From NCBI GenBank assembly GCA_030562195.1, contig JAUJPP010000003.1, forward strand, positions 35,842,602 through 35,906,601: DNA of 64,000 nucleotides, in the 5' to 3' direction. Each line of letters opens with the position of its first letter. The stretch's first letter is position 1. The position numbers were made by a program, and so were the translations under genes. Source of the stretch: Nipponacmea schrenckii (taxonomy: Eukaryota; Mollusca; Gastropoda; Lottiidae). Positions 1-64,000 of the stretch are shown piece by piece. Below the pieces are notes generated by a model. The model was not told the DNA's origin. It saw only the letters and a list, made by a program, of their open reading frames with translations, and searched no databases.

Positions 1-1890
1 AGCTGCTTGCATAACTGCCCTGGGAAAAAATATATAGGCCTATGAACTTGTAAGCTTGATACAATACAATGTTCAATTATTTCACAAAATCAATTTGGGC
101 AAATCATATGTACCTATAATTTACTTAATTCAGATAGCATAACATAGCATTAAACATACTTCTATAAACAATTTTGAGTCAAGTTTTGACAATTGAAAAT
201 AAATTTTGAAAAAAATATGCATGCTAAAAAGTCACCGAGTTAAATAAGGATATATATAATTCAATGGTAGTTGCTATTGCGACAAGCTAGGCTTTGTAGT
301 CCATGCTTAATAAAAAGAATAAAAGTCAATTCGTCGACCTATACAGTTGGCGACACAATTTTATCAGTCAACTTGTTGTCTATTTGATTAACTCATCGAC
401 ATTCCATGAGAGAACTAGACGACGAAGAGACTAGATACCCTTTAAAGTACTCACCAGCAATTTCTGTCTCGGCTTAAACTAATTCTTTTGTTGTTTTTGC
501 AACCATGTAATATATTTGTCTATCTAGTTGCATATTATGCATATCTCAGGTAAACGACATCGGCAAACTTCTTAAATCTGCTTAAATTTACATCCACGTG
601 TCTGCTTGATTAAATTAAATTTGTTTTATAAAAAACTGATTGAGAGTCTGCAAATCTTGGAATGGTGAAACTTTACAATTAATCACCTACGGTCTTAACG
701 CTTCTAATCATATCATACTTACCACCACTTAAATCTATGCGATACTACCGATGCGTGGATGTATCAGGTATTTTTACCAATGACCTATACGAACGATCGC
801 GTCGTTCTTTCGCATAGAAATAACATACCTTGACGTAATTTGAGTTCATTAAATTAAGACGCTAGACTAGGTCCGTGGTATTCTGTTTGAATTTTATTAT
901 TCATATCTCGGGAACTTAAATGTGGAAAACTTTAAAGGCATAGTTATAAATTTGATTTCAAGAACATTACAATGAACTTAAACTAGATATTGTATATTGT
1001 GGTATGCTAAAAACTAAAGAGAACTAAAGAGAGAACAAATGGGCTTTAAAGCTAAAGGGCAAATGTCAACGGCCAAGCACATTGCTGTCCTCGGCTCTAG
1101 TCTTTTTATGGTTTCAGTTTGTGAGTGCAGGTTGTTAAAATCATCGTACATGGCCGTGACATTTGGCCACAAATCACGCAATGAAATTGAAGCTCAGTTG
1201 CATTGACTTTTTGGATTTTGTTTATTTTACTTAATTCGGACACATGGAAAATAAAGAGTTTATTCCTTAATAATGCTGAATTTTAGCATAATGGAGCCTG
1301 ATGTAAATCCTGTAGAATTCATTTCAATTTGGCAACTAGTAGATGTTTTATTAAACTATAGAGGCCACATGTCCATTATACAATGTAGTAGACATATACA
1401 ATAAATACATTCAAACTAGATACATGTAGTTAATTTACATTCTCAAAGACCCCAAGAATTTTATCCTCTTTCTCTACGACAAAAATATATATTTGGATTG
1501 TTAATTCCAAACCCCAGCAAACCAGTATACACAGAGTAAAGAACGATTCCTACGACGGTAATTCCACTAAGAATCCATTTAAGTCTCATCATCATCGATT
1601 TTGGGTTTTGAGTAAAGACATGATATAGAAAAAGTTCATCTTAACTTCAAATTCATTTTGGGAATTTATAAAAGTTTTTACGCGTATGGGGCAGAAAGAA
1701 TATAAGTGTTTTTTATACAACACCATGTGTCAAGTATTGGTGTAAACTTGTATACGTGTCTAATAATCGATACCCAAAACAGGTGTATATTATGCTAAGA
1801 CCGTTAGATGAAATCTGAAGGGTTACGTGAGTAACTAAAGTAAAACAAGTTTTATATTCATTAGGATTTAGATAAAATGTATTTGGTAAT
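1..1890. other. No gene recognised
   Basis: AT-rich non-coding DNA. I see no ORF longer than about 60 codons, no RNA gene and no clear tandem array. Ordinary intergenic or intronic DNA is the simplest reading. Confidence 0.5.
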
Positions 1891-2530
1891 GAAAATATTG
1901 GAAATATTCATATGTTTGTAAATCAAATTAAATTAAGATTGTCGGATATAGATTTTCGAACGGTCATCAAAATTATCAAAACAAGTGAAAGTCTACAAGA
2001 GTTTATCAAATGTAAACCTACTCTTTTAAAAGAGTACTATTTGACTTCAAGACTTCCAAACGAAATATTGTTAAATTCGGGTTAAATTTATTCCCAACTG
2101 CTGTAAATTTATATAAGATAAATTAAATAAATAAATTAGTTCTTTGTGCCGATTATGTAAATGAAGATTTATTCCATCTACTGTTTGAATGAACAGCAAC
2201 AAAAAACTTATGTCTTATTGATATAGATACTGTATATATTAATAGGGATAATTATCTAAGTAAATGTGATACTGATGGCGAATTTCGCCTCTTAGTTATA
2301 TCTAAATGTATAGAAAATATTATTTTAGAATATTATTATGTAAAATATATAATTATGCCAAAAAAGATAAATTAAAATAAATGTTATTTCCAATTATTTA
2401 TTGTAAATATTTCCGTATTTGATATTGTAAATTATTTCACTATAATTTGTATTAATTCATATAACATCTATATCATTGTAACTTTGGTCGTAGACCTATA
2501 TTCCTGAAATAAATTTATTCTATTCTATTC
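1890..2530 (+). pseudogene. 3' tail relic of a non-LTR retrotransposon (LINE)
   Basis: A translation starting near 1911 runs about 60 codons in one frame. After frame breaks it shows a cysteine knot of the C-x2-C...ED-FH-L-E type near 2150-2200, which is the pattern at the C-terminus of many LINE ORF2 proteins (C-x2-C, then H and C). The segment ends near 2525 in 'GAAATAAATTTATTC' followed by a short TATTC microsatellite, a common form of LINE 3' end. No RT motif remains. Only the last few hundred bases of an element are seen, with stops and frameshifts. The call is from pattern only and could be wrong. Confidence 0.35.
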
Positions 2531-2534
2531 ATCA

Positions 2535-2873
2535 TTGATTAGAATACATCAAAATGAAGAAAAATGGAAATCTGGTAGACGAATCTATATGGATTTCGTG
2601 AACCAGCAAGCCACAAATCCGTATTTAGACTTCGTTATATTAAACATCAAAGAAGAATTGGATTTATCTTACAACCACTATATTAAAGGCTATATTCTCT
2701 TTTGCTTCGATTTGACCAACGACCTCGGAGTTGACCACCTCAAATCGTCCAGAAGTTGGTCGTTGGAATTGAGATTCGAAACTCCTCCGCAGCATCCCCT
2801 CAATCTTTTGTTATTTGCCGACTAAGACAATGTCTTGGTAATCGACGTCAACAGACGAGTCCTCGTGGATTGG
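2535..2873 (+). pseudogene. Polinton/Maverick capsid-like protein fragment (F54H12.2-like C-terminus), broken
   Basis: The reading frame contains 'GYILFCFDLTND', then 'SWSLELRFETPP', then 'NLLLFAD', a stop at 2823-2825, and continues in the same frame through 'DNVLVIDVNRRVLVDW' to a second stop at 2871-2873. The order GY-LF-FDLT, LE-RF, N-YA-D-V-EID-R-V matches my memory of the C-terminal part of F54H12.2-like proteins, which are encoded by Polinton (Maverick) DNA transposons and belong with their capsid genes. The N-terminal part is absent and an in-frame stop interrupts the conserved end, so this is a dead fragment. I recognise the motif order only and could not align it. Confidence 0.45.
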
Positions 2874-2893
2874 TAGACCTTTGTTTTCGTTTC

Positions 2894-3045
2894 AGAAGAT
2901 TCCCGATCAATTTGGTGGCGTTTGGGCTAGAAATGAATTGAGGAAGAAAATCATTGTTATTTCTTCGATTCGTACGGGTGTCCGCCATGCAGAAGTCCAC
3001 GGAAAAGATTTTGACGATTTTGCTTTAAGACATCTAACCCTTTAA
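2894..3045 (+). pseudogene. Possible Polinton protease-gene remnant
   Basis: A short open stretch from 2897 to a TAA at 3043-3045 contains 'FGGVWARNEL', which resembles the start of adenovirus-type cysteine protease genes of Polintons (F-GV-A-ELP). It follows the capsid-like fragment on the same strand, which is the main support. The catalytic region is not present. It may equally be chance. Confidence 0.25.
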
Positions 3046-3487
3046 TATTTCTTAAACACGCCACCTTTGTCACACCGAGGCGATAAAAACACGACTGATT
3101 AAAAATGGTAATTTCATTAATATTTAACCTATCCACGTCGCAGAAAGTATTGCTACTAGAATGCGTACATAATAAATAATGATACGAATGTAACGCGTAA
3201 AAGGGTTAAACTTGTAGCAAATCTAGAAGTCTAGACCTAAAGAATATACCCGAAAATCGATAAAATATATTCAATGATAACGTCCCTTTGTCTTGACAGA
3301 CCGAGAACCCATTTAAACTCTCTGTAGACTAGGCCGTAGGTTAAAAATATCGTCTGTTCGGCTGCCGTATCAAATCGTTACAAACCTTTTCGACCGCGCG
3401 CCGTATACCGCGCAGCGTGACGTAACGAGACTCCCGCGCACGCGCAGGGAACAAGGCAACCCTATTCATGACTTTGACCCCGATACT

Positions 3488-3545
3488 CCTTAGCCAATCA
3501 GTGTCTAGCACTAACTTTGACCCTGCCCCCCATTTGCATATAAGC
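3488..3545 (+). promoter_or_regulatory. Candidate promoter elements: CCAAT box, octamer, TATA-like
   Basis: Inside an unusually GC-rich patch (about 3390-3560, with CGCGCG and CGCGC runs in otherwise AT-rich DNA) lie 'CCAATCA' near 3494 and 'ATTTGCATATAAGCGC' near 3532. The latter joins an octamer (ATTTGCAT) to a TATA-like 'CATATAA'. No convincing gene starts downstream, so this may be part of a repeat or an orphan promoter. Confidence 0.3.
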
Positions 3546-3599
3546 GCAATTAAGCGCATAGAAATCGACCTGCCGGAAGATGAAACCACCGTCAATCAA

Positions 3600-6500
3600 T
3601 GGAAGTCCAATTGATTTAGACATTAAATGCAGCAATACCTATAAGACGTAATATTAACCATAATGCAGTAATAAAGCAAGCAATATAGTTCATTCCCATT
3701 ATATGAGTCTTCAAGAGAATTCCCCCATGTTTATTATTATTTTGTCTAATTTCAGATCAGAACAGGAGAAATATATCCAGCAATTTTTTCCAATTTCTCT
3801 ATAAAGTAGTTGTTCCACACTAGGGCTGAACATCTGAACTCCCCCTCCTCGAAAATTAAATACAATTCAAATATTTATCATTAATATTACTATTTTAAAG
3901 ACAATTTGTTTAGCGCCATCCGTTACAATACAGTCAAGGCCCGATAATTGGAAGTTGTTATACATCGAACAGCGTTAAAGAAAAAATCTCACAGTCCCCA
4001 AAAGTGTCATCATTCTTTTCAATTTCGCTGTCTGACGTCTTACAAAATGAAAGTTCCTTTTTCTTTACAATGGGAGAACATTTTCATACGGAACTGAATT
4101 CGAAAACATAAAAAAACATATTGATTGGGAGTATTATTTTGACGAGAACGTTTTCACCAGATTAAAAACAAGTATCATATTATTATTTATTATTATAAGA
4201 TTTATTTATAAATTGAGTCTAAGAATATCAGAATTTGTTTCAGAGATGTAATAATTCATATTGTGTGAAACAAAGTTTGAAAGAAAGAGAATGTTCTATC
4301 GATGTTTAGAATCTCATTGTTAAGTCCTTAACAATTGGTAATAAGGTTTATACAGGAAATATAACAGATATTAATAAGACTAATTTACAGTATGTGGGGC
4401 TTGAAATCAGTTGTTGCCCCTAACTAGTATTGTCCAGTAAATATTATATTAATCAGGTAAAGGAAAAATCGACCATGGTCTTATTGTATGCAAAATGACC
4501 GATATTTTAATTTTGAGAACAAAATACTTCAACAAATTGACTTAGATAAGACATATCCTTTTAATTGATATACATGATAAAACAATTCCATGAGCTCAAA
4601 ATTTGATCCTAATGCAAGAAAAATCTTTTAAGTCTTTAGTAACGTATTAATTTACCTCCACTTTGATTCCACTATTTCGCAATAAATGTATTATATTTAA
4701 AACACTTTTCCAAATATGGGTCCTATCTTGATATTGCAGGAAACAAAATCTACTACTTGTATAATCATCGTGTGCATTGAATAATTTATTGTGAACGTCT
4801 GTTTCACGAGGATCAATGCGTTTAAATAGTGAAATAATTGCTGTATGTTATAACTTATTAATATCATTATCTGATGGGATTACCGTTATTATGATAAACA
4901 GTAAACAGCCAAGCTTCTGTAACATGTACTGTTCAATTTTCAATTACCATGCTTTTAAAATGTCAAGCAAATTAATAATAATTATAATAATCTGGGTATT
5001 TTGTATTATTTGTATATTATCTATTAACAATATTAACATTTATTAAACTTAACCTTGGAAAGGCTTACGATATCTTTCTCCAATTATGCAATGCTAAAAC
5101 AAAAATGTAACACACTGAATTGCTATCGAATCTTGCCTATAACACATTTACCCATGTAACAGCACCTTACTACGATGAGAAGCGTCATCCATCTATATAT
5201 TGCCGAAACAGCAACGTTACTTGGCTAAACTGGTCTATCTTCTATTTTTATTTTTACCATCACGGATTTTTTTTCTCTTCCATATGAATATATACATGTA
5301 TTACAAGTTGTATATCGGAATATTTTGTACTTTTTTTCATATCATTCATTGAATTGTCCACATGTTTGACCTTTGTGGAATAAAATATAGTTCATTATTA
5401 TTATGTAACGTAATTACACTCGATGGGGATATAGGTAATAGGTATTAGTGTATCCATAGGCTCAATAGTGCTAGTGTCCGATACACATACAAACTGTTAA
5501 CAATCCTTTCGACCAACTTTGATTTCTATGATTTTCTTCGGTGTTCGCCATCCGTTTGACCAATTGCACCTAAGACCTAAATCAAGCCAAGAAATGAGGA
5601 ATGTATTTCTTTAATATGGAGTTACAACACTTTAAAAAATGGCAGCTAAAACAATATTACAGTGTATTATTACATTGATTGTTGTAAACTTTTGATGATC
5701 TAAGACTCGTTTCAATGGTCACTATGACAACGATAATCAATAAAGACAAAGACAGAATAGTTGGTTGGGATAGTTGAAATAATAAAGCATGAAAAATAAA
5801 CAAAGAAAAATGACTATACCTGATGGAGCTAAAATTAAAACCATTTAAATTTAAAAAACTGATTTGAGAGACAATTTCGACTTCTGCAGAGATGAGTGTT
5901 ACTGATAACAGTTGAATTTTTGTTTAATATGGCAACATGTGGCGAATTCTTGAATTAAATTTAACTATAGTTGAAAAGTAATTATAGTGGTGAATTTGAT
6001 ATTATATTTAACATTTCAATATATATGATGATTAGAATTAAAGCCAGATTTTTATAATAATATTATAAAAAAGTGAACTATTACCATGGGTCAGAATTAG
6101 GTCAAATACACAATGACATGGACCTGACCAACACTCAGCCTATGGGGACACAAATACTGATATTTCGATACAAGTATACAATATATTTAAAAATACACAA
6201 GAAAGCAACATGTATAAGAGGTCCACATTTTTGTTGCTACGAGCAAGTACATGATCGCAAAAGGAATACACATAATATACACACACCCACGTGTATGTGA
6301 TGAACAGACATCAAACTATTCATTTGGGAAAAAAATAATCTAAAGGGCAAAAAGATCAACCCTACTCCATTTTGTTATTATTTTTCTTTTCTTAGGGTTA
6401 TTGATGCACAAGACCAGCTGTAAGGATGTTTACTCATCCTCCCCCCCCCCCTACACATAAAGATATATATTTTTTTTAATTTATTCAAGTTTAAAATAGA

Positions 6501-6760
6501 ATCATTAGTGAAACAATACATGGTAAATATGGTATCTGGTGGACCTGGTCTATAGTTGGTTAAAATTTCAAATTTGAAAGATTCGATTAACTGGCACATC
6601 ATCTACAAACCCAACCCAAGAGAAAATACGGAAATGAACATGGACATTGGGAAATATATGGAAGCGAAGTTGAAAATAAGATTAATGTGGAATACCTGTA
6701 AGGAAGTATTCTTATACAAATTATACATTCTTCTTTATGAGGATAATTAAAAAGATTAAG
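3600..6760. other. No gene recognised
   Basis: AT-rich sequence with only short ORFs that show no conserved motif. A segment near 5350-5400 ends in 'GTGGAATAAAATATAG' and could be a transposon 3' end or an old polyadenylation region, but nothing else supports that. Confidence 0.45.
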
Positions 6761-6794
6761 ACTATTCACAAGTTAACAGTCTTCATCAAGTTTT

Positions 6795-7020
6795 TTTTCT
6801 TATATTCTTTGTGGACACGAGAGAGAGTTGGTTTCTTGTTGGATTCTGTTTAAACTTGATGTGGTTGTTTGTGATTGTTTCACAAGGATATACCCCTTTG
6901 AAAATCAGAACAATCGAGAACTATTTGCTATGAGGTATTGCCCTTGTTCTTGAATTCTTTTTGGACACAATAGAAAGCAGGTTTATTGGCGGATTTTGAT
7001 TAAACGTGTTTCAAATCACG
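6795..7020. repeat. Two-copy imperfect tandem repeat, period about 150 bp
   Basis: 'TTGTGGACACGAGAGAGAG' near 6809 and 'TTTTGGACACAATAGAAAG' near 6958 begin two similar blocks, each followed by GGTTT-TTGG-GGATT-TGTTTAAAC or TGATTAAAC. Offset is about 150 bp. The motif resembles dispersed tandem repeats that are common in molluscs. Confidence 0.55.
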
Positions 7021-7029
7021 CAAGAACGA

Positions 7030-8830
7030 ACTCTTTTATGTTAACCTCCCAACACTGTTTTTTTTTTTACATTAAAAAGGCGCAAATTCAGAAATATGAC
7101 ATAAAATGAAATTAACAATAATATTATATTCTCTTATATGAAAATGCACCTACCATATGTAGCCCAGAATACATAACTTATAGCATAAAAAGCTATAAAT
7201 TTAAATACCATCATGAAACACTGTTTAACTGATGATTCACATTCTCCTTTTACCCTAAACTTAGTCGAAAAACCCATTTCCATGGTAACATTAATGATAA
7301 TTTGTTGGAACTGTCTGTATGAGCTGGACGAATACATTCCGTAAGAGGGGATGGAAACAAAAATCAATGTCAATTGTATCGATTTCCTTGCTTCTTGTTA
7401 GGGCTTTAAGACTATATAAAAGTTCTCGTGAAGATAGCAGACGACGGATGCAATTACTGAATAAGGAAGAATGTAATCCATCATTGACCTTAGTACGATA
7501 CAGTACCAGAAATCCAATCGAATGCGAAATTACTATGTGTTGGTGTGGCTAGTCTACCCCTAAAAGAAGTTGCTCTGTGAATATTGATTTGTGTTGACTA
7601 TTTCCGATGAGTCAATAGAGCCTACCCTGTCACTTACGGTATAACCATACTATAACACACTCTCATATAAAGTTTCATGAAAATTTTCATTTTTAAAACA
7701 AATTATGATTTTTGTATACAATGATAAAGAATTAAGAAATAATAATGAAAAAAAATGGAATAAAAGCCATTCCGCCTTCAATATCCTTAAACCGTCGTCC
7801 TCAGTCATGATAGCAATAGATTGTTATTAAGTTTATTAAAGGTATTTAAGTTGGTTTCCCTTATTTTCATATATATACATGTATATCATAATTGGATCGG
7901 TAATAATTGTATCAATAGAAAGTAGAGGTTCTAATGAGCTGGAAAATACCAGACGGTCCTTAATTAACTCGTAATTAGGCTATTTATGATGGGATTTCCC
8001 TCGGTAGGGTAATGTAGGTATGTAAGTCAAGTCTCAAATGTCGTTGATCTTTTTTTTTGATCATCCAGTCTGTTAATTCGGTACATAACCGGACGCTGTG
8101 GTTGTTAAATATGCACGCATGCATAACAACAATGGCATATTGGTATTTCATTTATTATTTCTAGCATAAGGTAATAAAACGTTTAAATATCACTTTGTAA
8201 AACATTATGAATTAATTTAAATAAGTTTCAACTCACTAATAATAAAAATACAAAATCAATTCTTATACGCCTTCATTCATAATATGACGTCATTTGGTCA
8301 CGTGAAATGGAGTCTAAATTTAGCGTTTCAAAGCAGATCAGAGTCAAATGAATTCTACAAGCATTTCTACGCCCACATGTCTTTGAACTTGAGAATACAT
8401 GGGTTATTCATTAGAAACCCCAATTAATCAATTAGTAAGCTTAATTTGGCTCTAATTATTGATTAGGGTGATTGAAAAGTAACAAGTTACTATTCAATAT
8501 AAGGCACTGGCACAGGGTTAAAGTTATGTTTACAATAATTGTGTGGTTATGTGTAATGAATTAAGTAAAACAAAATCATAACGTTATCATATAAAACTTC
8601 TTGGACCTAATAAAGAAATTCATAAAACTATTATTTACATTAGGGAAATACTTGAAACATTATTAAAAAATTTTTAATTGAAAGTACAGGATCAAAAAGG
8701 ACAGCTTCAAATTTCTGGAATAACGAAGAAAATTTATTAATGGCTACAACTATAGAAAATAAAGTCGTTCATACTGTTATATATTATAAAGTACAATGAT
8801 AGTTGATAAAATGAGAACATTAAGTTCTGT
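7030..8830. other. No gene recognised
   Basis: Two overlapping ORFs of under 80 codons occur at 7134-7552 on opposite strands, but neither has recognisable motifs or splice context. The rest is AT-rich non-coding sequence up to the 3' side of the Penelope-like element. Confidence 0.45.
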
Positions 8831-8834
8831 GGGA

Positions 8835-9150
8835 TCATTCTACATTATCGATAGAGTCAAGTCTACCACGAACAAGTATATCTTGTAGATTTTTATTTTT
8901 TGAATATGCTATGACTAATTTTTTGTAAAAAACAGTGGGAAATTTATTTTGTAATTCGGTATAGTATCTTTTGATGATTCGGGATGCTTGGCAAGAAATG
9001 TTATTGAATGGAGCAACAAATGGGATTATTTGAGAATCAAACTGTATATTTAATCCAGAGGGTGAAATGGTTTTTAGTTGATTCATCCAAAAGCTCTCCC
9101 TGTATAGTCTTGTACTCTTAGGGTTGGTGTCTTCTTCTGTGATGACATTT
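8835..9150 (-). pseudogene. C-terminal end of the PLE ORF2, out of frame
   Basis: The frame from about 9150 to the stop at 8835 continues the GIY-YIG protein with 'RLYRESFWMNQL', 'TISPSGLN' and, near the end, 'KNKNLQDILVRGRL', all typical of PLE C-termini. It is shifted relative to ORF2 at 'GCAGACACCC' near 9155; loss of two bases in an AC run is the simplest cause. About 100 residues are thus separated from the main protein. A +1 frameshift is possible but less likely. Confidence 0.7.
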
Positions 9151-11136
9151 TCAATGGGTGTCTGCTAAGGAATGGTTGACGGAATTGAAATGGTTCCCAA
9201 TAGGTTTATCCAGGTGATGGGAGATGTCGAACCGATGACCGTTAATTCTTTCTCTCAAAGAGTTTTGAGTTTCGCCTACGTACTGTAAATGGCATTTGTC
9301 GCATGAAATTAGGTAAATAATATTAGTAGTGGTACAAGAAAGTAAGCCGTTAATCGCGAATTGTTTACCGTTATGTTTATTAGAGAAGGAATTGGTTGTT
9401 AAAATATGCTCGCAGGTTCTACATCTTGTAGATCTGCACGGCCGTGATCCGAAAGATTGATTAGAGTTTACCGGAACGAGGATTGTATTCCGGTTCTCAA
9501 TTTCTGAAAGAGTTTTGCTTTTAATGCTGCGGAGATATCGTTTTGAATATCCCCGCTCTCGCAATTTCTTAAAGACTAATTGGCACGCATCATCAAAATC
9601 CTCTGTTCTGGTGCAAATTCTACGGAACCGTAGAACTTGCGATTTTATTATGCCTGAAAATGTATGCTTAGGATGAAAAGAGCTTTTCAATAAAAGTTGG
9701 TGGGTATCGGTAGGTTTGAAAAATACTTTGATATCAGCCTTCCTAGTTTCATTAAAATCCGGTCCTTTGAATACTGTTGTGTCGAGAAAGTCCATGCTAT
9801 TATCACTTATATTTGCTGTTAATTTGATTGATGGGTGATGGCTATTTAAAATTTCGAAGTATTGCCAGAATTCCTGGATAGTGTGTTGCCAAATTAAAAA
9901 TATGTCATCTAAAAAGCGTCCGTAGAAAAGTGGTTTAAAAGGAGAGATCAATTCAATTTCACGTTCCCATTCTGCCATGAAAATATTGGCATAACTTGGG
10001 GCAAATCGCTTACCCATTGCTGTTCCTGAAGTCTGAAGATAAACCTTACCGTTAAAATAAAAATCATTCCGTTTTAAACAAATTTCGAGTAATTGAAGAA
10101 TTTCAGAATCAGGTCGTTTTGGATCGGGAGTTCTCTCAAAGCATTTTTTTACAGCGTTCAAACCGGCTTCGTTGTCAATATTGGTATACATGCTACTAAC
10201 GTCCATTGATATGAAGAAAGCATTTTCCGGGATTTCTAAATTCTTTATTTTTGCAACGAAATCGGATGTGTCTTTTAGATAAGATGGGTGTTGGCACGCT
10301 AAAGGTAACAAAAAATGGTCTATGTATTCCGAAACTCGATAAGATTCGCTGGAGCAGTCTGAAATAATTGGTCGACCCTTAGGTACAATGTTTGGTAAAA
10401 ACCATTCTGTTTCCGGGTTCTTATGTATCTTCGGGAGTGTATAAATATGCCGTTGACGTGCCGTGGAATTTGCCGAAAGGTAATCGTATTGTTTATCTGA
10501 AATAATTTTGTCATTCAATAATTTCTTTAAAATGTCATTGATCATACTGCCGGTTTCTCTAAAAATCGGAGCATCTAAAATTTGGTAATGTTCGCATTTG
10601 TTTAATTGATTTTCAACTTCTTTGATATAATCTTCGCGGTTTAAAATGACACACGAGCTTCCTTTATCACTTTTCCGTATGATGATACTTTTATCATTCT
10701 TTAGGTTGGTTAAAATGGTCCTTTCAGCGCGCGTTAGGTTACTATTTACTTTTACCAATGGTAAGAGAGAGGTTTCAAATCGTATGTTATCGCAAATTTC
10801 TAAAATATCGGTATGTATTAGGGCATCTGGTGGAGTCCACTCAGATTTTTCCACAAATTTCTTCCGGGTACCTCTACCGAGGGTTTTTCTGTAAAAATAG
10901 GCCAATTTTATTAATCGTTCGAATTTGCAAGTGGCATCTAAAATTTTGTCAATCGATGAAGGCACTGCCGTGGGTATGAATTTAAGGCCTTTGTCCAATA
11001 GACTTTCTTCCATTACAGATAATGATCTTGAGCTCAGATTCACTACTGTTTTATCCAATTTCGGTCCACCCCCCGCATCTAGTTTAAATGGGCCATCCAG
11101 TGAGAAAATATATTCTTGGCTGTCATCTCTGTCCAA
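9151..11136 (-). CDS. PLE ORF2: Penelope-type reverse transcriptase with GIY-YIG endonuclease start
   Basis: 661 residues counted from a TTG; the first ATG in frame is at 11013 (residue 42), after the overlap with ORF1. The frame is also open upstream of 11136, so the TTG is not a real boundary and expression probably uses the frameshift. Visible PLE features: 'KSDKGSSCVIL' (155-165), 'LPKIHKNP' (234-241), RT motif A 'MDVSSMYTNI' (Asp 312), motif B 'TSGTAMGKRFAPSYANIFM' (369-387), and motif C 'YGRFLDDIFLIW' (Asp 410 and 411). After the RT come Cys pairs (567, 572, 575; 601, 612, 615) and the GIY-YIG core 'IIYLISC...LQYVGET' (607-623) with 'RINGHR' (630-635). Catalytic residues are intact. It terminates early at 9151 because of a frameshift. 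The product would copy its RNA by target-primed reverse transcription in the nucleus. Confidence 0.92.
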   Translation of the reverse strand: MDRDDSQEYIFSLDGPFKLDAGGGPKLDKTVVNLSSRSLSVMEESLLDKGLKFIPTAVPSSIDKILDATCKFERLIKLAYFYRKTLGRGTRKKFVEKSEWTPPDALIHTDILEICDNIRFETSLLPLVKVNSNLTRAERTILTNLKNDKSIIIRKSDKGSSCVILNREDYIKEVENQLNKCEHYQILDAPIFRETGSMINDILKKLLNDKIISDKQYDYLSANSTARQRHIYTLPKIHKNPETEWFLPNIVPKGRPIISDCSSESYRVSEYIDHFLLPLACQHPSYLKDTSDFVAKIKNLEIPENAFFISMDVSSMYTNIDNEAGLNAVKKCFERTPDPKRPDSEILQLLEICLKRNDFYFNGKVYLQTSGTAMGKRFAPSYANIFMAEWEREIELISPFKPLFYGRFLDDIFLIWQHTIQEFWQYFEILNSHHPSIKLTANISDNSMDFLDTTVFKGPDFNETRKADIKVFFKPTDTHQLLLKSSFHPKHTFSGIIKSQVLRFRRICTRTEDFDDACQLVFKKLRERGYSKRYLRSIKSKTLSEIENRNTILVPVNSNQSFGSRPCRSTRCRTCEHILTTNSFSNKHNGKQFAINGLLSCTTTNIIYLISCDKCHLQYVGETQNSLRERINGHRFDISHHLDKPIGNHFNSVNHSLADTH

Positions 11137-12311
11137 TGGATATTGTCGTTCTGAACTTTGATGAATCCGTGGTATTCTGGAATGGTAGTGGTATTGGTTG
11201 CCGGTTTTGCTGTGATCAGTTCATTAAATTTTGATAGGTTCTTGAAAGCTCCAGGACATGCTCGTTTTAAAGATGAGGAAATTGGTATTGGTGTGACATA
11301 CAGGGAGGCTTTTGGAAACTTGTTACGGACAATCGACAGTAGTTCTAACATTTGGATGTGAATAAAATTACCATCTTCTTGTTTATCATTTAATCCTACA
11401 TGTACTATAACTTTATTTGGTACTTCACTGGTTTCTGCTTTAGTGAGGACAGACTTTAAATGACAAATTCTTGCTCCTGGAAAGCTTTCTATTTGGGTTT
11501 CTGATGTGCCTTCTGGGATACGGCCCAAGTTTGACGATCCAATGATAAGAATAGGTTTTGTAGGTTTTGGTAGATTGAATTTAGATTTATCACTCTGTCG
11601 GGTATGAACGTGTGGTTTAGTAGAGGATCTAGATAATACTGGCTGGTTGATGACAGGAGAAGAAGTTGATGGCGAAGAAGATGGGGTGAGTGTTTTGTCA
11701 AAGGTAAGAGATCTGCGAGGTGATGTAGAAGAAGATGACGAGGAGGTTGTAGAAGTAGAGGTTGCAGAAGAAGACGTTGCAGAGGAAGACGGTGCATTCG
11801 TAAGAGACCTGCATGGTGATGAAGACGAAGATGATGAAGAAGAAAACGGTGCAATTGGGAGAGATCGGTGAGGTGATGATGAAGTAGATGCCGAAGAAGA
11901 TGGTATATTTATGTTGACAACATTTGAAGAGGAAAGCAAACTAGTAGGTTGGTCTGTAGGTGAATTCGGTAAAGAAGATCTTCTGCTTGAGAGATGTTTT
12001 CGCTTTGAAGGAGTTTCAAAAGAGGATGGAAAACTTGTCGGAGAATACGATCTGTTACGTTTTGGTTTCCCGGTAGATTGTGGAATGAAATTGAATCGGT
12101 TATTGGTAGAGGTTGGTTTGGTAGTTGGAGGAAGAGATACTTCTACCAACTCTACATTGCCTACATCCATATCCTCAAGTGTATCTGAAGCCGTATTTTT
12201 AATATCTGCCAAAAGTGATTTGAACTGTTCGACTACAGTTTGTTGTAAACGAGATTTATAAACTTTCCGGGAAACCAACTTAAAGGCATTAAGACTTTTA
12301 CACCACAACAT
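11079..12311 (-). CDS. PLE ORF1: serine-rich protein with C-terminal SGNH (GDSL-like) hydrolase domain
   Basis: 410 residues from ATG. The N-terminal 60 residues are basic then acidic. Residues 60-240 are low-complexity and rich in Ser, Thr and Pro, with several Ser runs. The C-terminal 160 residues carry the four SGNH blocks: I 'ILIIGSSNLG' (256-263, putative nucleophile Ser 259 or 260, with Ser in place of the usual Asp of GDS), II Gly 279 in 'SFPGARI', III 'GLND' (306-309), and V 'DNIHW' (389-393, catalytic Asp and His). Esterase-type ORF1 proteins are known in CR1-like LINEs, and GDSL-type ORFs have been reported in giant Athena-type PLEs (Terminons). The biochemical role is unknown; lipid or membrane contact, or RNP assembly, are guesses. 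It overlaps ORF2 by 58 bases and ends in a canonical slippery heptamer, so it is probably also the N-terminal part of a fusion with the RT. Confidence 0.8.
   Translation of the reverse strand: MLWCKSLNAFKLVSRKVYKSRLQQTVVEQFKSLLADIKNTASDTLEDMDVGNVELVEVSLPPTTKPTSTNNRFNFIPQSTGKPKRNRSYSPTSFPSSFETPSKRKHLSSRRSSLPNSPTDQPTSLLSSSNVVNINIPSSSASTSSSPHRSLPIAPFSSSSSSSSSPCRSLTNAPSSSATSSSATSTSTTSSSSSSTSPRRSLTFDKTLTPSSSPSTSSPVINQPVLSRSSTKPHVHTRQSDKSKFNLPKPTKPILIIGSSNLGRIPEGTSETQIESFPGARICHLKSVLTKAETSEVPNKVIVHVGLNDKQEDGNFIHIQMLELLSIVRNKFPKASLYVTPIPISSSLKRACPGAFKNLSKFNELITAKPATNTTTIPEYHGFIKVQNDNIHWTEMTAKNIFSHWMAHLN
11082..11088 (-). promoter_or_regulatory. Candidate -1 ribosomal frameshift site (T TTA AAC) at the ORF1/ORF2 junction
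   Basis: The last ORF1 codons read CAT TTA AAC TAG, so the heptamer T TTA AAC sits exactly in ORF1 phase with the stop directly after it. Re-reading one base gives TTT AAA CTA GAT, which is ORF2 residues 17-20 (F K L D). The X XXY YYZ form U UUA AAC is among the most efficient known -1 slippery sites. A G-rich tract (GCGGGGGGTGG) begins five bases after the stop and could belong to a stimulatory structure. Function is inferred. Confidence 0.75.
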
Positions 12312-12479
12312 TAGTTATATACAATGGAAGCCTCAATATAATAGAAGATCATTTCATAGTATGATAAACAAACAAGGTAGCATGTTTCAGAGTAGCCTAG
12401 TTTGTCTGGAAGCTGTTTTACCTCAAAGGAGGACCACGAGGACTGATACAAGAATATAAGTCAATGTAAATGAAATAAA

Positions 12480-13000
12480 TGAGGTTATCTTGATCTGACT
12501 AGATACATATATCCAATACTTTGCAATATTTTTACTGATGTGCAATGGAAAACGACCCAACTCTCCATAAATAGCGCTTGACACTGGATATTTTTACCTG
12601 ACGTAGTCGCTTGCAATAACGTAAATCTAATGCTTCTAAGTCATTTGCCTCTATTATCATACATAAGCACCAAATAAAAAAGAAAACAAGATACCAATCT
12701 GATCTAAGTCCATTTTTCAATACTTTACAGCATTTTGGGAAAGACAAGTGTTATAATTCTAAAAAGAAAATTAATTTTCGTCGATTCGTATTTAGTAGTA
12801 AGAAAAAGTTTAAGTTCCATGATTTACATTCGTCAGTAATATGGCAGCAAACACTAAATAATAATCTGAACAGCATATAGTTGTGATAATTGTGTTTAAC
12901 ATAGTTAAAAATTTAGAAATGACCCTAAATATTTTATATGGTCAAACCATTTTAATCAATCACAGTAAAAATGAGGCAGGGGTTGAATCACCTTACTGTT
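12480..13000. other. No gene recognised
   Basis: Only short ORFs without motifs. The upstream (5') flank of the PLE should lie near 12320-12480, but no pseudo-LTR could be recognised by eye. Confidence 0.4.
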
Positions 13001-13215
13001 ATCCCGATAACATCAATCGGAGTTCCCTGCAAGTTTCGACTTGACCTCTGTCATAAATATAGTGACAGTCTTTTTAACCCACTTGCTGAACATAACAGAA
13101 ATCCCGATTACATTACTCGGACATTTTCGCTAGGACCTCTCTCTTGAACATAAATACGAGCTTTCCAATTATCTTTAGTACCGATTATATCATTCGGATA
13201 TTCTTGGGAAGTTTT
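13001..13215. repeat. Three spaced copies of a palindromic CCGAT...ATCGG motif
   Basis: Near-palindromes occur at 13003-13021 (CCCGATAACATCAATCGGA), 13103-13121 (CCCGATTACATTACTCGGA) and 13180-13198 (ACCGATTATATCATTCGGA). The spacers share 'CGACTTGACCTCTGTCATAAATA'-like segments (the second spacer has GGACCTCTCTCTTGAACATAAATA), so this is a degenerate tandem repeat of roughly 80-100 bp. A 62-codon ORF crosses it on the minus strand but has no recognisable domain. Confidence 0.55.
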
Positions 13216-13639
13216 GTATCGCCCCCAAGACTTCCAATTCGAAGATGACGAGCTTTTTTTTGTATGCTTGGATATAGCCAAAAATTTCGTTTGCATGAAG
13301 TTTCAGAACACAATTGAAATAATCATTTTCTTGTTTTTGACCAGAGTTGCGTACCTTAAACTGTTAGGCCCTATATCATTTGCCAAGTCGATGGATATAT
13401 ATTAATACCAATTTTATGTGGTTTGGATGTATTTTCATGCTAACATGATAGAGAGAACTTGATCCTAGGCAAGTATTCAGGTATTCAAATTGCAATAAAC
13501 AGGATTTTTCAATAAGCACAGTCTCAATTTAATCTTTTCAAAGGATTTCTTTTTTTCACCATTTGACCATTACGACCAGTCTTGTTTTCTTTTTTCCTCT
13601 TTTTATTCATGGCCATTTAAGGGACAATCTCAAATCCCC

Positions 13640-14040
13640 AACCACTGGTCAGGTGTTCCTTATTTATTTTATTTATTTTGTGCCTAATAAGAGTGTACCT
13701 ATAATAGGGATATGTGGTTAAGTGAGCCAAACGCTTGCTCGCTAGCCCAAGGGTCAAGATTAACCTTTGGTTGTTTAGCCCAATTTCCCCTTGTCCCTGT
13801 GAAAGGTCTGAAGGAATGACATGGAAAGAGCGACTAGTAGTTTTGGTAGGACAATAGACCGAGGCTTCGTGTGCTGCAGGCTGTGCACGTTAAAGATCCT
13901 CGACAGTTTGCTAAATTTTTCCAATTACACTTTAAATGAATTAGTAAATGAATTTGAAAGTAATCGGCATTGTGACGGACATATGGACGTACCCACGGAC
14001 GGACAGGGGTGTTGACAATATTATACGACCATATTATAAT
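13640..14040 (+). repeat. tRNA-derived SINE-like element with molluscan tail motifs
   Basis: A tRNA-like head near 13712-13770 contains 'TGTGGTTAAGTGAGCC' (box A-like) and 'AAGGGTCAAGATTAA' (decayed box B). It is followed by 'GACAATAGACCGAGGCTTCG', 'GCTGTGCACGTTAAAGATCC' and 'CGACAGTTTG', a block that recurs at 14595-14670 and, more decayed, at 28890-28960. The end at 13975-14035 has 'GGACGGACAGGGGTG' and an ATAC-ACG tail found in other repeats of the window. Confidence 0.5.
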
Positions 14041-14589
14041 GAGACAATAATAAATTGACATCGTGTGTAAGAAGTCTTCAATATTTATAATAAACCATAT
14101 AATGAAAAGCACGTGCATGTATTCATAGCTGTTGTCAGCTACCGTGATTTGTTATTGACCTGTTCCTTTGTGCAGGATTAAGCTTCCTTGTTTGGACTTT
14201 TACATAGTGTAAATATCTTATTGGCGTTTATTATTTTGTGCCCAATTATTGTGCTCCAAATCGATGATGCAACATAACTATCAGATGCGTTCCATGTTGA
14301 AAAGTAAATCTATCAAACTCAAAAATTGTTCACAATTGTCAGAAAAAAATTGAATTCAACCCTATATATACGAGCCTGTTGGGGATATTTGCAGAGGACG
14401 AGCTGGAAAGTTATTATTCGAACCCAGAGTGCAACAATGTCAGTAGGTCTATTGAAGGTCTATTGAAACCGCGGAAAACTAATAAGACGAACGTATCTGG
14501 TACAGTATTACTAGCCTACAGTTAGACCTATTCAAAATTATACCTATTTCACATTAAAACATAAGATCAAGGAATAGCACCTGTCTGCT

Positions 14590-14790
14590 CTTTCGGATGA
14601 GACAATAAACCGAGACTATGCGTATTACATGTTGTACATGTTAAAAATCCACCGACAGTTGGAAATCGCAAAAAAAAGAGTAGGCTGTCCTGGCAAAATT
14701 TCCCTCAATGAGGGACCCTCATTGCACACTGCATGGTGTAGCCCACTTTCATAAGGTGCATCAGAGTAGGGCGTTATACTCCATACATCT
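14590..14790 (+). repeat. Second copy of the SINE-like domain
   Basis: 'GATGAGACAATAAACCGAGA', 'ACATGTTGTACATGTTAAA' and 'CCACCGACAGTTGG' parallel the block at 13845-13910. It continues into 'TGTCCTGGCAAAATTTCCCT' and 'GCACACTGCATGGTGTAGCC', phrases also seen in reduced form at 28930-28970 and 39070-39120. Confidence 0.5.
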
Positions 14791-14854
14791 CATTTTGTGC
14801 ACCTTAGCCCTATATGACAGAAAATATTCTGCTGGACGACTTGACCAAATTAAT

Positions 14855-15480
14855 ATTGTCATAACTAAAAATCATAATGACGCCACAATAAGGAAAACAC
14901 TCTAGATTTGATTCATTGACACTAACTAAATCACATTTCTTTTAAATCACATTTTTTACAAAAAAATGCACCATAAATTGTCAATGCTCTTGTGTATTTT
15001 TAGTATTCTTAGACGAATTGTATATTGAGATATTATGTATTTTCGATTGTTCTTTTTTTTTTCTTTTTTTTGTATTTCCCCATGGGCTGAATGTGAGACA
15101 GGACAGTTTATTATTATTATTATTATTAAGGAATATTTGGTGAAGTTAAATGATTTAATACATTGCGACACGGATAATTATTAGTTTCTTCAGACCAAAA
15201 TAATGTCGAAATTACTCCCCTTTGACCACATTCAAATTCTTTTGAGCCGCTTAATCATCTTAATCATTTCTTATCCTAACCTTTTTCTAGACGGGAAACG
15301 TCATGTAGTCTTCAGTGAGATAAATTTTGCTAGGACAGCTGGATTAACTAAAAGTCATAATGACGCCACAATCTAGTAATAAGCAAGATTTGATTCATGT
15401 CACTAACTCATTAAATCCCATTGCTCTTGAATCACATGTTTTGCAGAAAAGGCACCATAAAAAGTTATGGTATCCTTTTA
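14855..15480. repeat. Pair of direct repeats, offset about 480 bp
   Basis: 'TAACTAAAAATCATAATGACG' (about 14861) and 'TAACTAAAAGTCATAATGACG' (about 15346, each quoted in part) start two ~125-bp blocks. Both continue with GCCACAAT, AGATTTGATTCAT, CACTAACT, AATCACAT and GCACCATAAA. Between them is an (ATT)n microsatellite at about 15110-15128. Confidence 0.6.
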
Positions 15481-15551
15481 GATAGAAAAAAATGTATGAT
15501 AATATCATTACAACAACTAGAAAACTAGGACTTTAAAATAAGACCCCACTA

Positions 15552-15575
15552 TACGAGGGGCGTTCATTAAGTGTT
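15552..15575 (+). repeat. Solo mariner-like terminal repeat
   Basis: 'TACGAGGGGCGTTCATTAAG' preceded by TA matches the typical start of Tc1/mariner elements of the GAGGGG-GTTCA type. I find no matching inverted end and no transposase nearby, so it would be a stranded end or a chance match. Confidence 0.35.
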
Positions 15576-15940
15576 ATCCCTGACCTATTACGATTTTATG
15601 CTATTTACATCAATGTTCTACTTGATCAAACATAATTTGTATTAAAAGGGTTTATTAAAGCTTGGGAATAGATTCTTTCTTTCTTACGTAATCAATGCAG
15701 TTTGACTTAGTTTTTGTGTTTGACATAATGGCAAAAGAAAACCAAATTTTAATGTTTATGAATTCTTGTTAATTTTTTGCCCGGCTTGCATGGCTCTGAT
15801 GTGTTTTGCTAGAATAATTTGTATCTAAGTTAAACGAAAACATGGCACCTTATCTACTAGACTGTGCTACAATGACTCTAAAATGTGTCTTGTCAAACGA
15901 TATTGATTGTACTTGACACTTTATTGATAATACGAAAGAA

Positions 15941-16497
15941 TTTTAGGCACACCAAAAAAATATTAATTTTAATTTTTAATTTGCTGAATTTATTTTTCAC
16001 AACTAGAAATTTCGGATTCCACAGCTAGAAATTTCGGTTTCCACAACTCGAAAGTTTAAAATTCCAAATCTTAAATATTTTTTGTTATTTTTTCTCTGAA
16101 TCATTCCAAGTGAGCTGCCTTTCGGCATTACAGATGCTCTAAACTTTAAAGGGAAGTGTTTGTGCGGGAACAACAAATCTAATTTCTTTAGAACACAATC
16201 CCTAATGTAAGAGGTCCCTTACAATATTATTCACGGGATTCATTTCGTGCCGTAAAAGCAAGACATGTGCAAATTTAAATTTACAACTTATAGAATCCAA
16301 TTTTAACTTTCCAAGAATATATTTTGAATATATTACGCCCAAGTTGAAATTTCGGATTCTACAAGTAGATATTTCGAATTGTGGAATGCGAAATTTCAAC
16401 TTGAGCGCAATATATTCGGGAAAAAATATATATACTTTTCTTGGTAGATGAAAAATTGAATTGATTAAGTTGTAAATTTTTTTAGGTGTGCCTAAAA
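15941..16497. mobile_element. MITE-like element with TTTTAGGCACACC terminal inverted repeats
   Basis: 'TTTTAGGCACACCAAAAAAA' at 15941-15960 is matched in reverse complement at 16477-16497 with one extra base. The interior repeats short blocks such as 'GAAATTTCGGATTCCACAAC' in both orientations, including a foldback at 16340-16405. No coding capacity. No clear target duplication was seen at its edges. Confidence 0.65.
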
Positions 16498-16499
16498 GG

Positions 16500-17200
16500 C
16501 TTTTGTATGAGTATATTTTATTCTCGTCAAGTTAATATATTGATTGACCTGATTTTTGTTGTTAGTTTTAACGAACAATGTTATATATTGTATTATCCCT
16601 CGTTCTGCAAGATTTCGGTCAAATTTAAAGATGCCCATCTTCTTTAAGCATACACACAAAGATACTGATTGTCTTGAAATGTGAACACATAGAACTCGGC
16701 ATCCACTAAACTGACAATTTCACCACAAATCTACTTATGCTACGATTCTCATACAATGGTAATATTAATCTGTATAATGTCAAATTCCTGTTACCGTAAC
16801 ATAAAAAAGTATGTGAAATATTCAGAATTATAAAAAAGAGCACAAAATAGCCATTAAATACTTTTTCATAAAATATACAAGTTTTAGCTCTAAGCAAACA
16901 ATTAAAACTACCTTTAAACACGCAAATCTTTAGTACGGTAAGAAAGAATTTTCAACATGTAAACAAACATACTCAATAACATATTGGCTGTTTAAAAGAA
17001 TAACGACCTGTCGACTCAACAATGTAATGCATAGTTTGAGTTTTCAAGACAAACCCAGTTAATAAAAAGTGTATTTAAATATCCATTTTACTCGGCGCTT
17101 AATAAGTAAATGTACAAATTTATCAGCTGATGGGGCCGCGTGACGTTTCTCCATACAAAACCTATGGAAAATTATCCATGTTCTGACCCAATTTGGACTT
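16500..17200. other. No gene recognised
   Basis: Short motif-free ORFs only. Non-coding flank of the satellite array. Confidence 0.4.
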
Positions 17201-17201
17201 T

Positions 17202-20200
17202 TCGAGTGGCACCAGTTCAAAGTTTGGGTAATGCTCAACAAGCCACTATAGGGCTATATACTGGTGGCCGACCCTGACCCCCACACTAAAATGGCCATAA
17301 CTCGGCGAGTTTTGCTCCGATCGACACAATTTTTGTATAAAAAGAAAGATAATCCATTTCTACGTCTTTTCAGGCAGAAACTTATTTTCGATTTTTTTTC
17401 ACTTTTTCGACAAAAACGGTTTTGAAGTTCCACCCGAATTTTCAAGTTGAAAATGGCTGATATTTTGGTTGGGGAAAAGCTGGATACCAAAAGCGCTGTA
17501 ACTGCCAGAGTTTTCAAGGTATGGACCTATAATTCGGCAGTGAATATCTTCAGATAGCTGGCTACCTGCATTTCAAATTTCAAGTTTACATCTCCAGTAG
17601 TTTTCGAGTGGCACCAGTTCAAAGTTTGGGTAATGCTCAACAAGCCACTATAGGGCTATATACTGGTGGCCGACCCTGACCCCACACTAAAATGGCCATA
17701 ACTCGGCGAGTTTTGCTCCGATCGACACAATTTTTGTATAAAAAGAAAGATAATCCATTTCTACGTCTTTTTCAGGCAGAAACTTATTTTCGATTTTTTT
17801 TCACTTTTTCGACAAAAACGGTTTTGAAGTTCCACCCGAATTTTCAAGTTGAAAATGGCTGATATTTTGGTTGGGGAAAAGCTGGATACCAAAAGCGCTG
17901 TAACTGCCAGAGTTTTCAAGGTATGGACCTGAAATTCGGCAGTGAATATCTTCAGATAGCTGGCTACCTGCATTCAAATTTCAAGTTTACATCTCCAGTA
18001 GTTTTCGAGTGGCACCAGTTCAAAGTTTGGGTAATGCTCAACAAGCCACTATAGGGCTATATACTGGTGGCCGACCCTGACCCCCACACTAAAATGGCCA
18101 TAACTCGGCGAGTTTTGCTCCGATCGACACAATTTTTGTATAAAAAGAAAGATAATCCATTTCTACGTCTTTTTCAGGCAGAAACTTATTTTCGATTTTT
18201 TTTCACTTTTTCGACAAAAACGGTTTTGAAGTTCCACCCGAATTTTCAAGTTGAAAATGGCTGATATTTTGGTTGGGGAAAAGCTGGATACCAAAAGCGC
18301 TGTAACTGCCAGAGTTTTCAAGGTATGGACCTGAAATTCGGCAGTGAATATCTTCAGATAGTCTGGCTACCTGCATTTCAAATTTCAAGTTTACATCTCC
18401 AGTAGTTTTCGAGTGGCACCAGTTCAAAGTTTGGGTAATGCTCAACAAGCCACTATAGGGCTATATACTGGTGGCCGACCCTGACCCCCACACTAAAATG
18501 GCCATAACTCGGCGAGTTTTGCTCCGATCGACACAATTTTTGTATAAAAAGAAAGATAATCCATTTCTACGTCTTTTTCAGGCAGAAACTTATTTTCGAT
18601 TTTTTTTCACTTTTTCGACAAAAACGGTTTTGAAGTTCCACCCGAATTTTCAAGTTGAAAATGGCTGATATTTTGGTTGGGGAAAAGCTGGATACCAAAA
18701 GCGCTGTAACTGCCAGAGTTTTCAAGGTATGGACCTGAAATTCGGCAGTGAATATCTTCAGATAGCTGGCTACCTGCATTTCAAATTTCAAGTTTACATC
18801 TCCAGTAGTTTTCGAGTGGCACCAGTTCAAAGTTTGGGTAATGCTCAACAAGCCACTATAGGGCTATATACTGGTGGCCGACCCTGACCCCCACACTAAA
18901 ATGGCCATAACTCGGCGAGTTTTGCTCCGATCGACACAATTTTTGTATAAAAAGAAAGATAATCCATTTCTACGTCTTTTTCAGGCAGAAACTTATTTTC
19001 GATTTTTTTTCACTTTTTCGACAAAAACGGTTTTGAAGTTCCACCCGAATTTTCAAGTTGAAAATGGCTGATATTTTGGTTGGGGAAAAGCTGGATACCA
19101 AAAGCGCTGTAACTGCCAGAGTTTTCAAGGTATGGACCTGAAATTCGGCAGTGAATATCTTCAGATAGCTGGCTACCTGCATTTCAAATTTCAAGTTTAC
19201 ATCTCCAGTAGTTTTCGAGTGGCACCAGTTCAAAGTTTGGGTAATGCTCAACAAGCCACTATAGGGCTATATACTGGTGGCCGACCCTGACCCCCACACT
19301 AAAATGGCCATAACTCGGCGAGTTTTGCTCCGATCGACACAATTTTTGTATAAAAAGAAAGATAATCCATTTCTACGTCTTTTTCAGGCAGAAACTTATT
19401 TTCGATTTTTTTTCACCTTTTCGACAAAAACGGTTTTGAAGTTCCACCCGAATTTTCAAGTTGAAAATGGCTGATATTTTGGTTGGGAAAAAGCTGGATA
19501 CCAAAAGCGCTGTAACTGCCAGAGTTTTCAAGGTATGGACCTGAAATTCGGCAGTGAATATCTTCAGATATCTGGCTACCTGCATTCCAAATTTCAAGTT
19601 TACATCTCCAGTAGTTTTCGAGTGGCACCAGTTCAAAGTTTGGGTAATGCTCAACAAGCCACTATAGGGCTATATACTGGTGGCCGACCCTGACCCCCAC
19701 ACTAAAATGGCCATAACTCGGCGAGTTTTGCTCCGATCGACACAATTTTTTTTATAAAAAGAAAGATAATCCATTTCTACGTCTTTTTCAGGCAGAAACT
19801 TATTTTCGATTTTTTTTCACTTTTTCGACAAAAACGGTTTTGAAGTTCCACCCGAATTTTCAAGTTGAAAATGGCTGATATTTTGGTTGGGGAAAAGCTT
19901 GATACCAAAAGCGCTGTAACTGCCAGAGTTTTCAAGGTATGGACCTGAAATTCGGCAGTGAATATCTTCAGATAGCTGGCTACCTGCATTTCAAATTTCA
20001 AGTTTACATCTCCAGTAGTTTTCGAGTGGCACCAGTTCAAAGTTTGGGTAATGCTCAACAAGCCACTATAGGGCTATGTGGCCGACCCTGACCCCCACAC
20101 TAAAATGGCCATAACTCGGCGAGTTTTGCTCCGATCGACACAATTTTTGTATAAAAAGAAAGATAATCCATTTCTACGTCTTTTTCAGGCAGAAACTTAT

Positions 20201-23033
20201 TTTCGATTTTTTTTCACTTTTTCGACAAAAACGGTTTTGAAGTTCCACCCGAATTTTCAAGTTGAAAATGGCTGATATTTGGTTGGAAAGCTGGATACCA
20301 AAAGCGCTGTAACTGCCAGAGTTTTCAAGGTATGTTCGAGTGGCACCAGTTCAAAGTTTGGGTAATGCTCAACAAGCCACTATAGGGCTATATACTGGTG
20401 GCCGACCCTGACCCCACACTAAAATGGCCATAACTCGGCGAGTTTTGCTCCGATCGACACAATTTTTGTATAAAAAGAAAGATAATCCATTTCTACGTCT
20501 TTTTCAGGCAGAAACTTATTTTCGATTTTTTTTCACTTTTTCGACAAAAACGGTTTTGAAGTTCCACCCGAATTTTCAAGTTGAAAATGGCTGATATTTT
20601 GGTGGAAAAGCTGGATACCAAAAGCGCTGTAACTGCCAGAGTTTCAAGGTATGGACCTGAAATTCGCAGTGAATATTTCAGATACTGGCTACCTGCATTC
20701 AAATTTCAAGTTTACATCTCCAGTAGTTTTCGAGTGGCACCAGTTCAAAGTTTGGGTAATGCTCAACAAGCCACTATAGGGCTATATACTGGTGGCCGAC
20801 CCTGACCCCACACTAAAATGGCCATAACTCGGCGAGTTTTGCTCCGATCGACACAATTTTTGTATAAAAAGAAAGATAATCCATTTCTACGTCTTTTTCA
20901 GGCAGAAACTTATTTTCGATTTTTTTTCACTTTTTCGACAAAAACGGTTTTGAAGTTCCACCCGAATTTTCAAGTTGAAAATGGCTGATATTTTGGTTGG
21001 GGAAAAGCTGGATACCAAAAGCGCTGTAACTGCCAGAGTTTTCAAGGTATGGACCTGAAATTCGGCAGTGAATATCTTCAGATAGCTGGCTACCTGCATT
21101 TCAAATTTCAAGTTTACATCTCCAGTAGTTTTCGAGTGGCACCAGTTCAAAGTTTGGGTAATGCTCAACAAGCCACTATAGGGCTATATACTGGTGGCCG
21201 ACCCTGACCCCCACACTAAAATGGCCATAACTCGGCGAGTTTTGCTCCGATCGACACAATTTTTGTATAAAAAGAAAGATAATCCATTTCTACGTCTTTT
21301 TCAGGCAGAAACTTATTTTCGATTTTTTTTCACTTTTCTGACAAAAACGGTTTTGAAGTTCCACCCGAATTTTCAAGTTGAAAATGGCTGATATTTTGGT
21401 TGGGAAAAGCTGGATACCAAAAGCGCTGTAACTGCCAGAGTTTTCAAGGTATGGACCTGAAATTCGGCAGTGAATATCTTCAGATACTGGCTACCTGCAT
21501 TCAAATTTCAAGTTTACATCTCCAGTAGTTTTCGAGTGGCACCAGTTCAAAGTTTGGGTAATGCTCAACAAGCCACTATAGGGCTATATACTGGTGGCCG
21601 ACCCTGACCCCCACACTAAAATGGCCATAACTCGGCGAGTTTTGCTCCGATCGACACAATTTTTTATAAAAAGAAAGATAATCCATTTCTACGTCTTTTT
21701 CAGGCAGAAACTTATTTTCGATTTTTTTTCACTTTTTCGACAAAAACGGTTTTGAAGTTCCACCCGAATTTTCAAGTTGAAAATGGCTGATATTTTGGTT
21801 GGGGAAAAGCTGGATACCAAAAGCGCTGTAACTGCCAGAGTTTTCAAGGTATGGACCTGAAATTCGGCAGTGAATATCTTCAGATAGCTGGCTACCTGCA
21901 TTTCAAATTTCAAGTTTACATCTCCAGTAGTTTTCGAGTGGCACCAGTTCAAAGTTTGGGTAATGCTCAACAAGCCACTATAGGGCTATATACTGGTGGC
22001 CGACCCTGACCCCCACACTAAAATGGCCATAACTCGGCGAGTTTTGCTCCGATCGACACAATTTTTGTATAAAAAGAAAGATAATCCATTTCTAGTCTTT
22101 TTCAGGCAGAAACTTATTTTCGATTTTTTTTCACTTTTTCGACAAAAACGGTTTTGAAGTTCCACCGAATTTTCAAGTTGAAAATGGCTGATATTTTGGT
22201 TGGGGAAAAGCTGGATACCAAAAGCGCTGTAACTGCCAGAGTTTTCAAGGTATGGACCTGAAATTCGGCAGTGAATATCTTCAGATAGCTGGCTACCTGC
22301 ATTTCAAATTTCAAGTTTACATCTCCAGTAGTTTTCGAGTGGCACCAGTTCAAAGTTTGGGTAATGCTCAACAAGCCACTATAGGGCTATATACTGGTGG
22401 CCGACCCTGACCCCCACACTAAAATGGCCATAACTCGGCGAGTTTTGCTCCGATCGACACAATTTTTGTATAAAAAGAAAGATAATCCATTTCTACGTCT
22501 TTTTCAGGCAGAAACTTATTTTCGATTTTTTTTCACTTTTTCGACAAAAACGGTTTTGAAGTTCCACCCGAATTTTCAAGTTGAAAATGGCTGATATTTT
22601 GGTTGGGGAAAAGCTGGATACCAAAAGCGCTGTAACTGCCAGAGTTTTCAAGGTATGGACCTGAAATTCGGCAGTGAATATCTTCAGATAGCTGGCTACC
22701 TGCATTTCAAATTTCAAGTTTACATCTCCAGTAGTTTTCGAGTGGCACCAGTTCAAAGTTTGGGTAATGCTCAACAAGCCACTATAGGGCTATATACTGG
22801 TGGCCGACCCTGACCCCCACACTAAAATGGCCATAACTCGGCGAGTTTTGCTCCGATCGACACAATTTTTGTATAAAAAGAAAGATAATCCATTTCTACG
22901 TCTTTTTCAGGCAGAAACTTATTTTCGATTTTTTTTTCACTTTTTCGACAAAAACGGTTTTGAAGTTCCACCAGAATTTTCAAGTTGAAAATGGCTGATA
23001 TTTTGGTTGGTGAAAAGCTGGATACCAAAAGCA
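17202..23033. repeat. Satellite array, unit about 403 bp, about 14 units
   Basis: The landmark 'GCCACTATAGGGCTATATAC' (or its start) recurs at 17242, 17644, 18045, 18449, 18852, 19255, 19658, 20062, 20376, 20770, 21172, 21572, 21974, 22375 and 22778. Intervals are 394-404 bp except one of 314 bp (20062 to 20376), where about 90 bp are deleted. Units are nearly identical, differing by single substitutions and small deletions. Each unit happens to hold open frames on both strands (65 codons on plus, 94 on minus); because the copies are near-identical this gives no independent evidence of coding, and I call them non-coding. The first partial unit starts at about 17202 and the last breaks off at about 23033, where LINE sequence begins. 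Confidence 0.95.
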
Positions 23034-25573
23034 AAAAACATTTGGGCAAAATTTGTAAGGATTATTCGGCTATTTTATGTAAAGAAAGGAAACAAGAACT
23101 TATTTGTAAATATAAAACACTAGAACAACTGGAAAGCGACACTAACTATAATTTAGCACATGTAAATAAAGTTAAGCATGAAATTTCAATTTTAGAACAG
23201 CACGGGGTTAGGGGGGTGTATATAAGAGCAAAATCAGATTATGTAAATACTGCGGAAGAAAATGTATATATGTACAAAGATATAGAAATTAAAAATGGGA
23301 AAAAAAATGTATAGATAAACTTGAAAACTTAAGGGGGGATATTGTACAAACCGGAATGATATTCTAAATGTAATACACGACTTTTACAAATCACTATACA
23401 CTTCACAGCATGTAAATGAGCAAGAAATTCGACACTGTCCACTCACACCCCTCACTGACACTGATCTACCCCTCATTAGCGACCCCTTTTTCTCAAAAGA
23501 TGAAATTTTAGCGGCAATTAAGGACTTTCAGAATGGTAAGATTCCGGGGGTTGATGGTTTAAGTAAGGTGTTTTATGAGGAAAATTGGGATATTTTAGGG
23601 GATGATCTTTGTGAACTTTTTAACAATATTAATTTTCAGGGGGAATTATCAAAAACCATGAGGGAGGGCGTAATTACTTTGGCATATAAGGGGAAGGGAC
23701 AGACAAGACTTCTTAAGAACTATCGACCTATTTCTCTTCTCTGGTCTGATTATAAGATTATTATAAGATACTGGCTAAGAGACTTAAAAGGGTGATTAAT
23801 TCTATTGTTTATGACATTCAGACTGAGGCGGGGGAAGACAAGACTATCATTAATAACCTACTGTCTATCGACTATCTACTTCTATATATCAATCAGAAAA
23901 ACATTCCTTCTAATCTATCCACTTTTGACCAAGAAAGGCGTTCGACACAATTGAAATTAATTATATCACTATTTTGTTAGAATATCTAAATTTTCCACAA
24001 TATTTCATAAGATGGGTAAGCATACTCTATAAAGATATTACTAGTAAAGTTGAGGTTTCAGGTGCCTTTACTAGTGATATCGCCATTGCCAGAGGTGTCC
24101 GTCAGGGTTGCCGTCTCAGCATGACACTATTCTCCATTGCAATTCATCCGTTGGCAGTTTATATTCAGAACAATGATGGTATTAAAGGTATTAAGATCCC
24201 GAATTTCAATCGAGAAATCAAAATTGTTCAACACGCGGGTGACTTATCTTCTATTACTACATCGAAACAGTCTTTTGGTTTAATATTACAGGAATTTGAT
24301 AGATTTAGTAAGGTATCAGGGTCCAAATTAAATGTAGGGAAAACAGAAATATTGTGTATGAACAATTCCAGGAACTTTATACCCGTTCAAAATCAACATT
24401 CGATTAGAGATGTCATTAAATTATTAGGTATTTGGTTTGGAAAGGATCAGACAGGGAAAAACTGGGATATAATAGCGGCTAAGACTTTAAGTATGACTTT
24501 AAAATGGATGACAGACAGCTAAGTTTTAGGGAAAAATTAATTGTCATTAACACGTATATTATTAGTTTGTCCGTGTACGTCTCACGAATCGTTCCACCAT
24601 CCAAGTCCGCATTGAAACAAATCAATTCTGCTATTTTCAAATTTCTATGGAATAACAACTTCGAACTTATCAAACGTGACACTCTACATTTAAATCCTGA
24701 ACAAGGTGGGCTTGGGATCCCTAATTTAGATATAAAAATTTTGTCTATGCAATTGCAACAGATATCCCAAGTCATAATTGGCAATCAAAATCCGTGGGTG
24801 TCACTCTTTAAGTATTGGCTCGGAATTCCTTTAAAAAACTATATTGGCTTTAACTTATCGGACTCTCGTACACTATACTACCCTACAAAATTCAACACGC
24901 TTCTCAAAATTAAAAAAAAACAAAATTTAAACCTTAGAAAAAAGTGAAAAAATGTAAACCAATCTACCAAGCACTTGTTTCTTCTCGCACTGTTAAGTTA
25001 AAAACTGTTACCATGCACCCTTTTATAGATTTCAAACAAACTTGGAAAAACCTAGCTACAATAAATTCTAGTAATATAAAAGATTTCTTATTTCTATCAC
25101 TGCATGATGCGCACCCCACAAAAAAAGTTCTATCCGCACGTCTTCGGCACATCACAACAACTTGTAATTATTGTAAATATGGTATAGAAACTTTAGAACA
25201 TTTATTTTTAAAATGTAAAGCTATAGAACCTTTCCGCCAATTTGTAAATACTTTTGTAAATAACTTTCTCTGCACTTATCTCTTTTCTCTTTCTGAAAAT
25301 ACTCTATTTCTCAACACTGATATTAAATTCTGTCCTTTCATCTATACCTTTACCTTTACTATCTGGTCTAATAGAAATCTTAACACTGTACTTTTAAACG
25401 ATGAATTAATCTACCAATTTGATCACAAATATCAGTTAACGTTAGTTATATATCACATCTCCACTGTTTCCATCATAGCTGTTTTATCAGCATTATTATA
25501 TAAATGTCGAGGTGAACTTCCCATTGATAATCTAGTTGAACATTCTTTTCCTGTAAGAAAAGTGAAATCATAG
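23034..25573 (+). pseudogene. 5'-truncated, degenerate LINE ORF2 (L1/Tx1-like)
   Basis: Broken across at least four frames. In order: a pre-RT region with 'GVYIRAKSDYV'; 'NGKIPGVDGLSKVFYEENW' (about 23530-23590); 'LKNYRPISLLWSDYKII' (about 23715-23765); 'RGVRQGCRLSMTLFSIAIHP' (about 24092-24150); the catalytic box, where the expected YADD reads HAGD; 'SGSKLNVGKTEILCMNN'; 'FKFLWNNNFELIKRD' and 'EQGGLGIPNL' (24635-24730); and a terminal C-x2-C...H-x-C knot ('CNYCKYGIETLEHLFLKC', about 25160-25220). The endonuclease domain is missing, so the copy is 5'-truncated. It starts inside a satellite unit with no spacer. It cannot encode an active RT. Confidence 0.88.
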
Positions 25574-25896
25574 ACAAGTTTAGTAATATTTTTATTTTTT
25601 ATTTTAAGGGCTTATTCAAATGTGGAAAAGCATACAGTGTGAAATGAGGGAAATGCCAAGACAGTAGCATTAATCTTTTGGTTTGGTTTATTTTCAACAG
25701 TCAAGGAATCTTTAAAGTGTAAAGTTTGTAGCACATAATATTGTGTTCAATTCAAAAGACTATGGATATTTTCATGTCCTGCATGACTTACAGAGAAATG
25801 AAGTTGAGCACGGTATTATCTTGAGCCTATCCTGAGACTGAACCCTGGAGGTTATGGGTACCAGGATATCAGAACAATAAATAAAGATAACTATAC

Positions 25897-26608
25897 CTGA
25901 ATAATCATGTGATGAAGGAGATTCACTAGGTAATGGTAAAGATTTCATTTCAAACATTTCAGGTCTTTTAAAACATCTATTACATACTCTCTCTTTTCCT
26001 GAAAAGTTATAAATCAATATTACTCTCAGTTACTTCACTTCTCTTGAAACATAATAAAGGTTTCACATTATTGGAGTTTTAATGTAGTTCACTAAAAAGT
26101 ATAATAGCTTACAAGTATAAATATTATTAGAAGAAAAAAAAATTTAAATTGAAGAAAAATTGTATAAACTCCATTCTTATAAAAAGAATCAAGATAAAGC
26201 TTACCTACTACTAGTTGTCATCATACAATTGTTAGAACAATTATAACAACATATTTTACCACATAGTCTACAATGGTACTGAAATGGGAAACATAATGTT
26301 AGAGAAGCATGTCTACAGTTACCAGTTCTTTACTACATGGTGTTTTATATCAGCATCAAAATACTTATATTAATTTAGCATTTTAAATTCTTCACAAAAT
26401 ACTTATATGGGAGCAGATGGAATTGCTATTTGAAATAGTACAACACTATAATTCTTTTCATAAAATCTGTACGGTACTCACCTGTTTATGGAAGAATGAG
26501 AATTCAGATTTACAAGATTTACAATTGGTAACAGTACTACTATCCATCCAAACTTCACTAGCTTGTTGTTTTTGTTCAAACATCATTCGCCATAAAACAT
26601 CTTTATCT
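25897..26608 (-). CDS. FYVE zinc-finger exons of a coiled-coil FYVE protein (FYCO1/EEA1/RUFY type)
   Basis: Three minus-strand exons with consensus splice sites encode a FYVE finger, a domain that binds phosphatidylinositol 3-phosphate on endosomal or autophagic membranes. Exon 26608-26482 gives 'WMDSSTVTNCKSCKSEFSFF' and ends in phase 0 before GTGAGT. Exon 26278-26208 gives 'YHCRLCGKICCYNCSNNC'; an in-frame join needs the GTAGGT donor at 26207, not the GTAAGC three bases on. Exon 25998-25897 gives 'KERVCNRCFKRPEMFEMK' and ends before GTATAG. All Cys/His ligand pairs and the RVC motif are present, but the R(R/K)HHCR motif is reduced to HKQYHCR. A continuing exon after the finger fits FYCO1 better than EEA1, whose FYVE is terminal. 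Later exons were not found; the LINE and satellite lie in that direction. Confidence 0.72.
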
Positions 26609-27046
26609 CTATAATACAATATAGTATATAATGATATTCTGACCAGGAAACTAATAACTGACAAGGCAAGCAAGACAAATACAACTTCTGATATTCAAAT
26701 TCAGAGGTAAGTCACTCTTCACCAACAAAAGTACATGTTGGATTAGGATGTGAATTTTAACCAATCAAAGCATCAAAGAGTGGTTCCCCATATTATTTGA
26801 TGGTTTGTTCATGTGTTCAAAATTAAAAGAAAAAACGTTATTTGCTAAAAATTCTAATATGTCGGTTTGCCTTAAAATAACATGCCATTAATATAATGAG
26901 GTTTCCTGCTAAAATAATTTGGTAATGGTTTACGATATGTTGAACCAACAAATGATTAGACAACCTAAAAAGCTTGTCATTTGTTTTACCATCTTAAAAT
27001 TGTAAAGCAAACGGTATCAAGCAAAATTTCTCACACACTCACATAC

Positions 27047-28735
27047 CAATCGTTCCTTCATGGCTTGAGACTTGAGAGAAATTATGATATCATCCTTTTC
27101 TCTCAAAGCTTCCAGTTCACCATAAAAAAAAAAAAATAGAATTAATATGTTGTAATAGACTCAAGTACAATTTATGACAGACAAATTAAATAAAAACAGG
27201 CTATGTCCTACTTTCCTTATGCGCATGCAACTGCTATATGCTTATAATTTGATTTATGAATGATATACCAGTATACCCGTACAATATCAAAAACAGTTTC
27301 ATTTAATCCTTTACTAAATCATAAATTTTATGTAAAAACAAATTTAAATTCATTTAAAAAAACAATATCATATATTGCTTAAAACAATATTTTTACTCAA
27401 ATGTCAGAATGTGGAGCTTTGTATCAAAACTTCTGTTAAATTGGGCTTTTTTCATAGTGGAATTCTGCTTCCAAATAAATTTTACCATTTAATATTACAA
27501 GTAGAGGGTGGAAAGCCATGTCATAACATGAACACTAAGATTGTTGGTAATTATTCAATTGATGGTTTATTTGTACCTTTTTATCTCTAAATATAATCAA
27601 CATACCTTTATTATGTGTTCATGTTGCAAATGTTCAGATCTCAACTGGAATTGTAGAGCTGATATTTCTTGTATCTGAGTATCAACTACAACCCGTAATT
27701 CATCTCTTGATTTCTCTAATTCACTCACTCTATCTTTTCCATCCACTAAATAGTTTTCCATCTGTCTATTAAATTCAGAAAGCTCTTTATTTTCAGCTTG
27801 TAATAGTTCCAATTCTGTTTCATATTTTATTAACTTCTGGAATTTGGTTCCATTTTCATGAAGTTCTGTTTTTAAATTATCTATTTCTTCTTTAAAGAGT
27901 GCTTTTTCTTTCGATACTGTTTCATTCGTTGATTTTGCTTCCGTTAGTTCTTTTTTCAATGATTCACATTCTTTTTGTAATCCTGTTTTTATTTTTTCTT
28001 CATTATGCTAATTGCTGATTTAAATCTGATAGTTGCTTTTCATTGTCAAATTGTTCCTTCTCAATTTCTGATTTTTTCTTTCCAGTTTTTCAGTCAACTT
28101 TTTAACTAATGCATCTGAAGAATCAAGCTTTGGACTTATGTCTTGAATGTGCTTTGTTAGATTTGTATTTTTGTCATTCAAAACATTAACCTGAGACCTC
28201 AAATCATTAACTTCATCAGTCTTTGATACCAATTCTGATTTTAATGTTTCCAATTGATTTTCTAAATATTTCTTGTCATTCACAAATTCAGAACTTGTTT
28301 TTTGCAAATGTTTTTCACTTTTTTTCAAAGAAATTTCTAATTGAGATTTATCCACAATAAGAGAATTATATTTTTCCGTTAAGTCACTGAGTTCTATTGT
28401 TAAGATGTTTTGAATTTGCATTAAGTCTGTAATTTCTTTATTGCTCTTTTGTAAGGATTCTTCTAAACTAGATATTTTCTTATTAGATGATTTATGTTGG
28501 TCTATATTTAAAGATATCTCATAACTATGTTGTTTTTCAATTTTTGATAGCTCTTGCATTAACTCTTGTATTTTCTTATTTTTTCTCTTTCTCCTTTGTG
28601 AAAACTCTCCAGTCTATTCAGCATTTCTGTATTTTCTGATTTAAATTGTGCTAGTTGAGAAGTTTGGGATTGTACCATTTCAAATACCTTATATAATACC
28701 ACCATAATGTCTGATTTATCATTAACAGAATTCGG
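27047..28735 (-). pseudogene. Coiled-coil exons of the FYVE protein, with frameshifts
   Basis: A long exon from about 28700 to 27606 (donor GTATGT at 27605) and a short one, about 27110-27047, encode a heptad-rich coiled coil, Leu, Glu, Lys and Gln rich throughout. The short exon contains 'LREKDDIIISLKSQAMKERL'. The long exon is open in pieces: to about 28585, 28559-28085, 28080-28010 and 28005-27606. Three frame changes, near 28585, 28080 and 28010, are needed to keep it open; two fall in A-runs. In FYVE adaptor proteins such a rod links membrane binding to partners. Either this locus is a pseudogene or small assembly errors are present. Confidence 0.6.
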
Positions 28736-28844
28736 AAATATAGATATGTTGTATCAATTATACAAATATATAAAACAATCATAGTTATTATGAGATAAAA
28801 CCTATTTATTATTTAACCCAGTTTCAATCTTTAAACTGATGCAG

Positions 28845-28990
28845 GTCAGGGGGCTGACATGGAAAAAGCTTTAAGTCAATCAGATAAAACAATAAATCAA
28901 GGCCTTTGTGGTACAGACTGTAGTATAATGCTGTTGCCCTGGCAAAATGTCCTTATAGCACACTGAAAAGCATTGATAAATACTAGATTC
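28845..28990 (+). repeat. Decayed SINE-like copy inside an intron of the FYVE locus
   Basis: 'GATAAAACAATAAATCAAGG', 'GTGGTACAGACTGTAGTATA' and 'GCCCTGGCAAAATGTCC' echo the SINE-like blocks at 13.8 and 14.6 kb. The copy lies between two coiled-coil exons. Confidence 0.4.
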
Positions 28991-29026
28991 ATGTACAGAA
29001 AAACTATAATCATCAATCAAACCTAC

Positions 29027-29540
29027 CTGAGAATTAGTATCCAATTCTTTATACAATTCAACAATAGTATTGTTATGATTCTCTAGAACTGTTTTATATT
29101 ATCAATGTATTGTCTTCAGAATATTTCAAACATTTCTTCAACTCTTCAATACCTTCACACATAGTTATAACTTTCCTGTTTAATATTTCTTCTGCTTCCT
29201 CTTTATCATGGATTTCTATGTTTAGACTATTTATTTTGTCATGAGAATCTGAAAGTTGGGTCATTTTCTGGTTAACAGTTGCCTTTTATTCCAATATTTC
29301 CTGATTTAGACTATGTTTTTCAATCATTGATTTCATTAAATATGATTTTAAACATTGACTAAAATCATGAATGTTAAAATCAGACTTAAGTTCTAACAAA
29401 ATGTTTGTTTTTATACATTCTAGTTGCAATAATGTATCTTGATGTGTGGATTGTAACTCTTTTATTTTATATTTAGCTATAGCTAAATGATATTGATGCT
29501 TTTCAACTTCATTATCATGTTTTAATGTCAGCCTAGCTAA
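29027..29540 (-). pseudogene. Further upstream coiled-coil exon with in-frame stop
   Basis: The exon lies between an acceptor (CTTAG near 29541) and a donor (CAG then GTAGGT at 29026). It reads as coiled coil, for example 'VEKHQYHLAIAKYKIKELQ' and 'LSDSHDKINSLNIEIHDKEE', with a TAA at 29286-29288 in the middle of an otherwise continuous frame and a frame change near 29100 before 'NTIVELYKELDTNS'. Exon borders are good, which argues that it belongs to the same gene as the FYVE exons. Upstream exons were not found because the LINE at 29.6-32.2 kb follows. Confidence 0.55.
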
Positions 29541-29637
29541 GTTTACTATTAATAAAAATAATAAGTCTATTTATAGAGCCCCTTTCCATTCTGTAAAAGA
29601 ATGCTGAAAACGCTTGTGTGCTCTTTAATAAGATTGT

Positions 29638-32225
29638 CTATTCATAGCGATTAAACAACCATGTCTTTACTCGGGATTTGAAGGTGGCAAGAGAAGGAGA
29701 TAGTTTAATTGTATCAGGTAACTTGTTCCATATAGAAGCTTCCGTAAAGCTAAAGGACCTTGCTCCAACAGTCTTAAGGTTAACCACTGGTATATCTAGA
29801 AAATGTTTTGTTGAAGAGCGTAAGGAACGAGTTGGTGAATACATTGATAGTAGTTTCTGTAGGTAAGCTGGGGATGATTTATGGATGGTTTGGTAGGTCA
29901 GAGACAAGAGTTTGAATTCAATTCTTTCTTTTACTCGCAACCAATGTAGAGAGTTAAGAACTAAAGATATGTGGCATCGTTGGGGAACTTGAAGAATAAT
30001 CCGTGCAGCACGATTTGGTATTTTTTGAAGTTTATATAATTGTTCAGTTGGAATTCCGTAGTCCAGTCATGACAACACAAGTGATCTCATAAGGACAGCT
30101 GTAGCATCTTTCGTCAAATAGAGCCTGATATAGCTTATATTTCGAAGTTGGAGATGACTAAATTTGATGAGATGGCTGACATGCTTTGACATGTTGAGGT
30201 TTGAGTCAATAAAAACACACAGATTCTTCACAACACAACGTAAAAGATATATCCGATTGGTCTACTGGGATAGATTTGAGCTGACATTTGCTCAGGCGGG
30301 CTGACGTTCCAAACAATATTGCTTCCGTTTTCTCATCGTTCAGCTTGAGGTAGTTGGATGACATCCACGATTTAACATCGTTTACACAACTTTCAATGTG
30401 TGAAAGTGTAGATAGCTGGTTTGATACGTCAGAGCTAAAACTGCTAATAAGTTGGGTGTCATCAGCATACAGATGATACGGAACATTATGTTGGCGGAGG
30501 AGATGGCCCAGAGATGTAGTGTTGATTTCCACATACTGAGATCTATCACAAAGATATGATGTAAACCAGTTCAAAACGGTGTATCTATGTCGTAGCTACT
30601 CTGAAGCCGTTTGATCAGTTTTTTACCATGAAGGGCTACGTCTCTCGAGTCCACTCTCTTCTTTATATAATCAAGCACACAAATCAGCGCAGTTTCTGTG
30701 CTGTGATTGGCCCTATAAGCTGACTGGTATCTATCAAATAGATCATTTTGTGTTCAATTAATCAGCCACAACCCTTTCCAATATTTTAGAAAAGAAGGAG
30801 AGATTTGAAACAGGACGATAGTTTTTGAGAACCTCAGTATCCAAAGAAGTCTTTTTTATGAGGCGATTTACAACGGCAGTTTTGAATATTTTTGGGACCA
30901 CACCAGACTGTAAGCTGAGATTAATTATCTTCGTTAGTATGGGTAGAACAGTATTAAGAATTTTCAGGAGAAATTTTGTTGGACAGACGTCTAATGCCCA
31001 TATATGGATTTTCTCTTATGTAAATCTGTCTTAAAAATACGTTATAAATCTGTTAAAATAGACATCATCAAATGGAGTGATGTTAGTTTCTGCTAGGGCA
31101 ATAACATTAGTGGTCACCATAGTGCCAAGATTTTCTCTTATTGGAGTTGGTGGCTATTTGATCATTGAAGTATGTTGATTTGGCTTTCTTTATGCAATGG
31201 GTTGTACTGTTACTTCTTCTTTTAAATAGTTTTTTGTCGCAGACAAGACCAGACTTTCGATATTTACGCTCTGCAGCTCTTCTATTTCGTTTTGATTTAT
31301 TGACAGCGGGTTTGTACCGAGCACATTTATGACTACCTTTGTTATAAGGGGGGGCATGTTTATCCAGCAGTTAAATAAGGGTATCACCAAAAAGTTCTAC
31401 CAATTCGTTGACATTGTCTGACGGCTTTGTGAAAAGGAAGGATTGGGTCAGATCAGTTGTAAATTCCTCAATGTCAATTGATTTTAAATTACGGTACGTA
31501 TATAGTTGGTCTCATTAATAGATTTAGATAATTCCAGGCGGAAGCTTACTATGAAATGGTCAGACATTTCTTTATCACTCGGATACAGATATCATGCTAG
31601 TTATTAGCTTTAGAGACATTCCAGTCAATTATATTCCCCATTTGGTGGGTTGGACCCTTTACGTGCTGCGTTAGGTCAAAATTATCCAAAATTTCACACA
31701 GCTTTGTCCACATAATATCCTTAGAGAAAGAACTGACATTAAAATCTCCTAGAAATATTGTGTTATCCTTCGTGTCCGAAGATTCGCAAAGTTTTGAAAA
31801 ATCTGCAAGGAACTCAGCATCAGACAGTTCGTTTTTTCTTGATGGTGGAGGGCGATAAAGGCAAATAAATCGTACGGTTTTTTAAGAAGACGTTATGAGA
31901 CAAGTAGTGTGTTCAAATGAACGGAAATGTTTAGGGGCAGGAGCAAAAGTGATACCAATATTGCTCTTGTAGATTACTGCGATTCCCCCACCTCGACCTG
32001 TAAGCCTAGGATTGTTGTCGATTTTGAAACCATCAGGTATTAATTATTTACATACCGCATCATACCCATCATGGGGTAACCACGATTCTGTTATAAAGAG
32101 TACATCTAGATTCGAGTCCAATATAATTATAATCGTGAATTTTAAGCGCTTTGTTACATACAGACTGTGCATTCCATAAACCAATTTGCATTCCATCTTT
32201 CCACTCTTTCTTGATATGATTACCA
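29638..32225 (-). pseudogene. Degenerate CR1/L2/Jockey-like LINE, antisense
   Basis: Reading the minus strand from 32.2 kb down: an APE-type endonuclease remnant ('FICLYRPPPSRKNELSDAEF' near 31860-31800, 'NTIFLGDFNV' near 31750), the RT N-terminus 'VLKNYRPVSNLSFFSKILER' (about 30835-30775), 'NWFTSYLCDRSQYVEI' (about 30570), 'YHLYADDTQLI' with an intact ADD box (about 30480-30450), 'NDEKTEAILFGTS', and the C-terminal block 'FKLLSLTYQTIHKSSPAYLQ' and 'GARSFSFTEASIWNKLP' (29940-29638). The region between SYL-DR and YADD is deleted, and many stops and frameshifts occur. It lies in the same strand direction as, and within, the FYVE locus. Confidence 0.85.
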
Positions 32226-32426
32226 GACTATCCCCGACCTTTCCCTCTAAATTTCTTTAAGATGTTGTGTCCCTTTAAACAATTGAAATTGTCTGAAGAC
32301 AGTTTAAAATGGGTAGAGTTGTTAATTGCCAAAAGATTATCCCTTGAGTAGGTGATCATTCTAATCGTATAACAAAATGTTCAGTGAGTATCACTATTGA
32401 TTTAATCTATGTTGAAAAACACTGAT

Positions 32427-32905
32427 TTAAAGGGGCACAATCTTGATTTTTAGTGGTCGTTTTGGGCCTTTGTTACATTGAAACAGTCCTCAGAAATACT
32501 CAAGCTCTAAGAAAATCGCAAAATACCTTGAAATATACCTCAAAAATTTCACTTTTTATTTTTTTCCGTGCTGTACGCGGCTGGTCTTCAGTCAGTCTGA
32601 AAATTGTGTGTCCTGTTGACAAAATCTACAATTGTTATTACATGTACTTTCTTTTTGTTGTATCAGTGTGGGCCTGCGCAGTAGTCTATTTATAACTCTT
32701 TGATTTTCCAATATGGCGGGACGTTCATAATATCTTAAGACATTATGATTTTCAAACACGGATAAATATGTATACCCATGGAATTGAAGGCTCAAATTTC
32801 AAAGGTAAGCTCTGTAGACTATGTCTGATTAGCTAAACAAAAGATTTCATGTGTTTGAGGCTGTCGGATGATTGTCCGAAACAAATCAAGCCTGTGCCCC
32901 TTTAA
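32427..32905. mobile_element. MITE-like element with TTAA ends (AAAGGGGCACA inverted repeats)
   Basis: Begins 'TTAAAGGGGCACAATCTTGA' and ends in the reverse complement of 'TTAAAGGGGCACAGGCTTGA'. The inverted repeats match over about 25 bp with two to four differences. TTAA borders both ends, as expected for piggyBac-type target duplications. About 480 bp. The short ORFs inside show no domain. Confidence 0.65.
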
Positions 32906-32989
32906 AGGGAGTATAAGCTTTGTAAATTGGTGATAGGCTTGAATGCAATGGACATATTGTAAAGTTGTTTTTTTTTTGTTACTATTATA

Positions 32990-33870
32990 AATAAAATCCT
33001 TAGAGGAGGTATTTACTCGGGTAATCTATTCGAAATGATTCCTTATTAAAAACGTGTAGACCGAAAGTAGGCTAATTGAGAATTTCGACGAGGCCTACTT
33101 CGTTGTCTCTTTTGTTTAAAACCTGTACCGTCCGGTCTAGATATCTTTTATACTGAATTTGTTTCCGGGATATCCAGTTCTTGTAATGTAGATTGTGGCA
33201 TGCTATTGTTGGTCCTGATTGTCAAGATTGATTGCGTTCTGGCTCAAATTGATCGGACTGAATGTCAGCAGCCATGTTTGTTTACCTTTCTATCTACGAC
33301 GTCATAATCTCGCATATTCACGATCTTAAAGCCATCAATGGCGGCCTCCAAAAAATGACAATTTCAGCCTAAAATTGCGTGATAATTAATTTTGACGGTG
33401 AATATGTGTCATTTTATAGTTTGGATGTAATTATGACATGTCTTTTTACCGGAAAATTGTATTATTGACATAAAGCTTATTATTCCTAAGGTGATCATTA
33501 ATCATACTTTAGTTTAAAATAGTGTTCTTCAGATAATATTTCCATCTAAAACCCCATATTAACACAAAAGTTCACAACATGAATATTGTCAATGTATAGT
33601 CTGCTCCATTGGCTATCCAGTTATCCAAAATATATATCAATCCAACGATTTCAAGACACATTAAATCCAAGTTATGTGAAAGCACACTCAATGTGCAGCC
33701 ACTCGGGCGCCATGACTCATCCACTATTGCCTCTTTAGCTAATAAATCTTTATTTTTTAGGTCCATTTCAAGGTTATTATTTAAGTAATTCATATTACCT
33801 GAAATAAAGAAGAACAAGTGGTTGCCTAGCAAGATACGCCCACTTTAAAATATATTTTCTGTTTTAACAC
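32990..33870. other. No clear gene; possible first exon near 33.26 kb (minus)
   Basis: On the minus strand near 33270 the sequence 'AACAAACATGGCTGCTGAC' gives a good start context and about 17 codons (MAADIQSDQFEPERNQS) before a stop. The surrounding sequence is GC-richer and holds 'TGACGTCGTAGA'. It could be a first exon of the FYVE locus or a chance match. Nothing else is seen. Confidence 0.25.
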
Positions 33871-33879
33871 AGGCAAAGA

Positions 33880-34870
33880 CTCTAAGATTATTTGGGTCTA
33901 ATCCAAGTTCTAGTCAATATAAATGTTCACACCAAATTTCATTAAAATCAGATGAAAACTGTATTGTCTATCGCAATCACAAGCCGCGTTTTGACTAAGT
34001 CAAGTGCAATAACTCAAAAACAGTATATCGAAATGTCAATTTCGAACTTGACAAAGATGACATCAACCTCAATGATCACACCAAATTTCATTCCAATCAG
34101 ATAAAACTGTTGTCTCTATTGTGTTCGTTTCAACGCAATTTGACTTAGTCAAGGCCAATAACTCAAGACGTTCACCCAAAAATCGTCATGATCAAACTTG
34201 TCCAAGATTTCATCAATATAAATGATAACACCAAATTTCATTCAAATCAAATGGAAATTGTGATCTCTATCGCGTTCACAAGCCAGTTTTAAGGCGTTTT
34301 GACTAAGTCAAGTGCAATAACTTAAAAACAATTCATCGATAAATCACCAATTTCGAACTTGTCCAAGATCTCATCAATATAAATGATCACAGCAAGTTCC
34401 ATTCAAATTTGATGAAAACTGTAGTCTCTATCGCGTTCACAAGTCAATTTTGACGCGTTTTGGCTAGGTCAAGTGCAATAACTCAAAAACCATTCATCGA
34501 AAAATCGCCAATTTCGAACTTGTCCAAGATCTCATCAATAAAACTGATCACAGAAAGTTTCATTTAAATCCGATAAAAACTGTACTGTCTATCGCGTTCA
34601 CAAGCCAATTTTGACGCGTTTTGGCTAAGTCAAAGTGCAATAACTCAAAAACCGTTCATCGAAAAATCACCAATTCCGAACTTGTCCAAGATCTCATCAA
34701 TATTAATGATCAGAGAAATTTTCATTTAAATCCGATAAAAACTGTAGTCTTTATCGCGTTCACAAGCCAATTTTGACGCGTTTTTACTAAGTCAAGTGCA
34801 ATAACTCAAAAACCGTTCATCGAAAAATTGCCAATTTCGAACTTGTCCGAGATCTCATCAAAATAAATGA
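33880..34870. repeat. Tandem array, unit about 160 bp, about six copies
   Basis: The landmark 'GTCAAGTGCAATAACTCAAA' (with variants) occurs at about 33999, 34148, 34307, 34468, 34629 and 34791, giving periods of 149-162 bp. Each unit also holds 'TTTCATT-AAATC', 'CTATCGCGTTCACAAG', 'CAATTTCGAACTTGTCCAAG' and 'ATCTCATCAATA'. The same family forms the array at 49.7-51.4 kb. Confidence 0.9.
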
Positions 34871-35124
34871 TCGTTTTATGATAGCAAAGTTTCTCGCATT
34901 AATAGCAGCTTTAGAGGTAGTGTCTAATCTATGGAGAATTTCAAGAAGACAAGATGAAAATCAAAAGAATCTGTAAATAATTGTTGCCTATATAGAGTGA
35001 GCGGAGTTGCACAATATAGCTAATACTGTGAAAACGGAAGTCGGAAGCAATATGTTGGTGAAAACTGATCGGATCTTCACGAAAATCGATATGGGTTCAT
35101 CTTAATAATACGGAGCCCCTTACA

Positions 35125-35650
35125 CGCACTCTTAATCGAAATAGTGACGTCATTATTTCGTTTAAACGAAATAATTTATTACATTTAATCGAAATAGCGA
35201 TGGTTATTTCGTTTAAACGATATTAATTATTTCGTTTTAATGAAATAAATTATTAAGCTTAAACGAAATAAACTTATTTCGTTTTAACGAATTAAATTAT
35301 TTCGTAATAACGAATTAAATTATTTCGTTTAAACTTTTTCGAATTTACGAATTAATTTTTTTGAGAAATATTGATAGTGACGTCACTATTTCGTTTTAAC
35401 GAAATATATTATTTCGATAAAACGAAATAGATTATTTCGATTAAACGAAATAAATTATTTCGATTAAACGAAATAAATTATTTCGATTAAACCAAATAAA
35501 ATATTTCGATTAAACGAAATAAATTATTTCGATAAAACGAAATAATATATTATTTCGATATAACAAAATGAGTTATTTCGATAAAACGAGATAAATCATT
35601 TCGATAAAACGAAATAAATTATTTCGATAAAACGAAATAGTGAGCCTTCT
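35125..35650. repeat. Dense array of short palindromic TATTTCG/CGAAATA motifs
   Basis: About 520 bp contain at least a dozen copies each of TATTTCG and CGAAATA, arranged as palindromes such as 'TTATTTCGATAAAACGAAAT' at irregular 20-30 bp spacing. 'AAATAGTGACGTCA' and its like appear at two places (about 35139 and 35376). It ends about 60 bp before the start codon of the rve-type transposase, so it may be a terminal or subterminal repeat block of that element. Confidence 0.85.
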
Positions 35651-35710
35651 ATTACTCATAATATTAGTTCATTTCATCGAAATAGTTTCAATCTACAACT
35701 ACTGCACAAA

Positions 35711-36510
35711 ATGTCTGAGCTTCGGCTGAATTTAATTAAAACCTATTTCTTTCTGGGTTTGAAGCAAATGGAAATTGTGAAACTTTTGCAAGAAAAGAAT
35801 GGTATAAATATATCGCTAAGGCAATTACAGAAGATTTTGTACCGGGAAAACCTTTACAGAAGAGGTAATTGGAGCGACATTTTAACAGTAGCACAGTTTA
35901 TCATTGATGAGAACATGGGTTCCGGCTGTTTACATGGATATCGATGGATGCACCAGAAATTACTGGAAAATGGTTTGAAAGCTAAAAAGGAAGAAGTTCG
36001 ATTGATACTTCAAGCAATAGATCCTGAAGCTGCTCTTCTACGACAGAAACATAGATTGAGACGACGAACGTACCATTCTAAAGGCCCAAATTACATATGG
36101 CACTTTGATTCTTATGACAAACTCAAGCCGTACGGAATCTGTATCAACGGGTGTATAGATGGGTTTTCTCGTAAAATAATTTGGTTAAACGCATACTGTA
36201 CGAGTAGTGACCCTAAAATTATAGGAGGTTATTATCTGTTTGCAGTGTCTAGAATTGGTTGTCCTAGAATTGTTCGTGCTGATTGTGGTACAGAAAATGG
36301 TTATGTGTGTGAGCTGCAACGTTTTTTTCGGAGAGGTGGAGACGATGACTTCGCCGGTGAACGTTCCTTTTTATACGGAAAAAGTACCCACAATCAGAGA
36401 ATAGAATGTTGGTGGGGGATATTAAGAAGAAATAAAAGTTAATGGCAATTTCGATGGTGGAATGCTGGATAAGAATTTGATTCTTTTCTGTTTTTTAGGA
36501 CTAATACAGG
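35711..36510 (+). pseudogene. rve-type (DDE) transposase, first exon, frameshifted
   Basis: 243 residues open from ATG 35711 to a stop at 36440. Residues 1-50 look like a helix-turn-helix. The catalytic core shows 'WHFDSYDKLKPYG' (Asp 133), 'GCIDGFSRKIIW', 'RADCGTENG' (Asp 191) and 'THNQRIECWWG' (Glu 232), a D-D-E triad of the retroviral integrase fold as in the integrase-core family found in many fish and invertebrate genomes. After residue 243 the frame breaks; from 36441 a second frame continues ('MLDKNLILFCFLGLIQ') to a splice donor CAG then GTAAGT at 36511. The roughly 15 residues normally between these parts are missing, so a deletion with frame change has damaged this copy. Superfamily unsure; an IS3EU-like eukaryotic element is one possibility. 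Confidence 0.8.
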
Positions 36511-36605
36511 TAAGTTTTGTTTTTAATTATGTAGCTGTAGTCTGCAACTGCACAAAATTTGTCAAAGTCTGCTCTCCGGCGCTGTTCCTAACTCAAGCTC
36601 ATATC

Positions 36606-36887
36606 TTAAAGGGAAACTATCCTCTATTTGATCGATGATTCATCTAATAGTTTGTGTTTTCCTCATCTCAATCCACACAGCAAAAATAAAATTTGATGAC
36701 TGTAACACGAGTTATGCCTTTTAGTACACAAAGAATGTGACGTCAATTCTGGTCTAGACGCAAATACCCAGAGGTAAATGACCAGTCTGATTTGCGCAGA
36801 CAGTTGATTTTGCTGGGTGGGTTGAGATGAGGAAAACACAATCTATTAGATGAATCATTGATTAAATAGAGGATAGTTTCCCTTTAA
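36606..36887. mobile_element. TTAA-bordered palindromic MITE, copy 1
   Basis: Starts 'TTAAAGGGAAACTATCCTCT' and ends with its reverse complement. The whole 282 bp is close to a foldback: arms of about 70 bp (CTATTT-ATCGATGATTCATC, TTTTCCTCATCTCAA) around a centre with 'TGGTCTAGACGCAAATACCC'. It sits in the transposase intron. Three relatives lie within 3.2 kb. Confidence 0.85.
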
Positions 36888-36989
36888 TGTTGTTCAAACT
36901 GTTAAAGGGCAATATCTGGGATCTGAAAAAATTTCGTGGCCTTGATAGTTCAGAATACAAATATCTTTCTTATATACTCATATGTTTAA

Positions 36990-37930
36990 AATCATTAACT
37001 GTGTAAATAGGTATGGAAGGGAATAGCTGCCATAATTAAATGCAATGAAGAAGTGTCTAATTCCATTGTAATACATTGGCGGATCTGGGAATTCGAGAAG
37101 GGGGGGGGGGGTCCGAAGCGGTGATTATACTGACCGTGAAGCGGGGAAAGTTCGTAGGCCCGAGTTTTAGGGTTCTCCCCCAAAGAAAATTTTGAAAATT
37201 ACAAGCCGTTTCCTTGCATCTGAGTGCAATTTTGCAGGTTTTTTCTTTTTGACCCCCGTACTGTGCAGGGGACCCCTCGCCCCCCCCCTGGATCCGCGCC
37301 TGAATCAGTCATATGACGTGTAACAAAACAAGATACCTTAATGTCAAAAGACATAATGACAGCTTTTGGTAAAGGGAAACTATCCTCTATTTAATCGACA
37401 ATTCGTCTAATAGATCTTGTTTTCCTCATCTCAACCCACCCAACAACAAAAGATTTTATGTCTGTAACCCGAGTAAAGCCCTTTAATTCACACAGGATGT
37501 GACGTCATTTCTGGTCTAGTCGCAAATACCCAGACGTAAATGAGAACTGTTTGCGCATATTGGACTTGTCATTTACGTCTGGGTATATGCGTCTAGACCA
37601 GAATTGACGTCATCCCGTGTGAATCAAAGGGCATAACTCAGGAGAAATTCAAATTTTTTGATGTTGGGTGGATTGAGATGAGGAAAACACAATTTATTAG
37701 ATGAATCATCGATTAAATAGAGGATAGTAAAAGTCTTGTTCTTCATGGACTTGGCCCAGTTATTATTTTGTCATTAAAATCTTGAAATTCAATTTACTTT
37801 ACCAAAAGCTGTCATTTGTCTTTTAACATTAAGGTATTTTGTTTTATTACACGTCATTTTACTTGTTACAATGGAATTGAACGCTTCTTCATTGCATCTA
37901 ATTATGGCAGCTATTCCCTTCCATATTAAT
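36990..37930. repeat. Large foldback with two nested insertions
   Basis: The left arm (about 37010-37068 plus 37315-37372) is the inverse of the right arm (about 37789-37928): 'GGAAGGGAATAGCTGCCATA' pairs with 'TATGGCAGCTATTCCCTTCC', and 'GACAGCTTTTGGTAAA' with 'TTTACCAAAAGCTGTC'. The left arm is split by a 230-bp insertion (about 37073-37303) that has its own ends 'TTGGCGGATCTGG' and 'CTGGATCCGCGCC' and poly-G/poly-C runs. The centre is occupied by MITE copy 2. Confidence 0.75.
37372..37730. mobile_element. TTAA-type palindromic MITE, copy 2 (3' end worn)
   Basis: Begins 'TAAAGGGAAACTATCCTCTA' and ends '...AAATAGAGGATAG' followed by TAAAAG; the TTTCCCTT end is lost. The centre has 'TAGTCGCAAATACCCAGACG' and its inverse 'CATTTACGTCTGGGTATATG'. 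It lies inside the foldback at 36990-37930. Confidence 0.8.
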
Positions 37931-38207
37931 AGGTAAAGCAAGCACCAACGATCCGAACCGCAAATCGAAAAACCGAAATCCGAAACAACATTTTGACAAA
38001 ACTTAGGTTGCAGCATATGAACCTTTCAATTAAGAAAAGTAGTATCAGGTGTCAAGAGGAGTAAGTGAGATGAGAATCTAACCCAGAGAGCATTATTGCC
38101 CCTCTTAATCCCCTCGACACTTATTTCTGGTCCAAATTTTGTTTGATATTGAAATACAACCGACTACTATTGATAAAATCTTATTTGACGTTAATATTAT
38201 TTTATTC

Positions 38208-38537
38208 CAGGATGAGATAGATTCCGTGGCTAAAGTTTGGGATGAACACAATATTCGCCCCACCAAACAACTACATGTTCCATTCGGTCGACCAATTATT
38301 ATGTTTTCAACACCAGAAATATATAATGTGCAAGACTACAGAACTCAAGTCCCAGAAAACGAAATAGATGTGTGCAAAGATGAAGTATCATTCCGGAAAA
38401 CTATTCCTTGTGATGAAGATATATATGATATGTGTCAATTAATCATGGTTGAGAATAATTTATCCCTACCAACTGATCCGTATACGGCTCTTAATTTATA
38501 TCTTGACCTACGTAATAACTTTCTTTATCATTTATAG
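38208..38537 (+). pseudogene. Second exon of the rve-type transposase
   Basis: After the acceptor TTATTCCAG (ending about 38207) the frame reads 'DEIDSVAKVWDEHNIRPTKQ', 'VPFGRPIIMFSTPEIYNV' and ends 'YLDLRNNFLYHL' at 38537. This follows 'FLGLIQ' of the first exon in frame and matches the C-terminal region I know from this transposase family. The intervening 1.7 kb therefore looks like a real intron, filled with later insertions. The ORF upstream of 38208 (from 38139) is intronic. Confidence 0.75.
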
Positions 38538-38562
38538 GTGTAGGTATATTTAGGAAAGCTTC

Positions 38563-38934
38563 TTAAAGGGAAACTATCCTCTATTTAATCGATGATTCAT
38601 CTAATAGATCGTGTTTTCCTCATCTCAACCTGCCCAACAACAAAAAATTTTGATTTCCGTAATCCGAGTTATGCCCTTTAATTCACACAAGATGTGACGT
38701 CAATTCTGGTCTTGACGCAAATAACCAGACGCAAATGAACAGTCTGATCTGACAGTTATCATTTACGTCTGGTTATTTGAGACTAGACCAGAATTGACGT
38801 CACATCCTGTGTGAATTAGAGGGCATAACATGGGTTACAGATAACAACATTTTTTGTTGTTGGGTGGGTTGAGATGAGGAAAACACAATCTTTTAGATGA
38901 ATCATCGATTAAATAGAGGATAGTTTCCCTTTAA
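38563..38934. mobile_element. TTAA-bordered palindromic MITE, copy 3
   Basis: 372 bp, bordered by TTAA on both sides, arms as in copy 1. It is inserted about 25 bp after the stop codon of the rve-type transposase. The longer centre has two inverse 'ATTTACGTCTGG'-type blocks. Confidence 0.88.
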
Positions 38935-39039
38935 TATCGCCATTTTAACAATGACAATGAAAAAACCATGATAATAAAATATCATAAGTTTCCTTCTTTA
39001 CTGTGACTCAAAATTGAATGAATTGAAATGAATGGGTTT

Positions 39040-39130
39040 TACGTCCTACTGTTCTGTGATAAGGTCGGGCTAAAGAGTGTAGTGTGCAATGAGGGGGGTG
39101 CTTATCAGGACAGCCCTCTCCACATGGGCC
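39040..39130 (+). repeat. SINE-like fragment
   Basis: 'GGTCGGGCTAAAGAGTGTAG', 'TGTGCAATGAGGGGGGTGC' and 'CAGGACAGCCCTCTCC' resemble the tail phrases of the SINE-like block at 14.69-14.75 kb. Confidence 0.3.
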
Positions 39131-39477
39131 TGGTTTAGAATAAAATGTAAACGACCAGTGTCTTTACTTGCCATCCTGCGCAACTAACAAGGAGAAACGT
39201 AGTGAAAAATATCAAAGAACTTTCATTAAAACACAAAGGTTGCTATCCAAACTCAAAACTACAGTGTGACCCATTAAGAACCACATTTTGCAATTCAAAC
39301 ATGATTGATAATTCATGTCTAATGTTTATTTCTATCAAATATGGTTGAATTGCAGAAAGGATTGTGGATTTTATCAACGATTCCATGGGTGGTATTTTTA
39401 TTCTTTCCAAGACATCAATTACAGTAATGTTACTTCTCTAATAAATGAATTCTTTTGCGCATGCACATAAAAACTAT

Positions 39478-39841
39478 TTAAAGGGAAACTATCCTCTATT
39501 TAATCGATGATTCGTCTAATAGATTGTGTTTTTTCCTCATCTCAACCCACTTTTTGATTTTTGATGTCGGTATCCCATGTTGTGTCCATTAATTCACACA
39601 GAATGTGACGTCATTTCTGGTCTAGTCGCAAATACCCAGACGTAAATGATAAACTGTCTGAGCAAATTAGACTAGTTAATTACGTCTGGGTATTTGCGAC
39701 TAGTCCAGAAATGATCATCCTGTGTGAATCAAAGAGCATAACTCTTACTGACATCAAAAAATAATCTTGTTGGGTGGGTTGAGATGAGGAAAACACAATC
39801 TATTATACGAATCATCGATTAAATATAGGATAGTTTACCTT
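39478..39841. mobile_element. TTAA-type palindromic MITE, copy 4
   Basis: Starts with TTAAAGGGAAACTATCC at 39478 and ends near 39841 in a worn 'GGATAGTTTACCTTGAA'. About 364 bp, the same foldback as copies 1-3. It lies in the gap between the convergent transposase and HECT genes. Confidence 0.85.
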
Positions 39842-40457
39842 GAAGGACCCCTTTCTTTATCTGTTTAGAACAGGTCATTTACATCAATGATGTTTGTCAT
39901 GCGAATGTCACAATAAATCCAGACTTGCATATTCGGTTGAACGGCTTAGAGGGCACTTACTATAAAAACAAAAACAAAAAAAACAAGTCCTTTCAATAGT
40001 GATTCTCTTTGACCGTACACATATTTTGAACTCAAATTTTCAACATTTACATATAGAATACCCCAAAAATTAACGAAAAATACACAAAAAAGAAATAAAA
40101 TTTCTTAGTTACTCAAAAATGACCCCAAAAAAGTTTAAGGCGGACACAATTCAGCAATCGGAAAACTTGTTATCCATCTAGATCTAGTGACAAAACCTTA
40201 CCCTTACAAATTTACAACAAAACAAAGGTTAGACAGAAAAAATAGACAAACACTATTGTCATGTTCTAGAAACGCAGTCAAAATTGCAATCCCCCATGCA
40301 ATCAAAGGAAACAAAGCATCAGTTCGTAATAAGAACAAAAGGTTTTACAGAACATAGCTTGCAGAAAATCATAAAACTGAAGTAATTCCTTATTACTTAA
40401 AGGACTCGGACAATGCCTACATAACCTATTTAAGTCAGTTTGTTGGATACTGAATGC

Positions 40458-41687
40458 CTACGCTATTTGCATCTTAAAACTTTCACTATTGTCCATTATG
40501 TTCTCCCATTCACTTCTAAAATCAGGAAAGCTAACGTAAGTTGATGGAAGTTTCAAAGAAGGACCACATGTATGCATAGTGGGTATGCGCTGAGCACCAT
40601 GCCTGACAACGAAACTGACAGCAATTTCACTAACCGAAATTATATCAGAACCTGTAAGAAATCTTAATAAACGTTTTAATTGCTCGGTGTTCCTCCCTCT
40701 TATGAAGCGTTTCAGGTACTCTAGGGCCATATTATCTTCTTTGCTTAATGGTGTGGCTTTTTAAAAATTGTAAAACTTTTGGAATGCTGGCTTTCAAACT
40801 TGCATAAAGTTTCAAAATAGAATCAACATCTGGTAACAACTGTTTTAATCTAGTCTCACATACAACTTTCATGGAATCCACGGCATACTTAGGTTCTTGT
40901 ATGATGACTCTGTGTGCTGCTTGTTGAATGAATGAATTTAGCTGATCGGGCATTGGAATAATATGAGCTTGAAATCTATCTAAAAAACCCAGAAGTTCAT
41001 CCTTATCATATTCCAAGTTATCTATAGCCTGTTGTAGAACATCTTTCTCAGAGGTGGAGAGAAAGAGAAGGAATGAATCCTTCAAAACAGATGGACTTAC
41101 AAAATGTTCTCCTAAGATCAGTGATACAGTGAATGCTGGAGCTAAATTAATAGGAAAATATCGGTGATCTTCGAACCCCTTCAAAAAGATTCGACCTACC
41201 GCACCCCATTCTTCTTGAGAGTAATCATTAACAAGGATAGGTACGCGGTATGTCTCGCCATTCTTTGATAGAATGACTCCCAAAAACCAGAATATCCATC
41301 TCTGCTAACACCATCGGCATCTTGACCCTTTTCGTTTTTGAACGAAATACTTAGTTTCGTGTCTGTAATCTCTGGATTTTTGAAATAACTGAGCATTTCC
41401 TTTTGTATAAGTGTCCTATGAAGGGAAATGTTCAGACATTTAAGCGATCCTTCTTCGTAAATGTTTTCTATCCCAGGCTGCTCTACGTGTTGTGTACTAT
41501 CTCCACTATTCGGAAAAACCGTGGATTCCAGCATAGCTTGCTCTAAAATATCTCCACTTTCACCCAAGACATAGAAATCGAACAGTTCCATAGGATCAAG
41601 TTTGTTTTCCGATAATTCTTCCACTGACTGCATGTTCCTAGGTTCGTGTATAGTATCTTTTAACCCATTAAAGACCATTGGCATCAT
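40458..41687 (-). pseudogene. HECT-type E3 ubiquitin-ligase-like domain (transposon-associated family), frameshifted
   Basis: Three overlapping minus-strand frames make one homologous stretch: 41687-41200 (linker and start of HECT, with 'SRDGYSGFWESFYQR'), 41283-40732 ('GAVGRIFLKGFEDHRYFPIN', 'LAPAFTVSLILGEHFVS') and 40730-40458 ('LRFLTGSDIISVSEIAVSFV', then 'RIPTMHTCGPSLKLPSTY'). The last motif fits a HECT C-lobe, with the thioester Cys in HTC. HECT ligases take ubiquitin onto this Cys and pass it to a target. Frame changes near 41240 and 40735 mean this copy is not translated whole, unless they are assembly errors. The family is multi-copy in fish and marine invertebrates (often labelled G2/M-phase E3-like). 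It faces the rve-type transposase tail to tail. Confidence 0.7.
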
Positions 41688-41833
41688 TTGTTGCCATATT
41701 TATTTTCGCATTTTAACCTTTTAAAAAAGCGCACATAAGTATCAAAATATGTACATATAAACCATATTTTAATTAATAGTAATTTATTTTTAATAAATCT
41801 ATGCCAAAAATTCACAATTAAACAGATAATCAT

Positions 41834-42209
41834 ATGAGTAAAAAAGGTACGAAACTATTTATGGAACACGTGGAAAATGTCAAACACCATGGCCTACAAG
41901 AAAAGGTAAATATTTTTAAATTTTCTTCTTGTTTATCTTCAAAACAATGATTAACATTTTGTCTGAGATCTTTATGAAGTCCAGAAACTAGTTTGGATCA
42001 CATTAGGCAAATATATTTTTTTCTGGTGGCCTTTATAATTATGTGGCAACAATTGTGACCTGTGGGAACTGGGTTCTATTTAAAGTTTGTGAAGAAGTCA
42101 GTAATTTGTTTTTATATTTTATTCCATTTCAGCCTTAATCTCAATGAAGTTTTGTCAGCACTTGAGGAGGATGCTGAAGATGAGATAGGGATTAATTCTG
42201 AGGGATTAC
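41834..42209 (+). CDS. Possible N-terminal exon(s) of the piggyBac transposase
   Basis: ATG at 41834 opens about 24 codons (starting 'MSKKGTKLFMEHVENVKHHG') to a possible donor AAG then GTAAAT near 41906. After a pyrimidine stretch and 'ATTTCAG' (ending about 42132) a frame reads 'LNLNEVLSALEEDAEDEI', an acidic start typical of piggyBac proteins. This frame runs into the run of seven C at 42231-42237, where it goes out of phase with the main ORF. Exon structure is inferred. Confidence 0.4.
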
Positions 42210-43886
42210 ATGAAATACCTATTGCAGTCTTCCCCCCCAATAGAGGAAGATGCAGTCACTGATGAAGATTCAGATAAATCTGACGACGAAGCATCAGGAC
42301 AGTTCATCCATTTGCCTCGTAGGATTTTAAATGCTGAAGCTATAACAGTCGTAACCGAATCAGTAGAAGACCAACACGATAATTTGGAACCAAGACCAAA
42401 TAAAAGCCAAAAAAGAGAACCTGCAAGGAAATGGACAAAATCAGTGCCAGTTTCGAACAACATTCCACAGAGACCTCTAATTTCTTATGGTCCATCAGTA
42501 GAGGAGTATCTAGACTCACTCATTCAAAGTCCACTAGATGCTTTCCTTCTTCTTTTCACAAAAAACCTGATCAACACCATTCTCGTAGAAACTAAACGTT
42601 ATGCTGATCAACGTGGTAGAATAAACTTTCAGCTAACAAGAGAGGAACTTCTCTGTTTTATAGGAGTAATATTATTGTCGGGATATCATCCAGTTCCATA
42701 CAGAAGACTGTACTGGTCACAAGATGTTGATGTTCATAATGACCTCGTATCAGAAGCAATCAGGAGAAACAAATTTGATCAGATTTTGCAATCACTTCAT
42801 CTAGCAGATAATACCAAAATAAATGATGATGTTTATTATGAAATCAGACCAATATTTAGGGAGCTCAACTCCAGTTTTAAAATTTTTCCTTTAACATCAG
42901 ATTTAAGTATTGATGAAACTATGATCAAATACTATGGGAAACATGGCACTAAACAGTACATAAGAGGTAAACCAATCCGATTCGGCTATAAATTATTTTC
43001 CCTAACATCATCGGCAGGATACTTGTATCATGCTGAACCTTATTGTGGCGCTGGAACTGATTTTGAAGAAACTGGTTTGGGTCTTGGAGCAAATGCTGTC
43101 TTAGGTCTGATTTCAAAATGTAACGTTCCAAGAGGATCAAGAATCTTTTTTGATAATTGGTTCACATCTTTAAATTTGTTGGATCGAATGACAGAAATCG
43201 AAGTTAACGGAATTGGAACGATACGCCAAGATAGATGTCGCAATCCACCTTTATCTACTGTTTCCCAATTCAAAAAGATGGAAAGGGGGGCATCTGAATG
43301 TGTGAGCGAAGGTCAAAATGTTCTTGTGAGATGGAAAGACAACAATGTAGTTTCCATGGCAACCAACTCTTCATTTAACAACATTAGTAGAAATGTAACA
43401 AGGTGGAGCCGAAAGGAAAAAAAACCTGTTGATATCCCTATGCCAGATCTGATACACAGTTATAATCGCTGTATGGGTGGTGTTGATCTCTTTGATGGAT
43501 TCACTGCCAATTACAGAACACGCGTTAGAAGTAAGAAATGGTGGTGGCCATTCTTCTCTTGGGGAATCGATGCATGCATTGTAAATGGCTGGCTTATTTA
43601 TCGGTCATTGAAAGATCAGACCATGTCCTTATTAGAATTTCGAAGACAGTGTACAATTCAGATATTGAAGCAAAATGGTGTAGCTCGACAATATGGAGGA
43701 CGTCCATCAGTCTTACGAGGTCCTTCAGCAGAACCAATAAGATTTGATGGCAAGGATCACTGGCCTGTCAAGCTACCTACTCGCTACTCCCGTTGCAGAT
43801 TATGTGGCAGTAGGTGTTCCTTGAAATGTTCTAAATGTGACACTCCTTTGAATATCGAATGCTTTAAGATTTATCATACACAATAA
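42210..43886 (+). CDS. piggyBac-family DDD transposase
   Basis: 558 residues open from 42210. The DDE_Tnp_1_7 core shows 'DLSIDETMIKYYGKHGTKQY' (Asp 235), 'GSRIFFDNWFTSLNLL' (Asp 315) and 'CMGGVDLFDGF' (Asp 426), the DDD triad of piggyBac enzymes. The C-terminus has a Cys-rich zinc-binding domain (Cys 529, 532, 536, 540, 543, 551) used in the family for binding the transposon ends. The catalytic part seems intact. The annotated first Met is in the shifted frame after a run of seven C; the real N-terminus probably lies upstream and is joined only if one C is absent. Terminal repeats were not identified. The gene sits on the strand opposite to the HECT-type gene and between its two parts. Confidence 0.92.
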   Translation: MKYLLQSSPPIEEDAVTDEDSDKSDDEASGQFIHLPRRILNAEAITVVTESVEDQHDNLEPRPNKSQKREPARKWTKSVPVSNNIPQRPLISYGPSVEEYLDSLIQSPLDAFLLLFTKNLINTILVETKRYADQRGRINFQLTREELLCFIGVILLSGYHPVPYRRLYWSQDVDVHNDLVSEAIRRNKFDQILQSLHLADNTKINDDVYYEIRPIFRELNSSFKIFPLTSDLSIDETMIKYYGKHGTKQYIRGKPIRFGYKLFSLTSSAGYLYHAEPYCGAGTDFEETGLGLGANAVLGLISKCNVPRGSRIFFDNWFTSLNLLDRMTEIEVNGIGTIRQDRCRNPPLSTVSQFKKMERGASECVSEGQNVLVRWKDNNVVSMATNSSFNNISRNVTRWSRKEKKPVDIPMPDLIHSYNRCMGGVDLFDGFTANYRTRVRSKKWWWPFFSWGIDACIVNGWLIYRSLKDQTMSLLEFRRQCTIQILKQNGVARQYGGRPSVLRGPSAEPIRFDGKDHWPVKLPTRYSRCRLCGSRCSLKCSKCDTPLNIECFKIYHTQ

Positions 43887-44086
43887 TAAAATAGAGAAAA
43901 CCTTCATCTACAGAATGTGTTTGTTATTTCGTCTTTAAATCTGCCCATTGGCAACAAATGTTGCCTCGTCATAACTCAAAATGATATTGCTCAAACCAAG
44001 TCAAACTTCGATTATAATATCTTTGACATCTCCTTTTTCATTCTTTATGATGCCAAGTGAATTGACATAAAACAAAAACTCGGGCT

Positions 44087-44897
44087 TTAATCTTTTAACA
44101 AGTTGTCGACTGAAGTTGTTTTTTTGAACATCCGAGCGGCTTTAATTTGTGCAGGTAATTTAACTAAGTTCTGTGATCGACCACCATCACTATCACTACT
44201 GATATCATCATTCACAGCATCAGCAAAACTATCATCACTATCAGCTGCCTTGATTGAATCTGTTTCCTTGGTAACTGTTTCGGTTTCACTTGATACTGTC
44301 TTCACTCTTTTCACAGGTTGCGCAACTCCTATTCCTTGTTCCAATTTATCATTGTCATCATAATGTGAGGTTGTAACCATATAAAATCGTACTGATTTAA
44401 GATGAGTAGACTCTATTACGTGCCTCAGTGTTATATCTAAATCTAATTCTCTATGCGTTTGATCAGCTATGTAAAAGTCGAAATTTGTTACAGGTCCCTT
44501 TTTTGACGTACCATTTGGAAAAAATAGATTTTTGGCTTCATCAAGCAATGTCGAAAGGTTACCATCCAGATCCATATCTACATTTCTTGTTCCTCCACCA
44601 TTAGGAGACCTCACCTGCTTAAGTCCCGAACCATTCTCGTGTAGCCATCCCAATTCAATCCGTTTCGTGCCCTTTTTTGCATTCATGTTCCCTTCCTGTG
44701 AAGCAGATCGACGCCCGTGCTCGTTGTTCATTCTTTGTATCTTTGACACTAATCTATCCCTTAAACTTCGTTTGGTTTCCTTACTTCGTTCAGTGCAGCG
44801 TTGTTTTGCGAAAAACGTAACAGCTAAACAATCTCCGTATTTGGGCAAATATCTCTGAAGTTGATTAATTTCAATTTTCGTCAACACCTGTTCGTCT
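44087..44897 (-). CDS. Upstream part of the HECT-type gene, cut by the assembly gap
   Basis: From the gap edge (44897) to a stop at 44087, about 270 residues: 'LQRYLPKYGDCLAVTFF', 'ELGWLHENG', 'KQVRSPNGGGTRNVDMDLDG', 'LFFPNGTSKKGPVTNFDF', then an acidic Ser/Asp-rich tail. I know the motif order GW-H, KQVR-GGGTR and LFFPNG-GP from the N-terminal part of proteins that end in the HECT-like domain seen at 40.5-41.7 kb. The start is lost in the N-run. The open frame that formally continues across the Ns into 45398-45625 is an artefact: beyond the gap the frame is a Penelope-type RT. A piggyBac gene lies between this part and the HECT part. Confidence 0.6.
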
Positions 44898-45397
44898 NNN
44901 NNNNNNNNNNNNNNNNNNNNNNNNNNNNNNNNNNNNNNNNNNNNNNNNNNNNNNNNNNNNNNNNNNNNNNNNNNNNNNNNNNNNNNNNNNNNNNNNNNNN
45001 NNNNNNNNNNNNNNNNNNNNNNNNNNNNNNNNNNNNNNNNNNNNNNNNNNNNNNNNNNNNNNNNNNNNNNNNNNNNNNNNNNNNNNNNNNNNNNNNNNNN
45101 NNNNNNNNNNNNNNNNNNNNNNNNNNNNNNNNNNNNNNNNNNNNNNNNNNNNNNNNNNNNNNNNNNNNNNNNNNNNNNNNNNNNNNNNNNNNNNNNNNNN
45201 NNNNNNNNNNNNNNNNNNNNNNNNNNNNNNNNNNNNNNNNNNNNNNNNNNNNNNNNNNNNNNNNNNNNNNNNNNNNNNNNNNNNNNNNNNNNNNNNNNNN
45301 NNNNNNNNNNNNNNNNNNNNNNNNNNNNNNNNNNNNNNNNNNNNNNNNNNNNNNNNNNNNNNNNNNNNNNNNNNNNNNNNNNNNNNNNNNNNNNNNN
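44898..45397. other. Assembly gap of 500 N
   Basis: Exactly 500 N, the usual placeholder for a gap of unknown size. Sequence joined across it should not be read as one gene. Confidence 0.99.
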
Positions 45398-45770
45398 TTT
45401 AGGGATTCTATTAGGCATGAACCAATCCTTGGTAGGATTCTTATGAATTTTCGGCAAATCATATAAGTGTCTCTCGCGGCAATCAGGTTTGGCAGAAAGG
45501 TAGTCATATTGTTTCTGTTTTAAATGACTTGTTTTAACCAAGTCGGCAAGAATATTGTTTATCATATCAGCAGTTTCTTTAAAAATCGGCTCCGGTAAAA
45601 TTGCATAGTGTTTAGGATTATTCAATTGATGCTCTGCTTCTGCAATATAATCTTCCCTATTTAATATAACGCAACATGAACCTTTGTCACTCTTTTAATT
45701 ACAATGCTTTTGTCTTTTTTAAGTACATTTAATGCTTCACGTTCTACTCGCGTGAGATTAGGCTTCTCGT
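45398..45770 (-). pseudogene. Fragment of a second Penelope-like RT
   Basis: Minus-strand translation shows 'NLTRVEREAL' (about 45760-45730), then after a frame change in an A-run near 45695 'SDKG' and 'CCVILNREDYI', 'KQKQYDYLSAK', 'RHLYDLPKIHKNP' and 'WFMPNRIPK' at the gap edge. It lines up with residues 133-253 of the PLE ORF2 at 9.2-11.1 kb but differs at many positions, so it is another PLE subfamily or an old copy. The catalytic part is lost in or beyond the gap. Confidence 0.8.
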
Positions 45771-46259
45771 GTGTTATGGAAATATTTGATATTTGGTTAT
45801 TCATACTTGTAAATATTTCTGGACATCAAATTTCACATCTAGACCAAAAATTAGTGAAATATGGGAATGCAAAAACCCCCAAAGGAAGGCCTGGAGTACC
45901 CTGTTCGAAAATGCAAATATATACACTAGTAAGCGAATAACAGCATTTGTAATGATGCACCCCTATTTGGCTCTCTTTTGGATGTCATTGATGGCGCGTC
46001 TAACACTAAATCAATCATTAACTTTCTTATTTCTCTAGATAAATGAAATTTGTAAATACTATTGAGTTTTATAACATAAATCCAGGCTACAAATCCAAGT
46101 CAGAAAAAAATGACAACATTTGTTATTTAGTTGGCCTTCAATGTCTTCACACTCATTCTGGCTGTTCCTGCTGAAAGCATCATAATCATTATAACTCGTA
46201 AAGTTTTTTTTATCCTATCGACCACACTTTTGCGTGAAATGAGAGCTATCACACTTCTA

Positions 46260-47220
46260 CATTTTTTCAGGCAGAAACTTATTTTTGTTACTTTTTTCAC
46301 TTTTTCGAGTTAAACGACTTTGAAGTTTTACCCAAATTTTCAAATGAAAATCGCTGATATTTTGGTTTAGGAAAAAGTCGGGACACTAAAAGCAATGTAA
46401 CTGAGTTTTCAAGGTATGCACCTGAAATTCGACAGAGTATAACTTCAGATAGTTGGCTACAAGCATTTCAAATTTCAACTTTGCTATTAAATAAGGTTTC
46501 ATATCTCGTTTTCAATCGATTGTATAGAAGATTATTGGTGAATCGAACAATTAATGGGAGACAACTAACATAACCTTGTTTACGACATCTTCTTTTCGTT
46601 AACTTTTAAAGAAGATTGTCGTCGATTTCTTTTAACCGTTGATCAGTTATGGAAAAGCTGGTAATGATAATCCCAGAAGATTCTAATATTACAAAAAGTG
46701 GCCGTCCCTCGCCCGCAAACTAAAATGACCATAACCCGGCCAATTATGATCAAAGGATAAAATCTTTTCGATTTCTTTTTCAAAACTTTTCTTTAAATCG
46801 ACTTTGAATTTTTATCCGAATATTCAATTTGAAAAAAAGCTGGTATTTTGGGAAGAGCCTGACACCAAAAGTGCTGTAGAGACATAGTTCTCAAGGTATG
46901 GACCCGAAATTTGGTAGGGAAAAACTTCAGATTGTTGGCTACCTGCGTTCTAAATTTCAACTTTACATCTCAGGTAGTTTCCGAGTGGTAGCAGTACAAA
47001 GTTTGGTTTGTACTTCCACACATAGCACAAAGGGACTATTATTAGCCTGTTGGCCGACCCCATCACCCCCTAAAATAAATATTTTAAGATGAAAATCGCT
47101 AATATGTTGGTTTGAGTAAAAGTTGGGAACTAAAAGCGCTTAACTTTACATCTCAGATAGTTTTCGAGTGACCGTCGTTCAACGATTTAGTCCCTATGTG
47201 CAACAAAGCACTATAAGCCT
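46260..47220 (+). repeat. Diverged relics of the 403-bp satellite unit
   Basis: 46265-46490 follows the unit in order: 'TTTTTCAGGCAGAAACTTAT', 'CACTTTTTCGA', 'GACTTTGAAGTTTTACCC', 'GCTGATATTTTGGTTT', 'GTTTTCAAGGTATG' and 'CTTCAGATAGTTGGCTAC'. A second copy runs about 46705-47060 and a fragment about 47085-47225. Divergence is far higher than among array units, so these are old dispersed copies. Confidence 0.8.
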
Positions 47221-47229
47221 ATAGGCTAG

Positions 47230-48370
47230 TAGTTTTTTTGTTTTTTTTGCACAGAATCAATGTTTGTTCCGCATAGTAAAAGTGAGTGTTTCGCCATTGG
47301 ATTACCACCGAATATTGCTAACAGGATATCGGCAACACATATTTTAGATGTTGAAACCATCACAGGCATAGACCAAATATTAAAAGTTGATTTCCGAACT
47401 CACCCCTAAAATCGGACACACACAACAATACAAACGATTTTTCATGTGCAATGTCTTGTTTATTTTAACAGCCATGACGTACTTGTGATGTTCTGTGACT
47501 ACAATACTCGTGTTCATGAGTCCTTATGCAATCTTAAAACTGACTGAAAAGCAGCGAAACACTTAGGTGTAATTCAATATGAGTTAAAAACTGTTTTGAA
47601 TAGTTAACATTCGTGAAGCGAGATTTTGTTCGCAGTGTGAACTGTACTTTGAATTCAACTTTAATGATATATTATATTCACACTTTATTCAAATTGGGTG
47701 TGTCTGTATTTGATAGAAATAGACGTTTAACGTATAATGTAAATATACGTATTGACATTTGACAATAATACCAGTACACGGCTTAAATATCTCGATATAA
47801 ACATCTGGCGATAAAGGACGTTTATTTCCTTATCTCATTTGTCTCTTATTGCTGTTTTTGGCGCCTCGAACTAAAGAGAGGAAACTAACACTTCTGTTGG
47901 CAACAAAAACTGCATTGTGAGAATGAAAAAAACTTCAATGACATATCGAATAGTATTGATAATAGCAGCAAAGTGCATTGTGGTTTAAGTAATGATCATC
48001 TACAACAAAACTATATTTCATGTTATAACCGTAACTACCACGGTAGTTATTAAATGAATTTAAAAACTGCACTATGTTGTATAAGATTTAATTAATTTAA
48101 CAAGAAAGTAACATATTTAAATATAAAAGCGACAGTACATGTAATTACTTTATTAACTACGAAGGGACCTTAGTTTCCGCCGAACTCTGCCGATCAGTTG
48201 AGGCTTTGGGGCTAGATTTCTTTCCATACAATACTAATTTATTTACACGCACAAAGCAAATTTCTGAGTATTTGATGAACAATATCAACATTGAAAAAAG
48301 GCTTTAATGCATTGAACTTCCGAAATGTATGCTATCCTTGCTATCAGCTATTAAGTAAACTACACATTTG
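47230..48370. other. No gene recognised; 3' flank of the GPCR
   Basis: AT-rich sequence with no motif-bearing ORF. The side next to 48373 must hold the 3' UTR of the GPCR; a polyadenylation hexamer ATTAAA occurs on the minus strand near 48304. Confidence 0.45.
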
Positions 48371-48372
48371 GA

Positions 48373-49512
48373 CTAGAATTTTAAAACGCGTTTCCTGCTT
48401 TTCCACGGAGTTAATAATCGAACGCATCCTTCTCTGAAACGCTTATTCCAATAACTGTACACAAGTGGATTTGCCGATGAATTCAAAAAGTAGGATCTCA
48501 TAAATACAGAGTAAAACTGATACCCAGTAAAACTTAAGGTCTGTTTAAAATTATCCATGGATACTTTTAGTATGGCAATGATTAAATAGGGAACGAAGCT
48601 CAATATGAATACTGCTGTAATCGACAACAACATCAAAGTTGTTCTATTTTTAGAAAGTCCAACAGGTTTTCGTGGCTTGGTGGCAATCTCTCTTTGATTT
48701 AAAGCAGATGTTGAACCTGAAGTGTCATTTGGGGTTAATCTAGATTCGGCAGCATCCAAATCAACTGAATCGGCAGTTGCTTTTGTTTTAAGTCTAGTGT
48801 TAAAATTGCTCTGACGAAAAATTTGCTTGCCCACTAAAATGTACAGAACACAAAGAACAGTAAAACAGACAATAAACATGACTATTGGAAGTCCCACAAA
48901 ATATACAGTAAACCAGATTCCACCAGAGGAATCCTCGAAAGCACACTCCTTACCTACAATACCGGGTATGTCTGTTTTCACCTCAACAGAGGAATGAACC
49001 ACTAACGATGGCAAGGTAAACACCAGCGAACTGATAGCAATTAACAAAACAATGACTTTAGCATGTAGTTCATTGATTTGTTTTTTGAATGGCTTGCATA
49101 TTTTTCTGTATCTATCGGAACTGATTGCAACCAAAGTAAACACAGATCCGACTATGGTAAAATACTTGCAAACTTTGATAAATTTGCATAGTTCAACACT
49201 TTCAAAAGTATAAGAGAAACGCATTTGAAGAATTTCTCCGGGTGTTGCAAATACATTGTTCACGATGTCAAATCCAGCTAAAGCCAGGATAAAAATTCGC
49301 GATGTGCTGTTTTGAAAGTTCTTTATATAAACTACCGCCACGAGAATATTACCAAATAGTCCAAGAATTGAAAGAATTCCGAGATAAATCATTCCAGCTA
49401 AAACAGTCATTGAATTTTCATTATCAAGATATCGGAGGTATCGCCATTTGTCTTCTTCTGTTATATTTGTAACGTTGCTGAGATTCATCATAGATAGTGT
49501 CAGATCATTCAT
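48373..49512 (-). CDS. Class A (rhodopsin-like) GPCR, probably neuropeptide-type
   Basis: 379 residues in one exon with seven predicted membrane helices (about 38-62, 72-92, 108-132, 152-172, 200-225, 292-315, 333-354). Landmarks: three N-glycosylation sites before TM1 (Asn 10, 13, 16), GN in TM1 (Asn 55), Asp 82 in TM2, Cys 109 and Cys 190 for the extracellular disulphide, DRY at 133-135, and NPLVY at 348-352. TM6 reads 'VFILSFVPYL' and lacks the usual CWxP. The third inner loop is long (about 65 residues) and polar, with Ser and Thr for phosphorylation; the tail is short and basic. The start has an AAAATGA context, and an acceptor (TTTATTTCAG) lies 15 bases upstream, so the 5' UTR is spliced. 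The ligand is unknown; molluscs carry large lineage-specific sets of such receptors. Confidence 0.9.
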   Translation of the reverse strand: MNDLTLSMMNLSNVTNITEEDKWRYLRYLDNENSMTVLAGMIYLGILSILGLFGNILVAVVYIKNFQNSTSRIFILALAGFDIVNNVFATPGEILQMRFSYTFESVELCKFIKVCKYFTIVGSVFTLVAISSDRYRKICKPFKKQINELHAKVIVLLIAISSLVFTLPSLVVHSSVEVKTDIPGIVGKECAFEDSSGGIWFTVYFVGLPIVMFIVCFTVLCVLYILVGKQIFRQSNFNTRLKTKATADSVDLDAAESRLTPNDTSGSTSALNQREIATKPRKPVGLSKNRTTLMLLSITAVFILSFVPYLIIAILKVSMDNFKQTLSFTGYQFYSVFMRSYFLNSSANPLVYSYWNKRFREGCVRLLTPWKSRKRVLKF

Positions 49513-49669
49513 TTTGCCACCTTGTCCTGAAATAAAAGAGAAAAGACTTAGTTACTGCTCAAAATTATATACATGTTTTTCGAAAAAAGGCACCAAAAGT
49601 TATAAAGATAGCTTGCCAGGCACGGTAACATACGCCCACTGGCAGCATTGAATTTGAAAAATAAATTGA

Positions 49670-51440
49670 GCAATGACTCAAAAACATTCCATAAATGGAT
49701 ATTGAAGTCAAGGGCAAAAACTCAAAAACTGTTCATGGAAAATCGTCAAATTAAAACTAGACCACCATCTTATCTATTTTAATACTCATACCAAGTTTAT
49801 CAAATCTATTAAAAAATTGTAGCTTATTTTGCACCCGCAAATATTTTTGACGCAATATTACTAAGTCAAGGGCATTCAATCAAAAAACATTCGTTAAAAA
49901 AGTCGGAAATTCAAACTTGACTAATGTCTTATCTATTCTGATGCTTACAGCAAGTTCCATCAAAATCTTTTGAAAATTAAAGCTTCTTATTGAAACCACA
50001 ATAGAATCTTGACGCAATTTCAGTCAAGGGCAATATCTCAAAACAGTTCATTGAAAAACTGTCAAATTCAAACTTGACTGAGGTCTAATCAATTCCAATG
50101 ATCACACCAAGTTTCATGAAAATCATCTGAAAATTGGAGGATTTATTGCATCGAAACTAAAGATTTTACTACGTCAAGGGCAATAACCAAAAATTGTTCA
50201 TCAAAAAAATTGCCAAACTCGACTGTTGTCTTATCAATTCCAATGCTCACACCAAGTTTTATCAAAATCCATTGAAAATTGTAGCTTCTATTGAACCCAC
50301 AATACAATTTTGACGCAATCTTAATAAGTCAAGGGCAATAACTAAAAAATTGTTCATCGAAAAATCTTCAAATTCGAACTTGACCGTCGTCTTATCAATT
50401 CCAATGCTCTCACCAACTTTCATTTAAATCCATTGTAAATTGTAGCTTCTATTTTGTCTACAACAAATAGAGAGGCAGGGGCAATAACTCCAAAACTGTT
50501 TATCGCAAAATCGTCCAAATTGAACTTGACCGCCGTCTTATCAATTCCAATGCTCATACCAAGTTTCATTAAAATCCATAGATAATTGTAGCTTCTATAG
50601 TGTCTACAGAAATTAAATTTTTACTAAATTTTACTTAGTCAAGGGCAATTACTCATAAACTATTCATCAAAAAATCGTCAAATTTGAACCTTACCACCGC
50701 CTTATCAATTCCAATGCTCATACCAAGTTTCATTCAATTGCATTGAAAATTGTAGCTTCTATTGCATCAACAATAAATTTTGACGTGATGTAAATAAGTC
50801 AAGGGCAATAACTCAAAAACAGTTCATCGAAAAATCTTCAAATTCGAACTTGGCCGCCGTCTAATAAATTCCAATGCTCACACCAAGTTTCATAAAAATT
50901 CATTGAAAATTATAGCTTCTATCGTGTCTACAACGAATGTAGAGGCAGGGGCAATAACTAAAAAAACGTTTATCGAAAAATCGTCCAAATCGAACTTGAC
51001 TACCGGCTTATCAATACCAATGCTCATACCAAGCTTCATTAAAATCCATAGAAAATTGTAGCTTCTATAGTGTTTACAACAAATATTGACGGACCGACAT
51101 ACCGACGGACAGGGGCGACGACAATATACGTCCACATATTCATGTGGGCGTATAAAAATCCGTCCATTCGATAATTTCCATACATGCATACCAAGTTTCA
51201 TTAAAAAAAAACTTTAGCCTCTATCGTGTATACAACCCAAATTTGACGCGTTTTTACTCGGTCAAGGGCAATAACTCAAAATCCGTTCATTCGATAATTT
51301 CCATTTTCAAACTTGACCGAGATATCATCAATATATACATGTATACCAAGTTTCATTAAGATCGGACCGACGGACGGACAGGGGCGACGGCAATATACGT
51401 CCACATTTCCATGTAACCTACTACTGAAAATAAAACTTGG
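49670..51440. repeat. Tandem array, unit about 155-160 bp, about ten copies
   Basis: 'GTCAAGGGCAATAACTCAAA' and variants recur at about 49706, 49865, 50023, 50173, 50328, (50475), 50638, 50798, (50947) and 51261. Units share 'CCAATGCTCACACCAAGTTT', 'AAAATTGTAGCTTCTAT' and 'TCATCGAAAAATCGTC'. Near 51090-51150 and 51365-51415 are two copies of the end piece 'CGGACGGACAGGGGCGAC' followed by 'AATATACGTCCACAT'. Same family as the array at 33.9-34.9 kb. It fills the region upstream of the GPCR, so the GPCR's first exon must lie in or beyond it. Confidence 0.9.
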
Positions 51441-51444
51441 CTAC

Positions 51445-52130
51445 TTTGTACACAATGATTCCAAACATGTGTAGCCTAAAGATTGATCACCAGTGCACAC
51501 ATAGTTTAATATCTGTATTATATAAAGTATTTAAACGTCTTCAATTCGTCTTATATCTTCAATTGATCACTTAAGTAAGCGAAAAGTGCGAACTATAACG
51601 CCCACAATCAATAGTCTTAAGATGAAATCTGTACAACACTGACTTTCACTCGTCATTGACAATTTTCTTCAACGAAACATATTTTAATTGTTAAAATCCC
51701 ACAAGGAAACTATGAGTCACATCGTTCAACTTTCCACAATTACACTGTTATAGTGATGCTGTTAATACGTATCTTCAATAATATATATAAACACTGAACA
51801 GGAAATCAGCTCTCAATAAAGACACTTAGTTGTATCATTATCTATGGTTTGATCTGAGGACAAACTAGTTTACTTAATCTTAATATGGTTTTCTTATATA
51901 ATTGAGGTCATATCAATGATATCAATTTTAATTGCATACTTTTTAAAAACATACTACATGTATTTTATGAGATGTGTGGATTGTTTCTGTTATCTGGAAG
52001 CACCCAGTAGCTTTGTTGATTGTGAATTTGAGAAAACAAACGAAAAATGTTTTGAAACATCGGAAGAGTTTCACACATTTTTAGAATTACATGTAAACTG
52101 TAGGAGAAACACATAGTAAGTCCAAATGAT
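51445..52130. other. No gene recognised
   Basis: AT-rich. A 66-codon ORF at 51916-52116 has no recognisable domain. Confidence 0.4.
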
Positions 52131-52136
52131 AAGCAG

Positions 52137-52318
52137 TCATTTAGGCACACTTCATTTAGGCACACGTTCAGATAAGCACTTGTCATTTAGGCACAGTGTT
52201 ATTTAGGCAAAGCAATTTAGGCACACCTTCAATTAGACACATACTCAATTAGGTACATTCTTTTTATACACACTAAAATTCGGCACACTGTCATTTAGGC
52301 ACAGTGATTTAGGCAATG
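52137..52318 (+). repeat. Irregular short tandem repeat of TTTAGGCACA
   Basis: Five exact copies of TTTAGGCACA (about 52140, 52155, 52186, 52214, 52293) and several variants (TTTAGGCAAA, ATTAGACACA, ATTAGGTACA, ATTCGGCACA) in 180 bp. Spacing is irregular, 14-30 bp. The motif equals the core of the terminal repeats of the element at 15.94-16.50 kb. Confidence 0.8.
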
Positions 52319-52734
52319 ATAAGGTTTATCTAGATTACAGGAGATTGGTTTAAGTATAAACGACAATAACAAAGGTAATCGCACTATGGAAATAAATTAA
52401 AATTTAATGCAAGAAGTTGTATCCTTTCCCGTTCTCGTTGAACAATATCAACGTCATAATAATAATGTGGTGCTCGATGGAATTGGAAAATTCAGATAAA
52501 AATAGATATATCGCAAAATAAAAGTGAAATGTAATCTCCAATTCGTATTTTCATATCGAATTGTCTGGACAGCTTAATTTCACATATATCACAGTCTGAT
52601 AAGTAAAAGATCCAACATACTAAACAAGAAAGATTTGACGTTTATATATAAATTATTTCAAAATTATAAATGCACGTATCCATTAAATATGTTTACAGCT
52701 ATAAATGTAAATTGACATATACTAGTAAAGAGAT

Positions 52735-53150
52735 TATTTTTCAATTGGGTTTGCTTTTGCGAATTTACTAAATCTTTTTTAAACATGTCCTTTTTTCCAA
52801 TTTCGTCATGCGATATTTCTGTAACGAACTTTTTTATAAACAATTACACGCGCTTTTTTTAGAAACTTTAAAATATTTGCAGACAGAGAGTTTTAACATA
52901 CAACATACAAACCAGTGAGTACATGTTTCATAAGTATACTCAAACTATTATGAGACCGAAATGAGACATGACATTACAAAAAGTCGTAATAATTGAATTA
53001 ATAAAGTTGACGCCTATATTATGCTATTACTGTAACTTTCAAACAATACACCTGGTTTGCTAATAATACTTTACACCTACTATGATCAGATAAGAGATAA
53101 ATACCGGAAAATATATAAATAAATATCTTTTATGTAGGACACATAAACAG
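52735..53150. repeat. Diverged segmental repeat, copy A
   Basis: Contains 'AAGTCGTAATAATTGAATTA', 'TTGACGCCTATATTATG', 'GTAACTTTCAAACAATACAC', 'ATCAGATAAGAGATAAATAC' and 'CCGGAAAATATATAAAT' in this order. The same order is found at 54.44-54.81 kb. Confidence 0.75.
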
Positions 53151-54230
53151 AGCATTTCAATATTATAATGTACATTTTACTCATTAACAAACCTATAATG
53201 TATTTATAAATTATGCTTTAGGGATAGCTAGTAACTTCGTAATGTAACAGTACTTTAAAATGAAGTTATCAATAGTACCATGGTTAATATAACCATATAA
53301 TAGTCCGCATTTAACCCCTTTCAAGATTATTCCTATTCTTAGAGAAAATATGCATTTGTAAGCCTGTCACTAGATAAAATAGAAACGCAAATCTTATCAA
53401 ATTTATGTAGGTAATCGTTCCTATATTATCGTTTAAGATTATGATATTCATTTTGATGTTTTGAATAACTACTTCTTAAATACAATTTGATTTCCTTATC
53501 ATACCTAATATTTTTATTATTATAATTCACACATACGAACTCACACTGTTCTTATAATATTACTATGCACAATCATAGGCTTAAACGATCATACTAAACA
53601 ACTCACCTTTTTATAATACCACTATACTAAATAACTGTCTTCGGTTCTTTAATCTATAATCACCATAACCAACAACTCACATTTTTCTGAATACAATAAT
53701 CTTAATAACCATCCCCGTTGTCTTATTATGTTATCATACTTCACCATAAACTTATTATTATATTATCATACTTCACCACAGGCTTGTTATTATAAAATCA
53801 TACTCAAAATTTCTCTGAGTTTAAATATTATCATACTCAACTACAACTTGTATACTGCAATATCTAATAACTAGTATTAGTAATACAGTTATTGATTTTA
53901 TTCATAATGACCAACCAGATTCTATTTTTTTGTAGTTATCATCATATTCATTCTATTGAATACATTTGCATGTTCTTTTTTCATCATTAAATTCATATCA
54001 TCATACAAACCACATTATTTATTCGTGAAAATGATATTGCGGTTTTGTACATGTTGTTAACACCAGAACATTATAACATAAATTTATGTCACGTTAAATT
54101 TGCTATTTTCATAGCTCTAGCCTTTTCTAAATTACTGTAGCATGTCAAAAATAGTACTGAATATTCAAAAACGTTTACAGTATTCTATAAAAGAATAACA
54201 TTTTGTCAACTAAAATGATTTATTGTTATT
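53150..54230. other. No gene recognised
   Basis: Very AT-rich, with repeated phrases such as 'TATTATCATACTTCACCA' near 53730 and 53765 and no coding evidence. Confidence 0.45.
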
Positions 54231-54269
54231 TAGAAAGTGGTGCTGCAACAGTATTTTCGTAATTGGGAT

Positions 54270-54400
54270 AACACTTTCTTGGCACAGCACAGATTCTCGT
54301 GCTGAAAACTGGCTGAGACCCGAACGGGCTGGAACCAGCGATCTCAGAGTCAGGCACCTAATCGCCAGCAATACATGTCAACCGTCTAGAACTAAACTTA
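54270..54400 (-). repeat. tRNA-derived SINE head
   Basis: On the minus strand 'GGCGATTAGGTGCCTGACTC' (box A-like) is followed about 25 bases later by 'GGTTCCAGCCCGTTCGGGTC', a good box B with the start of a tRNA-like arm. The segment is much more GC-rich than its surroundings. It does not close into an obvious full tRNA cloverleaf, so a SINE or decayed tRNA is more likely than a working tRNA gene. Confidence 0.45.
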
Positions 54401-54439
54401 TGTTAAGCTTATCACTATTATTTATATTTCTTTTTTTTA

Positions 54440-54810
54440 GAAGTTGTCCTATTTCCAAATCCCTTCTGTGATATTTGTTATTACACATCGTTTTAGAAGA
54501 CAATTACAAACGTTTTTTTTAAACAATTGAAGATCACAATGCAATTTCTTTTTGCACAGTTTTAACAGACTATTAATCATATATTATATTTCCTAATTAT
54601 ACATAAATTAAATTCACATGCGCTAAAGTCAAGTCGTAATAATGGAAATAATTAACTTGACGCCTATATACGATATTACTTTAACTTTCAAACAATATAC
54701 CTGTTTTGATATTAGTATTTTTCATCTAATACTATTATCAGATAAGGGATACCTACCGGAAAATATATAAATTAAAATTGATCACACAAGGTATGTAGAA
54801 CACATGATTA
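54440..54810. repeat. Diverged segmental repeat, copy B
   Basis: Matches copy A in order and spacing: 'AAGTCGTAATAATGGAAATA', 'TTGACGCCTATATACG', 'TAACTTTCAAACAATATACC', 'ATCAGATAAGGGATACCTAC' and 'CGGAAAATATATAAATT'. Offset is about 1.66 kb. The insert between the copies includes the SINE head. Confidence 0.75.
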
Positions 54811-54814
54811 CAAA

Positions 54815-57800
54815 ACTGACAGAGCTTGACTATACACTATATGTCCATTTGACTGATTTACAGACATAAAAATATAGTACAAAGCCATGAGTCTGGCTCA
54901 GCGAAACCCACATTAATGGCACCCATTTGATTAAATATTTAAAAAAAAATTGTATGGTCAAATTATATTGTGTAGAGGTTCGTTAGATGTCTGTTCTGTA
55001 ATTAAAATGACAGAGAACTATTACGTACTTAAGGATTGTAGAAATTATAATTTCAACACTGAATAAAAGCTATGACATATCCTAATCGTGATTTATATAA
55101 ACGAACACTTTATTAACTATATGCGTCACTTTCAAATTGTTTTAATTACATTGGTAATTTATATATGATATAATATGTGAACTGTATCAAATGGTCGAAA
55201 TCAAACTTAAAATGAATAATAAAATAATGATGTATTTTTATACTTAGAAAGAGATACAATCGTTAACATTGGTCAACAACGACGGCTGAGATTATGAATA
55301 GATTCATTGAGGCGTGATATGCAATTTATGATAAAATTTGTGATAAATCGCTGTAAATAATCTTTCTCGATGTTGCCTTCCGGCATATTGATAAATAAAA
55401 TTATTGAGAATTCTTGCAATGATTCTATAAATAACAGTAGGTCCTGCACATCAAGCGTGACCCAAATCGGCAATAATGGGACTTCTGTTTACATAATTTC
55501 AGATAACCAAGATTATCCAGGTGATACTGTTATTTTATCCATATCATCTTAGAACCCATGCTTTCATTTAGTTACTTTACACAACTTTACATTATTAAGG
55601 TTTAGATCTTAGATGCATTTGATGACACACTGGTATCTTCGCGTACACCTAAAGTGTTCCTTGTCGATTTATTATTTAGGTTTTTCTTCACACATAACTT
55701 ATATTGTATTACTCGCATTGTTGCACAGTCATGGCGAAAATTATGGCAAACGCAAACTTCCCAAACAGGTTAATACATATAAAATTAATACTTATTTCTT
55801 AGTAACACAGTATCTTATACCCAAATTTTATAACCTAAATTATTCTTTTTTTGATGATGATTGTTTACCTTGATATAACTTTTGTAACATAGACCATAAA
55901 AATTAAAATACATGTACACTATAGTACATATTATAATGTATGTCTTTATTTTGATAAGAACTTTTCGATCGGTTGGAAAGTAACATTATAATATGCCTAA
56001 TCATTATGCAATTCATGGCTGAAGACCCTGACGAAAAAGACCATTTGAGATTGACCTTTGAATAGACAAAATGATAGGCTACTACTTACCGACAAGATAA
56101 GATGGCTCCATGTGTGATCACTAGTGTACTGTCGTATGGTCACGTTTCAATTAATTTCCTATAAAAATTTCTTACATTTTAGAGTGTTTTTACAAGGAAA
56201 ATAACAACACATGACTTGAAGACATTTTTTACTTTCGTCACCATATAACCACAAGTTTGATATTGAAATGTCTAGTATAAGATGAATATAGGCCAAGTAC
56301 ACCAAGCCTCTATAATATAATGTATTGAATAGCTAGGTCATCACACCCCCAATTGTTTGTCATTCGTGTGTATACGTTTTCGTATGATTCGTTCGTGATA
56401 TATATAGTCATCACATTATCATATAAACATTAAAGAAATTACACATGTATCGTTAAAGGTCTTTTGTCTGCAAGATATTTTTTTCTCACATTAATGAAGA
56501 ATCAAGGTAACTCACAACTGAAATATCAGTTTAATATTAACTTTCAGGGTGGACTTTACTTTTATGAAATATATGACTTTGGAATTTGCCATCGAACATT
56601 GAATGGATTTTCTCTTTACAGTGATTTTCATATCTTACATTTGTTGTTCTATGTCTAATTAGATGGAACGAAGCAAAGGCAAAGCATACTCATTAATCTA
56701 ATAAAATATAGAGACTGAAGCAAATAAACCTTAACAACCAGTTTCAAACAAGGCAAAATCTAATTAAGCTCACTTTTGACGTACCTTCTTACGTACGAAA
56801 CTAATTTTTAAAACATATAACACACCGCTTTAAATAATCTCAGTTTACATTTGTATTTGATATAGATTCGTTCAAATGTTTATTAAAATTAGCGTGGGTG
56901 AGTTGGCCAGTTGCCAGAGACCTTCTTTAGCAAATAGACGTGCAATGCAAGCACAGCAACAGCTAACTGATGGTTGCATGTATTAAAACGTAAAAATAAA
57001 TCATCTCATTGGAATCTTCATGTCTTGCTGTTGAGCAACATACAATCTTAATGACTCATTTCCTATCTGAATATCTGACAATGTTATTATTGTTCGGCAT
57101 GTTACTTACTCATTATATGTTGTAAACGGAATTTGATTCATCTCTATCCAGTTTGAAGTCTTTCTACGCTTTCATCATAATTTCATTGTCGTTTCCCTGT
57201 TCATTTTGTCAAAAATCGTGTTATATTTTCTGCTTGTCTTATTCGACAACAAACCTTTATTCCAAAAGTATATTATATCTTCAATTATGTTGTGTATCGG
57301 AAAAAAGTCAGCATTATAGGGTTATCCAGAGTCAATAAATACATATAATTAGATCTTGAATTGTTTAAATTATCAGAGAGTGCCTCATCCTGATTGATGG
57401 CTGTATACAAGATTATGAGTGCACGCGTTGTTAAGTAATGTAAGCAATACCTTATCAATGCCGATTTTAGGTATTTCAGTATCCTTGGCGTGATATTTTC
57501 TTCATCTCCGCCCTTGTTTTATTGGAATGCAATCTCAAAACTATTAATTACTCGTTAGACGCTCAAACGATATTTGAAAATCAGTGTGAACGTTCATGGC
57601 GCCTTAATGACCCCAATTACTAATTTTGTGTAATTTAAAATATCTTGCATATTGTTTAATATGTCTGTCAGTCTTGATTATGAAAGTTTAAATGGAATGA
57701 TTCTAAAGAAAGGAATTTCCTGTCACAACACGTTGTACTTGAAACTGTTTTCATAACGATTGTGACTCGGGGTGTTAAAATAAACAAAGTAAGATTTTAT

Positions 57801-58320
57801 TAGATCTATCGTCTTATTACTTCTTAAATCCTGAGGCCAGGAAATGGAGACAAATGGCAAACAGTATAATTTGTAACACAATGTCAGGGTTGTAAATGAA
57901 GTAAATTAAGTGAAAATAAACCAGGCATCAATAATAGGAATTATAAATTAATCCCAACGTCTTAGATTAAAACTGATTGTACTAATGTTTATTTACAAGG
58001 TGTCGTACATAATTGTTTTCAAGGAGGACGCGATATTGGCTTTATGATCGCCTATATCTTAAATCGATAATCATTTTAAATATTATATCATAGTGAATGC
58101 AGATACTATTTGGTACATGTAGTTGTCATTATTAATTATTATAAAAAGTTTAAAATGATTATCCAAATAAAAAAGCTTTTGTTGTTTTTATCATTATTAT
58201 TTCCAACTTTCATCAGAAATTAAATACAATCCAATCATAATTTTCTGCTAAATCATATGCCCTAAAGCATGAACAAATTTAAATCAAAGCAATGTTTAAC
58301 ACTGGCAACATAATCTTCTC
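54815..58320. other. No gene recognised
   Basis: AT-rich stretch. ORFs of 60-86 codons (55273-55873, 56464-56658, 57153-57338) have no domain or splice evidence. The part next to 58330 should include the 3' UTR of the membrane-protein gene. Confidence 0.45.
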
Positions 58321-58329
58321 TGAATTGTT

Positions 58330-60813
58330 CTATACATCTTCCACTTTTACAGGTGAACAACAGCATGAGCCATCACCATCTAAATTTTTGAATGACGTAT
58401 CTATTAAAATAGCAACCTCTTGAGATTGTGTTTCAATAGTCACTTCGGACGCCTTCTTCCATAACTTAAAGGCAAACGGTTCATCAAGCACAGATATATG
58501 CAAATCACATACTTTCCAACGTTTCTCAAATGTTATCAATGTCTGCAGAAAATGATTCTTAAATCGAAACGTGGTTGTATTTAAAGAAGAAACATTGCCA
58601 CCCGAGAAGAAAAATGATCGGAGAAGTAATGGCACTAATCCAGTTGCCAAAGTTGCGAAGAATCGAGTTGTGGGTGTGATAGATATTGCTTCTCCATAAG
58701 ACATGACCAACAGAAACAAAAACAACAGAAACAAGCCTGTACCACCCAAATCCCTTAACGATTTACACAAGGAATTAAATAATGGTCCAGGACACCCCGG
58801 GCAATCCAAATATGTCATCTCTTCAAAAAGGCGCCGTGGTATATATGGAACGTCGTGTTTGTCGAGAAAAAGTACTACACCAGTTGTTTTTAAACGAAGA
58901 AAATTATGTTTGATATCCCACGGGAATGATTTGATTTTGACACCATTTCTCTGTAGCTCAACATCTACAACATCCCGTTCTATGACTTTAAAAGCCATCG
59001 CGCTTTGATTCATAAGCGATTTATTAGCTTCAATCTTGATTTGTTCGTTGTTCATTGTCATGATCTCTTTAAAAATAGACTTGAAATAGCTGTTGTATTG
59101 TCCCTCCAACCTTTTAGCCGAGTCTCGTACATACACCACAATTAAAACAATAATTGATAGCAGGCTCATGGCAAAATACCAGTTAATAAGAATATTTACT
59201 ACGATAACACTCAAACAATGTAAAAGGAAGTTAATTCCTATTGTCAAAACTACAAATACCGACAATAATGATATGAACAACAAGAGAGACAACTTAGGTC
59301 CGCAATGAGTTCCCAACATGGTCGATCTGAAATTCTGAAATCCACACAACTTTGTGAATTGTCGTATTAAAATTTTAATGACAGGTGCATTTACCACTAG
59401 GTAAAGAACAATTAAAAGTGGACTTAAAGAAATAATTATTAATAAAACGGGTACCGCTAATATGCCGTATTTGGTAAACAAAGATATCAACGCCCTTGTC
59501 ATACATTCATTCTTAGAAACTAATTTTGTCTCAACCTCTTTATCATAGATACCGATTATTTCGAATATTTCATTTTGGAAACTGTCCATACTTAAAACCA
59601 TTATGACATGTAGAAGATAGGCCACGCATAGGAATCCTGTTAAAATTCTACCAACAAGTGGACCAGGGTGAAAACTTTGAGCCGCAAGCAATCCTCTGGT
59701 ATCTCTCACAATTCCGAGGCTTACGATGTCCGTATTTGGCTCACACATAACGAACATAAATGGAAGTGCTGGTAATATGATACACATGTATATGATTATT
59801 GTTCTTAATCTACTTAGACATCTATGCCAAGGCACTAAAATAGTTTTGTCCAGGTTGTTTCCAAATATAGAAGCCATACAACACACTTGGAATGCACCCA
59901 AATGGCGTATTTTAAATCGTATAAACAGGTCGTAGAGGAGCTGTGCAAAACTTACTGCTTTATCGGTTTCAGAAAGAATCTGTCCTCTTTGGATGCACAA
60001 GTCAAGCGATTCTATTTCTGTGTTAAAAACTATGCCTGTTTGCATATTGTGGAGATCATCATTAAATGTGGTCATATTCGTCGTGGTTGCAACAGGAATT
60101 ATCAATTTACTTTTATGTCTTGATTGGTCTTTCGTCTTTATCATACTTATTTCTAGTTTACTTCTAGGTCTGAATTTAAATGTTTTGGTTCCCATATTTC
60201 GAGGGATAAATTTGGGAAAATACAGAAATAAGAGAATCGAAAAGCTCACGACGAACACTCTCAGTGTCCATATCCATGCATCGTCTTCAACGTCGTAGCA
60301 TGTTAGGTTATTTTCAACTAATCTGCAACAACGAAAGATTAAAATTCCAAACCCGCCCGATTCCTTGATGAACATAGAACAAACTTCACTTTCTTTGAAA
60401 GTTGCATCACTACCAACACTATGAATAATATCCATAAGATTTTTACGAATTGTTACTAACGTTTCATCTGCGGTTTTGTTTTGAAAACACGTTGTACTTA
60501 TCGGCATAGTAATATCTTTTCTTGGTACGATGATATAGGGTTCAAAATATCCATAATAATAATAGAAAAGAAGAAGAATGCGATTTGACCGTTCGCCTAT
60601 TACAATGAACCATCTGGTAGGTTTGAAGGGCCCTTCATTTAGTGATGTAACCGGTGTCAGCCATTTAGACGAATTCAAGTCCAGATCAACCTGAATTATT
60701 TTGGCGTGAGTTTTAATTGCTTCCCCTAATGTACTTGAGCTGAATGTACAGTTGATGCTCTCCACTCCAGAGCCTACTGTAAGAGTCAACATAAGTAACA
60801 AAAAACAAATCAT
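58330..60813 (-). CDS. Unknown multi-pass membrane protein with signal peptide, 827 residues
   Basis: I do not recognise the family. Residues 1-19 form a signal peptide. Residues 20-178 look extracellular, with N-glycosylation sites (NCT 21, NSS 47, NKT 112, NLT 169) and paired Cys. About eight membrane helices follow: 180-200, 335-356, 387-408, 446-475, 507-533, 537-563, 692-708 and 715-735. A basic segment (200-240) follows TM1. A long soluble region (565-690) precedes TM7 and holds 'DCPGCPGPLF'. The C-terminal 90 residues end in 'SCCCSPVKVEDV'; the CCC is a possible palmitoylation site. The coding sequence is one uninterrupted exon. An acceptor (TATTTTCAG) at 60836 implies a spliced 5' UTR. 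Intact length and clean start argue for a working gene. Channel, transporter or receptor roles are all possible. Confidence 0.88.
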   Translation of the reverse strand: MICFLLLMLTLTVGSGVESINCTFSSSTLGEAIKTHAKIIQVDLDLNSSKWLTPVTSLNEGPFKPTRWFIVIGERSNRILLLFYYYYGYFEPYIIVPRKDITMPISTTCFQNKTADETLVTIRKNLMDIIHSVGSDATFKESEVCSMFIKESGGFGILIFRCCRLVENNLTCYDVEDDAWIWTLRVFVVSFSILLFLYFPKFIPRNMGTKTFKFRPRSKLEISMIKTKDQSRHKSKLIIPVATTTNMTTFNDDLHNMQTGIVFNTEIESLDLCIQRGQILSETDKAVSFAQLLYDLFIRFKIRHLGAFQVCCMASIFGNNLDKTILVPWHRCLSRLRTIIIYMCIILPALPFMFVMCEPNTDIVSLGIVRDTRGLLAAQSFHPGPLVGRILTGFLCVAYLLHVIMVLSMDSFQNEIFEIIGIYDKEVETKLVSKNECMTRALISLFTKYGILAVPVLLIIISLSPLLIVLYLVVNAPVIKILIRQFTKLCGFQNFRSTMLGTHCGPKLSLLLFISLLSVFVVLTIGINFLLHCLSVIVVNILINWYFAMSLLSIIVLIVVYVRDSAKRLEGQYNSYFKSIFKEIMTMNNEQIKIEANKSLMNQSAMAFKVIERDVVDVELQRNGVKIKSFPWDIKHNFLRLKTTGVVLFLDKHDVPYIPRRLFEEMTYLDCPGCPGPLFNSLCKSLRDLGGTGLFLLFLFLLVMSYGEAISITPTTRFFATLATGLVPLLLRSFFFSGGNVSSLNTTTFRFKNHFLQTLITFEKRWKVCDLHISVLDEPFAFKLWKKASEVTIETQSQEVAILIDTSFKNLDGDGSCCCSPVKVEDV

Positions 60814-61168
60814 TTTTGAAAGTCACAATACACAATCTGAAAATATAAGTTAAAAACATAATGGTTAGCCAAGGTAAATTGCAACCAATGCACATGCGAA
60901 TCGCTGTTTGGTATTATTTTTTAAAGGTGATAATATTGAATGTCTAGATTAAAGCATTCAAAAAATTTACTGAGTTTGAGTTAAGTTTAAATAAGTACAG
61001 TGATGAGAATCACTTCAGAAGCAAGAAACACTCGTCCATCCTGAACAATTGAGTGTAGTTCTATCAACTCAAAACTGCGTACAAAAAAATAAAGAATAAC
61101 TTTAAACTCCGTACCAAGGAATACCAAGCCAAATATAACCTAGTGCTGTCATACTACTGAAAATAAAA

Positions 61169-61305
61169 CCTTACCTTAATTAAAATTGAAAGTTTACCAC
61201 TACAAGAACTTCCAAAACGTTGATAATAACAATAGATCGTGAAGACGAATTGGGAAATATCAAAGCATGGGGTCGCTAAGGTACAGATCGAAGTTTAAAT
61301 AGTCC
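61169..61305 (-). promoter_or_regulatory. Candidate promoter and first non-coding exon of the 827-residue protein gene
   Basis: On the minus strand 'GACTATTTAAACTTCG' near 61300-61285 resembles a TATA box. About 110 bases further is a good donor, AAG then GTAAGG (GT at 61174-61173), which would splice to the acceptor at 60836, leaving 22 bases before the ATG. No ATG-led ORF is required upstream. Inferred from motifs only. Confidence 0.4.
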
Positions 61306-61309
61306 GCAC

Positions 61310-62900
61310 CATACTCCACATAAACCCTTGTTTAAATAGATTTCAATTACTACTTATGATTTATACTATGTCAACAAATAATTGAAGATCGCGGTCAAAC
61401 GCTATCTTAAACGGTGGTGGCAACACAACCGTTGCCAACATTTAGTTATCTTCGGGTGGCAGTTTGCAAAATGTTCATTACAACAAATGTTTTGTTTTTT
61501 AAATTTTATTTTTATAGGGTTAATTGAAATGAGGTGTTCTTTTTTATCTTGCAAAAAATATACAAATTATTAAGAAACATTTGAAACTAGTTTCGACCTT
61601 GATGGTTCTCAAAAACTCGGTATATTTTTAGATGATACGTCCTGTAAAATATGTAGAAGACCGATTTTTTTACAATTCTCAGAAAAAGCATACAGAACTA
61701 TACGAGTTTATATAAGCTAGTTTTTTTTAATAGTTTTGGAGTAAATAAAGGTTCAGGGACATATTTCTCTACATAATTTCCCTAAAAAAACAATAAATCC
61801 CCTTTACTTATGGGCTGCCTGGTCAATTCGTTTCACTAGGATCGAGGTGTTTGGTGTTCATGGTAACATAATGAGAAATAGCAGAAAAAATATGTCACAA
61901 ATACATACATTATATAATCACCTTATACTGTCGCTACTTGTTTCTGATGAATGATCCGCATCAAGATAGCTTTATTGGATTATTGGAAAAATAACTAAGA
62001 TAATAAGATTAAGTATATACAACTATGACATAGATTTAAAAATCTCGAATTTGAATATAATAGTTTTTATCTAATATCAAATTAAAGAAAGAAGAGATAT
62101 CGAAGGAAAATTCTCTGTTACAATCGGTTTCCTTCAGCGATTCAGTTTAGTTTGTTTCAATACAGAGCATAATGATGAAAAATATTTAACCTCGTATTTT
62201 TAGTAAGATTACAGGCACTGTTTTACTTACGCACAGTGCCAGATTACATATTGGTTTCATTTAAAAAAGCATCTCTAAATAGCTATTTTACAAATAAAAA
62301 TAATTTATAAAAATTCTTTATAAATACCCTTTTTATTTTCAAGAATGATCAGATTAGGATCATGGGATGGTTTGTTGCCAAACAATATCTAGAATTATTT
62401 TGATTATTTTGTTAAAATTTAATTTTTTTTTTATTTCTTAACAGATACCGGAGACCAGATGAAGAATGGGCATATGATAATATATACCGCTGATAATAAC
62501 TTAAAAAGAAAAATACATTAAATACAGTTTGGGGTTAGATGGGAGACAACCACATTACTATTTGCTAGCAGACCGAAACTAATGTTGGAAGCCGAATTCA
62601 GCTCTCTTGCTCGTAGAAGAAAGCAACCTGTTTACCTGTAAAAGACTTGACACTGAGTTAAATTATAGAAAATATATTGAAAAGAACCTTGTGATCATTA
62701 GCATAAGTACACGTAGCTTTTCATAATTAGTTTATAGACCGGGAGCCCAGAGCAATATACCTATGAGAAAGTCATACGACCATGGACCATGGCCTAAAAT
62801 ATATTTGCGGCAGGTTGCATCAAAACTCCCTAAAATATGACTCAGCTCATACTTCAACGCCCCCAACCCTAAACTAAAATTTGATTCTAGCCATATAATT
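61310..62900. other. No gene recognised
   Basis: AT-rich sequence without coding evidence; a 63-codon ORF at 61382-61573 has no domain. Confidence 0.45.
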
Positions 62901-62929
62901 TTTGTAGAAAACGAAAGTTAACCAATTCT

Positions 62930-63165
62930 TTTTCAGGTAAAAACGGAATTCAAGTTTTTGAGAAAACGACTTTGAAGTTTTACCCGAATAATCGCTGATA
63001 ATTTGGTTTGGGAAAAAGTCGGACACCAAAAGTGCTTTAACTTCAGATAGTTCTCTACCTACATTTCAAATTTCAACTTGACTTCTCAGGTAGCAGTTCA
63101 AGATTTTGCTCTGCACCCTAGAATGTGCAACAAGCCACTATAGGACTATATAGGCTGGTGGCGAC
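62930..63165 (+). repeat. Diverged relic of the 403-bp satellite unit
   Basis: 'TTTTTCAGGTAAAAACGGAA', 'CGACTTTGAAGTTTTACCCG', 'TCGCTGATAATTTGGTTTGG', 'GGACACCAAAAGTGCT', 'CTTCAGATAGTT' and 'AACAAGCCACTATAGGACTA' follow the order of the satellite unit, with gaps. A third dispersed site of this family in the window. Confidence 0.75.
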
Positions 63166-63199
63166 CATTCAAACGCAGTGCCATATCGCCAATTAGGTT

Positions 63200-63625
63200 G
63201 ACAAATATGTATATTTATGCTCCTGCGTAGCCCCTACCAGGAACAAAAGTGCCACTTTTAAATTGACCTGGGACAAACATTCAATATAACACACGAAACA
63301 AACTTTTATTGATAGAAATGATCTTGTAGTCTTTAAAAATTGTTTATGGCAATTATATACGCCCCTGCATTGCCCCTCCCAGAAGCCATCTAATATTGGC
63401 CCTTAAAACAAACCCGGGTCAAACATTCTAGGCACCAAATGCAACAAACTTTAACTGATAGAAATTTTCTTATAGACTTTCAAAAATGCTTATGCCAGAC
63501 ATATACGCCTCTGCATTTTCCCTCAGAGAAGCCCCCTCATATTCTAGGTACCAAACGGAACAGACTTTTTGTGTAAATCATCTTGTAGATTTTAAAACTA
63601 CTTATGCCAGGCAAAATTACTAGGG
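63200..63625. repeat. Tandem repeat, unit about 140-145 bp, three copies
   Basis: 'GCTCCTGCGTAGCCCCTACC' (63220), 'GCCCCTGCATTGCCCCTCCC' (63361) and 'GCCTCTGCATTTTCCCTCAG' (63506) begin three units that share 'CAAACTTT', 'GATAGAAAT', 'ATCTTGTAGAT' and 'CTTATGCCAG' blocks. Non-coding. Confidence 0.75.
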
Positions 63626-63639
63626 AAGCTGTAAAAAAT

Positions 63640-64000
63640 ATCATGACGGTACTACTCATTCAACATTCTACTCATTTTCAAGATATGAACCACACCCATT
63701 GATTTTATTTATGGTGTAAATAAAACTAAGAGGCATAATATTTGATTATTTGGACACGACTGAAGACTGTTTCGATGTAGCACGGTGGGTGTTAAATTCC
63801 GAATTTCTGAACTGTCCGAAATAGTTCAGGAAATAACATTGGTTCAGAATAGAAAACAAAAATCGAGTCAAAATTCCGCCAAAAGCTGTGTACAATTATT
63901 TTAGTAATAAATATTTACCATTCATTAGTTTAGACCTAATAAATTACTCTACACGAAGACAGAAATTCTATACCAAATAAAATGGCTCAGCTTTTGTCGG
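63640..64000. other. No gene recognised
   Basis: AT-rich end of the window with no ORF or repeat that I can support. Confidence 0.4.

What the first reader, a model, noticed from the sequence alone, without database searches (positions are those of the whole stretch)
11013..11142. Canonical -1 frameshift heptamer (U UUA AAC) joins an SGNH ORF1 to a Penelope-type RT
Directly seen: ORF1 ends CAT TTA AAC TAG, the heptamer T TTA AAC is in ORF1 phase and touches the stop. ORF2 is in the -1 frame, is open through the overlap, contains no ATG there (first ATG at 11013), and the slipped codons TTT AAA CTA GAT match ORF2 residues. A G-rich tract follows at once. Known: U UUA AAC is a highly efficient -1 slippery site in several RNA viruses. 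Inferred: the element makes ORF1 alone and an ORF1-RT-GIY-YIG fusion. I do not know of a described -1 frameshift in a Penelope-like element. Unlike most viral sites there is no coding spacer before the stop.
Basis: partly seen in the sequence, partly recalled or inferred. Interest (0 to 1): 0.88.

Follow-up and report, generated by a model that had tools for sequence, protein, structure and literature searches.

The report
Conserved slip site in Penelope retrotransposon
In the genome this window comes from, many diverged copies of a mobile element keep the same seven-letter "slippery" sequence right at the end of their first gene, where ribosomes are predicted to slip back one letter and so make the element's copying enzyme as an extension of the first protein, as many RNA viruses do.

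Summary
Confirmed and strengthened. On the minus strand, ORF1 (SGNH-esterase type) ends CAT TTA AAC TAG and the RT/GIY-YIG frame is open in -1 across TTTAAAC (11082-11088). In the same genome 56 of 58 Penelope-like joints examined keep TTTAAAC, although nine compared representatives share as little as 62% protein identity and codons for identical residues differ by 26-60%. In 11 representatives the next zero-frame codon is a stop, variously TAG, TGA or TAA. L001, an animal-type element in a bacterial assembly, has the same heptamer and phase. Several representatives have no AUG that could start a full RT; in L061 the RT frame opens one codon before the heptamer. Programmed -1 frameshifting is the best explanation; its efficiency is unmeasured. 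No conserved downstream RNA structure was found. Against: one degraded copy, one copy fused in frame, relatives without the heptamer, and five representatives with an upstream ATG that could allow reinitiation. SGNH ORF1s in Penelope-like elements are already published (PMC3905857). I found no report of frameshifting in them in an open-licence library.

The parts
8456..12285 (-). Penelope-like element copy, by the extent of homology to sister copies
   Evidence: blastn against sister loci, (ends 8456/8461 and 12285 recur in several copies)
11079..12311 (-). ORF1 as open in the window; its ATG and first codons lie outside the shared element, so the true N-terminus is missing
11082..11579 (-). 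SGNH/GDSL-type domain of ORF1
   Evidence: Pfam OSK E=0.0017, below its cut-off; PDB 4c1b E=0.0012 with this stretch, 2.6e-11 with profile A2
11097..11099 (-). TGG (W) codon of the ORF1 tail motif HWxxxLN
11082..11088 (-). slippery heptamer T TTA AAC in ORF1 phase
11079..11081 (-). ORF1 stop TAG directly after the heptamer
11069..11076 (-). G-rich tract GCGGGGGG; similar but not invariant in relatives
9151..11220 (-). RT frame (-1 to ORF1), stop to stop
11011..11013 (-). first ATG of the RT frame after the heptamer
9835..10266 (-). reverse transcriptase match (RVT_1)
   Evidence: E=2e-8
9412..9438 (-). Cys-rich stretch between RT and endonuclease
   Evidence: invariant C595, C600, C603 in A1
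9220..9321 (-). GIY-YIG match
   Evidence: E=0.00079, below the Pfam cut-off
8835..9164 (-). C-terminal continuation of the endonuclease part in another frame (this copy is broken)

Best explanation
The end of ORF1 in this Penelope-like retrotransposon carries the heptamer T TTA AAC directly before its stop codon, with the RT frame open in -1 across it, and ribosomes likely slip back one base there so that a minority would go on to make an ORF1-RT-endonuclease fusion. Most ribosomes would stop at the adjacent terminator and release the SGNH protein alone, a Gag/Gag-Pol-like division. Shown: the anatomy; its conservation across groups that have diverged at synonymous positions; the lack of a usable AUG for the RT frame in several of them; the same site in L001. 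Inferred: that slippage happens, how often, that the fusion is the working RT, and what stimulates it. The candidates for a stimulator are the adjacent stop, the G-rich tract, or a structure that I did not detect.
For: Heptamer in phase at 40 of 40 RT-aligned joints of 50 loci, plus L055 and 7 of 7 further loci and 8 of 10 joints among 13 more loci. Synonymous divergence 26-60%. TTTAAACT is the longest invariant run in 11 aligned representatives. A zero-frame stop follows at once in all 11 of these and is TAG, TGA or TAA. -1 frame open only 1 codon upstream in L061 and 4 in L041, L043, L047; next in-frame ATG 101 codons on in L017 and L028, 93 in L050, 370 in L001, and none upstream in these four. 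Same heptamer, phase and SGNH ORF1 in L001, about 45% identical in RT. RT relatives: FKL in 16 of 23 usable N-termini, 13 of these 16 compatible with the ORF1 W codon against a background of 0.04. U_UUA_AAC is among the most shift-prone heptamers on mammalian ribosomes (PMC5009743, passage).
Against: No measurement. No conserved downstream structure; single folds not better than shuffles (z from -1.24 to 0.22). L087 has TTTAGAC in a degraded copy; L083 is fused in frame; L059 has lost the stop. L002 has TTTATGT at the joint; L003, L004 and L005 show no TTTAAAC in the stretch examined. Of 11 ORF1 tails four do not read LN or LK at the site (P0124, P0127, P0128, L002). Five of 23 usable RT N-termini have neither FK nor FF. 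Five representatives have an ATG four codons upstream. The genome copies are related, so the 58 joints are not 58 independent tests; two are duplicates from a doubled contig.
Confidence: 0.87

Rival explanations
1. Termination-reinitiation: after ending ORF1 some ribosomes restart on a nearby RT-frame AUG, and the heptamer is kept for another reason.
For: L034, L035, L041, L043 and L047 have an RT-frame ATG four codons before the heptamer, close to the ORF1 stop; L060 has one six codons before.
Against: The window family, L028, L017, L050, L061 and L001 have none in the open stretch upstream; their next one is 25 (window family), 101, 101, 93 and 370 codons downstream, and none was seen for L061 within its short locus. 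The ATG in the five cases arises from the A before the conserved TGG codon of ORF1, so it may be a by-product.
Confidence: 0.07
2. Splicing, or non-AUG or internal initiation, gives the RT its own start; FKL and LN are conserved for protein reasons.
For: Penelope elements can carry introns: PMC3846280 mentions a spliceosomal intron within one ORF (passage). Splice sites were not scanned here.
Against: Recognisable coding sequence runs on both sides of the joint within some 60 nt, leaving little room for an intron. In L061 the RT frame offers only GTC before TTT AAA C. Protein constraint would have to hold two overlapping peptides; elsewhere in the RT invariant F and K columns use one codon throughout in only 2 of 22 and 3 of 19 cases.
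Confidence: 0.05
3. Chance or decay: two frames overlap in dead copies and TTTAAAC is only a common AT-rich word.
For: TTTAAAC is not enriched in the window and the window copy is broken in its endonuclease part.
Against: 56 of 58 joints; 164 genome matches to heptamer + stop + G-rich tract against 0 for the reversed pattern, contig C3 counted twice; same site in L001.
Confidence: 0.01

Closest known systems
Retroviral and coronaviral -1 frameshift sites (U UUA AAC type)
   Same: Same heptamer class and phase; polymerase gene entered in -1 as an extension of the upstream protein (PMC5009743, passages).
   Different: Here a non-LTR, telomerase-related retroelement; no downstream stem or pseudoknot found; the stop is the very next codon in all 11 own-genome representatives (the stop next to the site is known from RSV and BYDV, PMC4373837).
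SGNH-esterase ORF1 retrotransposons (CR1/L2, RTEX, some Penelope-like; ZfL2-1)
   Same: ORF1 with SGNH domain before the RT ORF; PMC3905857 reports it in Penelope-like elements (passages); PDB 4c1b is the best solved match.
   Different: How the RT ORF is expressed is not addressed there: 'frameshift' has 0 occurrences in the main text.
Neptune-like Penelope elements
   Same: RT plus GIY-YIG with a Cys-rich stretch between them (feature named in PMC3846280; seen here).
   Different: An SGNH ORF1 joined by a slip site is not mentioned in the passages I read; no tree with named Neptune elements was made.
HeT-A gag frameshift (telomeric non-LTR element)
   Same: Frameshifting in a retrotransposon without LTRs (PMC5009743, passage).
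   Different: HeT-A has no RT of its own; here the shift would deliver the RT.

Membership tests
-1 programmed frameshift site | X XXY YYZ heptamer in the zero frame of the upstream ORF | tested here: met
-1 programmed frameshift site | downstream ORF open in -1 across the heptamer; zero-frame stop soon after | tested here: met
   exception L059
-1 programmed frameshift site | heptamer conserved beyond what the protein requires | tested here: met
   56 of 58 joints; codon comparison
-1 programmed frameshift site | no independent start codon for the downstream ORF | tested here: inconclusive
   met in window family, L028, L017, L050, L061, L001; not met in L034, L035, L041, L043, L047, L060
-1 programmed frameshift site | stimulatory structure about 5-9 nt downstream | tested here: inconclusive
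   no conserved stem, single folds not significant, Rfam none; pseudoknots not modelled
-1 programmed frameshift site | measured -1 product | not testable with these tools
   needs a reporter or peptides
Penelope-like element | RT domain | tested here: met
   RVT_1 2e-8
Penelope-like element | GIY-YIG endonuclease C-terminal to RT | tested here: met
   weak in this broken copy (below cut-off); PF01541 precomputed in many listed homologues
[quoted passage not shown]
   C595, C600, C603 invariant in A1; placement by tree not tested
SGNH/GDSL esterase | catalytic S, G, N, D/H positions | tested here: met
   in A2 S, G, N and D columns invariant in 8 of 8, H in 7 of 8 (P0122 lacks it); assignment to catalytic roles by the motifs, inferred
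SGNH/GDSL esterase | hydrolase activity | not testable with these tools
   shown for ZfL2-1 in PMC3905857 (abstract passage), not here

The most novel reading that the evidence does not exclude
A whole branch of animal Penelope-like elements, from molluscs to fish, makes its reverse transcriptase only as a -1 frameshift extension of an SGNH-esterase ORF1 protein: an old Gag/Gag-Pol-like system outside viruses and LTR elements, with a U UUA AAC site that is swapped for U UUU UUU in at least one lineage, a stop codon built in as the next codon or a few codons on, and no conserved structural stimulator.
Probability: 0.55. Interest if true: 0.82.

Novelty: new variant of a known kind. Interest (0 to 1): 0.72.

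Why it matters
Penelope-like elements are relatives of telomerase RT, and the papers I could read say little on how the amounts of their proteins are set. A conserved frameshift would mean that their RT is made joined to an esterase-type ORF1 protein and as a fixed minority, which suggests particle or RNP assembly logic like Gag-Pol. It also offers a natural series of sites (three stop codons, several flanks, one probable swapped heptamer) for studying slippage next to a stop codon without an evident stem, and it warns annotators that such RTs look like start-less or split genes.

Tried and rejected
Conserved RNA structure after the heptamer: five single stretches folded, 11 aligned representatives, Rfam scan of 10800-11400. 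Nothing significant; L001 alone has a GC-rich stem starting 6 nt after the heptamer (-22.4 kcal/mol, but 31 of 200 shuffles fold as well). The G-rich tract as an invariant signal: rejected, L041 and L043 read GCGGGAGG and L061 ACTGGGGA. Relatives in viral contigs: 48 stretches matched a pattern, none confirmed. More ORF1 homologues by alignment search: five hits, only two new, probably because serine-rich words filled the candidate list. Other PLE branches in the same genome with L004 as query: not completed; P0107 and P0048 as queries did not complete. P0009 and P0097 as queries returned mostly the same families. In one search, 48 of 120 listed proteins had no anchor and 47 were dropped as short; seen by eye, P0091, P0092 and P0113 (dropped) carry FKL and P0001 (dropped) does not; P0003 and P0054 were mis-anchored and left out, giving 23 usable of 25. 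No background was computed for the stop-compatibility count.
Full report
Observation. On the minus strand the window holds a Penelope-like element copy at about 8456-12285. ORF1 ends at 11079 with CAT TTA AAC TAG; the RT/GIY-YIG frame is -1 to ORF1 and open from 11220 to 9151. TTTAAAC alone is not rare (41 in the window, 34.0 expected), so comparison had to decide. The copy itself is broken in its endonuclease part and lacks the ORF1 N-terminus.

Identity of the parts. ORF2 matches RVT_1 (2e-8) and, below the cut-off, GIY-YIG. It has 846 homologues at E <= 1e-10, of which the best 120 are listed, many with both domains precomputed. A Cys-rich stretch between RT and endonuclease is the Neptune feature named in PMC3846280 (passages). 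ORF1 has an SGNH-type domain: Pfam OSK at 0.0017, below its cut-off; PDB 4c1b, an 'ORF1-encoded protein' that I recall to be the ZfL2-1 esterase, at 0.0012 singly and 2.6e-11 by profile. The S, G, N and D columns are invariant in eight sequences and H is kept in seven of eight. SGNH ORF1s in Penelope-like elements were noted in PMC3905857 (passages), so that part is not new.

Host. The two closest ORF1 proteins are from Lottia gigantea, 94% and 90% identical over the domain; both end SHWMAHLN.

Copies in the same genome. With ORF2 as query 65 matches were scored, a capped list. I inspected 50 loci anchored on the RT alignment: four start too late, six do not align at the joint, and 40 of the 40 that align carry TTTAAAC in the same phase. 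L055, one of the six, has it as well. Seven further loci: 7 of 7, of which L059 has lost the stop and L060 has no recognisable ORF1 end. Thirteen more: L084, L085 and L093 lack the joint; of the other ten, eight have it, L087 has TTTAGAC in a degraded copy and L083 is fused in frame by an extra base in the heptamer. Total 56 of 58, counting two exact duplicates (L007, L020) from the doubled contig C3. A pattern of heptamer, stop and G-rich tract occurs 164 times in the genome and 0 times reversed (C3 counted twice).

More than shared ancestry. Among nine own-genome representatives protein identity goes down to 62%, and codons for unchanged residues differ in 26-60% of cases. TTTAAACT is the longest invariant run in the alignment of 11 representatives, while the stop after it is TAG, TGA or TAA and upstream codons vary. 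Among other columns with invariant F, 2 of 22 use one codon throughout, and for K 3 of 19; with L001 added, 1 of 15 and 1 of 12. This is a rough measure, as related sequences are not independent.

No other way into the RT frame in several groups. Upstream of the heptamer the -1 frame is open for 44 codons in the window family, 39 in L034, 33 in L035, 23 in L028, 12 in L050, 9 in L017, 4 in L041, L043 and L047, and 1 in L061; 21 in L001. The next ATG is 25 codons downstream in the window family, 101 in L017 and L028, 93 in L050 and 370 in L001. Against this, L034, L035, L041, L043 and L047 have an ATG four codons before the heptamer, and L060 one six codons before.

Beyond this genome. A scan of genome contigs gave five relatives in bacterial assemblies, presumably eukaryotic DNA. 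L001 has an SGNH ORF1, T TTA AAC at the same place in two tandem copies, and a stop four codons on; a fish origin is my inference from the Epulopiscium record and from its likeness to P0123 of the fish Pampus. L002 has the two-frame layout but TTTATGT. L003, L004 and L005 show no TTTAAAC from 900 nt upstream of the RT match to 200 nt into it. Of 11 ORF1 tails (window, P0121-P0128, L001, L002) six read LN at the site and one LK; four do not fit; all 11 stop within nine codons of it. Of 23 usable RT N-termini 16 have FKL, two FFC or FFL and five neither. LN in one frame and FK in the other together force T TTA AAC, and 13 of the 16 also fit the W codon of ORF1 (background 0.04), so many of these probably carry the heptamer; some of the 16 are close relatives. 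P0128 and P0009 interlock over 14 codons, the only such pair among 7 x 120, and this forces T TTT TTT next to the stop-side end. That is deduced from protein, not read from DNA.

Mechanism. I take it that most ribosomes stop at the adjacent terminator and a minority slip from TTA AAC to TTT AAA and make the fusion. U_UUA_AAC is among the most shift-prone heptamers on mammalian ribosomes (PMC5009743, passages). A stop as next codon occurs at the Rous sarcoma and barley yellow dwarf virus sites; in HIV-1 reporters a stop there lowered apparent slippage by about 70% without abolishing it (PMC4373837, passages), so the adjacent stop may hold the fusion at a low level. The stimulator is unknown: no conserved stem, pseudoknots untested.

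Literature. Searches for Penelope-like with frameshift (34 papers, 25 listed), Penelope-like elements with ORF1, ORF2 and GIY-YIG (4), Penelope with ribosomal frameshift and retrotransposon (2), and Penelope with slippery and retrotransposon (0) gave no report of such a site in titles, abstracts or the passages I opened (passages). The review PMC5009743 has no 'Penelope' in the first 300,000 of its 475,107 characters. I read listings and passages, no whole paper. The library lacks most subscription journals, and a 2021 PLE paper that I looked for by a recalled DOI is not held. The novelty claim is limited to that.

Noticed in passing
G000 contig C3 (holds the window at 6216266-6280265): C3 (59,252,672 bases) looks like one sequence laid down twice: matches recur at an offset of 29,626,336, exactly half its length. 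Probably an assembly artefact; copy counts on C3 are doubled.
   Followed up: partly
window 45398-45816, minus strand: A second, short Penelope-like RT fragment (about 68-70% identical to P0001/P0004 over 99 residues).
   Followed up: no
L083 (G000:C10:4955300-4955700): A natural copy with an extra base in the heptamer (TTTTAAAAC) that puts ORF1 and RT in one frame; open frame 986 aa.
   Followed up: partly
L022 (G000:C1:6362515-6364356): A copy with the joint deleted: SGNH part runs directly into the RT in one open frame of 1289 aa.
   Followed up: no
L001, L002, L003, L004: Animal-type Penelope elements sit in contigs of bacterial genome assemblies (Epulopiscium, Enterovibrio, a mussel gill symbiont, a Poribacteria bin), so those contigs are probably host contamination.
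   Followed up: no
window 17199-23032: A long, nearly perfect tandem array with a 403-base unit (98% matches).
   Followed up: no
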